NCBI GenBank assembly: GCA_903813345.2
Contig: CAIIXF020000009.1
Location: 15,080,347-15,144,346 of the forward strand
Length of the DNA stretch: 64,000 nucleotides
Source: Owenia fusiformis
Lineage: Eukaryota; Annelida; Polychaeta; Sabellida; Oweniidae
Direction: 5' to 3'
The notes below the pieces were generated by a model. That model was not told the origin of the DNA, did no database searches, and saw only the letters and a list, made by a program, of their open reading frames with translations. The position numbers were made by a program, and so were the translations under genes. Positions 1 through 64,000 of this stretch are shown here, one piece after another; positions within the stretch are counted from its first letter, which is position 1, and every line of letters starts with the position of its first letter.

Positions 1-2122
1 ATTCGCTAGCTACGCTAACTACACTGGCTATGCAGCTAGAGAGGTTCTTGAGGTAAGCCCAGGACCATACATACTGTGGCCCCGATAGCTGCACTGGGTA
101 CGTGGCTACAGAGGTTCTTGAGGTAAACCTAGGAGCATGCATGCGTTGGCTACACTAGCTACACTGGCTATGCAGCTAGAGAGGTTCTCGTGTAAGCCCA
201 GGACCATACATACTGTGGCCCCGATAGCTGCACTGGGTACGTGGCTACAGAGGTTCTTGAGGTAAACCTAGGAGCATGCATGCGTTGGCTACACTAGCTA
301 TGCAGCTAGAGAGGTTCTCGAGGTAAGCCCAGGACCATACATACTGTGGCCCCGATAGCTGCCCTGGGTACGTGGCTACAGAGGTTCTTGAGGTAAACCT
401 AGGAGCATGCATGCGTTGGCTACGCTAGCTACACTGAATATGCAGCTAGAGAGCTTCTCGAGGTAAGCCCAGGACCATACATACTCTGGCCCCGATAGCT
501 GCACTGGGTACGCGGCTATAGAGGTTCTTGAGGTAAACCTAGGAGCATGCATGCGTTGGCTACACTAGCTACACTCGCTATGCAGCTAGAGAGGTTCTCG
601 AGGTAAGCCCAGGACCATACATACTGTGGCCCCGATAGCTGCACTGGGTACGCGGCTACAGAGGTTCTTGAGGTAAACCAAGGAGCCTGCATGCGTTCGC
701 TTACACTAGCTACACTGGCTATGCAGCTAGAGAGGTTCTCGAGGTAAGCCAAGGAGCATACATTCGGTGGTCAAGATAGCTACACTGGCTACGCGGCTAC
801 AGAGGTTCTTGAGGTAAACCTAGGAGCGTTCATGCGTTGGCTACACTAGCTACACTCGCTATGCAGCTAGAGAGGTTCTCGAGGAAAGCCCAAGACCATA
901 CATACTGTGGCCCCGGTAGCTGCACTGGGTACGCGGCTACAGAGGTTCTTGAGGTAAACCAAGGAGCATGCATGCGTTGGCTACACTAGCTACACTCGCT
1001 ATGCAGCTAGAGAGGTTCTCGAGGAAAGCCCAAGACCATACATACTGTGGCCCCGATAGCTGCACTGGGTTCGCGGCTACAGAGGTTCTTGAGGTAAACC
1101 AAGGAGCTTGCATGCGTTGGCTACACTAGCTACACTGGCTATGCAGCTAGAGAGGTTCTCGAGGTAAGCCAAGGAGCATACATTCGGTGGTCAAGATAGC
1201 TACACTGGCTACGCGGCTACAGAGGTTCTTGAGGTAAACCTAGGAGCATGCATGCGTTGGCTACACTAGCTACACTCGCTATGCAGCTAGAGAGGTTCTC
1301 GAGGTAAGCCCAAGACCATACATACTGGGGCCCCGATAGCTGCACTGGGTACGCGGCTACAGAGGTTCTTGAGGTAAACCAAGGAGCATGCATGCGTTGG
1401 CTACACTAGCTACACTGGCTATGCAGCTAGAGAGGTTCTCGAGGTAAGCCAAGGAGCATACATTCGGTGGTCACGATAGCTACACTGGCTACGCGGCTAC
1501 AGAGGTACCCCCCTAGGAACATGCATGCGGTGGCTACGCTACCTTCACTGGCTTTGCGGCTACAGATGTTCTGGATGTAAGCCCGGGACCATACATACTG
1601 TGGCCCTGATAGCTACACTGGCTACGCGGCCACAGAGGTAACCCTAGGAGCATGATGCGTTGGCTACGCTAGCTACACTGGCTGTGCATCCAGAGAGGTC
1701 CTGGAGGTAAGCCCAGGAGCATACATCCGGTGGTCACGATAGTTACACTGGCTATGGGGCTACAGAGGTTCTTGAGGTAACCCTTGGAGCATGCATGCGT
1801 TGGCTACGCTAGCTACACTGACTATGCAGCTTGAGAGGTTCTGGAGGTAAGCCCAAGAGCATACATCCGGTGGTCACGATAGCTACACTGGCTACACGGC
1901 TACAGAGGTTCTTGAGGTACCCCTAGGTGGCTACGCTAGCTGCACAGGCTACGTGTCTACACAGGGTCTGGAGGTAACTGTAAGAATATGCATGCGCTAG
2001 CTACGCTAACTTCACTGGCTATGCAGCTAGAGAGGTTCTTGAGGTAAGCCCAGGAGCATACATCCGGTGGTAACGATAGCTCCACTGGCTACGTGGCTTA
2101 AGATTTCTTGAGGTACCCCTAG

Positions 2123-2260
2123 GACCATTATACATGTCATAATATAGGGAGAAAATCAAAAAACTCAAGGCCTGTGTTACATTTGCTAACTGTATATTGA
2201 ATGCTCTTACTATGCTAGAATATTTTCTCTCACTATATCTTGACACTGTTTTAAGGACCC
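2123..2260. repeat. AT-rich non-satellite insert carried in the satellite, copy 1
   Basis: An AT-rich segment of about 135 bp interrupts the satellite, from CCATTATACATGTCAT to GACACTGTTTTAAGGACC, and has no resemblance to the 70-bp monomer. The same segment with identical junctions recurs at about 9289, 11609, 17724, 30117, 35077 and 43136, plus a partial copy at 20924. It was therefore present before the array was amplified and has been copied as part of the higher-order unit. No coding, tRNA or obvious transposon-end features are visible. The reading frames across it that begin in satellite are not credible genes. Confidence 0.9.
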
Positions 2261-5200
2261 TGCATGCGTTGGATACGCTAGCTACATTGGCTTTGCGGCT
2301 ACAAATGTTCTGGATGTAAGCCCAGGACCATACATACTGTGGCCCCGATAGCTGCACTGGGTACGTGGCTACAGAGGTTTTTGAGGTAAACCTAGGAGCA
2401 TGCATGCGATGGCTAAGCTAGCTACACTGGCTATGCAGCTAGAGAGGTTCTGGAGGAAAGCCCAGTACCCCTTAGACCATGCATGCGGTGGCTACACTTT
2501 CTACACTGGCTTTACGGCTACAGAGGTTCTGGATATAAGCCCAGGACGATACATTCTGTGGCCCCGATAGCTGCACTGGGTATGCGGCTACAGAGTTTCT
2601 GGATGTAAGCCCAGGACCATACATTCTGTGGTCCCGATAGCTGCACTGGCTTCGCTGCTACATAGGTTCTTGAGGTAAACCTAGGAGCATGCATGCGTTT
2701 GCTACGCTAGCTACACTGGCTATGCAGCTAGAGAGGTTCTGGAGGTAAGCCCAGTACCCCTAAGACCATGCATGCGGCGGCTACGCTCTCTACACTGGCT
2801 TTGCAGCTACAGAGGTTCTGGATGTAAGCCCAGGACCATACATACTGTGGCCCCGATAGCTACACTGGTTACACGGCTACAGAGGTTCTTGAGGTAAGCC
2901 CAGGACGAAACATACTGTGAACCCGATAGCTGCACTGGGTACGCGGCTACAGAGGCTCTTGAGGTAAACCTAGGAGCATGCATGCGTTGGCTACACTAGC
3001 TAGACTGGCTATGCAGCTAGAGAGGTTCTCGAGGTAAGCCCAGGACCATACATACTGTGGCCCCGATAGCTGCACTGGGTACGTGGCTACAGAGGTTCTT
3101 GAGGTAAACCTAGGAGCATGCATGCGTTGGCTACGCTAGCTACACTGAATATGCAGCTAGAGAGGTTCTCGAGGTAAGCCAAGGAGCATACATTTGGTGG
3201 TCAAGATAGCTTAACTGGCTACGCAGCTACAGAGGTTCTTGAGGTAAACCCAGGAAAATGCATGCGTTGGCTACACTAGCTACACTCGCTATGCAGCTAG
3301 AGAGGTTCTCGAGGTAAGCCCAAGACCATACATACTGTGGCCCCGACAGCTGCACTGGGTACGCGGCTACAGAGGTTCTTGAGGTAAACCAAGGAGCATG
3401 CATGCGTTGGCTACACTAGCTACACTGGCTATGCAGCTAGAGAGGTTCTCGAGGTAAGCCAAGGAGCATACATTCGGTGGTCAAGATAGCTACACTGGCT
3501 ACGCGGCTACAGAGGTTCTTGAGGTACCCCTACGACCATTCATGCGGTGGCTACGCTAGCTACACAGGCTACGTGTCTACACAGGGTCTGGAGATATGTA
3601 AGAATATGCATGCGCTAGCTACGCTAACTACACTGGCTATGCAGCTAGAGAGGTTCTTGAGGTAAGCCCAGGAGCATACATGCGGTGGTCACAATAGCTA
3701 CACTGGCTACGCATCTACAGACGTTCTTGATGTACCCCTAGGACCATGCATGCGATGGCTACGCTACCTATACTGGTTTTGCGGCTACAGATGTTCTGGA
3801 TGTAAGCCCAGGACCATACATACTGTGGCCCCGATAGCTGCACTGGGTACGTGGCTACAGAGGTTCTTGAGGTAAACCTAGGAGCATGCATGCGTTGGCT
3901 ACACTAGCTACACTGGCTATGCAGCTAGAGAGGTTCTCGAGGTAAGCCCAGGACCATACATACTGTGGCCCCGATAGCTGCACTGGGTACGTGGCTACAG
4001 AGGTTCTTGAGGTAAACCTAGGGGCATGCATGCGTTGGCTACGCTAGCTACACTGAATATGCAGCTAGAGAGGTTCTCGAGGTAAGCCCAGGACCATACA
4101 TACTCTGGCCCCGATAGCTGCACTGGGTACGCGGCTATAGAGGTTCTTGAGGTAAACCTAGGAGCATGCATGCGTTGGCTACACTAGCTACACTCGCTAT
4201 GCAGCTAGAGAGGTTCTCGAGGTAAGCCCAGGACCATACATACTGTGACCCCGATAGCTGCACTGGGTACGCGGCTACAGAGGCTCTTGAGGTAAACCTA
4301 GGAGCATGCATGCGTTGGCTACGCTAGCTACACTGGCTATGCAGCTAGAGAGGTTCTCGAGGTAAGCCCAGGACCATACATACTGTGGCCCCGATAGCTG
4401 CACTGGGTACGTGGCTACAGAGGTTCTTGAGGTAAACCTAGGAGCATGCATGCGTTGGCTACACTAGCTACACTGGCTATGCAGCTAGAGAGGTTCTCGA
4501 GGTAAGCCCAGGACCATACATACTGTGGCCCCGATAGCTGCACTGGGTACGCGGCTACAGAGGTTCTTGAGGTAAACCAAGGAGCATGCATGCGTTCGCT
4601 TACACTAGCTACACTGGCTATGCAGCTAGAGAGGTTCTCGAGGTAAGCCAAGGAGCATACATTCGGTGGTCAAGAGAGCTACACTGGCTACGCGGCTACA
4701 GAGGTTCTTGAGGTAAACCTAGGAGCGTGCATGCGTTGGCTACACTAGCTACACTGGCTATGCGGCTAGAGATGTTCTCGAGGTAAGCCCAGGACCATAC
4801 ATACTGTGGCCCCGATAGCTGCACTGGGTACGTGGCTACAGAGGTTCTTGAGGTACCCCTAGGACCATGCATGCGGTGGCTACGCTACCTACACTGGCTT
4901 TGCGGCTACAGATGTTCTAGATGTAAGCCTAGGACGAAACATACTGTGACCCCGATAGCTGCACTGGCTACGCGGCTACAGATGTTCTTGAAGTAAACCT
5001 AGGAGCATGCATGCGTTGGCTACGCTGGCTACACTGGCTATGCAGCTAGAGAGGTTCTCGAGGTAAGCCCAGGACCATACATACTGTGGCCCCGATAGCT
5101 GCACTGGGTACGCGGCTACAGAGGTTCTTGAGGTAAACCAAGGAGCATGCATGCGTTGGCTACACTAGCTACACTGGCTATGCAGCTAGAGAGGTTCTCG

Positions 5201-8200
5201 AGGTAAGCCAAGGAGCATACATCCGGTGGTCAAGATAGCTACACGGCTACGCGGCTACAGAGGTTCTTGAGATACCCCTAGGACCATTCATGCGGTGGCT
5301 ACGCTAGCTATATAGGCTACGTGTCTACACAGGGTCTGGAGATATGTAAGAATATGCATTCGCTAGCTACGCTAACTACACTGGCTATGCAGCTAGAGAG
5401 GATCTTGAGGTAAGCCCAGGACCATACATACTGTGGCCCCGATAGCTGCACTGGGTACGTGGCTACAGAGGTTCTTGAGGTAAACCTAGGAGCATGCATG
5501 CGTTGGCTACACTAGCTACACTGGCTATGCAGCTAGAGAGGTTCTCGAGGTAAGCCCAGGACCATACATACTGTGGCCCCGATAGCTGCACTGGGTACGT
5601 GGCTACAGAGGTTCTTGAGGTAAACCTAGGAGCATGCATGCGTTGGCTACACTAGCTACACTGGCTATGCAGCTAGAGAGGTTCTCGAGGTAAGCCCAGG
5701 ACCATACATACTGTGGCCCCGATAGCTGCACTGGGTACGTGGCTACAGAGTTTCTTGAGGTAAACCTAGGAGCATGCATGCGTTGGCTACACTAGCTACA
5801 CTGGCTATGCAGCTAGAGAGGTTCTCGAGGTAAGCCCAGGACCATACATACTGTGGCCCCGATAGCTGCACTGGGTACGTGGCTACAGAGGTTCTTGAGG
5901 TAAACCTAGGAGCATGCATGCGTTGGCTACGCTAGCTACACTGAATATGCAGCTAGAGAGCTTCTCGAGGTAAGCCCAGGACCATACATACTCTGGCCCC
6001 GATAGCTGCACTGGGTACGCGGCTATAGAGGTTCTTGAGGTAAACCTAGGAGCATGCATGCGTTGGCTACACTAGCTACACTCGCTATGCAGCTAGAGAG
6101 GTTCTCGAGGTAAGCCCAGGACCATACATACTGTGGCCCCGATAGCTGCACTGGGTACGCGGCTACAGAGGTTCTTGAGGTAAACCAAGGAGCATGCATG
6201 CGTTCGCTTACACTAGGTACACTGGCTATGCAGCTAGAGAGGTTCTCGAGGTAAGCCAAGAGCATACATTCGGTGGTCAAGATAGCTACACTGGCTACGC
6301 GGCTACAGAGGTTCTTGAGGTAAGCCTAGGAGCGTGCATGCGTTGGCAACACTAGCTACACTCGCTATGCAGCTAGAGAGGTTCTCGAGGAAAGCCCAAG
6401 ACCATACATACTGTGGCCCCGGTAGCTGCACTGGGTACGCGGCTACAGAGGTTCTTGAGGTAAACCAAGGAGCATGCATGCGTTGGCTACACTAGCTACA
6501 CTGGCTATGCAGCTAGATAGGTTCTCGAGGTAAGCCAAGGAGCATACATTCGGTGGTCAAGATAGCTACACTGGCTACGCGGCTACAGAGGTTCTTGAGG
6601 AAAACCTAGGAGCATGCATGCGTTGGCTACACTAGCTACACTGGCTATGCAGCTAGAGAGGTTCTCGAGGTAAGCCAAGGAGCATACATTCGGTGGTCAC
6701 TATAGCTACACTGGCTACGCGGCTACAGAGGTACCCCCCTAGGAACATGCATGCGGTGGCTACGCTACCTTCACTGGCTTTGCGGCTACAGATGTTCTGG
6801 ATGTAAGCCCGGGACCATACATACTGTGGCCCTGATAGCTACACTGGCTACGCGGCCACAGAGGTAACCCTAGGAGCATGATGCGTTGGCTACGCTAGCT
6901 ACACTGGCTGTAAATCCAGAGAGGTCCTGGAGGTAAGCCCAGGAGCATACATCCGGTGGTCACGATAGCTACACTGGCTATGGGGCTACAGAGGTTCTTG
7001 AGGTAACCCTAGGAGCATGAATGCGTTGGCTACGCTAGCTACACTGACTATGCAGCTTGAGAGGTTCTGGAGGTAAGCCCAAGAGCATACATCCGGTGGT
7101 CACGATAGCAGGCTACGTGTCTACACAGGGTCTGGAGATATATAAGAATATGCATGCGCTAGCTACGCTAACTACACTGGCTATGCAGCTAGAGAGGTTC
7201 TTGAGGTAATCCCAGGAGCATACATGCGGTGGTCACAATAGCTAAACAGGCTATGCGGCTACAGAGGTTCTTGATGTACCCCTGCGATGGCTACGCTACC
7301 TATACTGGCTTTGCGGCTACAGAGGTTCTGGATGTAAGCCTAGGACGAAACGTACTGTGACCCCGATAGCTGCACTGGGTACACGGCTACAGAGGTTCTT
7401 GAGGTAAACCTAGGAGCATGCATGCGTTGGCTACACTAGCTACACTGGCTATGCGGCTAGAGATGTTCTCGAGGTAAGTCCAGGACCATACATTCTGTGG
7501 TCCCAATAGCTTCACTGGCTTCGCGGCTACAGAGGTTCTTGAGGTAACCCTAGCAGCATGCATGTGTTGGCTACGCTAGCTACACTGACTATGCAGCTAG
7601 AGAGGATCTGGAGGTAAGCCCAGGAGCATACATCCGGTGGTCACGATAGCTACACTGGCTACGCGGCTACAGAGGGTCTTGGGGTACCCCTAGGAACATG
7701 CATGCAGTGGCTACGCTACCTACACTGGCTTTGCGGCTACAGAGGTTCTGGATGTAAGCCTAGGACGAAACATACGTGACCCCGATAGCTGCACTGGGTA
7801 CGCAGCTACAGAGGTTCTTGAGGTAAACCTAGGAGCATGCATGCGTTGGCTACACTAGCTACACTCGCTGTGCAAGCTAGAGAGGTTCTCGAGGTAAGCC
7901 CAGGACCATACATACTGTGGCCCCGATAGCTGCACTGGGTACGCAGCTCCAGAGGTTCTTGAGGTAAACCAAGGAGCATGCATGCGTTGGCTACACTAGC
8001 TACACTGGCTATGCAGCTAGAGATGTTCTCGAGGTAAGCCAAGGAGCATACATCCGGTGGTCAAGATAGCTACACGGCTACGCGGCTACAGAGGTTCTTG
8101 AGATACCCCTAGGACCATTCATGCGTTGGCTACGCTAGCTACACAGGCTACGTGTCTACACAGGATCTGGAGATATGTAAGAATATGCATTCGCTAGCTA

Positions 8201-9288
8201 CGCTTACTACACTGGCAATGCAGCTAGAGAGGTTCTTGAGGTAAGCCCAGGAGCATACATGCGGTGGTCACAATAGCTACACAGGCTAAGCGGCTATAGA
8301 GGTTCTTGATGTACCCCTAGGACCATGCATGCGATGACTACGCTACCTATACTGGTTTTGCGGCTACAGATGTTCTGGATGTAAGCCCGGGACCATACAT
8401 ACTGTGGCCCCGATAGCTGCACTGGGTACGCGGCTACAGAGGTTCTTGAGGTAGACCAAGGAGCATGCATCCGGTGGTCAAGATAGCTACACTGGCTACG
8501 CGGCTACAGAGGTTCTTGAGATACCCCTAGAACCATTCATGCGGTGGCTACGCTACCTATACTTGTTTTGCGGCTACAGATGTTCTGGATGTAAGCCCAG
8601 GACCATACTTACTGTGGCCCTGATAGCTACACTGACTACACGGCTACAGAGGTAACCCTAGGAGCATGCATGCGTTGGCTACGTTAGCTACACTGGCTGT
8701 GCATCCAGAGAGGTTCTGGATGTAAGCCTAGGACGAAACGTACTGTGACCCCGATAGCTGCACTGGGTAAACGGCTACAGAGGTTCTTGAGGTAAACCTA
8801 GGAGCATGCATGCGTTGGCTACACTAGCTACACTGGCTATGCGGCTAGAGATGTTCTCGAGGTAAGCCCAGGACCATACATACTGTGGCCCCGATAGCTG
8901 CACTGGGTACGTGGCTACAGAGGTTCTTGAGGTAAACCTAGGAGCATGCATGCGTTGGCTACGCTAGCTACACTGACAATGCAGCTTGAGAGGTTCTGGA
9001 GGTAAGCCCAAGAGCATACATCCGATGGTCACGATAGCTACACTGGCTACGCGGCTACAGAGGTTCTTGAGGTACCCCTAGGTGGCTATGCTAGCTGCAC
9101 AGGCTACGTGTCTACACAGGGTCTGGAGGTAACTGTAAGAATATGCATGCGCTAGCTACGCTAACTACACTGGCTATGCAGCTAGAGAGGTTCTTGAGGT
9201 AAGCCCAGGAGCATACATCCGGTGGTAACGATAGCTCCACTGGCTACGTGGCTTAAGATTTCTTGAGGTACCCCTAGGACCATTATAC

Positions 9289-9416
9289 ATGTCATGATAT
9301 AGGGAGAAAATCAAAAAACTCAAGGCCTGTGTTACATTTGCTAACTGTATATTGAATGCTCTTACTATGCTAGAATATTTTCTCTCACTATATCTTGACA
9401 CTGTTTTAAGGACCCT
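9289..9416. repeat. AT-rich insert, copy 2
   Basis: This is nearly identical to the copy at 2123. The right junction differs: after GGACCCTGCATGCG the sequence goes straight to CTAGCTACATTGG, lacking the TTGGATACG present in copies 1, 3, 5, 6 and 7. Copy 4 shares this shorter junction, which makes copies 2 and 4 a sub-lineage. Confidence 0.88.
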
Positions 9417-11608
9417 GCATGCGCTAGCTACATTGGCTTTGCGGCTACAAATGTTCTGGATGTAAGCCCAGGACCATACATACTATGGCCCCGATAGCTG
9501 CACTGGGTACGTGGCTACAGAGGTTCTTGAAGTAAACATAGGAGCATGCATGCGTTGGCTACGCTAGCTACACTGGCTAGGCAGCTAGAGAGGTTCTGGA
9601 GGTAAGCCCAGTACCCCTTAGACCATGCATGCGGTGGCTACGCTATCTACACTGGCTTTACGGCTACAGAGGTTCTGGATATAAGCCCAGGACGATACAT
9701 TCTGTGGCCCCGATAGCTGCACTGGCTACACAGCAACAGAGGTTCTTGAGGTACCCCTAGGGCCATGCATGCGTTGGCTACACTAGCTACACTCGCTATG
9801 CAGCTAGAGAGGTTCTCGAGGTAAGCCCAGGACCATACATACTCTGGCCCCGATAGCTGCACTGGGTACGCGGCTATAGAGGTTCTTGAGGTAAACCTAG
9901 GAGCATGCATGCGTTGGCTACACTAGCTACACTCGCTATGCAGCTAGAGAGGTTCTCGAGGTAAGCCAAGGACCATGCATACTGTGGCCCCGATAGCTGC
10001 ACTGGGTACGCGGCTACAGAGGTTCTTGAGGTAAACCAAGGAGCATGCATGCGTTCGCTTACACTAGCTACACTGGCTATGCAGCTAGAGAGGTTCTCGA
10101 GGTAAGCCAAGGAGCATACATTCGGTGGTCAAGATAGCTACACTGGCTACGCGGCTACAGAGGTTCTTGAGGTAAACCTAGGAGCATGCATGCGTTGGCT
10201 ACACTAGCTACACTCGCTATGCAGCTAGAGAGGTTCTCGAGGAAAGCCCAAGACCATACATACTGTGGCCCCGATAGCTGCACTGGGTACGCGGCTACAG
10301 AGGTTCTTGAGGTAAACCAAGGAGCTTGCATGCGTTGGCTACACTAGCTACACTGGCTATGCAGCTAGAGAGGTTCTCGAGGTAAGCCAAGGAGCATACA
10401 TTCGGTGGTCAAGATAGCTACACTGGCTACGCGGCTACAGAGGTTCTTGAGGTAAACCTAGGAGCATGCATGAGTTGGCTACACTAGCTACACTCGCTAT
10501 GCAGCTAGAGAGGTTCTCGAGGTAAGCCCAAGACCATACATACTGGGGCCCCGATAGCTGCACTGGGTACGCGGCTACAGAGGTTTTTGAGGTAAACCAA
10601 GGAGCATGCATGCGTTGGCTACACTAGCTACACTGGCTATGCAGCTAGAGAGGTTCTCGAGGTAAGCCAAGGAGCATACATTCGGTGGTCACGATAGCTA
10701 CACTGGCTACGCGGCTACAGAGGTACCCCCCTAGGAACATGCATGCTGTGGCTACGCTACCTTCACTGGCTTTGCGGCTACAGATGTTCTGGATGTAAGC
10801 CCGGGACCATACATACTGTGGCCCTGATAGCTACACTGGCTACGCGGCCACAGAGGTAACCCTAGGAGCATGATGCGTTGGCTACGCTAGCTACACTGGC
10901 TGTGCATCCAGAGAGGTCCTGGAGGTAAGCCCAAGAGCATACATCCGGTGGTCACGATAGCTACACTGGCTACACGGCTACAGAGGTTCTTGAGGTACCC
11001 CTAGGTGGCTACGCTAGCTGCACAGGCTACGTGTCTACACAGGGTCTGGAGGTAACTGTAAGAATATGCATGCGCTAGCTACGCTAACTACACTGGCTAT
11101 GCAGCTAGAGAGGTTCTTGAGGTAACCCTAGGAGCATGCATGCGTTGGCTACGCTAGCTACACTGACTAAGCAGCTTGAGAGGTTCTGGAGGTAAGCCCA
11201 AGAGCATACATCCGGTGGTCACGATAGCTACACTGGCTACACGGCTACAGAGGTTCTTGAGGTAACCCTAGGAGCATGCATGCGTTGGCTACGCTAGCTA
11301 CACTGACTAAGCAGCTTGAGAGGTTCTGGAGGTAAGCCCAAGAGCATACATCCGGTGGTCACGATAGCTACACTGGCTACACGGCTACAGAGGTTCTTGA
11401 GGTACCCCTAGGTGGCTACGCTAGCTGCACAGGCTACGTGTCTACACAGGGTCTGGAGGTAACTGTAAGAATATGCATGCGCTAGCTACGCTAACTACAC
11501 TGGCTATGCAGCTAGAGAGGTTCTTGAGGTAAGCCCAGGAGCATACATCCGGTGGTAACGATAGCTCCACTGGCTACGTGGCTTAAGATTTCTTGAGGTA
11601 CCCCTAGG

Positions 11609-11750
11609 ACCATTATACATGTCATGATATAGGGAGAAAATCAAAAAACTCAAGGCCTGTGTTACATTTGCTAACTGTATATTGAATGCTCTTACTATGC
11701 TAGAATATTTTCTCTCACTATATCTTGACACTGTTTTAAGGACCCTGCAT
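11609..11750. repeat. AT-rich insert, copy 3
   Basis: This matches the copy at 2123 including both junctions, 9486 bp away from it. That gives one estimate of the higher-order period in block 1. Confidence 0.88.
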
Positions 11751-14700
11751 GCGTTGGATACGCTAGCTACATTGGCTTTGCGGCTACAAATGTTCTGGAT
11801 GTAAGCCCAGGACCATACATACTGTGGCCCCGATAGCTGCACTGGGTACGTGGCTACAGAGGTTTTTGAGGTAAACCTAGGAGCATGCATGCGATGGCTA
11901 AGCTAGCTACACTGGCTATGCAGCTAGAGAGGTTCTGGAGGAAAGCCCAGTACCCCTTAGACCATGCATGCGGTGGCTACACTATCTACACTGGCTTTAC
12001 GGCTACAGAGGTTCTGGATATAAGCCCAGGACGATACATTCTGTGGCCCCGATAGCTGCACTGGGTATGCGGCTACAGAGTTTCTGGATGTAAGCCCAGG
12101 ACCATACATTCTGTGGTCCCGATAGCTGCACTGGCTTCGCTGCTACATAGGTTCTTGAGGTAAACCTAGGAGCATGCATGCGTTGGCTACGCTAGCTACA
12201 CTGGCTATGCAGCTAGAGAGGTTCTGGAGGTAAGCCCAGTACCCCTAAGACCATGCATGCGGCGGCTACGCTCTCTACACTGGCTTTGCAGCTACAGAGG
12301 TTCTGGATGTAAGCCCAGGACCATACATACTGTGGCCCCGATAGCTACACTGGTTACACGGCTACAGAGGTTCTTGAGGTAAGCCCAGGAGCATGCATGT
12401 GTTGGCTACGCTAGCTACCCTGGTTATGCATCTAGAGAGGTTCTGGAGGTAAGCCAAGAAGCGTGGTCACGATAGTTACACTGGCTACGCAGCTACAGAG
12501 GGTCTCGAGGTACCTCTAGGACCATGCATGCGGTGGCTACGCTACCTACACTGGCTTTGCAGCTACAGAGGTTCTGGATGTAAGCCTAGGACGAAACATA
12601 CTGTGAACCCGATAGCTGCACTGGGTACGCGGATACAGAGGCTCTTGAGGTAAACCTAGGAGCATGCATGCGTTGGCTACACTAGCTAGACTGGCTATGC
12701 AGCTAGAGAGGTTCTCGAGGTAAGCCCAGGACCATACATACTGTGGCCCCGATAGCTGCACTGGGTACGTGGCTACAGAGGTTCTTGAGGTAAACCTAGG
12801 AGCATGCATGCGTTGGCTACGCTAGCTACACTGAATATGCAGCTAGAGAGGTTCTCGAGGTAAGCCAAGGAGCATACATTTGGTGGTCAAGATAGCTTAA
12901 CTGGCTACGCGGCTACAGAGGTTCTTGAGGTAAACCCAGGAAAATGCATGCGTTGGCTACACTAGCTACACTCGCTATGCAGCTAGAGAGGTTCTCGAGG
13001 TAAGCCCAAGACCATACATACTGTGGCCCCGACAGCTGCACTGGGTACGCGGCTACAGAGGTTCTTGAGGTAAACCAAGGAGCATGCATGCGTTGGCTAC
13101 ACTAGCTACACTGGCTATGCAGCTAGAGAGGTTCTCGAGGTAAGCCAAGGAGCATACATTCGGTGGTCAAGATAGCTACACTGGCTACGCGGCTACAGAG
13201 GTTCTTGAGGTACCCCTACGACCATTCATGCGGTGGCTACGCTAGCTACACAGGCTACGTGTCTACACAGGGTCTGGAGATATGTAAGAATATGCATGCG
13301 CTAGCTACGCTAACTACACTGGCTATGCAGCTAGAGAGGTTCTTGAGGTAAGCCCAGGAGCATACATGCGGTGGTCACAATAGCTACACTGGCTACGCGT
13401 CTACAGACGTTCTTGATGTACCCCTAGGACCATGCATGCGATGGCTACGCTACCTATACTGGTTTTGCGGCTACAGATGTTCTGGATGTAAGCCCAGGAC
13501 CATACATACTGTGGCCCCGATAGCTGCACTGGGTACGTGGCTACAGAGGTTCTTGAGGTAAACCTAGGAGCATGCATGCGTTGGCTACACTAGCTACACT
13601 GGCTATGCAGCTAGAGAGGTTCTCGAGGTAAGCCCAGGACCATACATACTGTGGCCCCGATAGCTGCACTGGGTACGTGGCTACAGAGGTTCTTGAGGTA
13701 AACCTAGGGGCATGCATGCGTTGGCTACGCTAGCTACACTGAATATGCAGCTAGAGAGGTTCTCGAGGTAAGCCCAGGACCATACATACTCTGGCCCCGA
13801 TAGCTGCACTGGGTACGCGGCTATAGAGGTTCTTGAGGTAAACCTAGGAGCATGCATGCGTTGGCTACACTAGCTACACTCGCTATGCAGCTAGAGAGGT
13901 TCTCGAGGTAAGCCCAGGACCATACATACTGTGGCCCCGATAGCTGCACTGGGTACGCGGCTACAGAGGTTCTTGAGGTAAACCAAGGAGCATGCATGCG
14001 TTCGCTTACACTAGCTACACTGGCTATGCAGCTAGAGAGGTTCTCGAGGTAAGCCAAGGAGCATACATTCGGTGGTCAAGATAGCTACACTGGCTACGCG
14101 GCTACAGAGGTTCTTGAGGTAAACCTAGGAGCATGCATGCGTTGGCTACACTAGCTACACTCGCTATGCAGCTAGAGAGGTTCTCGAGGAAAGCCCAAGA
14201 CCATACATACTGTGGCCCCGATAGCTGCACTGGGTACGCGGCTACAGAGGTTCTTGAGGTAAACCAAGGAGCATGCATGCGTTGGCTACACTAGCTACAC
14301 TGGCTATGCAGCTAGATAGGTTCTCGAGGTAAGCCAAGGAGCATACATTCGGTGGTCAAGAGAGCTACACTGGCTACGCGGCTACAGAGGTTCTTGAGAT
14401 AAACCTAGGAGCATGCATGCGTTGGCTACACTAGCTACACTGGCTATGCAGCTAGAGAGGTTCTCGAGGTAAGCCAAGGAGCATACATTCGGTGGTCACG
14501 ATAGCTACACTGGCTACGCGGCTACAGAGGGTCTTGGGGTACCCCTAGGACCATGCATGCGTTGGCTACGCTACCTACACTGGCTTTGCGGCTACAGAGG
14601 TTCTGGATGTAAGCCCGGGACCAAACATACTGTGGCTACGCTACCTACACTGGCTTTGCGGTTACAGAGGTTCTGGATGTAAAGCCCAGGACCATACATA

Positions 14701-17700
14701 CAGTGGCCCCGAAAGCTGCACTCGCTACGCGGCTACAGAGTTTCTGGATGTAAGCCCAGGACCATACATTCTGTGGTCCCGATAGCTGCACTGGCTTCGC
14801 GGCTACATAGGTTCTTGAGGTAAACCTAGGAGCATGCATGCGTTGGCTACACTAGCTGCACTGGCTTTGCAGCTACAGAGGTTCTGGATGTAAGCCCAGG
14901 ACCATACATACTGTGGCCCCGATAGTTACACTGGCTACGCGGCTACAGAGGGTCTTGAGGTACCTCTAGGACCATGCATGCGGTGGCTACGCTACCTACA
15001 CTGGCTTTGCGGCTACAGAGGTTCTGGATGTAAGCCTAGGACGAAACATACTGTGACCCCGATAGCTGCACTGGGTACGCGGCTACAGAGGCTCTTGAGG
15101 TAAACCTAGGAGCATGCATGCGTTGGCTACACTAGCTACACTGGCTATGCAGCTAGAGAGGTTCTCGAGGTAAGCCCAGGACCATACATACTGTGGCCCC
15201 GATAGCTGCACTGGGTACGTGGCTACAGAGGTTCTTGAGGTAAACCTAGGAGCATGCATGCGTTGGCTACGCTAGCTACACTAAATATGCAGCTAGAGAG
15301 GTTCTCGAGGTAAGCCCAGGACCATACATACTCTGGCCCCGATAGCTGCACTGGGTACGCGGCTATAGAGGTTCTTGAGGTAAACCTAGGAGCATGCATG
15401 CGTTGGCTACACTAGCTACACTCGCTATGCAGCTAGAGAGGTTCTCGAGGTAAGCCCAGGACCATACATACTGTGGCCCCGATAGCTGCACTGGGTACGC
15501 GGCTACAGAGGTTCTTGAGGTAAACCAAGGAGCATGCATGCGTTCGCTTACACTAGCTACACTGGCTACACTGGCTATGCAGCTAGAGAGGTTCTCGAGG
15601 TAAGCCAAGGAGCATACATTCGGTGGTCAAGATAGCTACACTGGCTACGCGGCTACAGAGGTTCTTGAGGTAAACCTAGGAGCGTGCATGCGTTGGCTAC
15701 ACTAGCTACACTCGCTATGCAGCTAGAGAGGTTCTCGAGGAAAGCCCAAGACCATACATACTGTGGCCCCGGTAGCTGCACTGGGTACGCGGCTACAGAG
15801 GTTCTTGAGGTAAACCAAGGAGCATGCATGCGTTGGCTACACTGGCTATGCAGCTAGATAGGTTCTCGAGGTAAGCCAAGGAGCATACATTCGGTGGTCA
15901 AGATAGCTACACTGGCTACGCGGCTACAGAGGTTCTTGAGGAAAACCTAGGAGCATGCATGCGTTGGCTACACTAGCTACACTGGCTATGCAGCTAGAGA
16001 GGTTCTCGAGGTAAGCCAAGGAGCATACATTCGGTGGTCACTATAGCTACACTGGCTACGCGGCTACAGAGGTACCCCCCTAGGAACATGCATGCGGTGG
16101 CTACGCTACCTTCACTGGCTTTGCGGCTACAGATGTTCTGGATGTAAGCCCGGGACCATACATACTGTGGCCCTGATAGCTACACTGGCTACGCGGCCAC
16201 AGAGGTAACCCTAGGAGCATGATGCATTGGCTACGCTAGCTACACTGGCTGTGCATCCAGAGAGGTCCTTGAGGTAAGCCCAGGAGCATACATCCGGTGG
16301 TCACGATAGCTACACTGGCTATGGGGCTACAGAGGTTCTTGAGGTAACCCTAGGAGCATGCATGCGTTGGCTACGCTAGCTACACTGACTATGCAGCTTG
16401 AGAGGTTCTGGAGTTAAGCCCAAGAGCATACATCCGGTGGTCACGATAGCAGGCTACGTGTCTACACAGGGTCTGGAGATATGTAAGAATATGCATGCGC
16501 TAGCTACGCTAACTACACTGGCTATGCAGCTAGAGAGGTTCTTGAGGTAATCCCAGGAGCATACATGCGGTGGTCATAATAGCTAAACAGGCTATGCGGC
16601 TACAGAGGTTCTTGATGTACCCCTGCAATGGCTACGCTACCTATACTGGCTTTGCGGCTACAGAGGTTCTGGAGATAAGCCCAGTACCCCTAAGACCATG
16701 CATGCGGTGGCTACGCTCTCTGCACTGGCTTTGCAGTTACAGAGGTTCTGGATGTAAGCCTAGGACGAAACATACTGTGAACCCGATTGCTGCACTGGGT
16801 ACGCGGCTACAGAGGCTCTTGAGGTAAACCTAGGAGCATGCATGCGTTGGCTACACTAGCTACACTGGCTATGCGGCTAGAGGTGTTCTCGAGGTAAGCC
16901 CAGGACCATACATACTGTGGCCCCGATAGCTGCACTGGGTACGTGGCTACAGAGGTTCTTGAGGTAAACCTAGGAGCATGCATGCGTTGGCTACACTAGC
17001 TACACTGGCTAATCAGCTAGAGAGGTTCTCGAGGTAAGCCAAGGAGCATACATTCGGTGGTCACGATAGCTACACTGGCTACGCGGCTACAGAGGTACCC
17101 CCCTAGGACCATGCATGCGGTGGCTACGCTACCTTCACTGGCTTTGCGGCTATAGATGTTCTGGATGTAAGCCCGGGACCATACATACTGTGGCCCCGAT
17201 AGCTGCAATGGGTACGCCGCTACAGAGGTTCTTGAGGTAAACCAAGGAGCATGCATGCGTTGGCTACACTAGCTACACTGGCTATGCAGCTAGAGAGGTC
17301 CTGGAGGTAAGCCAAGGAGCATACATCCGGTGGTCACGATAGCTACTCTGGCTACGTGGCTACAGAGGTTCTTGAGGTAACCCTAGGAGCATGCATGCGT
17401 TGGCTACGCTAGCTACACTGACAATGCAGCTTGAGAGGTTCTGGAGGTAAGCCCAAGAGCATACATCCGATGGTCACGATAGCTACACTGGCTACGCGGC
17501 TACAGAGGTTCTTGAGGTACCCCTAGGTGGCTATGCTAGCTGCACAGGCTACGTGTCTACACAGGGTCTGGAGGTAACTGTAAGAATATGCATGCGCTAG
17601 CTACGCTAACTACACTGGTTATGCAGCTAGAGAGGTTCTTGATGTAAGCCCCGGAGCATACATCAGGTGGTCACGATAGCTCCACTGGCTACGTGGCTAA

Positions 17701-17723
17701 AGATTTCTTGAGGTACCCCTAGG

Positions 17724-17860
17724 ACCATTATACATGTCATGATATAGGGAGAAAATCAAAAAACTCAAGGCCTGTGTTACATTTGCTAACTGTATATTGA
17801 ATGCTCTTACTATGCTAGAATATTTTCTCTCACTATATCTTGACACTGTTTTAAGGACCC
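17724..17860. repeat. AT-rich insert, copy 4
   Basis: This is the same segment with the short right junction of copy 2, at a distance of 8435 bp from that copy. Confidence 0.88.
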
Positions 17861-20800
17861 TGCATGCGCTAGCTACATTGGCTTTGCGGCTACAAATGTT
17901 CTGGATGTAAGCCCAGGACCATACATACTATGGCCCCGATAGCTGCACTGGGTACGTGGCTACAGAGGTTCTTGAGGTAAACATAGGAGCATGCATGCGT
18001 TGGCTACGCTAGCTACACTGGCTAGGCAGCTAGAGAGGTTCTGGAGGTAAGCCCAGTACCCCTTAGACCATGCATGCGGTGGCTACGCTATCTACACTGG
18101 CTTTACGGCTACAGAGGTTCTGGATATAAGCCCAGGACGATACATTCTGTGGCCCCGATAGCTGCACTGGCTACACAGCAACAGAGGTTCTTGAGGTACC
18201 CCTAGGACCATGCATGCGGTGGCTACGCTACCTACACTGGCTTTTCCGCTACAGATGTTCTAAATGTAAGCCCGGGACCATACATACTGTGGCCCCGATA
18301 GCTGCAATAAGTACGCTCCTACAGAGGTTCTTGAGGTAAACCTAGGAGCATGCATGCGTTGGCTACGCTAGCTACACTGGCTATGCAGCTAAAGAGGTTC
18401 TGGAGGTAAGCCCAGTACCCCTAAGACCATGCATGCGGTGGCTACGCTACCTACACTGGCTTTGCGGTTACAGAGGTTCTGGATGTAAAGCCCAGGACCA
18501 TACATACAGTGGCCCCGAAAGCTGCACTCGGTACGCGGCTACAGAGTTTCTGGATGTAAGCCCAGGACCATACATTCTGTGGTTCCGATAGCTGCACTGG
18601 CTTCGCGGTTACATAGGTTCTTGAGGTAAACCTAGGAGCATGCATGCGTTGGCTACACTAGTTACACTCGCTATGCAGCTACAGAGGTTCTGGATGTAAG
18701 CCCAGGACCATACATTCTGTGGTCCCGATAGCTGCACTGGCTTCGCGGCTACATAGGTTCTTGAGGTAAACCTAGGAGCATGCATGCGTTGGCTACACTA
18801 GCTACACTGGCTTTGCAGCTACAGAGGTTCTGGATGTAAGCCCAGGACCATACATACTGTGGCCCCGATAGTTACACTGGCTACGCGGCTACAGAGGGTC
18901 TTGAGGTACCTCTAGGACCATGCATGCGGTGGCTACGCTACCTACACTGGCTTTGCGGCTACAGAGGTTCTGGATGTAAGCCTAGGACGAAACATACTGC
19001 GACCCCGATAGCTGCACTGGGTACACGGCTACTGAGGCTCTTGAGGTAAACCTAGGAGCATGCATGCGTTGGCTACACTAGCTACACTGGCTATGCAGCT
19101 AGAGAGGTTCTCGAGGTAAGCCCAGGACCATACATACTGTGGCCCCGATAGCTGCACTGGGTACGTGGCTACAGAGGTTCTTGAGGTAAACCTAGGAGCC
19201 TGCATGCGTTGGCTACACTAGCTACACTGGCTATGCAGCTAGAGAGGTTCTCGAGGTAAGCCCAGGACCATACATACTGTGGCCCCGATAGCCGCACTGG
19301 GTACGTGGCTACAGAGGTTCTTGAGGTAAACCTAGGAGCATGCATGCGTTGGCTACGCTAGCTACACTGAATATGCAGCTAGAGAGGTTCTCGAGGTAAG
19401 CCCAGGACCATACATACTCTGGCCCCGATAGCTGCACTGGGTACGCGGCTATAGAGGTTCTTGAGGTAAACCTAGGAGCATGCATGCGTTGGCTACACTA
19501 GCTACACTCGCTATGCAGCTAGAGAGGTTCTCGAGGTAAGCCAAGGACCATGCATACTGTGGCCCCGATAGCTGCACTGGGTACGCGGCTACAGAGGTTC
19601 TTGAGGTAAACCAAGGAGCATGCATTCGTTCGCTTACACTAGCTACACTGGCTATGCAGCTAGAGAGGTTCTCGAGGTAAGCCAAGGAGCATACATTCGG
19701 TGGTCAAGATAGCTACACTGGCTACGCGGCTACAGAGGTTCTTGAGGTAAACCTAGGAGCATGCATGCGTTGGCTACACTAGCTACACTCGCTATGCAGC
19801 TAGAGAGGTTCTCGAGGAAAGCCAAAGACCATACATACTGTGGCCCCGATAGCTGCACTGGGAACGCGGCTACAGAGGTTCTTGAGGTAAACCAAGGAGC
19901 TTGCATGCGTTGGCTACACCAGCTACACTGGCTATGCAGCTAGAGAGGTTCTCGAGGTAAGCCAAGGAGCATACATTCGGTGGTCAAGATAGCTACACTG
20001 GCTACGCGGCTACAGAGGTTCTTGAGGTAAACCTAGGATCATGCATGCGTTGGCTACACTAGCTACACTCGCTATGCAGCTAGAGAGGTTCTCGAGGTAA
20101 GCCCAATACAATACATACTGGGGCCCCGATAGCTGCACTGGGTACGCGGCTACAGAGGTTCTTGAGGTAAACCAAGGAGCATGCATGCGTTGGCTACACT
20201 AGCTACACTGGCTATGCAGCTAGAGAGGTTCTCGACGTAAGCCAAGGAGCATACATTCGGTGGTCACGAATCTATAGCTACACTGGCTACGCGGCTACAG
20301 AGGTACCCCCCTAGGAACATGCATGCGGTGGCTACGCTACCTTCACTGGCTTTGCGGCTACAGATGTTCTGGATGTAAGCCCGGGACCATACATACTGTG
20401 GCCCTGATAGCTACACTGGCTACGCGGCCACAGAGGTAACCCTAGGAGCATGATGCGTTGGCTACGCTAGCTACACTGGCTGTGCATCCAGAGAGGTCCT
20501 GGAGGTAAGCCCAGGAGCATACATCCGTTGGTCACGATAGCTACACTGGCTATGGGGCTACAGAGGTTCTTGAGGTAACCCTAGGAGCATGCATGCGTTG
20601 GCTACGCTATCTACACTGACTATGCAGCTTGAGAGGTTCTGGAGGTAAGCCCAAGAGCATACATCCGGTGGTCACGATAGCTACACTGGCTACGCGGCTA
20701 CAGAGGTTCTTGAGGTACCCCTAGGTGGCTACGCTAGCTGCACAGGCTACGTGTCTACACAGGGTTTGGAGGTAACTGTAAGAATATGCATGTGCTAGCT

Positions 20801-20923
20801 ACGCTAACTACACTGGCTATGCAGCTAGAGAGGTTCTTGAGGTAAGCCCAGGAGCATACATCCGGTGGTCACGATAGCTCCACTGGCTACGTGGCTAAAG
20901 ATTTCTTGAGGTACCCCTAGGAC

Positions 20924-21005
20924 CATTATACATGTCAGTATATCCCAGGAGGATATATAGGGAGAAAATCAAAAAACTCAAGGCCTGTGTTACATTTGCT
21001 AACTG
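20924..21005. repeat. Partial AT-rich insert at the right edge of satellite block 1
   Basis: The satellite leads into the insert exactly as in the other copies (CCATTATACATGTCA, then GGGAGAAAATCAAAAAACTC, then ACATTTGCTAACTGT). Here there is a short extra stretch before GGGAG. After 21005 the sequence does not follow the insert but passes into unique DNA with a TGAATAGTGCCCAA motif, and no satellite returns until 27403. The array edge therefore falls inside this insert. Confidence 0.85.
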
Positions 21006-21229
21006 TGGCATTCTCGGTGAATAGTGCCCAAATTGAATGCCCAAGTTTTCTGTCATTCTAAGGGGTCTTTTTTAAAATAGGTTAAATATACTTATATATA
21101 GAACTAAAAATATTATGAGGTTATATATATATATGAAATATTTATTTCTTTATTCAGTATGTAACATCATGTTATTTAAATAAAAACACATAAAATCTGT
21201 CTTATGTTAACGTATTATTCCCAATATAT

Positions 21230-21500
21230 AACTCGGCGAATAGTGCCCAACCCATGTTAACTTCCCATTGAAAAATGTGGTTTTGGGCACTATTCGCCGA
21301 GTTATATAAGACACTAAACTGATCCTTCCCTATATATAACTCGGCGAATAGTGCCCAACCCATGTTAAATTGCCATTGAAAACACTCCTTTTGGGCACTA
21401 TTCGCCGAGTTAATATAAGACACTAAACTGATCCTTCCCTATATATAACTCGGCGAATAGTGCCCAAACTATGTTAACTTCCCATTGAAAAATGTGGTTT
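21230..21500. repeat. Tandem inverted-repeat (hairpin) units, 108-109 bp period
   Basis: Two complete units, at 21230-21303 and 21338-21411, each have a perfect 21-bp inverted repeat beginning AACTCGGCGAATAGTGCCCA. The arms enclose about 32 nt of variable loop. A third unit starts at 21447 and is cut by the N gap. The spacer AGACACTAAACTGATCC is shared between units. A decayed single arm (CTCGGTGAATAGTGCCCAA) lies at 21013-21031 next to the satellite edge. No coding is seen. This could be a tandem MITE or a hairpin-producing repeat. Confidence 0.85.
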
Positions 21501-22000
21501 NNNNNNNNNNNNNNNNNNNNNNNNNNNNNNNNNNNNNNNNNNNNNNNNNNNNNNNNNNNNNNNNNNNNNNNNNNNNNNNNNNNNNNNNNNNNNNNNNNNN
21601 NNNNNNNNNNNNNNNNNNNNNNNNNNNNNNNNNNNNNNNNNNNNNNNNNNNNNNNNNNNNNNNNNNNNNNNNNNNNNNNNNNNNNNNNNNNNNNNNNNNN
21701 NNNNNNNNNNNNNNNNNNNNNNNNNNNNNNNNNNNNNNNNNNNNNNNNNNNNNNNNNNNNNNNNNNNNNNNNNNNNNNNNNNNNNNNNNNNNNNNNNNNN
21801 NNNNNNNNNNNNNNNNNNNNNNNNNNNNNNNNNNNNNNNNNNNNNNNNNNNNNNNNNNNNNNNNNNNNNNNNNNNNNNNNNNNNNNNNNNNNNNNNNNNN
21901 NNNNNNNNNNNNNNNNNNNNNNNNNNNNNNNNNNNNNNNNNNNNNNNNNNNNNNNNNNNNNNNNNNNNNNNNNNNNNNNNNNNNNNNNNNNNNNNNNNNN
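21501..22000. other. Assembly gap (500 N)
   Basis: A run of exactly 500 N, which is typically a placeholder of unknown true size. It interrupts the hairpin-unit array, so the number of units is unknown. Confidence 0.99.
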
Positions 22001-22120
22001 TTATATGTACTAGAATAGGGCTATTCATCAGTTACGTGACTGTCGCCATATCAAAAATCAGGATTGTATGGTGCCATTAGAGAATTTTTCATGCATAACA
22101 TCCCATATAAAGTGGTGTAT

Positions 22121-22442
22121 TATCACGGTAGGGATTGTCATCACGTGACCTTCGCAACTGGTGGTGTCTGAACAAGGCGTAAGATTTTCTCGATTAAGCA
22201 AGAAAAACTACTTGGAAAGTAGTCCTCATGTTTTCGTGTGTTTTTAAATACATCTGCTTCTTTCCAATGTGTTAAACCGAAATCAACCTAGAATTGTGAT
22301 GTGTGCCTGTTATCACTGCCATCCATTGGTTGAATTTCCAACATTCACTGAACGATTTGCAAATCATGTGTGGGACAATCATCCTTATAACACCATCACC
22401 ATCAGTTGCGAAGGTCACGTGATGACAATCCCTACCGTGATA
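22121..22442. mobile_element. 322-bp MITE-like element with perfect 40-bp terminal inverted repeats
   Basis: Left arm 22121-22160 (TATCACGGTAGGGATTGTCA...) and right arm 22403-22442 are exact reverse complements over 40 bp. Each arm contains the palindrome TCACGTGA (a CACGTG E-box). TA dinucleotides lie close to both outer ends, which is compatible with a TA target as in Tc1/mariner-type MITEs, but the duplication is not clean. The interior has no transposase. A weak 65-codon frame inside it is not a gene. Confidence 0.8.
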
Positions 22443-22529
22443 TACATTACTGTATTAATTCATTGACTTTGCGTTCACGGTTACGTTGCGAAAAACATCG
22501 CTAGCTTAACCTCTCCAAAGTTTAAACGG

Positions 22530-22627
22530 ACCCTAAACGGTTCTTAGTACGTCAAATCCGTTCGTGCACAGTTGAAGTTTCGTTTTCGAGAACGTAGTGA
22601 GAACTAGTTTGGTGTGATAGTAGGGTA
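22530..22627. repeat. Short interspersed repeat, copy A
   Basis: The segment from GACCCTAAACGGTTCT to GTTTGGTGTGATAGTAGGGT matches 24415-24511 in the same orientation. The best-conserved part is GTAGTGAGAACTAGTTTGG. The ends are weakly inverted (ACCCTA and TAGGGT), so it may be a tiny MITE. Copy A lies outside the large transposon and copy B lies inside it. Confidence 0.7.
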
Positions 22628-22740
22628 AGAGGAGTCCCACTTATTTGTTTTTAAGATTTCAAGATTTTAACTGCAGGAATTTCAGGTAACGTCCATTCAG
22701 AGTTTATTTTTGCTAAACAGCTAAATGTAGGTCCGTGATC

Positions 22741-22750
22741 GTTGGAAACG
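22741..22750. repeat. Target-site duplication, left copy (GTTGGAAACG)
   Basis: The ten bases GTTGGAAACG directly precede the left end of the 3335-bp transposon. They recur exactly at 26086-26095 after its right end. Confidence 0.85.
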
Positions 22751-22756
22751 GGGTCA

Positions 22757-22861
22757 ACCCAGTTGTCCGAAACCCAGTTGTCCGAAACCCAGTTGTCCGA
22801 AACCCAGTTTTCCGAAACCCATTTTTCCGAAACCCAGTTCTCCGAAACCCAGTTCTCCGAA
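22757..22861 (+). repeat. 15-bp tandem repeat, left terminal array, 7 copies
   Basis: Units are ACCCAGTTGTCCGAA. The three outermost are uniform and the inner four vary at the GTTGTCC part (GTTTTCC, TTTTTCC, GTTCTCC). Confidence 0.9.
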
Positions 22862-23929
22862 AATTAAAAAATTAAATTTCTTAGTAACGAATCTTGTCGC
22901 AACCTCGCGAATCAGGACAGCATAACATTGGTATCACGTTGACATCGGTTAGCCCGGTCAATAATGGGTCCGAAAGTTCACGATCATATATATATTCTTA
23001 CTAGATTCTCGGCACATAGACTTATATGGACATTCTACAAATTTTGAACCGCATTGTCCAGCACGAATCGCACTCCTTCTTGGTGAAAATTCAAGACTGC
23101 CGCCAACATTTTAGACAATTATCACAGTCGAAGAGAATATTCTGGCGAAAGGAACATCTATCTCATTAGAATAACGTATGGACGTCCGTGACAATTATAT
23201 TCATTTGATGATTTTTTTCATTCCCTTTTCTCAATAAAATATGGTTAATTATGTTTTCCAATATCAATTGATATTATTTCTACCCTGAAAAATATCTAAA
23301 AAGAAGATTTTGGTTGTTCAGTACCACCCACTGTTAAGATTTCGTCCAAATTTTCGATAAATCAATAAAATATGCTCATTTCGTATAACTTAAGCTTATA
23401 TATGTGGCATATATACATATCAGATGTCTATCCTTTTTTCATCATAATATTAGAGGTTTGTATGTTTTAGTAGAAACGTATTCCTTTCCAAACATTTAGA
23501 TTTAAGAATTTCTCCCATTGGTGATATTGTTCAAAATCAAAACTGTGTTTTGCGATATATTGAACTGTTGAAGTAAGTGTGTAATAGTTTGTAGTAGAGC
23601 CAAGATTTGATTTGTATCATGTACGTACCCTGCATGAAAAAAATTCGTTTTTAGTGTGCCATAGATGTCAACCATTAACTATTGCAGAATCAAAAAAAGT
23701 TTTGTGAAAAATTAGGATAATGTTTAAAAATTATACACCGGACAATAAATAACTACTCAATGCAGACAGGGAGTTTTAATTGCCCAAAAACTGAGTATCA
23801 AAATGCATTTGTATCTCTTTAGTATCTTGCATGACTCGTTCATATGAATTCTTTATTTCTACCTCGTTCCCTATACATTCTGAGACAGTTCAACCTTTGC
23901 CCCACGTCCTGTTCGTCGTTAGTACATTG

Positions 23930-24375
23930 TCACTCGATATAATTGCCACGCGGTCCTAACTTCGACCGTTAATTTGAATTTTTGACGTACCGGATATTTG
24001 AAAATCAAGGATTACGCCGGTCTCATACTGCACCGTTTTTCTTCAAACTTGTTCCATTCAAAGCATGACAAAAATCTCTTTCTGATGGTACGTTATTATC
24101 TTAAACAGAGTTCCTACTTCCAGCGTAATTTTGGTCCCCAGCTGTAAGAAGGCCTTCTAACAGCTGGGGAGTGCGGACCAAAACGCTGCTAGAACGAGAG
24201 ACTCTTTACAATAAAGTAATGCACTGACAGAAGTGCAATTTTGTTTTGCTTTTAATGGTATAATGGAAGAAAAAAGGTGCAGTATCAGACTCGCAATCCT
24301 TGATTTTCAAGCATCTGGTAGGTCAAAAATTCCAATTAACGGTCGAAGACCGCGTGATTGCAGAAAGTGATGACC
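23930..24375. mobile_element. Fold-back element nested in the transposon
   Basis: Arms at 23947-24044 and 24268-24357 are inverted copies. The conserved tracts are CGCGGTC, TTCGACCGTTAATT, GAAAATCAAGGATT and ATACTGCACC. The centre at 24129-24184 is a further inverted repeat (TTTTGGTCC, CAGCTGT, AGAAGGCC and mirror), so the whole element folds on itself with mismatched middle parts. There is no coding. It appears to be a MITE or fold-back unit that inserted into the larger transposon. Confidence 0.7.
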
Positions 24376-24414
24376 ACGTGGAAATTTTGGAACTACCCTT
24401 TCGGGTAGGCAAGT

Positions 24415-24511
24415 AGACCCCAAACGGTTCTAAGTACTTCCAATCCGTCCATACAGTTTAAGCCCGTTCTCGAGAGCGTAGTGAGAACTAGTTTGGTGTG
24501 ATAATAGGGTC
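24415..24511. repeat. Short interspersed repeat, copy B
   Basis: This is the direct-orientation partner of 22530-22627, sharing AAACGGTTCT, AATCCGT and GTAGTGAGAACTAGTTTGG, and ending AATAGGGT. Confidence 0.7.
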
Positions 24512-24873
24512 AGATACGGAAAGTGTAAGCATGGACGACCTCCCACCGTCCAATGAATACAGTGGGTTCAGAATCAGAACGCGTTTCAGACGGCGTTCTG
24601 AAACAGCTCACTATAGCTTATTCCTTAAATTTTGGCCTGAATGCTTTGTACGTTGAGAGACGGGACGGGACACGACAAGTGTGACAGCGCCATTAGCATT
24701 AGGCGCACGATGGGCACATTTTAACTTGGTATGAGTAGGGGGTAATTTATGAGGATCAATAGGACTCAGTCGGATTCAAAATGCAATTTTTTATTTTATC
24801 ATTGGTTGCATTTTCTGTTCCTGAAGAATAACGTGGATTGCATATGTGTCCCCAATTATTGGAATTACACCCC

Positions 24874-25003
24874 AGTCACATTTCCAACGGCCACCGTGCG
24901 GTCTATCATTTCTGCGGCCAATAGCTTTTCCACGCTCGCCGTAGAAATTCTGCGATCTCATACTTTTGCAGTCACATTTCCCACGGCAGCCGCCCGGTGA
25001 ATT
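24874..25003. repeat. Partial tandem duplication of about 30 bp, 95 bp apart
   Basis: CAGTCACATTTCCAACGG with CCACCGTGCGGT near 24874 recurs as CAGTCACATTTCCCACGG with CAGCCGCCCGGT near 24970. The function is unknown. Confidence 0.5.
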
Positions 25004-25467
25004 TTAAATTTCTGTTGATAAATAATACTTTTTTCATTTTATTTACATCAGGGCAATTTATAAATGTTATTCATAGTGCTAGGATGTAATATCAAATGAA
25101 AAGTGATCGTGAAGCTAGTATTTAGCCTAATAAAAACTGTCGAAAGATGAAAATACAGGTGATACAGATCTTCAAATTATAAACAAAGTTAAATTATGAT
25201 ATTTTCATTGCAAAGTGGCGTTTACATATTAACATACATAGGGGTCTACAATTTTTAAACCAATTTTCTTTATGCCCCATGGGGCTTTTTGAGAGGGAAC
25301 AACATTTTTCCAATGTGTGATGGGCGTTCATAAAAGGGAAATAGTTTTCCCAAGCCAGTGGGCATTTATTGAGTAAAGTTGACGTGTACATCTTTTGAAA
25401 CCAAAAATTATTCTTCATTTAGGTACTCTGTTCGGGAAATAGAGATTAAATTCAAAAAGATGAAGTG

Positions 25468-25679
25468 AGTAAGCCTACATGGCGAAAATGAAACTTCTTG
25501 CGAATGGGAGAACATCCAATTTGATACGAGGACAGCCTGTCTTCGTTTCCAGTTAATCCCAAGTGATTACGTTTAGAATGTTTTGTTCTTTTACATTTTA
25601 CGATTTGATAAGAGGAGACAGAGACTAAGAAATTAAATGCGACGAAACATTTTGACAACGTAATATGTGTAGGCTTACT
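25468..25679. mobile_element. 212-bp MITE-like element with 12-bp inverted ends
   Basis: AGTAAGCCTACA at 25468-25479 and its reverse complement TGTAGGCTTACT at 25668-25679 bound the segment. Weak internal symmetry continues inward (GATACGAGGACAG and GATAAGAGGAGACAG in the same orientation). No clear target duplication is visible. Confidence 0.45.
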
Positions 25680-26002
25680 GTTTATTCTTAAAGTTTTATG
25701 CGTTAACTTATTTTATCGGTTTCAAAATGTTTCATTTTATTTTGCCTATATAAAATATATTGAATAAGATAAGATCAACTGTTCCGTAATATATATTGTG
25801 TTTTGATGACCTTTTTTAGAATCACAATGTAAAATAAATCCCCCGTTCCTGTCATTCTGGTAACGCCGTGTAATGGATGCAATTCAAAGTGAGAGAGAGA
25901 TCTATACATCAGAATGCGTCCATGCCATTGATTTTGCCAAATACATGACATGAAACTGGCTTGAGGTGCGTCCCCCTTTATCTGGTAAATTATGACTAAA
26001 TT

Positions 26003-26078
26003 TTTCGGACAACTGGGTTTCGGACAACTGGGTTTCGGACAACTGGGTTTCGGACAACTGGGTTTCGGACAACTGGGG
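26003..26078 (-). repeat. 15-bp tandem repeat, right terminal array, 5 copies inverted
   Basis: These are the same units as at 22757-22861 in reverse complement (TTCGGACAACTGGGT), all but uniform. A proline/cysteine-rich frame read through this array is an artefact of the repeat. Confidence 0.9.
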
Positions 26079-26085
26079 TGCACCC

Positions 26086-26095
26086 GTTGGAAACG
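26086..26095. repeat. Target-site duplication, right copy (GTTGGAAACG)
   Basis: An exact copy of 22741-22750, abutting the right terminal GGTGCACCC of the transposon. Confidence 0.85.
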
Positions 26096-27020
26096 ACTCT
26101 GCAATAAACGATCAACCTAAAGAATACACTTATCTGCTTATAAGAAAGATTAATTACCACCCTATGCAGACAGAGCCTGTGGGAAATATTGGGTGCGGCG
26201 CAAATGAGCGGAGGGTGCGGAGCTAACGGTCATTTTTGAATTTAAAATTGGGATATTTCTGAAACTAAGCCGTTTTGGGACTTCAAATATACCAAGATAT
26301 GTGTATTTGACACCAAATATCAATAAAATTGTGAAAATAGTAGTGCAATTCATTTTATAGCGACGCAGTATGCCTTAAACATTTCCCAGACCTATATATT
26401 TTGAGACTATCCTTTTAATACTGCGTCCCCAGCATTCATAAAAAATGGTGTTCAAGATACACTACCCATGCAAATTATTTTTGCATCTTGGAAGCCAGGC
26501 AGTATCTGTGTGATTTTATAAAAATTCGGAAATGTTCTTCAGATATGAGCCCCTCTAAATATTGGGTGCGGAGCTACGTTTATGGTTGCGCCTGATTGTG
26601 TTTTGATGGGTTGATTAAATCGATTAGTATTTAGTTGAGCCTGGTTGTGTAATGGTGGGTTACTGTCAGGTAGAAGTTGCCGAATTGTGAATTCAGTTTG
26701 AGAGTCGGTTGTCTCTTGGTGGTTGTTAGTCTGGTGATTTAGTATCGGGTTGCGCCCCATTGTATTATGTTAATTTCATAATGAATTGGTTATTGGTTAT
26801 ATCTTTTCTGGCCTAAGGGATATTCTTCATTTTGAAATTGATTTCATGAAATTAATAAATGACCCCTTCGTGATGAAAGGGTTAATATGTATTCTTGCAT
26901 TCACCAATAATACTTATATGGAGTTGAGATTCTGAAAGCTGACACTCTCAATGGTGTATTCAAATCTTAGTGCAGATGAATTCTCTTATTTGACTAGTTT
27001 TCACTACTACTAAACACGGA
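26096..27020. other. Unique AT-rich DNA, no gene recognised
   Basis: The phrase AAATATTGGGTGCGG occurs at about 26187 and again at about 26557, suggesting a repeat of about 370 bp period or a decayed element. From 26580 to 26760 there is TG-rich low-complexity sequence (TTGGTGG, TTGTTAG, TTGTGTTTTGATGGG). Small frames here have no recognisable domain. Confidence 0.5.
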
Positions 27021-27059
27021 TTGAGATGCGTTTATAATTACGTACTTCAAAGAACGAAC

Positions 27060-27345
27060 TGCGAAACAAAAATTATCGAAATACGTTTCCGTAAACGTAA
27101 CGAGATCTGGAGATACGGATGCGGATACGTTTTAGCTAACCCGTTGTGCGAAACCTCTCAAATATTTGTTCATACAATATACTGGAGAAAGTATATACAG
27201 AGACGTGTTGGTTCGCTTCATACATGCATACATGTTCATACTGGAGAACGTATTTTCTCTTCATACACACTATATATATTATAGTAGTACATAAAATTCG
27301 TTCATACACACTGGTTTAGGTACATTTTATTCGTTCTGACACATT
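27060..27345 (+). pseudogene. Decayed C2H2 zinc-finger-like array
   Basis: The + frame at about 27177-27260 reads RRVGSLHTCIHVHTGERIF, close to the end of a C2H2 finger plus its HTGE(K/R) linker but with the zinc-binding pattern broken. Upstream in frame is LCETSQIFVHTIYWRKYI, like a more decayed finger and linker. At the DNA level related units (TTCATAC...ACTGGAGAA) recur at about 27167, 27233, 27262 and 27298. There is no intact finger, start or gene structure. Chance similarity in an AT-rich repeat is possible. Confidence 0.35.
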
Positions 27346-30116
27346 GATTAATTAATTAACAAAATATTTGTTGAGACACGGAAGAGAATGAACAAAGATT
27401 TAGTGAGAGGTTCTGGATGTAATCCTAGGACGTACTGTGACCCCGATAGCTGCACTGCGTACGAGGCTACAGAGGTTCTTGAGGTACCCCTAGGACCATG
27501 CATGCGGTGGCTACGATACCTACAATGGCTTTGCGGCTACAGAGGTTCTGGATGTAAGCCCAGGATAATTCATACTGTGGTCCCGGTAGCTGCACTGGCT
27601 ACGCGGCTACAGATGTTCTTGAGGTAAACCTAGGAGCATGCATGCGTTGGCTACGCTGGCTACACTGGCTATGCAGCTAGAGAGGTTCTGGAGGAAATCC
27701 CAGTACTCCTAAGACCATGCATGCGGTGGCTACGCTATTTACACTGGCTTTGGGGCTACAGAGGTTCTGGATGTAAGCCCAGGACGATACATTCTGTGGC
27801 CCCGATAGCTGCACTGGCTACACAGCTACAGAGGTTCTGGATGTAAGCCTAGGAGCATTCATGCGGTAGCTACGCTAGCTACACAGGCTATGTGGCTACA
27901 GAGGTTCTTGAGGTACTCTTAGGAGCATGCATGCGGTGGCTACGCTATCTACACTGGCTTTGCAGCTACAGAAGTTCTGGATGTAAGCCCAGGACGATAC
28001 ATTTTGTGGTCCCGATAGCTGCACTGTCTACGCGGTTAGAGAGGTTTTGGAGGTAAGCCCAGGAGCACACATCAGGTGGTCACGATAGCTACACTGGCAA
28101 CATGGCTACAGAAGGTTCTTGAGGTACCCCTAAGACCATGCATGGGAAGGCTACGCTACCTACACAGGCTTTGCGGTTACAGAGGTTCTGAATGTAAGCC
28201 CAGGACCATACATACAGTGGCCCCGATAGCTGCACTGGTTACGCGACTACAGAGGTTCTTGAGGTAACCCTAGGAGCATGCATGTGTTGGCTACGCTCTC
28301 TACACTGGCTTTGCAGCTACAGAGGTTCTGGATGTAAGCCCAGGACCATACATACTGTGGCCCCGATAGCTGCACTGGTTACGCGACTACAGAGGTTCTT
28401 GAGGTAACCCTAGGAGCATGCATGTGTTGGCTACGCTCTCTACACTGGCTTTGCAGCTGCAGAGGTTCTGGATGTAAGCCCAGGACCATACATACTCTGG
28501 CCCCGATAGCTGCACTGTTTACGCCGCTACAGAGGTTCTTGAGGTAACCCTAGCAGCATGCATGTGTTGGCTACGCTAGCTACACTGGCTATGCAGCTAG
28601 AGAGGTTCTGGAGGTAAGCCCAGGAGCATACATCCGGTGGGGTCACGATACCTACACTGGCTACGCGGCTACAGAGGGTCTTGGGGTACCCCTAGGACCA
28701 TGCATGCGGTGGCTACGCTACCTACACTGGCTTTGCGGCTACAGAGGTTCTGGATGTAAGCCTAGGACGAAACATACTGTGACCCCGATAGCTGCACTGG
28801 GTACACAGCTACAGAGGTTCGTGAGGTAAACCTAGGAGCATGCATGCGTTGGCTACACTAGCTACACTCGCTACGCAGCTAGAGAGGTTCTCGAGGTAAG
28901 CCCAGGACAAAACATACTGTGGCCCCGATATCTGCACTGGGTACGCGGCTACAGAGATTCTTGAGGTAAACCAAGGAGCATGCATGCGTTGGGTACACTA
29001 GCTACACTGGCTATGCAGCTAGAGAGGTTCTCGAGGTAAGCCAAGGAGCATACATCCGGTGGTCAAGATAGCTACACTGGCTACGCGGCTACAGATGTTC
29101 TTGATGTACCCCTAGGACCATGCATGCGATGGCTACGCTACCTATACTGGTTTTGCGGCTACAGATGTTCTGGATGTAAGCCCAGGACCATACATACTGT
29201 GGCACTGATAGCTACACTGGCTACACGGCTACAGAGGTAACCCTAGGAGCATGCATGCGTTTGCTACGCTAGCTACACTGGCTGTGCATCCAGAGAGGTC
29301 CTGGAGGTAAGCCCAGGAGCATACATCCGGTGGTCACGATAGCTACACTGGCTATGGGGCTACAGAGGTACCCCCCTAGGACCATGCATGCGGTGGCTAC
29401 GCTACCTTCACTGGCTTTGTGGCTACAGATGTTCTGGATGGAAGCCCGGGACCATACATACTGTGCAATGGGTACGCGGCTACAGAGGTTCTTGAGGTAA
29501 ACCTAGGAGCATGCATGCGTTGGCTACGCCAGCTACACTGGCTATGCAGCTAGAGAGGTTTCTGGAGGTAAGCAAAGGAGCATACATCCGGTGGTCACGA
29601 TAGCTACACTGGCTACGCGGCTACAGAGGTACCCCCCTAGGAACATGCATGCGGTGGCTACGCTACCTTCACTGGCTTTGCAGCTACAGATGTTCTGGAT
29701 GTAAGCCCAGGACCATACATACTGTGGCCCCGATAGCTGCAATGTGTACGCGGCTACAGAGGTTCTTGAGGTAAACCTAGGAGCATGCATGCGTTGGCTA
29801 CGCTAGCTACACTGACTATGCAGCTTGAGAGGTTCTGGAGGTAAGCCCAAGAGCGTACATCCGGTGGTCACGATAGCTACACTGGCTACGCGGCTACAGA
29901 GGTTCTTGAGGTACCCCTAGGTGGCTACGCTAGCTGCACAGGCTACGTGTCTACACAGGGTCTGGAGGTAACTGTAAGAATATGCATGCGCTAGCTACGC
30001 TAACTACACTGGCTATGCAGCTAGAGAGGTTCTTGAGGTAAGCCCAGGAGCATACATCCGGTGGTCACGATAGCTCCACTGGCTACGTGGCGAAAGATTT
30101 CTTGAGGTACCCCTAG

Positions 30117-30255
30117 GACCATTATACATGTCATGATATGGGGAGAAAATCAAAAAACTCAAGGCCTGTGTTACATTTGCTAACTGTATATTGAATGCTC
30201 TTACTATGCTAGAATATTTTCTCTCACTATATCTTGACACTGTTTTAAGGACCCT
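30117..30255. repeat. AT-rich insert, copy 5
   Basis: This is the first full copy in block 2. It matches the copy at 2123 apart from a few substitutions. Confidence 0.88.
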
Positions 30256-33200
30256 GCATGCGTTGGATACGCTAGCTACATTGGCTTTGCGGCTACAAAT
30301 GTTCTGGATGTAAGCCCAGGACCATACATACTGTGGCCCCGATAGCTGCACTGGGTACGTGGCTACAGAGGTTCTTGAGGTAAACCTAGGAGCATGCATG
30401 CGTTGGCTACGCTAGCTACACTGAATATGCAGCTAGAGAGGTTTTCGAGGTAAGCCAAGGAGCATACATTCGGTGGTCAAGATAGCTACACTGGCTACGC
30501 GGCTACAGAGGTTCTTGAGGTAAATCTAGGAGCATGCATGCGTTTGCTACACTAGCTACACTCGCTATGCAGCTAGAGAGGTTCTCGAGGTAAGCCCAAG
30601 ACCATACATACTGTGGCCCCGATAGCTGCACTGGGTACGCGGCTACAGAGGTTCTTGAGATAAACCTAGGAGCATGCTTGCGTTGGCTACACTAGCTACA
30701 CTGGCTATGCGGCTAGAGATGTTCTCGAGGTAAGCCCAGGACCATACATACTGTGGCCCCGATAGCTGCACTGGGTACGTGGCTACAGAGGTTCTTGAGG
30801 TAAACCTAGGAGCATGCATGCGTTGGCTACACTAGCTACATTGGATATGCAGCTAGAGAGGTTCAGGAGGTAAGCCCAGTACCCCTTAAACGATGCATGC
30901 GGTGGCTACGCTATCTACACTGGCTTTGCCGCTACAGAGGTTCTGGATGTAAGCCCAAGACGATACATTCTGTGGCCCCGATAGCTGCACTGGCTACGCG
31001 GCAACAGAGGTTCTTGAGGTACCCCTAGGACCATGCATGCGGTGGCTACGCTACCTACACTGGCTTTGCGGCTACAGATGTTCTAGATGTAAGCCTAGGA
31101 CGAAACATACTGTGACCCCGATAGCTGCACTGGCTACGCGGCTACAGATGTTCTTGAAGTAAACCTAGGAGCATGCATGCGTTGGCTACGCTGGCTACAC
31201 TGGCTATGCAGCTAGAGAGGTTCTCGAGGTAAGCCCAGGACCATACATACTGTGGCCCCGATAGCTGCACTGGGTACGCGGCTACAGAGGTTCTTGAGGT
31301 AAACCAAGGAGCATGCATGCGTTGGCTACACTAGCTACACTGGCTATGCAGCTAGAGAGGTTCTCGAGGTAAGCCAAGGAGCATACATCCGGTGGTCAAG
31401 ATAGCTACACGGCTACGCGGCTACAGAGGTTCTTGAGATACCCCTAGGACCATTCATGCGGTGGCTACGCTAGCTATATAGGCTACGTGTCTACACAGGG
31501 TCTGGAGATATGTAAGAATATGCATTCGCTAGCTACGCTAACTACACTGGCTATGCAGCTAGAGAGGTTCTCGAGGTAAGCCAAGGAGCATACATTCGGT
31601 GGTCACTATAGCTACACTGGCTACGCGGCTACAGAGGTACCCCCCTAGGAACATGCATGCGGTGGCTACGCTACCTTCACTGGCTTTGCGGCTACAGATG
31701 TTCTGGATGTAAGCCCGGGACCATACATACTGTGGCCCTGATAGCTACACTGGCTACGCGGCCACAGAGGTAACCCTAGGAGCATGATGCGTTGGCTACG
31801 CTAGCTACACTGGCTGTAAATCCAGAGAGGTCCTGGAGGTAAGACCAGGAGCATACATCCGGTGGTCACGATAGCTACACTGGCTATGGGGCTACAGAGG
31901 TTCTTGAGGTAACCCTAGGAGCATGCATGCGTTGGCTACGCTAGCTACACTGACTATGCAGCTTGAGAGGTTCTGGAGGTAAGCCCAAGAGCATACATCC
32001 GGTGGTCACGATAGCAGGCTACGTGTCTACACAGGGTCTGGAGATATATAAGAATATGCATGCGCTAGCTACGCTAACTACACTGGCTATGCAGCTAGAG
32101 AGGTTCTTGAGGTAATCCCAGGAGCATACATGCGGTGGTCACAATAGCTAAACAGGCTATGCGGCTACAGAGGTTCTTGATGTACCCCTGCGATGGCTAC
32201 GCTACCTATACTGGCTTTGCGGCTACAGAGGTTCTGGATGTAAGCCTAGGACGAAACGTACTGTGACCCCGATAGCTGCACTGGGTACACGGCTACAGAG
32301 GTTCTTGAGGTAAACCTAGGAGCATGCATGCGTTGGCTACACTAGCTACACTGGCTATGCGGCTAGAGATGTTCTCGAGGTAAGTCCAGGACCATACATT
32401 CTGTGGTCCCAATAGCTTCACTGGCTTCGCGGCTACAGAGGTTCTTGAGGTAACCCTAGCAGCATGCATGTGTTGGCTACGCTAGCTAAACTGACTATGC
32501 AGCTAGAGAGGATCTGGAGGTAAGCCCAGGAGCATACATCCGGTGGTCACGATAGCTACACTGGCTACGCGGCTACAGAGGGTCTTGGGGTACCCCTAGG
32601 AACATGCATGCAGTGGCTACGCTACCTACACTGGCTTTGCGGCTACAGAGGTTCTGGATGTAAGCCTAGGACGAAACATACGTGACCCCGATAGCTGCAC
32701 TGGGTACGCAGCTACAGAGGTTCTTGAGGTAAACCTAGGAGCATGCATGCGTTGGCTACACTAGCTACACTCGCTATGCAGCTAGAGAGGTTCTCGAGGT
32801 AAGCCCAGGACCATACATACTGTGGCCCCGATAGCTGCACTGGGTACGCAGCTCCAGAGGTTCTTGAGGTAAACCAAGGAGCATGCATGCGTTGGCTACA
32901 CTAGCTACACTGGCTATGCAGCTAGAGATGTTCTCGAGGTAAGCCAAGGAGCATACATCCGGTGGTCAAGATAGCTACACGGCTACGCGGCTACAGAGGT
33001 TCTTGAGATATGTAAGAATATGCATTCGCTAGCTACGCTAACTACACTGGCAATGCAGCTAGAGAGGTTCTTGAGGTAAGCCCAGGAGCATACATGCGGT
33101 GGTCACAATAGCTACACAGGCTAAGCGGCTATAGAGGTTCTTGATGTACCCCTAGGACCATGCATGCGATGACTACGCTACCTATACTGGTTTTGCGGCT

Positions 33201-35076
33201 ACAGATGTTCTGGATGTAAGCCCGGGACCATACATACTGTGGCCCCGATAGCTGCACTGGGTACGCGGCTACAGAGGTTCTTGAGGTAGACCAAGGAGCA
33301 TGCATCCGGTGGTCAAGATAGCTACACTGGCTACGCGGCTACAGAGGTTCTTGAGATACCCCTAGAACCATTAATGCGGTGGCTACGCTACCTATACTTG
33401 TTTTGCGGCTACAGATGTTCTGGATGTAAGCCCAGGACCATACATACTGTGGCCCTGATAGCTACACTGGCTACACGGCTACAGAGGTAACCCTAGGAGC
33501 ATGCATGCGTTGGCTACGCTAGCTACACTGGCTGTGCATCCAGAGAGGTTCTGGATGTAAGCCTAGGACGAAACGTACTGTGACCCCGATAGCTGCACTG
33601 GGTACGCGGCTATAGAGGTTATTGAGGTAAACCTAGGAGCATGCATGCATTGGCTACACTAGCTACACTGGCTATGCGGCTAGAGATGTTCTCGAGGTAA
33701 GCCAAGGACCATGCATACTGTGGCCCCGATAGCTGCACTGGGTACGTGGCTACAGAGGTTCTTGAGGTAAACCTAGGAGCATGCATGCGTTGGCTACGCT
33801 AGCTACACTGGCTATGCAGCTAGAGAGGTTCTCGAGGTAAGCCAAGGAGCATACATTCGGTGGTCAAGATAGCTACACTGGCTACGCGGCTACAGAGGTT
33901 CTTGAGGTAAACCTAGGAGCATGCATGCGTTGGCTACACTAGCTACACTCGCTATGCAGCTAGAGAGGTTCTCGAGGAAAGCCCAAGACCATACATACTG
34001 TGGCCCCGATAGCTGCACTGGGTACGCGGCTACAGAGGTTCTTGAGGTAAACCAAGGAGCTTGCATGCGTTGGCTACACTAGCTACACTGGCTATGCAGC
34101 TAGAGAGGTTCTCAAGGTAAGCCAAGGAGCATACATTCGGTGGTCAAGATAGCTACACTGGCTACGCGGCTACAGAGGTTCTTGAGGTAAACCTAGGAGC
34201 ATGCATGCGTTGGCTACACTAGCTACACTCGCTATGCAGCTAGAGAGGTTCTCGAGGTAAGCCCAAGACCATACTTACTGGGGCCCCGATAGCTGCACTG
34301 GGTACGCGGCTACAGAGGTTCTTGAGGTAAACCAAGGAGCATGCATGCGTTGGCTACACTAGCTACACTGGCTATGCAGCTAGAGAGGTTCTTGAGGTAA
34401 GCCAAGGAGCATACATTCGGTGGTCACGATAGCTACACTGGCTACGCGGCTACAGAGGTACCCCCCTAGGAACATGCATGCGGTGGCTTCGCTACCTTCA
34501 CTGGCTTTGCGGCTACAGATGTTCTGGATGTAAGCCCGGGACCATACATACTGTGGCCCTGATAGCTACACTGGCTACGCGGCCACAGAGGTAACCCTAG
34601 GAGCATGATGCGTTGGCTACGCTAGCTACACTTGCTGTGCATCCAGAGAGGTCCTTGAGGTAAGCCCAGGAGCATACATCCGGTGGTCACGATAGTTACA
34701 CTGGCTATGGGGCTACAGAGGTTCTTGAGGTAACCCTAGGAGCATGCATGCGTTGGCTACGCTAGCTACACTGACTATGCAGCTTGAGAGGTTCTGGAGG
34801 TAAGCCCAAGAGCATACATCCGGTGGTCACGATAGCTACACTGGCTACACGGCTACAGAGGTTCTTGAGGTACCCCTAGGTGGCTACGCTAGCTGCACAG
34901 GCTACGTGTCTACACAGGGTCTGGAGGTAACTGTAAGAATATGCATGCGCTAGCTACGCTAACTACACTGGCTATGCAGCTAGAGAGGTTCTTGAGGTAA
35001 GCCCAGGAGCATACATCCGGTGGTAACGATAGCTCCACTGGTTACGTGGCTTAAGATTTCTTGAGGTACCCCTAGG

Positions 35077-35214
35077 ACCATTATACATGTCATGATATAG
35101 GGAGAAAATCAAAAAACTCAAGGCCTGTGTTACATTTGCTAACTGTATATTGAATGCTCTTACTATGCTAGAATATTTTCTCTCACTATATCTTGACACT
35201 GTTTTAAGGACCCT
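35077..35214. repeat. AT-rich insert, copy 6
   Basis: This lies at the same place in the higher-order unit as copy 7, 8059 bp to the left of it. Confidence 0.88.
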
Positions 35215-38200
35215 GCATGCGTTGGATACGCTAGCTACATTGGCTTTGCGGCTACAAATGTTCTGGATGTAAGCCCAGGACCATACATACTGTGGCCCCG
35301 ATAGCTGCACTGGGTACGTGGCTACAGAGGTTTTTGAGGTAAACCTAGGAGCATGCATGCGATGGCTAAGCTAGCTACACTGGCTATGCAGCTAGAGAGG
35401 TTCTGGAGGAAAGCCCAGTACCCCTTAGACCATGCATGCGGTGGCTACACTATCTACACTGGCTTTACGGCTACAGAGGTTCTGGATATAAGCCCAGGAC
35501 GATACATTCTGTGGCCCCGATAGCTGCACTGGGTATGCAGCTACAGAGTTTCTGGATGTAAGCCCAGGACCATACATTCTGTGGTCCAGATAGCTGCACT
35601 GGCTTCGCTGCTACATAGGTTCTTGAGGTAAACCTAGGAGCATGCATGCGTTTGCTACGCTAGCTACACTGGCTATGCAGCTAGAGAGGTTCTGGAGGTA
35701 AGCCCAGTACCCCTAAGACCATGCATGCGGCGGCTACGGTCTCTACACTGGCTTTGCAGCTACAGAGGTTCTGGATGTAAGCCCAGGACCATACATACTG
35801 TGGCCCCGATAGCTACACTGGTTACACGGCTACAGAGGTTCTTGAGGTAAGCCCAGGACGAAACATACTGTGAACCCGATAGCTGCACTGGGTACGCGGC
35901 TACAGAGGCTCTTGAGGTAAACCTAGGAGCATGCATGCGTTGGCTACACTAGCTAGACTGGCTATGCAGCTAGAGAGGTTCTCGAGGTAAGCCAAGGAGC
36001 ATACATTTGGTGGTCAAGATAGCTTAACTGGCTACGCAGCTACAGAGGTTCTTGAGGTAAACCCAGGAAAATGCATGCGTTGTCTACACTAGCTACACTC
36101 GCTATGCAGCTAGAGAGGTTCTCGAGGTAAGCCCAAGACCATACATACTGTGGCCTCGACAGCTGCACTGGGTACGCGGCTACAGAGGTTCTTGAGGTAA
36201 ACCAAGGAGCATGCATGCGTAGGCTACACTAGCTACACTGGCTATGCAGCTAGAGAGGTTCTCGAGGTAAGCCAAGGAGCATACATTCGGTGGTCAAGAT
36301 AGCTACACTGGCTACGCGGCTACAGAGGTTCTTGAGGTACCCCTACGACCATTCATGCGGTGGCTACGCTAGCTACACAGGCTACGTGTCTACACAGGGT
36401 CTGGAGATATGTAAGAATATGCATGCGCTAGCTACGCTAACTACACTGGCTATGCAGCTAGAGAGGTTCTTGAGGTAAGCCCAGGAGCATACATGCGGTG
36501 GTCACAATAGCTACACTGGCTACGCGTCTACAGACGTTATTGATGTACCCCTAGGACCATGCATGCGATGGCTACGCTACCTATACTGGTTTTGCGGCTA
36601 CAGATGTTCTGGATGTAAGCCCAGGACCATACATACTGTGGCCCCGATAGCTGCACTGGGTACGTGGCTACAGAGGTTCTTGAGGTAAACCTAGGAGCAT
36701 GCATGCGTTGGCTACACTAGCTTCACTGGCTATGCAGGTAGAGAGGTTCTCGAGGTAAGCCCAGGACCATAAATACTGTGGCCCCGATAGCTGCACTGGG
36801 TACGTGGCTACAGAGGTTCTTGAGGTAAACCTAGGAGCATGCATGCGTTGGCTACGCTAGCTACACTGAATATGCAGCTAGAGAGGTTTTCGAGGTAAGC
36901 CAAGGAGCATACATTCGGTGGTCAAGATAGCTACACTGGCTACGCGGCTACAGAGGTTCTTGAGGTAAATCTAGGAGCATGCATGCGTTTGCTACACTAG
37001 CTACACTCGCCATGCAGCTAGAGAGGTTCTCGAGGTAAGCCCAAGACCATACATACTGTGGCCCCGATAGCTGCACTGGGTACGCGGCTACAGAGGTTCT
37101 TGAGATAAACCTAGGAGCATGCTTGCGTTGGCTACACTAGCTACACTGGCTATGCGGCTAGAGATGTTCTCGAGGTAAGCCCAGGACCATACATACTGTG
37201 GCCCCGATAGCTGCACTGGGTACGTGGCTACAGAGGTTCTTGAGGTAAACCTAGGAGCATGCATGCGTTGGCTACACTAGCTACATTGGATATGCAGCTA
37301 GAGAGGTTCAGGAGGTAAGCCCAGTACCCCTTAAACGATGCATGCGGTGGCTACGCTATCTACACTGGCTTTGCCGCTACAGAGGTTCTGGATGTAAGCC
37401 CAAGACGATACATTCTGTGGCCCCGATAGCTGCACTGGCTACGCGGCAACAGAGGTTCTTGAGGTACCCCTAGGACCATGCATGCGGTGGCTACGCTACC
37501 TACACTGGCTATGCGAATAGAGATGTTCTCGAGGTAAGCCCAGGACCATACATACTGTGGCCCCGATAGCTGCACTGGGTACGTGGCTACAGAGGTTCTT
37601 GAGGTAAACCTAGGAGCATGCATGCATTGGCTACACTAGCTACACTGGCTATGCAGCTAGAGAGGTTCTCGAGGTAAGCCCAGGACCATACATACTGTGG
37701 CCCCGATAGCTGCACTGGGTACGTGGCTACAGAGGTTCTTGAGGTAAACCTAGGAGCATGCATGCGTTGGCTACGCTAGCTACACTGAATATGCACAGGG
37801 GCCAAGGAGCATACATCCGGTGGTCAAGATAGCTACACGGCTACGCGGCTACAGAGGTTCTTGAGATACCCCTAGGACCATTAGCATACATGCGGTGGTC
37901 ACAATAGCTACACAGGCTAAGCGGCTACAGAGGTTCTTGATGTACCCCTAGGACCATGCATGCGATGGCTACGCTACCTATACTGGTTTTGCAGCTACTG
38001 GGTACGCGGCTACAGAGGTTCTTGAGGTAAACCTAGGAGCATGCTTGCGTTGGCTACACTAGCTGCACTGGCTACGCGGCTACAGATGTTCTTGAGGTAA
38101 ACCTAGGAGCATGCATGCGTTGGCTACGCTGGCTACACTGGCTATGCAGCTAGAGAGGTTCTCGAGGTAAGCCCAGGACCATACATACTGTGGCCCTGAT

Positions 38201-41200
38201 AGCTGCACTGGGTACGCGGCTACAGAGGTTCTTGAGGTAAACCAAGGAGCATGCATGCGTTGGCTACACTAGCTACACTGGCTATGCAGCTAGAGAGGTT
38301 CTCGAGGTAAGCCAAGGAGCATACATCCGGTGGTCAAGATAGCTACACGGCTACGCGGCTACAGAGGTTCTTGAGATACCCCTAGGACCATTCATGCGGT
38401 GGCTACGCTAGCTATATAGGCTACGTGTCTACACAGGGTCTGGAGATATGTAAGAATATGCATTCGCTAGCTACGCTAACTACACTGGCTATGCAGCTAG
38501 AGAGGTTCTTGAGGTAAGCCCAGGACCATACATACTGTGGCCCCGATAGCTGCACTGGGTACGTGGCTACAGAGGTTCTTGAGGTAAACCTAGGAGCATG
38601 CATGCGTTGGCTACACTAGCTACACTGGCTATGCAGCTAGAGAGGTTCTCGAGGTAAGCCCAGGACCATACATACTGTGGCCCCGATAGCTGCACTGGGT
38701 ACGTGGCTACAGAGGTTCTTGAGGTAAACCTAGGAGCATGCATGCGTTGGCTACACTAGCTACACTGGCTATGCAGCTAGAGAGGTTCTCGAGGTAAGCC
38801 CAGGACCATACATACTGTGGCCCCGATAGCTGCACTGGGTACGTGGCTACAGAGGTTCTTGAGGTAAACCTAGGAGCATGCATGCGTTGGCTACACTAGC
38901 TACACTGGCTATGCAGCTAGAGAGGTTCTCGAGGTAAGCCCAGGACCATACATACTGTGGCCCCGATAGCTGCACTGGGTACGTGGCTACAGAGGTTCTT
39001 GAGGTAAACCTAGGAGCATGCATGCGTTGGCTACGCTAGCTACACTGAATATGCAGCTAGAGAGCTTCTCGAGGTAAGCCCAGGACCATAAATACTCTGG
39101 CCCCGATAGCTGCACTGGGTACGCGGCTATAGAGGTTCTTGAGGTAAACCTAGGAGCATGCATGCGTTGGCTACACTAGCTACACTCGCTATGCAGCTAG
39201 AGAGGTTCTCGAGGTAAGCCCAGGACCATACATACTGTGGCCCCGATAGCTGCACTAGGTACGCGGCTACAGAGGTTCTTGAGGTAAACCAAGGAGCATG
39301 CATGCGTTCGCTTACACTAGCTACACTGGCTATGCAGCTAGAGAGGTTCTCGAGGTAAGCCAAGGAGCATACATTCGGTGGTCAAGATAGCTACACTGGC
39401 TACGCGGCTACAGAGGTTCTTGAGGTAAACCTAGGAGCGTGCATGCGTTGGCTACACTAGCTACACTCGCTATGCAGCTAGAGAGGTTCTCGAGGAAAGC
39501 CCAAGACCATACATACTATGGCCCCGGTAGCTGCACTGGGTACACGGCTACAGAGGTTCTTGAGGTAAACCAAGGAGCATGCATGCGTTGGCTACACTAG
39601 CTACACTGGCTATGCAGCTAGATAGGTTCTCGAGGTAAGCCAAGGAGCATACATTCGGTGGTCAAGATAGCTACACTGGCTACGCGGCTACAGAGGTTCT
39701 TGAGGAAAACCTAGGAGCATGCATGCGTTGGCTACACTTGCTACACTGGCTATGCAGCTAGAGAGGTTCTCGAGGTAAGCCAAGGAGCATACATTCGGTG
39801 GTCACTATAGCTACACTGGCTACGCGGCTACAGAGGTACCCCCCTAGGAACATGCATGCGGTGGCTACGCTACCTTCACTGGCTTTGCGGCTACAGATGT
39901 TCTGGATGTAAGCCCGGGACCATACATACTGTGGCCCTGATAGCTACACTGGCTACGCGGCCACAGAGGTAACCCTAGGAGCATGATGCGTTGGCTACGC
40001 TAGCTACACTGGCTGTAAATCCAGAGAGGTCCTGGAGGTAAGCCCAGGAGCATACATCCGGTGGTCACGATAGCTACACTGGCTATGGGGCTACAGAGGT
40101 TCTTGAGGTAACCCTAGGATCATGCATGCGTTGGCTACGCTAGCTACACTGACTATGCAGCTTGAGAGGTTCTGGAGGTAAGCCCAAGAGCATACATCCG
40201 GTGGTCACGATAGCAGGCTACGTGTCTACACAGGGTCTGGAGATATATAAGAATATGCATGCGCTAGCTACGCTAACTACACTGGCTATGCAGCTAGAGA
40301 GGTTCTTGAGGTAATCCCAGGAGCATACATGCGGTGGTCACAATAGCTAAACAGGCTATGCGGCTACAGAGGTTCTTGATGTACCCCTGCGATGGCTACG
40401 CTACCTATACTGGCTTTGCGGCTACAGAGGTTCTGGATGTAAGCCTAGGACGAAACGTACTGTGACCCCGATAGCTGCACTGGGTACACGGCTACAGAGG
40501 TTCTTGAGGTAAACCTAGGAGCATGCATGCGTTGGCTACACTAGCTACACTGGCTATGCGGCTAGAGATGTTCTCGAGGTAAGTCCAGGACCATACATTC
40601 TGTGGTCCCAATAGCTTCACTGGCTTCGCGGCTACAGAGGTTCTTAAGGTAACCCTAGCAGCATGCATGTGTTGGCTACGCTAGCTACACTGACTATGCA
40701 GCTAGAGAGGATCTGGAGGTAAGCCCAGGAGCATACATCCGGTGGTCACGATAGCTACACTGGCTACGCGGCTACAGAGGGTCTTGGGGTACCCCTAGGA
40801 ACATGCATGCAGTGGCTACGCTACCTACACTGGCTTTGCGGCTACAGAGGTTCTGGATGTAAGCCTAGGACGAAACATACGTGACCCTGATAGCTGCACT
40901 GGGTACGCAGCTACAGAGGTTCTTGAGGTAAACCTAGGAGCATGCATGCGTTGGCTACACTAGCTACACTCGCTATGCAGCTAGAGAGGTTCTCGAGGTA
41001 AGCCCAGGACCATTCATACTGTGGCCCCGATAGCTGCACTGGGTACGCAGCTCCAGAGGTTCTTGAGGTAAACCAAGGAGCATGCATGCGTTGGCTACAC
41101 TAGCTACACTGGCTATGCAGCTAGAGATGTTCTCGAGGTAAGCCAAGGAGCATACATCCGGTGGTCAAGATAGCTACACGGCTACGCGGCTACAGAGGTT

Positions 41201-43135
41201 CTTGAGATATGTAAGAATATGCATTCGCTAGCTACGCTAACTACACTGGCAATGCAGCTAGAGAGGTTCTTGAGGTAAGCCCAGGAGCATACATGCGGTG
41301 GTCACAATAGCTACACAGGCTAAGCGGCTATAGAGGTTCTTGATGTACCCCTAGGACCATGCATGCGATGACTACGCTACCTATACTGGTTTTGCGGCTA
41401 CAGATGTTCTGGATGTAAGCCCGGGACCATACATACTGTGGCCCCTATAGCTGCACTGGGTACGCAGCTACAGAGGTTCTTGAGGTAGACCAAGGAGCAT
41501 GCATCCGGTGGTCAAGATAGCTACACTGGCTACGCGGCTACAGAGGTTCTTGAGATACCCCTAGAACCATTAATGCGGTGGCTACGCTACCTATACTTGT
41601 TTTGCGGCTACAGATGTTCTGGATGTAAGCCCAGGACCATACATACTGTGGCCCTGATAGCTACACTGGCTACACGGCTACAGAGGTAACCCTAGGAGCA
41701 TGCATGCGTTGGCTACGCTAGCTACACTGGCTGTGCATCCAGAGAGGTTCTGGATGTAAGCCTAGGACGAAACGTACTGTGACCCCGATAGCTGCACTGG
41801 GTACGTGGCTACAGAGGTTCTTGAGGTAAACCTAGGAGCATGCATGCGTTGGCTACGCTAGCTACACTGAATATGCAGCTAGAGAGGTTTTCGAGGTAAG
41901 CCAAGGAGCATACATTCGGTGGTCAAGATAGCTACACTGGCTACGCGGCTACAGAGGTTCTTGAGGTAAACCTAGGAGCATGCATGCGTTGGCTACACTA
42001 GCTACACTCGCTATGCAGCTAGAGAGGTTCTCGAGGAAAGCCCAAGACCATACATACTGTGGCCCCGATAGCTGCACTGGGTACGCGGCTACAGAGGTTC
42101 TTGAGGTAAACCAAGGAGCTTGCATGCGTTGGCTACACTAGCTACACTGGCTATGCAGCTAGAGAGGTTCTCAAGGTAAGCCAAGGAGCATACATTCGTT
42201 GGTCAAGATAGCTACACTGGCTACGCGGCTACAGAGGTTCTTGAGGTAAACCTAGGAGCATGCATGCGTTGGCTACACTAGCTACACTCGCTATGCAGCT
42301 AGAGAGGTTCTCGAGGTAAGCCCAAGACCATACTTACTGGGGCCCCGATAGCTGCACTGGGTACGCGGCTACAGAGGTTCTTGAGGTAAACCAAGGAGCA
42401 TGCATGCGTTGGCTACACTAGCTACACTGGCTATGCAGCTAGAGAGGTTCTCGAGGTAAGCCAAGGAGCATACATTCGGTGGTCACGATAGCTACACTGG
42501 CTACGCGGCTACAGAGGTACCCCCCTAGGAACATGCATGCGGTGGCTTCGCTACCTTCACTGGCTTTGCGGCTACAGATGTTCTGGATGTAAGCCCGGGA
42601 CCATACATACTGTGGCCCTGATAGCTACACTGGCTACGCGGCCACAGAGGTAACCCTAGGAGCATGATGCGTTGGCTACGCTAGCTACACTTGCTGTGCA
42701 TCCAGAGAGGTCCTTGAGGTAAGCCCAGGAGCATACATCCGGTGGTCACGATAGTTACACTGGCTATGGGGCTACAGAGGTTCTTGAGGTAACCCTAGGA
42801 GCATGCATGCGTTGGCTACGCTAGCTACACTGACTATGCAGCTTGAGAGGTTCTGGAGGTAAGCCCAAGAGCATACATCCGGTGGTCACGATAGCTACAC
42901 TGGCTACACGGCTACAGAGGTTCTTGAGGTACCCCTAGGTGGCTACGCTAGCTGCACAAGCTACGTGTCTACACAGGGTCTGGAGGTAACTGTAAGAATA
43001 TGCATGCGCTAGCTACGCTAACTACACTGGCTATGCAGCTAGAGAGGTTCTTGAGGTAAGCCCAGGAGCATACATCCGGTGGTAACGATAGCTCCACTGG
43101 CTACGTGGCTTAAGATTTCTTGAGGTACCCCTAGG

Positions 43136-43275
43136 ACCATTATACATGTCATGATATAGGGAGAAAATCAAAAAACTCAAGGCCTGTGTTGCATTTGCTA
43201 ACTGTATATTGAATGCTCTTACTATGCTAGAATATTTTCTCTCACTATATCTTGACACTGTTTAAAGGACCCTGC
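43136..43275. repeat. AT-rich insert, copy 7
   Basis: This is nearly identical to copy 6, with single-base changes such as GTTGCATTT for GTTACATTT and TTTAAAGG for TTTTAAGG. Confidence 0.88.
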
Positions 43276-46200
43276 ATGCGTTGGATACGCTAGCTACATT
43301 GGCTTTGCGGCTACAAATGTTCTGGATGTAAGCCCAGGACCATACATACTGTGGCCCCGATAGCTGTACTGGGTACGTGGCTACAGAGGTTTTTGAGGTA
43401 AACCTAGGAGCATGCATGCGATGGCTAAGCTAGCTACACTGGCTATGCAGCTAGAGAGGTTCTGGAGGAAAGCCCAGTACCCCTTAGACCATGCATGCGG
43501 TGGCTACACTATCTACACTGGCTTTACGGCTACAGAGGTTCTGGATATAAGCCCAGGACGATACATTCTGTGGCCCCGATAGCTGCACTGGGTATGCAGC
43601 TACAGAGTTTCTGGATGTAAGCCCAGGACCATACATTCTGTGGTCCCGATAGCTGCACTGGCTTCGCTGCTACATAGGTTCTTGAGGTAAACCTAGGAGC
43701 ATGCATGCGTTTGCTACGCTAGCTACACTGGCTATGCAGCTAGAGAGGTTCTGGAGGTAAGCCCAGTACCCCTAAGACCATGCATGCGGCGGCTACGCTC
43801 TCTACACTGGCTTTGCAGCTACAGAGGTTCTGGATGTAAGCCCAGGACCATACATACTGTGGCCCCGATAGCTACACTGGTTACACGGCTACAGAGGTTC
43901 TTGAGGTAAGCCCAGGACGAAACATACTGTGAACCCGATAGCTGCACTGGGTACGCGGCTACAGAGGCTCTTGAGGTAAACCTAGGAGCATGCATGCGTT
44001 GGCTACACGAGAAAGACTGGCTATGCAGCTAGAGAGGTTCTCGAGGTAAGCCAAGGAGCATACATTTGGTGGTCAAGATAGCTTAACTGGCTACGCAGCT
44101 ACAGAGGTTCTTGAGGTAAACCCAGGAAAATGCATGCGTTGTCTACACTAGCTACACTCGCTATGCAGCTAGAGAGGTTCTCGAGGTAAGCCCAAGACCA
44201 TACATACTGTGGCCCCGACAGCTGCACTGGGTACGCGGCTACAGAGGTTCTTGAGGTAAACCAAGGAGCATGCATGCGTTGGCTACACTAGCTACACTGG
44301 CTATGCAGCTAGAGAGGTTCTCGAGGTAAGCCAAGGAGCATACATTCGGTGGTCAAGATAGCTACACTGGCTACGCGGCTACAGAGGTTCTTGAGGTACC
44401 CCTACGACCATTCATGCGGTGGCTACGCTAGCTACACAGGCTACGTGTCTACACAGGGTCTGGAGATATGTAAGAATATGCATGCGCTAGCTACGCTAAC
44501 TACACTGGCTATGCAGCTAGAGAGGTTCTTGAGGTAAGCCCAGGAGCATACATGCGGTGGTCACAATAGCTACACTGGCTACGCGTCTACAGACGTTCTT
44601 GATGTACCCCTAGGACCATGCATGCGATGGCTACGCTACCTATACTGGTTTTGCGGCTACAGATGTTCTGGATGTAAGCCCAGGACCATACATACTGTGG
44701 CCCCGATAGCTGCACTGGGTACGTGGCTACAGAGGATCTTGAGGTAAACCTAGGAGCATGCATGCGTTGGCTACACTAGCTTCACTGGCTATGCAGGTAG
44801 AGAGGTTCTCGAGGTAAGCCCAGGACCATACATACTGTGGCCCCGATAGCTGCACTGGGTACGTGGCTACAGAGGTTCTTGAGGTAAACCTAGGAGCATG
44901 CATGCGTTGGCTACGCTAGCTACACTGAATATGCAGCTAGAGAGGTTTTCGAGGTAAGCCAAGGAGCATACATTCGGTGGTCAAGATAGCTACACTGGCT
45001 ACGCGGCTACAGAGGTTCTTGAGGTAAATCTAGGAGCATGCATGCGTTTGCTACACTAGCTACACTCGCTATGCAGCTAGAGAGGTTCTCGAGGTAAGCC
45101 CAAGACCATACATACTGTGGCCCCGATAGCTGCACTGGGTACGCAGCTACAGAGGTTCTTGAGATAAACCTAGGAGCATGCTTGCGTTGGCTACACTAGC
45201 TACACTGGCTATGCGGCTAGAGATGTTCTCGAGGTAAGCCCAGGACCATACATACTGTGGCCCCGATAACTGCACTGGGTACGTGGCTACAGAGGTTCTT
45301 GAGGTAAACCTAGGAGCATGCATGCGTTGGCTACACTAGCTACATTGGATATGCAGCTAGAGAGGTTCAGGAGGTAAGCCCAGTACCCCTTAAACGATGC
45401 ATGCGGTGGCTACGCTATCTACACTGGCTTTGCCGCTACAGAGGTTCTGGATGTAAGCCCAAGACGATACATTCTGTGGCCCCGATAGCTTCACTGGCTA
45501 CGCGGCAACAGAGGTTCTTGAGGTACCCCTAGGACCATGCATGCGGTGGCTACGCTACCTACACTGGCTTTGCGGCTACAGATGTTCTAGATGTAAGCCT
45601 AGGACGAAACATACTGTGACCCCGATAGCTGCACTGGCTACGCGGCTACAGATGTTCTTGAAGTAAACCTAGGAGCATGCATGCGTTGGCTACGCTGGCT
45701 ACACTGGCTATGCAGCTAGAGAGGTTCTCGAGGTAAGCCAAGGACCATACATACTGTGGCCCCGATAGCTGCACTGGGTACGCGGCTACAGAGGTTCTTG
45801 AGGTAAACCAAGGAGCATGCATGCGTTGGCTACACTAGCTACACTGGCTATGCAGCTAGAGAGGTTCTCGAGGTAAGCCCAGGACCATACATACTGTGGC
45901 CCCGATAGCTGCACTGGGTACGTGGCTACAGAGGTTCTTGAGGTAAACCTAGGAGCATGCATGCGTTGGCTACGCTAGCTACACTGAATATGCAGCTAGA
46001 GAGGTTTTCGAGGTAAGCCAAGGAGCATACATTCGGTGGTCAAGATAGCTACACTGGCTACGCGGCTACAGAGGTTCTTGAGGTAAATCTAGGAGCATGC
46101 ATGCGTTTGCTACACTAGCTACACTCGCTATGCAGCTAGAGAGGTTCTCGAGGTAAGCCCAAGACCATACATACTTTGGCCCCGATAGCTGCACTGGGTA

Positions 46201-49200
46201 CACGGCTACAGAGGTTCTTGAGGTAAACCTAGGAGCATGCTTGCGTTGGCTACACTAGCTACACTGGCTATGCGAATAGAGATGTTCTCGAGGTAAGCCC
46301 AGGACCATACATACTGTGGCCCCGATAGCTGCACTGGGTGCGTGGCTACAGAGGTTCTTGAGGTAAACCTAGGAGCATGCATGCATTGGCTACACTAGCT
46401 ACACTGGCTATGCAGCTAGAGAGGTTCTCGAGGTAAGCCCAGGACCATACATACTGTGGCCCCGATAGCTGCACTGGGTACGTGGCTACAGAGGTTCTTG
46501 AGGTAAACCTAGGAGCATGCATGCGTTGGCTACGCTAGCTACACTGAATATGCACAGGGGCCAAGGAGCATACATCCGGTGGTCAAGATAGCTACACGGC
46601 TACGCGGCTACAGAGGTTCTTGAGATACCCCTAGGACCATTAGCATACATGCGGTGGTCACAATAGCTACACAGGCTAAGCGGCTACAGAGGTTCTTGAT
46701 GTACCCCTAGGACCATGCATGCGATGGCTACGCTACCTATACTGGTTTTGCAGCTACTGGGTACGCGGCTACAGAGGTTCTTGAGGTAAACCTAGGAGCA
46801 TGCTTGCGTTGGCTACACTAGCTGCACTGGCTACGCGGCTACAGATGTTCTTGAAGTAAACCTAGGAGCATGCATGCGTTGGCTACGCTGGCTACACTGG
46901 CTATGCAGCTAGAGAGGTTCTCGAGGTAAGCCCAGGACCATACATACTGTGGCCCCGATAGCTGCACTGGGTACGCAGCTACAGAGGTTCTTGAGGTAAA
47001 CCAAGGAGCATGCATGCGTTGGCTACACTAGCTACACTGGCTATGCAGCTAGAGAGGTTCTCGAGGTAAGCCAAGGAGCATACATCCGGTGGTCAAGATA
47101 GCTACACGGCTACGCGGCTACAGAGGTTCTTGAGATACCCCTAGGACCATTCATGCGGTGGCTACGCTAGCTATATAGGCTACGTGTCTACACAGGGTCT
47201 GGAGATATGTAAGAATATGCATTTGCTAGCTACGCTAACTACACTGGCTATGCAGCTAGAGAGGTTCTTGAGGTAAGCCCAGGACCATACATACTGTGGC
47301 CCCGATAGCTGCACTGGGTACGTGGCTACAGAGGTTCTTGAGGTAAACCTAGGAGCATGCATGCGTTGGCTACACTAGCTACACTGGCTATGCAGCTAGA
47401 GAGGTTCTCGAGGTAAGCCCAGGACCATACATACTGTGGCCCCGATAGCTGCACTGGGTACGTGGCTACAGAGGTTCTTGAGGTAAACCTAGGAGCTTGC
47501 ATGCGTTGGCTACACTAGCTACACTGGCTATGCAGCTAGAGAGGTTCTCGAGGTAAGCCCAGGACCATACATACTGTGGCCCCGATAGCTGCACTGGGTA
47601 CGTGGCTACAGAGGTTCTTGAGGTAAACCTAGGAGCATGCATGCGTTGGCTACACTAGCTACACTGGCTATGCAGCTAGAGAGGTTCTAGAGGTAAGCCC
47701 AGGACCATACATACTCTGGCCCCGATAGCTGCACTGGGTACGCGGCTATAGAGGTTCTTGAGGTAAACCTAGGAGCATGCATGCGTTGGCTACACTAGCT
47801 ACACTCGCTATGCAGCTAGAGAGGTTCTCGAGGTAAGCCCAGGACCATACATACTGTGGCCCCGATAGCTGCACTGGGTACGCGGCTACAGAGGTTCTTG
47901 AGGTAAACCAAGGAGCATGCATGCGTTCGCTTACACTAGCTACACTGGCTATGCAGCTAGAGAGGTTCTCGAGGTAAGCCAAGGAGCATACATTCGGTGG
48001 TCAAGATAGCTACACTGGCTACGCGGCTACAGAGGTTCTTGAGGTAAACCTAGGAGCGTGCATGCGTTGGCTACACTAGCTACACTCGCTATGCAGCTAG
48101 AGAGGTTCTCGAGGAAAGCCCAAGACCATACATACTGTGGCCCCGGTAGCTGCACTGGATACGCGGCTACAGAGGTTCTTGAGGTAAACCAAGGAGCATG
48201 CATGCGTTGGTTACACTAGCTACACTGGCTATGCAGCTAGATAGGTTCTCGAGGTAAGCCAAGGAGCATACATTCGGTGGTCAAGATAGCTACACTGGCT
48301 ACGCGGCTACAGAGGTTCTTGAGGAAAACCTAGGAGCATGCATGCGTTGGCTACACTAGCTACACTGGCTATGCAGCTAGAGAGGTTCTCGAGGTAAGCC
48401 AAGGAGCATACATTCGGTGGTCAAGATAGCTACACTGGCTACGCGGCTACAGAGGTTCTTGAGGTAAACCTAGGAGCATGCATGCGTTGGCTACACTAGC
48501 TACACTCGCTATGCAGCTAGAGAGGTTCTCGAGGAAAGCCCAAGACCATACATACTTTGGCCCCCCCTAGGAACATGCATGCGGTGGCTACGCTACCTTC
48601 ACTGGCTTTGCGGCTACAGATGTTCTGGATGTAAGGCCGGGACCATACATACTGTGGCCCTGATAGCTACACTGGCTACACTGGCTACGCGGCCACAGAG
48701 GTAACCCTAGGAGCATGATGCGTTGGCCACGCTAGCTACACTGACTATGCAGCTTGAGAGGTTCTGGAGGTAAGCCCAAGAGCATACATCCGGTGGTCAC
48801 GATAGCAGGCTACGTGTCTACACAGGGTCTGGAGATATATAAGAATATGCATGCGCTAGCTACGCTAACTACACTGGCTATGCAGCTAGAGAGGTTCTTG
48901 AGGTAATCCCAGGAGCATACATGCGGTGGTCACAATAGCTAAACAGGCTATGCGGCTACAGAGGTTCTTGATGTACCCCTGCGATGGCTACGCTACCTAT
49001 ACTGGCTTTGCGGCTACAGAGGTTCTGGATGTAAGCCTAGGACGAAACGTACTGTGACCCCGATAGCTGCACTGGGTACACGGCTACAGAGGTTCTTGAG
49101 GTAAACCTAGGAGCATGCATGCGTTGGCTACACTAGCTACACTGGCTATGCGGCTAGAGATGTTCTCGAGGTAAGTCCAGGACCATACATTCTGTGGTCC

Positions 49201-50000
49201 CAATAGCTTCACTGGCTTCGCGGCTACAGAGGTTCTTGAGGTAACCCAAGCAGCATGCATGTGTTGGCTACGCTAGTTACACTGACTATGGAGCTAGAGA
49301 GGATCTGGAGGTAAGCCCAGGAGCATACATCCGGTGGTCACGATAGCTACACTGGCTACGCGGCTACAGAGGGTCTTGGGGTACCCCTAGGAACATGCAT
49401 GCAGTGGCTACGCTACCTACACTGGCTTTGCGGCTACAGAGGTTCTGGATGTAAGCCTAGGACGAAACATACGTGACCCCGATAGCTGCACTGGGTACGC
49501 AGCTACAGAGGTTCTTGAGGTAAACCTAGGAGCATGCATGCGTTGGCTACACTAGCTACACTCGCTATGCAGCTAGAGAGGTTCTCGAGGTAAGCCCAGG
49601 ACCATACATACTGTGGCCCCGATAGCTGCACTGGGTACGCAGCTCCAGAGGTTCTTGAGGTAAACCAAGGAGCATGCATGCGTTGGCTACACTAGCTACA
49701 CTGGCTATGCAGCTAGAGATGTTCTCGAGGTAAGCCAAGGAGCATACATCCGGTGGTCAAGATAGCTACACGGCTACGCGGCTACAGAGGTTCTTGAGAT
49801 ACCCCTAGGACCATTCATGCGTTGGCTACGCTAGCTACACAGGCTACGTGTCTACACAGGATCTGGAGATATGTAAGAATATGCATTCGCTAGCTACGCT
49901 AACTACACTAGCAATGCAGCTAGAGAGGTTCTTGAGGTAAGCCCAGGAGCATACATGCGGTGGTCACAATAGCTACACAGGCTAAGCGGCTATAGAGGTT

Positions 50001-50500
50001 NNNNNNNNNNNNNNNNNNNNNNNNNNNNNNNNNNNNNNNNNNNNNNNNNNNNNNNNNNNNNNNNNNNNNNNNNNNNNNNNNNNNNNNNNNNNNNNNNNNN
50101 NNNNNNNNNNNNNNNNNNNNNNNNNNNNNNNNNNNNNNNNNNNNNNNNNNNNNNNNNNNNNNNNNNNNNNNNNNNNNNNNNNNNNNNNNNNNNNNNNNNN
50201 NNNNNNNNNNNNNNNNNNNNNNNNNNNNNNNNNNNNNNNNNNNNNNNNNNNNNNNNNNNNNNNNNNNNNNNNNNNNNNNNNNNNNNNNNNNNNNNNNNNN
50301 NNNNNNNNNNNNNNNNNNNNNNNNNNNNNNNNNNNNNNNNNNNNNNNNNNNNNNNNNNNNNNNNNNNNNNNNNNNNNNNNNNNNNNNNNNNNNNNNNNNN
50401 NNNNNNNNNNNNNNNNNNNNNNNNNNNNNNNNNNNNNNNNNNNNNNNNNNNNNNNNNNNNNNNNNNNNNNNNNNNNNNNNNNNNNNNNNNNNNNNNNNNN
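50001..50500. other. Assembly gap (500 N)
   Basis: Exactly 500 N separate satellite on the left from the proline-rich exon on the right. The true distance is unknown, as is whether the join is real. Confidence 0.99.
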
Positions 50501-50530
50501 GACGTGAATGAGCTGTTATATGTATTTCAG

Positions 50531-51396
50531 ATAATAGTGCCAAATCTCCAAATGAACACCAGAACTTGTTAGAACCAGGCTGTATGCCTCGCAATAAGAG
50601 CACCAGTGACCTCGTCTCTTCCACCCAAGGTCCCCCTCAACCTATGCCCAGAACCCTACCAGCTAGTGCAAGCAGTGACAGTATAAGTAAACCTAGCCCA
50701 GCTCCAAGACGTGGCATTCAAAGTATGTTTGAGCCAAGTACTGGTCCTGAAATCCCCAAGGTAGCCCCAGTGCCAGCTGCAAGAGGGGCCCCTCCACCTG
50801 TCCCTGCAACAAGGCGCAGTCCAGGGTCACCTGAAAAGACTATGATACCTCCACCTGTGGCTAGACCAAGGCGGGATGTAAAGAGTGAAATGGTTTGCAA
50901 TGGGCCTCCAGCCCCAACTGAGGCACCGCCTCCTCCTCCAACTGAGGCGCCGCCTCCTCCTCCAACTGGTGCTCCACCCACTGAAGCTCCTCCCCCTCCA
51001 CCTAGTGAGGCCTGGAATGTGGATAGTCCTGCTACCACTTCTCCTGGTCAACTTGACCTTGGAGATCCAGGTACTCCCCCACCAAGCCCCCCTGGGTGTC
51101 CTGATCCATCTAGCCCCCCTCCACCCCTAGGACCTGCACCTGGGCTCCCCATAGGAGGTTTAGGTGACCCAGGTACTCCACCCCCCGACCCTTCACAGAA
51201 GGACCCATTCTTTGACCTAGGAGATCCTGGGAGTCCACCCCCTCCTCCCCCAGGAAATGGGTCATTTGATGCATTACACGAAGGCAGCATTATAAGTGTT
51301 GAGCACAAGGGGTCTGCGCAGAGACCCCCTCTTCCAACCAGACCTGCTCCTCCACCTCCTGCACCAAGAAGGAATATTCCACCGAAGCCAAATTAA
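50531..51396 (+). CDS. Last coding exon of a proline-rich SH3-ligand protein (C-terminal 287 residues)
   Basis: The exon begins after a good 3' splice site (TGTATTTCAG ending at 50530). It starts with two bases completing a split codon, then reads DNSAKSPNEHQ and on to TAA at 51394-51396. The upstream frame is closed by TGA at 50509-50511, so splicing is required. The product is a disordered tail: RNKSTSDLVSS, then PAPRRG and PATRR basic-proline motifs, and poly-proline runs with three PTEAPPPPP-type units. Three DLGDPG-type repeats (near 51055, 51164 and 51215) follow, then a DPF motif (about 51202) and a terminal RPPLPTRPAPPPP...PRRNIPPKPN. PPLPTR fits a class II SH3 ligand, and DPF is an AP2-appendage type motif. 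This suggests an endocytic or actin-linked adaptor, as in synaptojanin-like or RhoGAP/BAR proteins, but the family cannot be fixed from this tail. The exon is much richer in GC than the surrounding sequence. Upstream exons lie outside the window or in the gap. Confidence 0.75.
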
Positions 51397-53587
51397 TATA
51401 TATATGCTATAAATTGGAATTATCTTAGTAGGCAACATTGTTGTCATAAAGCTGTGTTAAAGTACATATATAGTGGTACAAAACAAACCAACATTATAAA
51501 CTGTTAAAACGCAATTTTACAAAGCAGTTTACAAAATAATGCTACAAAGCTTTGTTACAAAGTAAAGCAATGTTACAACGTATTGTAGAAAGCAGTGTTA
51601 TTTGAGCAGCTGAGATGAAATATTAATTAGAGTGAATATAATGGTTGACGGTTTAATACTAAATGTCTGTTGTGAATATAATGGTTATAATCTGCAATTT
51701 CATTGGATCTCATGTATGCAATGTATTCATTGTACTTATATGGTGAAATTAATAGTTCTGTTTTTAAAAGAAACATAGTCATTGAAATTGTTAGAAATTT
51801 TATATAGATCTAGATCGATTTATATAGATACAGATATAGACATAAATCTTAAGATTTTCTCCTGAAACTGTTGACAAGTAATCATGTTTTTACGAGCATG
51901 TTTGTTTTATATTAATTTCATGTATTGTGATGTCACAATACTAGTTGTGTCCACTCTCAAACTAATACTCAGATGGGCTAGGCCATTCATGCAGAATATG
52001 GTAATTAAGGAATATGTAAATGTTATCATGTGTAGTATTAACTCTCTAGGCTTTGATGAGGCTTCAAAGAGTAAATAATATGAATATTGTAAAACACTGT
52101 TATAGTTGTATGTTATGAAAATAAGCAATATACGTTTTGAAACCTGCATTTTGTTAAAGAATATACATGGAGTGATAAGTAGGAATGAGGTAGTTTGAAC
52201 AATTTGCAAATAGATTTGGTCACTTATTACTTATTATTCATCATGATGTGTTAAAATGTTACAGTGTATAACCTTCTATTTATTTAGCTAGCTGGCTAGC
52301 TGTTATAGATCGATGTCTTAGTAAAGAAATATAAGAGAGAATTATCACAATACTAAACGTTGACTTGTATTACATTCATGTAGCTTTTATATCTGTAATT
52401 TGATTGGTTAACAGAGAACTGCTAATTTCTTTTCATTAATGAGATTACAGATATAAATGAATAATAAGTTATACATTTATAAGTTATAAATTTATGCGAA
52501 ACAATATTTATTTACACTATAATGCAGGTGCATCTATGTATAATTATTGAATTCATTTTTGATACTTTCATAATATAAGGTCATAATTTTCATGAGAGTT
52601 TTTATGAGAGGATTTCGTTCAGTGTTATGTGCCGAACGAAATGCTTTTGAGACCACATGTATATGTTTACTTCTTGAATATGTCAGATCTTTCGTTCTTT
52701 TACGCAATTAACATATAAAAACGTACATGTATGTCATGTATTATTTATGAATTATTAAGCAGTACAGGTTCTCTGCTTCCTAGCAAGTCGCTTTTAAATA
52801 ATAGTAAACGCATTTTTACTCCTTTTGTAGCTTTGAGAAATATCATATCTTTACATCAACTCAAAACCTTATTAAAGTGTCTCACATATTTGATCAAAAT
52901 TTGCCATGCAAACATGTTAGTCTACTTTACTGGCCCCCCTTGCTGTAACAAGGAACCCAAAACACATTAAAACGTAAACATAAACCAATTAGTCACTTCA
53001 CTATGAAAGTGAGGGGTGTACGCTGTGTGCATGGACTAACACAATATCAGTGGTCATTTACTGTGTCAACTTAGTAACCCTTGCATATCGTGCTCACTCA
53101 AGTATTGAATAATTCTTTTATGATCTAAATGTTTGTGGTTTCTAAAAAAATGTGATATATTTTAGTTAGAAATACATTAATTAATATATTCATGCAAACA
53201 GCACTAGAATGCGGGAAGAAAGAGCAATGGTGACAAAATGCAGACAGAATTTTCCGTAAGGGTTTCAAACATTTCTGAACACAATCATACATGTACTTCA
53301 TGTGTACTGTTATTTTTAGTGCTGTATTTATAGATATAATTTCACATATTAAAATCATATTTTCCAGCAATGACTTCAAATTCGGAACCACCCCCATATC
53401 ACATTTTCTTCAATAACTCCAAACATGTGTAAACATTGACAATGTGCATATAAATTCAGATTTCACGAGCTCTTTCCTATTCGAGTACCTCATACACCCC
53501 TGCATGGATTTGAGTTGGATTCGCCTTTTATACGTGAGCCGACACACTCGCAAACGCTGATTGGATAAAGATTGCGAGAATCTTTAA
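51397..53587 (+). other. 3' UTR of the proline-rich gene and intergenic AT-rich DNA
   Basis: No second gene is recognised. At 51510-51600 the phrase TACAAAGC/TACAAAG recurs about five times, a decayed short repeat. No AATAAA lies close to the stop: candidate polyadenylation signals are ATTAAA at 52871 and AATAAATAAA near 53931, so the UTR end is open. A 14-bp perfect inverted repeat (TTTATATCTGTAAT) lies at 52386-52399 and 52444-52457. A 9-bp hairpin (ATTTCGTTC/GAACGAAAT) lies near 52614-52641. Small frames on both strands here have no recognisable domain. Confidence 0.5.
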
Positions 53588-53747
53588 GCTTGCATTCAAA
53601 AATTCAACTGCTGGCTGTCGGCTGACTCATTTTAACATGAATGTGGATAGTAGCAGGCACTATTCATATATGTTTGTCTCAAAATAGCAATCAAAGCGTG
53701 GTCAAGTCGTCAGATGACAGCTGGCAGTTGAATTCGCGAATGCTAGC
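53588..53747. repeat. 160-bp fold-back repeat
   Basis: Arms at 53588-53626 and 53709-53747 are imperfect inverted copies. Shared tracts are GC(T/A)(T/A)GCATTC, AATTCAACTGC and GCTGTC. No coding is seen. It is probably a small MITE. Confidence 0.6.
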
Positions 53748-54215
53748 TTTGTCTATCTATCTAGCTAAACGTTTGAGATTATGTTTTCTAGCCAGTAAAC
53801 ATGCGGTTTCTTATACCACACACATATAAACATGTTCTATATGTCTCTGCTAATACATATGTATTGTATGAAATCACGCTTGGATACTTTAGCCAGGCTT
53901 GGTTCATTTGTTACACAGAAAGCAATAAATAAATGTTAGATAATATCAATACAAAATGAATACGTATTATGTATTTTAAATATATTCAAGTGGAATCTTT
54001 ACATCTGAGTGACCGTTATCTGAAGTTTAAGTTGTGAGCGAAATCTTTCTATTGACAGAACTATCATTTTCGTTTTCTGATGATTGTTGTACTCTTAGAT
54101 TGCTGTTCTGTAATCACTTTGGTAGTTTCCCATTTGCACTTTTCATACATGATATTGAACATCTATAGGTGATATATAATTACGATGTAAGCGCCATCTA
54201 TCAAAATAAATAAGG

Positions 54216-54647
54216 GTTATGTACTGGGAGGTTTTGGATATGGGGTTTATCCAGAGGGAGATATGCATATCTACCTGAGGGACCGTAGGGACCGAAGGTA
54301 GATGTGCATATCTCACGAGGGATGAACCTAATATCCAAACCGACCGTACATAACTGCTTTATCCTATACCAAGTAGAGTTTTCTAATTTTCTTTCGATTT
54401 TTTTCCCAATTTTTTTTTATTTTTTCAATTTTTTCACATTTTTCTAATTTTTTTCGATTTTTTCAAATTTTCATTTTTAACATTTTTTTAACATTTTTCT
54501 TTTTTTCAATTCTAAAAAAAAAATTCGAAGCGGGAAGATATGCCCTGGAGCGGGAGATATGGAGGTTCAGGATATGGAAACCTCAAAATCAGGATACGGG
54601 ATATATCTTACCAACTTATCTCCCCAAAACTCTACTTGGCATAGGAT
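54216..54647. mobile_element. Compound fold-back element
   Basis: 54216-54355 is an imperfect palindrome. Outer arms are GTTATGTACTGGGAGGTTTTGG and its mirror; inner arms contain GATATGCATATCTACC against GGTAGATGTGCATATC. Next to it, 54361-54382 (ATCCTATACCAAGTAGAG...) and 54626-54647 are 22-bp inverted copies with one mismatch. They enclose a T-rich low-complexity tract (54382-54520) and GAAGCGGGAAGATATG-like sequence. There is no coding. Both parts look like one miniature element or two adjoining ones. Confidence 0.65.
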
Positions 54648-55639
54648 AATACAACGTACATCACTTCTACTTCCATAAACAGTCAGTATGCAGCCAAAGC
54701 ATCATCTATACCTTTTTCTCTCAAGCCTAACAACGTAATCTGGAGTGTCCGCCAAAAAGTGGATTCGGTTTAATGCTGCAATATGATTCAAAATCTAAGT
54801 CAAAATGGCGAATTTCGAAAGACTATCCGGCGAGTCCGTTTTTGAATGTTTTAATGATTCAACTACCGGTAGGTGCAATGTTTGTTAAGTTCCTGTGTCA
54901 TCATGACCCTGGTATATTTTTACAATATCGAAACAGGTCTCGGATCATATTCATCTGTTTGATATGGCTATAAATTGACAACATTTTAAATGGAATTTTT
55001 TTGGTTACTGAAGTTCATACCGACTGTTACACCCATATTGACGTTACTTCGAGAAAACGCTCAGTACGCATGCGATGTGGATCTTGTCTGATACTTTATG
55101 AACCAAGCCGTGTTTGGTATTCGACTATTATTTTATTAGTACTAAACAAAAATTTAAAAAGGCCTTAGGTAAGCTTTAAGTCCTGTTTCAGAACCCCTAT
55201 TCTAACTTCCTGGTTCCTAGCAATTTTTTTCATAAATACTCATTTATTTCTTTAAATCATTAAATAAGATATACATTGTTAATCACGGCGTAATCGCCCA
55301 TAAAGGGCATTTCTACTGCCGCTTTAAGTGAATTTAAATACAATATAATTATATTGAGTCATATTCATAGTTAGTATAAAAAATATATAACATTTAAATA
55401 CAACCTGTTTTACTACCTGTCTGTACCATACCCCTGTTGGTGCCCTGAAATTGAATTACTGTTATCGATTGTTTAATTGTGTTTAATGTTGTGCTGTCTC
55501 TCGAGCTCCACAGTCACAATATGGATCGTTAATGAAAGAGAAATTATGGTCAAAAAGATCGGATTTAAAATATTTACTCTTATCTTATGTAGTATAATTT
55601 CGTCTTTTCTATCAAGATTCTGTATGTAGGAGGTTGAAA

Positions 55640-55840
55640 TAGTAGGATCCATGTTATTAGTGAGATGATCGTTTAGTTTTTTTTGAAAAGTGAGAAGCTG
55701 TTCGTTTCCTTATGGTCTCTAGGAAGACGGTTCCACAAGGTTATCATTGAGCAAACTGTTCCCGTTTCCATTTTTTTACTAATTGAGCCTGGTAATTTGT
55801 AGTCGTTGGTTGTCGCGTCTGAGGTGATTTATATCGTTCA
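55640..55840 (-). pseudogene. Non-LTR retrotransposon (LINE) relic, C-terminal end of ORF2
   Basis: On the minus strand 55679-55748 reads ITLWNRLPRDHKETNSF followed by SLFKK. This fits the LWNxLP...S...FK signature near the C-terminus of CR1/L2/RTE-like reverse transcriptase polyproteins. About 60-100 bases 5' of this, in another frame, is LRRDNQRLQITRLN, which matches the segment normally preceding it. Frameshifts and stops separate the pieces, so it is dead. The rest of the element is absent. Confidence 0.6.
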
Positions 55841-55884
55841 AAAATCCGTTTTACGCGGTTCCTAGCAATGCTATCCAATAGTTC

Positions 55885-56100
55885 TCCCATATAGCCCAGC
55901 TGTACTAGCGTGGGTACCTCTTACGCAAAAGGTCCCGGATTCAATCCCCGGTTCAGGAAATATTTAATTCGCTCGTTTGCATGGTGGTGTGTACTTGTAT
56001 GTCTATGTATGAGTGCACATAAAATAACTTAGGGCTCCTTTAAGGAGGGGTTTCTGGGTCTATCTTCCAGGTTAATTACGTAAATTGCTAAAACAGGACG
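55885..56100 (+). mobile_element. tRNA-derived SINE
   Basis: A pol III A-box-like TAGCCCAGCTG at 55892-55902 and a B-box-like GGATTCAATCC at 55937-55947 are spaced about 35 bp apart, as in a tRNA. The tRNA-like part runs from about 55890 to 55962 (TATAGCCCAGCTGTACTAGC ... GTCCCGGATTCAATCCCCGG). Acceptor ends do not pair well, so it is not a functional tRNA. The following sequence to about 56100 (TTCGCTCGTTTGC, GTGTGTACTTGTATG, AAACAGGACG) is probably the unique body. The 3' end is not defined. Confidence 0.6.
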
Positions 56101-56822
56101 TTTAGCTTGCTTTTTGGAACTTTTTGTTGGTACTATACTTGTATACCAAATTAAATCAATTACTCATAAACAAAAACAGGAGAAACATATGTTAGTAGAC
56201 CCATGCCTATATTCATCGATATATTCAATTAAATTCATACATGTGTAGATACATACTGTAGCATATAAAAAATAAAAGCGTACTAGATGCATCAATATTT
56301 AGTTATCATTGCGTTATTGTGTATTGCTTTTATGTAAATGAGAAGAAACGTGTCTGATTCTAAACTTTTTTATAACTCCATTCCCGGATCTCGTGCTGTT
56401 CCTGCAAATTATTTACAAATAACCGGGAAAAAAGAGACGAGGCGGAAAATATTGCCAAACCAGTTAAAAAGCAAAAAACTTGTTTGCCCCATCCTGAATC
56501 GGCTACGCTACAACATTTTCATTATTCAGATTCCAAAATGGCGGCTATGTACTCTGTCAGAAATATGAATGTAAACCAATCATCGGAAATCATACTTATA
56601 AAATACTATTAAAATACGAGGGCGTCTGCCCCATCCTGGTTACACTATAGAATAGACACACATTGGGAAACATCATTTTAACCTCGAGAGATGTACAGTT
56701 GTTCAGAAATTGTAGATCTCGTTCTTCCAAACAAATAGGATGGCTACACGTACAGCCATGTATCAATTATAGGTAAGTCATAGTTTTATCAATCTATACA
56801 ATTATCGAACATGTAACTGTAT
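56101..56822. other. Intergenic DNA downstream of the metallopeptidase-like gene
   Basis: Mostly AT-rich with no gene recognised. CCAAAATGGCGGC at about 56534 resembles a YY1 site and is matched inside the LTR-like sequence near 63553. No AATAAA is seen on the minus strand close to the stop at 56823; GATAAA on the minus strand near 56784 is a weak candidate. Confidence 0.4.
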
Positions 56823-59512
56823 CTAACAGTTTCCCATCCTTTGTACGAAATCGTTGTAACTGTGGATGCGACCTCTATTTGCTTCAAGAGTTTTCCACAT
56901 CGCTGGATGTCCTTTGCATTTGGCAAGTTTACAAAGCGCCGCCGCTACGTTGCCTTCAATCTTCATGTCCGTTCCGTCTCCTGAGGTGTAACTGCAATCG
57001 CCTGCCCAGTATTCTGCCCAGCCCTCATTGAAAGCGAATCCTTCGTTTGTCGACATATACAAGTTATGGTTACGAGCATACCCGTATCTATAGGGAAAGA
57101 TGATGATAATTTTAATATTCCAAGTAAGTTAACTTTTGGTTACAGAGACTCTACATACTGTTTACATGTTATAATACATTTAAGAAAGGAAAGATTAGGA
57201 TTCATATACATCTAATATTAATGAATATTAATATCATACCTAGCCACGTCGACCAAGAAATGTGCGGCAGAGCCATCCAACGTATGCCGTGCAATATGCG
57301 CCAATTCGTGCTTTGCGGTGTTGCCAGTCAGACTGTACCCACTTGGAATTCGAATTCTTTGCGTCATAGCCCAAGGCGTACCGCCATGGATCAAGGCGTT
57401 CGTCACAACATAAACGCTACTGCGTGGTAGGGGTCGCCCAGCCCGACTGATGAAATCCCGAACAGCATTCCTAAAATGGTTGTAAGCCTTGCAATGCTCA
57501 TCGTTTAAATTCACGGTACCAATGTTGAACGCTCCGCTAAAATTCTTCTTCCAGCTAGATTTGTAGCGACGGGTAGAGGAAATCCGATCCTTTACCATCA
57601 TTTTGTCTAAAAATAGCATTTAAAGAGTTACTGGGGTAGAAATGCATTTTGATAAAACAATAAAGCTATCCTGAATAAAATTGACACACACGGTTTTAAA
57701 CACAGAGCGGCAAAGGAAAACTGAACCCTTTCTTACAAAGTTTAGGGCAGTGTTACGCATGACCAACTACGACGCGTATTAAATTTACACACGTGTCGAA
57801 AAAACGTCAAGGATGGTGAATACTCTCTGAATTTTGTCGCCCTGTAAATCCAAGTGAGCAAAAATCCTGGTAATCAATGATACATTTTATACCAGACGCT
57901 TACCTTGATAATTGTAGTCTAACTGAACATACACATCCGGCTTCCCATCAAATACATCTCTACCTCGACCAGACAGGGAAAATCCTCCGTTTGCATCAGT
58001 CCATCCTGAAATAAAACGTGTACAGAATTTGGCGATTACACCAGCTGGGATCTTCGTAACGTCATTGTTGCGGTATCTGCATTAAAATCATGGTTAATCT
58101 TCCGAGTGCCCGCACGTTTAACCGAATAACCATGTAACGAAAAACATAGTGCCGAAAAGCTAATACACGTTAAAAAGCACTGTTCCTAAAACCAGCACTA
58201 TTTGATTAGTTATATTGCTAAATATTGTATTTGTTGAGTGGGGCGCTTGAGTGGATAGCGGTAGTGGATATTACAATACGCTTTTTTGAGAGACTCTTAT
58301 TTACTGAGTAATCAAGATTACTTCCCCCAAAAATGAAACAACCGCATTGACTTTTTAAGTACAATATGCTGGTACATTGAACAGTAAGAAGAAAATCATT
58401 TCCAGGATGGCCAAAAACGGACACTGATAGTTTATTTTAGGTTTAATATAGTTTATAGTTTATATTATTTATATAGCACAAGGGGTAGAAACGTGTAAAG
58501 TACAAGGTGGTCCAAAAATTGGACATTCGATTTCAAAAATAAATCTTAATTTTATTGATGAAAATATCATATTACATACCAGTGGACAGGGGATTTAATT
58601 ATTTTCAATCTGGTATATCTAATAGGTTCAAATTTATAATAATGCAACCAGCGTCCATATAAAAATGACATCATTTTCGTTTCAAAACGGTTTGTCAACA
58701 TAGACAGATGTTCAATATGTCCAACGTTTTGATCAATTACAACCCTCAATCTCGGCATAAATTGATTGAAATGCTTTTGAAATAATGAATTCCACTTATC
58801 AACAATTCTGTCCTGAATAGATGTAAGAGGTTTAAGGTACACATTGGGTGATCTGTGGTTTTGGAAGGATGAATCAATATGTCCTACACAGACGACTAAT
58901 TCCTGATCTCATAGTTTGATCATTACTTTTTACAACAAGATGGGACTCAAAGCCATAGATCCCAAAATACTGTCAAATATTTCAAGGAGAAAGTGCATCG
59001 ATTCAGGTTCACTCCCCTAATCACCCCCCCCCCCCCGATTACCCGATGCCAACGGTTTGATCATAATAAGCACTTTATTAGAAAGGTATTAACATTGAAT
59101 GACATTTTACAGAAGTAAAATAGGTGTTTTGACACAGAAGATTCCAAACAATTTGTTCATTTATTTGCGTAGTGTTGAATTCACATTTTTCAAAGCCCCA
59201 GTTCAATGAGGTCAAAAAGTTAAAATATGCAATTTTTAAATGTTTACATTTTAACTGTTTTGTTTACTAGATTTACTGTTTTTAAAACAAACCATACTGA
59301 TTCTAACCTGAAGCGATGGTTTTTCCGTAAATGCCAACCAATTCTCTATCTTTGATGTAAACACGGGCGTCCGCTATGGGCGTTCCGCCACATGTAAACC
59401 TGCCACTCGCAGAAACATCGTAATATCTTCTCTTCCTGAAAAACCACCCTTCGCATTGGTATGTAACACCAATTATCACTAACGCAACGAAGCAAATATT
59501 ACGGCATACCAT
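56823..59512 (-). CDS. Secreted protein with transthyretin-like domain and C-terminal zincin-like metallopeptidase domain (312 aa)
   Basis: Four coding exons on the minus strand are 59512-59308, 58005-57904, 57606-57240 and 57087-56823 (stop TAG). All introns are GT-AG (donors GTTAGA, GTAAGC, GTATGA) with phases 1, 1 and 2, and joined length is 939 nt. The ATG at 59512 has a good context (ACAAAATGG). Residues 1-22 are a signal peptide (hydrophobic FVALVIIGV). Residues 34-103 resemble the transthyretin-like family of invertebrates: SGRFTCGGTPIADARVYI, then GWTDANGGFSLSG and DVYVQLDY. Residues 202-206 are HELAH, and NEGWAEYW at 245-252 would supply a third zinc ligand (E246), as in the EGxAEY helix of gluzincin/peptidase-MA-like families. 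C256, C277, C282 and C312 could form disulfides. It is predicted to be an extracellular zinc peptidase of unknown substrate; activity is inference. No operon or partner gene is visible. Confidence 0.85.
58495..58860 (-). pseudogene. Tc1/mariner transposase relic in intron 2
   Basis: The minus frame at 58842-58567 contains DRIVDKWNSLFQKHF, then MPRLRVVIDQNVGHIEH. This matches the C-terminal end of Tc1/mariner transposases (xWNxL...MPRRxxAVIxxxGxHxEY/H). Downstream, at 58495-58528, GGTGGTCCAAAAATTGGACA looks like a terminal inverted repeat. No matching opposite end or catalytic DDE region is seen up to about 59050, so the copy is truncated at its 5' end. It lies in the 1302-bp intron (59307-58006) of the zincin-like gene on the same strand. 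Confidence 0.6.
59024..59037. repeat. Poly-C tract
   Basis: A run of about 14 C within the intron of the zincin-like gene, a simple repeat. Confidence 0.8.
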
Positions 59513-59528
59513 TTTGTCGTCACTAAAC

Positions 59529-59720
59529 CTAAAAAAAATACACTTGAGCCATTACATTCATGACACACTAATAGTATGATTATATTTAATTCACCAAGAT
59601 ATAATTCCTGAACATTTATTTCAACTAACCTCGATAGGAATCCAGTCCGAGCCCTGCATCTACTCCCTCTAACAAGGAAACGAATGAGTTATTAGGTGAA
59701 ATGATCATTTATATAACCTG
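59529..59720 (-). promoter_or_regulatory. TATA promoter, noncoding exon 1 and 5' UTR intron of the zincin-like gene
   Basis: On the minus strand TTATATAAAT at about 59707-59716 is a TATA box, giving an expected start about 30 bp downstream, near 59680. A short untranslated exon would end at 59630 with donor GAG|GTTAGT. An intron of 101 bp follows (59629-59529) with acceptor TTTTTTTTAG at 59529-59530. Exon 2 then starts at 59528, 16 bases before the ATG. This is a complete and consistent arrangement, but the start site is predicted only. Confidence 0.6.
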
Positions 59721-59889
59721 GGGCGTAGACGTGTTTTTTAGAAAACAGTTTGTTTACTAGTGATTTTCTACGAATTGGGTATTTTGAAAAGGCATAACTT
59801 CCTTCTCCCAGGATCAACAAATCTCGATCCTCATCTGTAGTGGTTAAATAAAGTTGGACGTGTCAATATTTAGTTAATGAAATGCTCTA

Positions 59890-61640
59890 CGAAAAAACAT
59901 CACTTTCGGCAAATTCGTGGAAAGGAATGGTATTGATATGGAGAACTTTTTGAACACACGTTTCTCTAAAATCAGTAATCAAAAAATTCTGAAAATTTTA
60001 AAGGGTTCCGATAAGCTTCCCGTATAAAAACAATATGGGGGCTCCTGGATCAGTCCATTTTTAAGAAATAAGGGGAGTTCTGTAAAATCCAGTTTAAACT
60101 GTCTTTGAGATAAAGTAATCCGTTAATAATGATTTTGAAAACATTATCCATAGAGTGATTGCGTTCAAAGAATATGTACAACAGCCAATATAAATCCTTG
60201 TATTAGAACTGCTTTGTTTCATTTGTAGGATATTTCATATGCCAAGCTGTGTGCTATTACGTTATGGGGAAATTTAGATGTCAATTTTTCCTTATTATAC
60301 ACAAATAGAAAATCCTGAAACTTCACCCATAAATGTGGAATTGATTTGTCAAAATAAAAATCGCCCTTTTATAAATGTGTGACGATCTATAATATACTTA
60401 TGCTATATAACAGTTAGAGGTGTTGACACAACGACCTCGAGCCTGTGAACCCTTGAGTATTATTCCGGGATCGGGTCTTTATACTAAACTGTGAGCAACA
60501 CCAGAAACGAGCGTTCGATTTGCTAAACGATATGCGTCACCCTTTAAACAGTGTCAATTTAATGGTCATCTTTTGAATGGTAACAATATAATTTGAAAAA
60601 ATGTATATACTTTTATCTATATTGTTTTAGAAAACACATCAACCACTTGTTTTGTTCTTGAGATCATGTTTCCAGAGTGAGAAATGAAACATCTTTCCTA
60701 ACCTCATTGGAACAAAACGATATAAACACAACATGTTTAGGTCTCTCAATATTGTAATTGTACAAACGAAAGGAGTACGTGGGTTATCGCAAACAATATC
60801 AGAAGGTTATATCTTGGATTATGACTATTTTCTGACAATGAAGACAAGTTTATCTTTTAGATCAATTAATTATCTCAAAGAAAATTATGCACAGTAATAA
60901 TGAATTCAAACAAACTAGGAGATATTTAACTAGCAATTAACCAACACACTTTTTCAAAGATGTTGACCCCATTTTCACCAAAAATGCAATCATTTTTTAC
61001 AATGTTTAATGCATTACTATTCTTTATTTTGATGTATCAAATAGTTCTTGAAAGAAAAACTTAATTGCATTAAGATAAGTGTTCCCCATGTTATTTCTCC
61101 ATTGAAAAATCTGATGTTATCCATTGGTTTCAGTTCATTTCGGTCATCCAAATTGAATATCTCTAAAGTCCCTGGAGCAATCAAATTTTCCTTTTAGGAA
61201 ATCGATCATGTCTTAAAGCACATTCTAATTATGCATTCAACAATATAATAATAGGTTGCATTTTTTGGTGAAAATTAAGTCAATATTTTTGAAAAAGTAT
61301 GTTGATTGGTCCATTGCCCCTTCAATATCACTTAGGTCTGATTAACTAAATTATCATTATATATACTTTTCTTGAAGATATTGAATGGATCTAAAAGATA
61401 CACCCATGTTCATGATCAGAAATATTCATAATTCAAGTAAGAATCGTTTGAAATTGTTTGCGATAACCTACGTGCTCCTTTTTGTGAATAAATGACATCA
61501 ATCAGTGAACAATACATCAAATACCGTGTTTTTTAAAGAATGTTTTCAATGATTGGCTTAAGAGAAAAACATTGTTGAATTCAGTTCTCCATATCGATAC
61601 CATTCCTTTAATATTTAAGTTTCAAAATGATAAATTCTTG
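59890..61640. mobile_element. Large imperfect palindrome (fold-back element) of about 1.7 kb
   Basis: Three inverted pairs lie in nested order. 59921-59947 pairs with 61583-61609 (AAAGGAATGGTATTGATATG). 60769-60797 pairs with 61453-61481 (ACGTGGGTTATCGCAAACAA). 60948-60990 pairs with 61256-61301 (TTTTCACCAAAAATGCAA). Weaker similarity fills the arms between the second and third pairs, and the centre is near 61120. The left arm has about 700 extra bases (roughly 60005-60700) that the right arm lacks, so something inserted into the left or was lost from the right. There is no coding. The left end lies about 200 bp upstream of the TATA box of the zincin-like gene. Confidence 0.75.
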
Positions 61641-62348
61641 AATTAGTATATCACAACCTTTCTAACAACAGTTCGAGGCCCTAGAGTAACGGATGAATAG
61701 GCGTTTACAAGAAGAGACGTGGACAAATATTCCTGAGATCAACGTGACTTATTTAAATTAAAACCTAAAAATGACTCATTCTTACAGGGATACTATGAGT
61801 ATGTTTAAAGTTCATTTCATTTACATGTTGCTTTAATAATATGTTTTAGTAGATCAGTTTTGTGGATCTGTTGCCTTATAGGGTACAATGTATTGAAATT
61901 GTTTTATTGTAAAATAGAGTCTAGTATGACATAATTACACTACGGGGATGTTCTCACAAGGCGCAGTATGACGTATACGTATTGTAATGACCTGACCTAG
62001 TTTTATCACTGAAAGGGCCGATGTCAAATCACTACATTAAAAATAGATGGGACTCTGGGTTTAACTACAAGTTAATTTATTGTGTATTCAGTTGGTTGAA
62101 TTTGGCTAAAAGAGGGCAGCACTATAATATGTTAGGTATTTATGAATAATTGAATATTCACCAGCAATGGACTATCTCTTCAATGACAGTACCTTACTAT
62201 GTCACACTGGTAATGTGAAGTTTCTGGTCCTGCTTCCACAAAAATCATAGAATTGGTAACGTGCTCTATTAAACCAAAAACCCCGAATATGTCACTTACC
62301 GTCTTGTTCTCATTTATAAGGCTCTATGGAAGACTCACTGTGTGATTA
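61641..62348. other. Intergenic AT-rich DNA, nothing recognised
   Basis: No coding frame, RNA gene or clear repeat was found between the large palindrome and the minisatellite. Confidence 0.5.
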
Positions 62349-62606
62349 ATTGTGGACAAATGACAACTGTGGACAAGTATGATTTCGCAATTGTGGACAA
62401 AGTGTAATTGCACAATTGTGGACAAATAGTAATTGCACAATTGTGGACAAATGACAACTGTGGACAAAAGTGATTTCACAATTGTGGGCAAAGTGTAATT
62501 GTACAATTGTGGACAAATGACAGCTGTGGACAAATATGATTTCACAATTGTGTGGACAAAGTGTAATTGTACAATTGTTGACAAATGACAGCTGTGGACA
62601 AATATG
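62349..62606. repeat. TGTGGACAA minisatellite, about 12 units
   Basis: TGTGGACAAA recurs about twelve times with alternating spacers of about 15-25 bp (ATGACAAC, GTATGATTTC, GTGTAATTGCACAAT). Three such units form a compound repeat of about 66-69 bp (starts near 62452, 62518 and 62587). Frames across it are repeat artefacts. Confidence 0.9.
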
Positions 62607-62666
62607 TCTGAGTTATATTAGGCCAGCATGGGGAATATAAAATCTGTAAATAATATAAGTTGAAAC

Positions 62667-62776
62667 TCAAGGAAAATTTGGGCAGCACTTCCCCTAGTAT
62701 CAGTGAAAATCAGATTGGGGAGGGGAAAATTTGGGCAGCACTTCCCCTAGTATGAGTGAAAAACAGATTTGGGAAG
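62667..62776. repeat. Tandem duplication of about 53 bp
   Basis: GAAAATTTGGGCAGCACTTC continues through CCCTAGTATCAGTGAAAATC. The whole block is repeated directly after itself with a few substitutions (GTATGAGTGAAAAACAG). Confidence 0.85.
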
Positions 62777-62879
62777 GACAGATATTATAATTGCTATATC
62801 AGGCCATACATCACTTGTTAAAAAGGAACTGTGTCTTCAAGGTAAGGCTGTATCTTCCATTCAGGGGGTTGGGAATTGT

Positions 62880-62958
62880 AAAGTGGACAAATTACAACTG
62901 TGTACAAACCCAAATGTGGACAGAAGCAATTGTGGACAGAAGCAATTGTGGACAAAGT
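62880..62958. repeat. TGTGGACAA minisatellite, second short array
   Basis: About five units (AAGTGGACAAATTACAACTG, GTGTACAAA, TGTGGACAGAAGCAAT twice, TGTGGACAAAG) lie 270 bp from the main array and next to the LTR-like sequence. Confidence 0.8.
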
Positions 62959-62985
62959 AGATTAATTCAGGTAAATGGTTGGTTA

Positions 62986-63727
62986 TGACACACTCTGATC
63001 ACCAATGATCCAACAGAAAAAGATATAAACTGCTAAAATAACTTACTATCTTTATTCGTAAATGACTAAATTATATTCCGTCTACATGAATAGAAAGACA
63101 ATCCAAAGATGAGATCAGAATCAGCAAAATTATTACGGCTAAATAATATTGTAAACAGCCAGTGAAATCACCAAAATTATACACTAATATATCTCACCCA
63201 GTTTTCAAAGAGCTTTGTCGTCATCCCGGGCATGTTGGACTTCTTTAGAAACACATCTTTGACTTCAAAGTGATTCTCTAGGCTTCAAAACGATTCTTGA
63301 TTACGAAAACAGCTGATTTCCCAAACTATCAAAGGCTGTCCACAATGTCAGAGTGTACAAGTTAATCTCGAAACTCAAACAAAACGTTTTTATACATCAA
63401 AGTCTAAACATATAACAATATGTTTGCAACATCAAAATACATGATTGATAACATCATAAGAACATGTTACGTTCCAGTTAAGCTTTAAAAGTGCTCTTTA
63501 TATGACAGAAAATCAAAAATATAAATGAGATAATTTCCTAGTCACATGACCATCCAAAATGGCGGCCTCCATGAAAAATGTAAACAAATTTAAAATCAAA
63601 ACAGTTTCGTAAATTTGAAGCTCAATACAAAGTAATTATACGTGATTTTCTCAACTCCAAGCAAGATCAAGGTACCAGGTAAGGAGAAATGATATAAATA
63701 TAGAAAATGACGAGCAGGATCGTCACA
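62986..63727 (-). mobile_element. LTR-like sequence (probable 3' LTR of a retrotransposon), about 742 bp
   Basis: Read on the minus strand, a purine tract GAAAGGGGAGG (63738-63728) directly precedes TGTGACGATC at 63727, the classic polypurine-tract/LTR start. In order there follow a YY1-like GCCGCCATTTTGG near 63560, a TATAAAAA at 63394-63387 and AATAAA at 63056-63051. The possible end GAGTGTGTCA is at 62986. Spacing fits U3-R-U5. The internal coding part would lie to the right, beyond the window; only 262 noncoding bases are seen. A tRNA-Met-type TTGGTGATCAGAG near 63000-63012 could instead mark a primer site and shift the end to about 63013. Confidence 0.5.
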
Positions 63728-64000
63728 CCTCCCCTTTCAAAATGTAGGATTTACTCAAATCCTCACTGAAAAGTATATAGCAAATACCTATACTGTAATA
63801 CATCATGTACCATTATAAAATAACTTCACGAATTATCATGAACTGTTTCATAATGCGTAATACCTACAAGTCTATAGCATCATATCAAAAATGTATACAC
63901 GGCAAAAACTTACAAAGTATATAAAAGTATCAACATCATTCTCAAAAAGGAACTCATCCTTTGGAGATTCTCATGAGAACAACATATTACAATAACATAA
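63728..64000 (-). other. Polypurine tract and noncoding flank of the putative LTR element
   Basis: The tract GAAAGGGGAGG at 63738-63728 is followed to the window edge by AT-rich sequence with no frame or domain. This is compatible with the 3' noncoding part of a retrotransposon. Confidence 0.4.

What the first reader, a model, noticed from the sequence alone, without database searches (positions are those of the whole stretch)
56823..59512. Transthyretin-like domain fused to a HELAH/NEGWAEYW zincin in one secreted protein
Joining four exons by consensus splice sites gives one frame of 312 residues with a signal peptide, a transthyretin-like fold (SGRFTCGG...GWTDANGGFSLSG...DVYVQLDY) and a gluzincin-like site (H202, E203, H206, then E246 in NEGWAEYW). 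Transthyretin-like domains in invertebrates are usually free-standing secreted proteins, so linkage to a putative metallopeptidase is unusual. The transthyretin-like part could act as a prodomain or targeting module. The 40-residue spacing from H206 to E246 is longer than in M1/M4 enzymes.
Basis: partly seen in the sequence, partly recalled or inferred. Interest (0 to 1): 0.75.

Follow-up and report, generated by a model that had tools for sequence, protein, structure and literature searches.

The report
Secreted transthyretin-like zinc protease family
An invertebrate gene appears to make a secreted protein that joins a transthyretin-like domain to a thermolysin-like zinc protease, and the same two-part protein turns up in scattered bacteria, pointing to an unnamed protease family shared between bacteria and animals.

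Summary
Four minus-strand exons (59512-56823) give one 312-residue frame with a signal-like N-terminus, a transthyretin-like domain (PF01060, 36.9 bits, cut-off 24.9) and H202-E203-x-x-H206 plus E246. The interpretation needs correcting: the fusion is a conserved family. Three further intact genes in this animal genome share domain order and intron phases. Of nine bacterial relatives from one genome scan, seven encode TTR-like plus zincin in one frame, 30-33% identical to the window protein. H202, E203, H206 and E246 are kept in 20 of 20 rows compared, and the 40-residue spacing in 13 of the 16 closest. A model of one bacterial member (pLDDT 84) matches M4/M36 gluzincins (Z about 16), and its N-terminal part matches C. 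elegans TTR-52. No Pfam or NCBIfam peptidase family matched the protease part. Best reading: an unnamed family of secreted gluzincin peptidases whose TTR-like domain is an old, integral N-terminal lobe rather than a prodomain. Transfer between bacteria and animals is plausible; direction is unresolved. Zinc binding, activity and splicing were not tested experimentally.

The parts
59308..59512 (-). Exon 1: start codon, signal-like N-terminus, first half of the TTR-like domain
   Evidence: PF01060 on residues 36-103 of the spliced protein
59447..59512 (-). Signal-peptide-like stretch, residues about 1-22 (by eye; no predictor run)
   Evidence: hydrophobic N-termini also in the three intact paralogues
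58006..59307 (-). Intron 1, inside the TTR-like domain; not present in the three intact paralogues
58484..59054 (-). Dispersed repeat inside intron 1
   Evidence: 85 matches listed, one of them the window itself; the others match parts of query positions 242-812 (40 of 627 candidates scored, so a lower bound)
57904..58005 (-). Exon 2: second half of the TTR-like domain
57607..57903 (-). Intron 2, phase 1 in 4 of 4 intact animal genes
57240..57606 (-). Exon 3: linker and first half of the protease domain
57296..57310 (-). HELAH, residues 202-206: two presumed zinc ligands and presumed catalytic glutamate
   Evidence: H202, E203, H206 kept in 20 of 20 rows
57088..57239 (-). Intron 3, phase 2, between HELAH and NEGW; same place in 4 of 4 intact animal genes
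56823..57087 (-). Exon 4: second half of the protease domain and stop codon
57024..57026 (-). E246 of FAFNEGWAEYW: presumed third zinc ligand
   Evidence: Kept in 20 of 20 rows
56862..56864 (-). H300 (IHS), candidate equivalent of the transition-state His of M4 enzymes (His231, recalled)
   Evidence: Kept in 16 of 16 core rows, missing in 4 of 4 outlying rows; the equivalence is inference

Best explanation
The gene encodes a secreted zinc-dependent gluzincin (thermolysin-like, MA(E)) peptidase of an unnamed family, with a TTR-like domain as a fixed N-terminal lobe. H202, H206 and E246 hold the zinc, E203 activates the attacking water, and H300 (or the even more widely kept H232) probably steadies the transition state. 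The TTR-like domain packs on the catalytic domain, partly where the N-terminal beta-rich lobe of mature M4 enzymes sits, and most likely presents substrate or anchors the enzyme to a surface or partner. The two-domain protein is old: scattered bacteria encode it too, and the animal has four intact genes and one broken partial copy. Shown by computation: an open gene model matching its paralogues, the architecture, the conservation, homology to bacterial proteins, the fold match of a bacterial member. Inferred: splicing as drawn, secretion, zinc binding, peptidase activity, the role of the TTR-like domain, and any transfer between domains of life.
For: One 312-aa frame; PF01060 in 4 of 4 animal proteins. 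Four intact genes with the same order and intron phases; pS 0.70-0.94 against pN 0.25-0.36. Nine bacterial loci; seven with TTR-like plus zincin in one ORF, PF01060 seen in 5 of the 9 at E below 0.01, over the cut-off in 2 of 9. BLASTP to L017 E 9e-40, to L014 E 1e-34. H202, E203, H206, H232, E246 and G247 in 20 of 20 rows, W248 in 19 of 20. Model of L017, pLDDT 84.2, pTM 0.83; VIA: aureolysin Z 16.1 over 228 residues at 3.4 A, thermolysin 15.6, M36 15.5, M1 about 11; Foldseek: vibriolysin 5.6e-6, TTR-52 1.6e-5. Family profile to TTR-52 1.2e-6. Animal host: 42 wnt matches, none in 14 control genomes.
Against: No peptidase family model matched the protease part (in one search two T9SS protease models touched only the C-terminal sorting end of L021, far below cut-off), and no solved peptidase matched by sequence. 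The model is of a bacterial relative 32% identical to the window protein; its coordinates could not be read, so ligand geometry was not measured. Foldseek's own superposition on the M4 rows is poor (TMq 0.38-0.45, rmsd 8-11 A). A model of the protease part alone, led by another sequence, failed (pLDDT 42). Profile comparison with one M4 protein aligned 13 columns at HExxH, probability 0.8%. Loci were chosen by patterns in the two motifs, so part of the motif conservation is selection. L013 and L014 have no PF01060 match; their TTR-like part rests on the alignment. All nine bacterial records are metagenome-assembled. No transcript or activity data.
Confidence: 0.7

Rival explanations
1. The TTR-like domain is a removable targeting or inhibitory prodomain, cut off to release the active zincin.
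For: It is N-terminal, and secreted zincins often carry N-terminal prodomains (general knowledge). The window protein's linker is rich in basic residues, and one of the four animal linkers has an RxxR.
Against: No basic motif is shared by the four linkers (by eye). The same joint is kept in bacteria. The fold match to mature M4 enzymes begins at model residues 29-32, inside the TTR-like part (the range gives end points only, and one M4 precursor row, 2vqx, begins at 97).
Confidence: 0.15
2. The protein keeps the zincin fold but is not a peptidase in the animal: it is a binding protein, as nematode TTR-52 is.
For: TTR-52 is described as a linker between phosphatidylserine and CED-1 (PMC6079064, passages). 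No substrate is known here.
Against: Both histidines, the presumed catalytic glutamate and the third ligand are kept in 20 of 20 rows, including all four intact animal genes.
Confidence: 0.12
3. The exon chain is wrong: a TTR gene and a separate zincin gene lie next to each other.
For: No transcript data.
Against: Same order and intron phases in three paralogues; single uninterrupted ORFs in seven bacterial loci.
Confidence: 0.02

Closest known systems
M4 thermolysin family (aureolysin, thermolysin, vibriolysin)
   Same: Fold of the modelled bacterial member: mature M4 chains in the first 27 VIA rows at Z 13.1-16.1 over 223-246 residues; HExxH with a downstream glutamate; a late His that may match His231 (recalled)
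   Different: No M4 profile match in 13 proteins scanned; PF02868 rang in 2 of 5 of the bacterial genomes, at other genes; 40 residues from second His to Glu instead of 20; a TTR-like domain at the N-terminus
M36 fungalysin
   Same: Fold match Z 15.4-15.5; an EGW-type glutamate motif (recalled)
   Different: No M36 match among the 13 proteins scanned against Pfam; longer spacing (M36 spacing recalled)
C-terminal region of VgrG2b, Pseudomonas aeruginosa (T6SS effector)
   Same: TTR-like fold directly before a thermolysin-like gluzincin; third ligand E983, 44 residues after H939 (PMC6899460, passages); its TTR domain binds the adaptor Tla3 (PMC6560169, passages)
   Different: HEMTH motif rather than HE(L/F)(A/G)H..R...DG; part of a secretion spike; its sequence was not fetched or compared
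Nematode transthyretin-like proteins (TTR-52, PF01060)
   Same: The N-terminal domain: family profile to 3uaf, E 1.2e-6
   Different: The solved TTR-52 chain has 117 residues and only the TTR part matched
CLCA metalloproteases
   Same: A zincin family of animals with an extremely patchy set of prokaryote members (PMC3650047, abstract)
   Different: Other domain make-up (recalled); not compared by sequence

Membership tests
PF01060 transthyretin-like (TTR-52) | Match above the curated score | tested here: met
   36.9 bits against 24.9 for the window protein; 4 of 4 animal proteins match, best E 3.5e-11
Zincin (HExxH) | Conserved HExxH | tested here: met
   20 of 20 rows; loci were partly chosen by this motif
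Gluzincin, clan MA(E) | Glutamate downstream of HExxH as third ligand | tested here: met
   E246 kept in 20 of 20 rows; sequence criterion only
Gluzincin, clan MA(E) | Thermolysin-like fold of the catalytic domain | tested here: met
   For the bacterial member L017: Z 16.1 to aureolysin; the window protein itself was not modelled
Gluzincin, clan MA(E) | Three ligands converge on one zinc | not testable with these tools
   Model coordinates not readable; no metal assay
Peptidase family M4 | M4 profile match | tested here: not met
   None in 4 animal and 9 bacterial proteins; PF02868 hits in G004 and G006 are at other places
Peptidase family M4 | HExxH to Glu spacing near 20 | tested here: not met
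   40 in the window protein; 20 by eye in the M4 proteins of L035 and L034
Peptidase family M36 | M36 profile match | tested here: not met
   None (13 proteins)
VgrG2b-type effector zincin | Sequence relation to the VgrG2b metallopeptidase domain | tested here: inconclusive
   PDB profile searches listed no such chain at E up to 10; not compared directly

The most novel reading that the evidence does not exclude
An undescribed family of gluzincin peptidases in which a transthyretin-like domain stands in for the N-terminal beta lobe of a thermolysin-like enzyme, which moved between bacteria and an animal lineage and was then kept and multiplied there as a set of secreted enzymes.
Probability: 0.35. 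Interest if true: 0.65.

Novelty: new variant of a known kind. Interest (0 to 1): 0.5.

Why it matters
It would add a peptidase family that neither Pfam nor NCBIfam recognised in the proteins scanned here, give the invertebrate transthyretin-like domain an enzymatic setting, and offer a clear case for testing gene transfer between bacteria and animals. It also suggests that TTR-like domains recur as partners of enzymes (this family; the N-terminus of a cyanobacterial lipoxygenase; VgrG2b).

Tried and rejected
Pfam and NCBIfam scans of the zincin part gave no peptidase family. PDB sequence search with the four animal proteins gave only peroxiredoxin rows at E 0.73 and above; with bacterial rows added, only TTR-side matches were significant. 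Two scans of viral contigs gave no relative. The model of the protease part alone failed and was not searched. hhalign against one M4 protein aligned only the HExxH region. dS was saturated in 16 of 18 comparisons. The tree has the four animal proteins in one clade (99/98) among bacteria, but holding the 11 core bacterial rows as one clade is not rejected (p-AU 0.17), nor is animal plus Thermoleophilia (0.095); I therefore claim no donor and no direction. A haemocyanin search meant to place the animal was empty in the genome and in all 14 controls and says nothing; the species was not identified. Separate neighbouring genes were rejected because.

Rows dropped: the tree left out L020, L021 and L025. 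L025 was first missed because my motif filter was too narrow; one search recovered it: HEAAH with a glutamate 40 residues on (HEGF, so W248 is not kept) and IHS kept. Weak extra matches in G005 (C36) and G008 (C491) were not used in any row set. The M4 protein of L034 was missed and read.

Paper searches on this question (exact motif, 0 papers) listed no paper whose title or abstract start describes a TTR-zincin protein of an animal. Only the listed 20, 20, 15 and 12 rows were seen, from one library; a long survey in the listings (PMC3482391) was not opened.

Full report
The finding is real. With start and stop fixed, I tried the GT-AG combinations within 12-25 bases of each proposed boundary. 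Exons 59512-59308, 58005-57904, 57606-57240 and 57087-56823 on the minus strand give 312 residues and a stop; one alternative donor adds two residues that the paralogues lack. The window lies on a 38.9-Mb contig of a 498-Mb genome. It is an animal's: 42 wnt matches, none in 14 control genomes. The species was not identified.

The first domain is PF01060, 36.9 bits against a cut-off of 24.9, residues 36-103. The rest of the protein is covered by no Pfam or NCBIfam match at E up to 1 and has no PDB sequence match at E up to 1.

Two searches of the genome (exon matches) give the same five loci: the window gene; three further intact genes (C3 34.67 Mb, C9 19.67 Mb, C9 24.74 Mb); and a partial copy on C6 with a stop codon inside its first exon, an apparent frame break at that exon's start, and no TTR match in the 6.8 kb read upstream. 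The three other intact genes code for 308-316 residues, 46-53% identical to the window protein. The intron after the TTR domain is phase 1 and the one between HELAH and NEGW phase 2 in 4 of 4. The window gene alone has an intron inside the TTR domain; it carries a dispersed repeat, and its removal joins residues that are contiguous in the paralogues. Protein changes are restrained while silent sites are near saturation (pN 0.25-0.36, pS 0.70-0.94; dS not computable in 16 of 18 comparisons). The three PF01060 matches listed for this genome are all in these genes; the window's own split domain was not among them, so that search misses split copies and does not prove that free-standing ones are absent.

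One scan of the prokaryote genome collection with the animal core found 35 pattern matches, 9 of which encode a relative; all nine records are metagenome-assembled. The scan's patterns came from the two motifs, so these loci are partly selected for them. Seven (L013-L019) encode in one uninterrupted frame a TTR-like stretch and the zincin; by eye all seven frames hold a hydrophobic signal-like stretch upstream (no predictor was run; in L016 it lies some 200 residues before the TTR-like part). PF01060 matches 5 of the 9 at E below 0.01 and is over the cut-off in 2 of 9; L013, L014, L020 and L021 show none. The records name Solirubrobacteraceae, Thermoleophilia, deltaproteobacteria, Myxococcales, Kofleriaceae and Pyrinomonadaceae; the two Poribacteria proteins (L020, L021) are much more distant. 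Identity of L013-L019 to the window protein over both domains is 30-33%.

The family looks rare in bacteria. In the phylum of G007, 25 of 377 genomes rang at E up to 0.001, but 19 of the 28 rows cover only the TTR part; rows under 1e-20 came from 4 of 377, two of them already known. In the class of G002 it was 2 of 299, in the phylum of G006 1 of 297, in the phylum of G005 2 of 195, at E up to 1e-15 and counting the source genome each time. Only the best candidates per genome are scored, so these are lower bounds.

Conservation was read over 19 aligned rows plus L025, recovered later: 4 animal and 16 bacterial. H202, E203, H206, H232, E246 and G247 are kept in 20 of 20; W248 in 19 of 20. Among the 16 closest rows H300 is kept in 16. 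In the 15 of these that were aligned, R209 is kept in 14, and D213, G214, H218, D222 and Y228 in 15. The step from H206 to E246 is 40 in 13 of 16 and 41-42 in the other three; it is 50 in two outlying rows and 37 in the two Poribacteria.

I modelled the bacterial member L017 with nine bacterial rows, because the structure tool takes unbroken translations: pLDDT 84.2, pTM 0.83. Foldseek's ten matches at E up to 0.001 include vibriolysin and another M4 peptidase, TTR-52 and a cyanobacterial lipoxygenase, but with low TM-scores and rmsd of 8-11 A on the M4 rows. The second look with VIA gives aureolysin Z 16.1 (228 residues, 3.4 A), thermolysin 15.6, an M36 protease 15.5 and M1 enzymes near 11. 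Mature M4 rows begin at model residues 29-32 and most M1 rows near 93 (one M4 precursor row at 97), so some of the TTR-like domain is superposed on the N-terminal lobe of mature M4 enzymes. From this, and from the joint being kept in bacteria, I infer that the TTR-like domain is a working lobe and not a prodomain. It is inference: the ranges give end points only, and a model of the protease part alone, led by L014, failed (pLDDT 42), which is not a controlled comparison.

The nearest known parallel is VgrG2b, where a TTR-like fold also precedes a thermolysin-like gluzincin whose third ligand lies 44 residues after the second His (PMC6899460, passages) and where the TTR domain binds the adaptor Tla3 (PMC6560169, passages). 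Its motif differs (HEMTH), and I did not fetch it, so I call it an analogue and not a relative. TTR-52 bridges phosphatidylserine and a receptor (PMC6079064, passages). Together they make a recognition role for the TTR-like lobe plausible. An unrelated elastase of a fish bacterium shows that gluzincins outside named families can be active (PMC6414381, passages).

On origin: the four animal proteins form one clade (99/98) among bacterial rows with moderate support (83/81, 84/75), but keeping the 11 core bacterial rows together is not rejected (p-AU 0.17), and only one eukaryote genome could be searched. Introns at shared places in four genes argue against contamination. CLCA zincins show a similar animal-bacteria pattern, read there as transfer from eukaryotes to bacteria (PMC3650047, abstract), so direction must not be assumed.

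Verdict: a genuine, conserved, probably active, secreted gluzincin with a TTR-like lobe. Membership in M4 or M36 fails by profile, so it is best called an unnamed family within a known kind.

Noticed in passing
window 9-20725 and 27437-50000: Very large GC-rich tandem array with a 70-base unit and higher orders of 140 and 280 bases.
   Followed up: no
window 22756-22862 and 26003-26077: Two arrays of the same 15-base unit in opposite orientation, about 3.1 kb apart, inside the AT-rich island between the large arrays; they may bound a mobile element.
   Followed up: no
window about 21500-22000 and 50000-50500: Runs of N, gaps or withheld stretches.
   Followed up: no
window 50512-51393: 294-aa proline-rich open frame with no Pfam match at E up to 0.1, perhaps an exon of a neighbouring gene.
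   Followed up: partly
L009 about 1342-2150, minus strand: Broken partial copy of the gene on contig C6: zincin exons only, with a stop codon and an apparent frame break.
   Followed up: partly
window 58484-59054: Dispersed repeat within the intron that only the window gene has, suggesting that this intron is young.
   Followed up: partly
L024 and L030: Bacterial relatives whose zincin is followed by cysteine-rich repeats, a different C-terminal arrangement.
   Followed up: no
genome G005: One bacterial genome with four matches to the family profile, two of them divergent full-length ones with 50-residue spacing.
   Followed up: partly
PDB 5ek8, residues about 50-124: The N-terminus of a cyanobacterial lipoxygenase matches the family's TTR-like domain by profile (E 9e-6) and is Foldseek's top row.
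   Followed up: no
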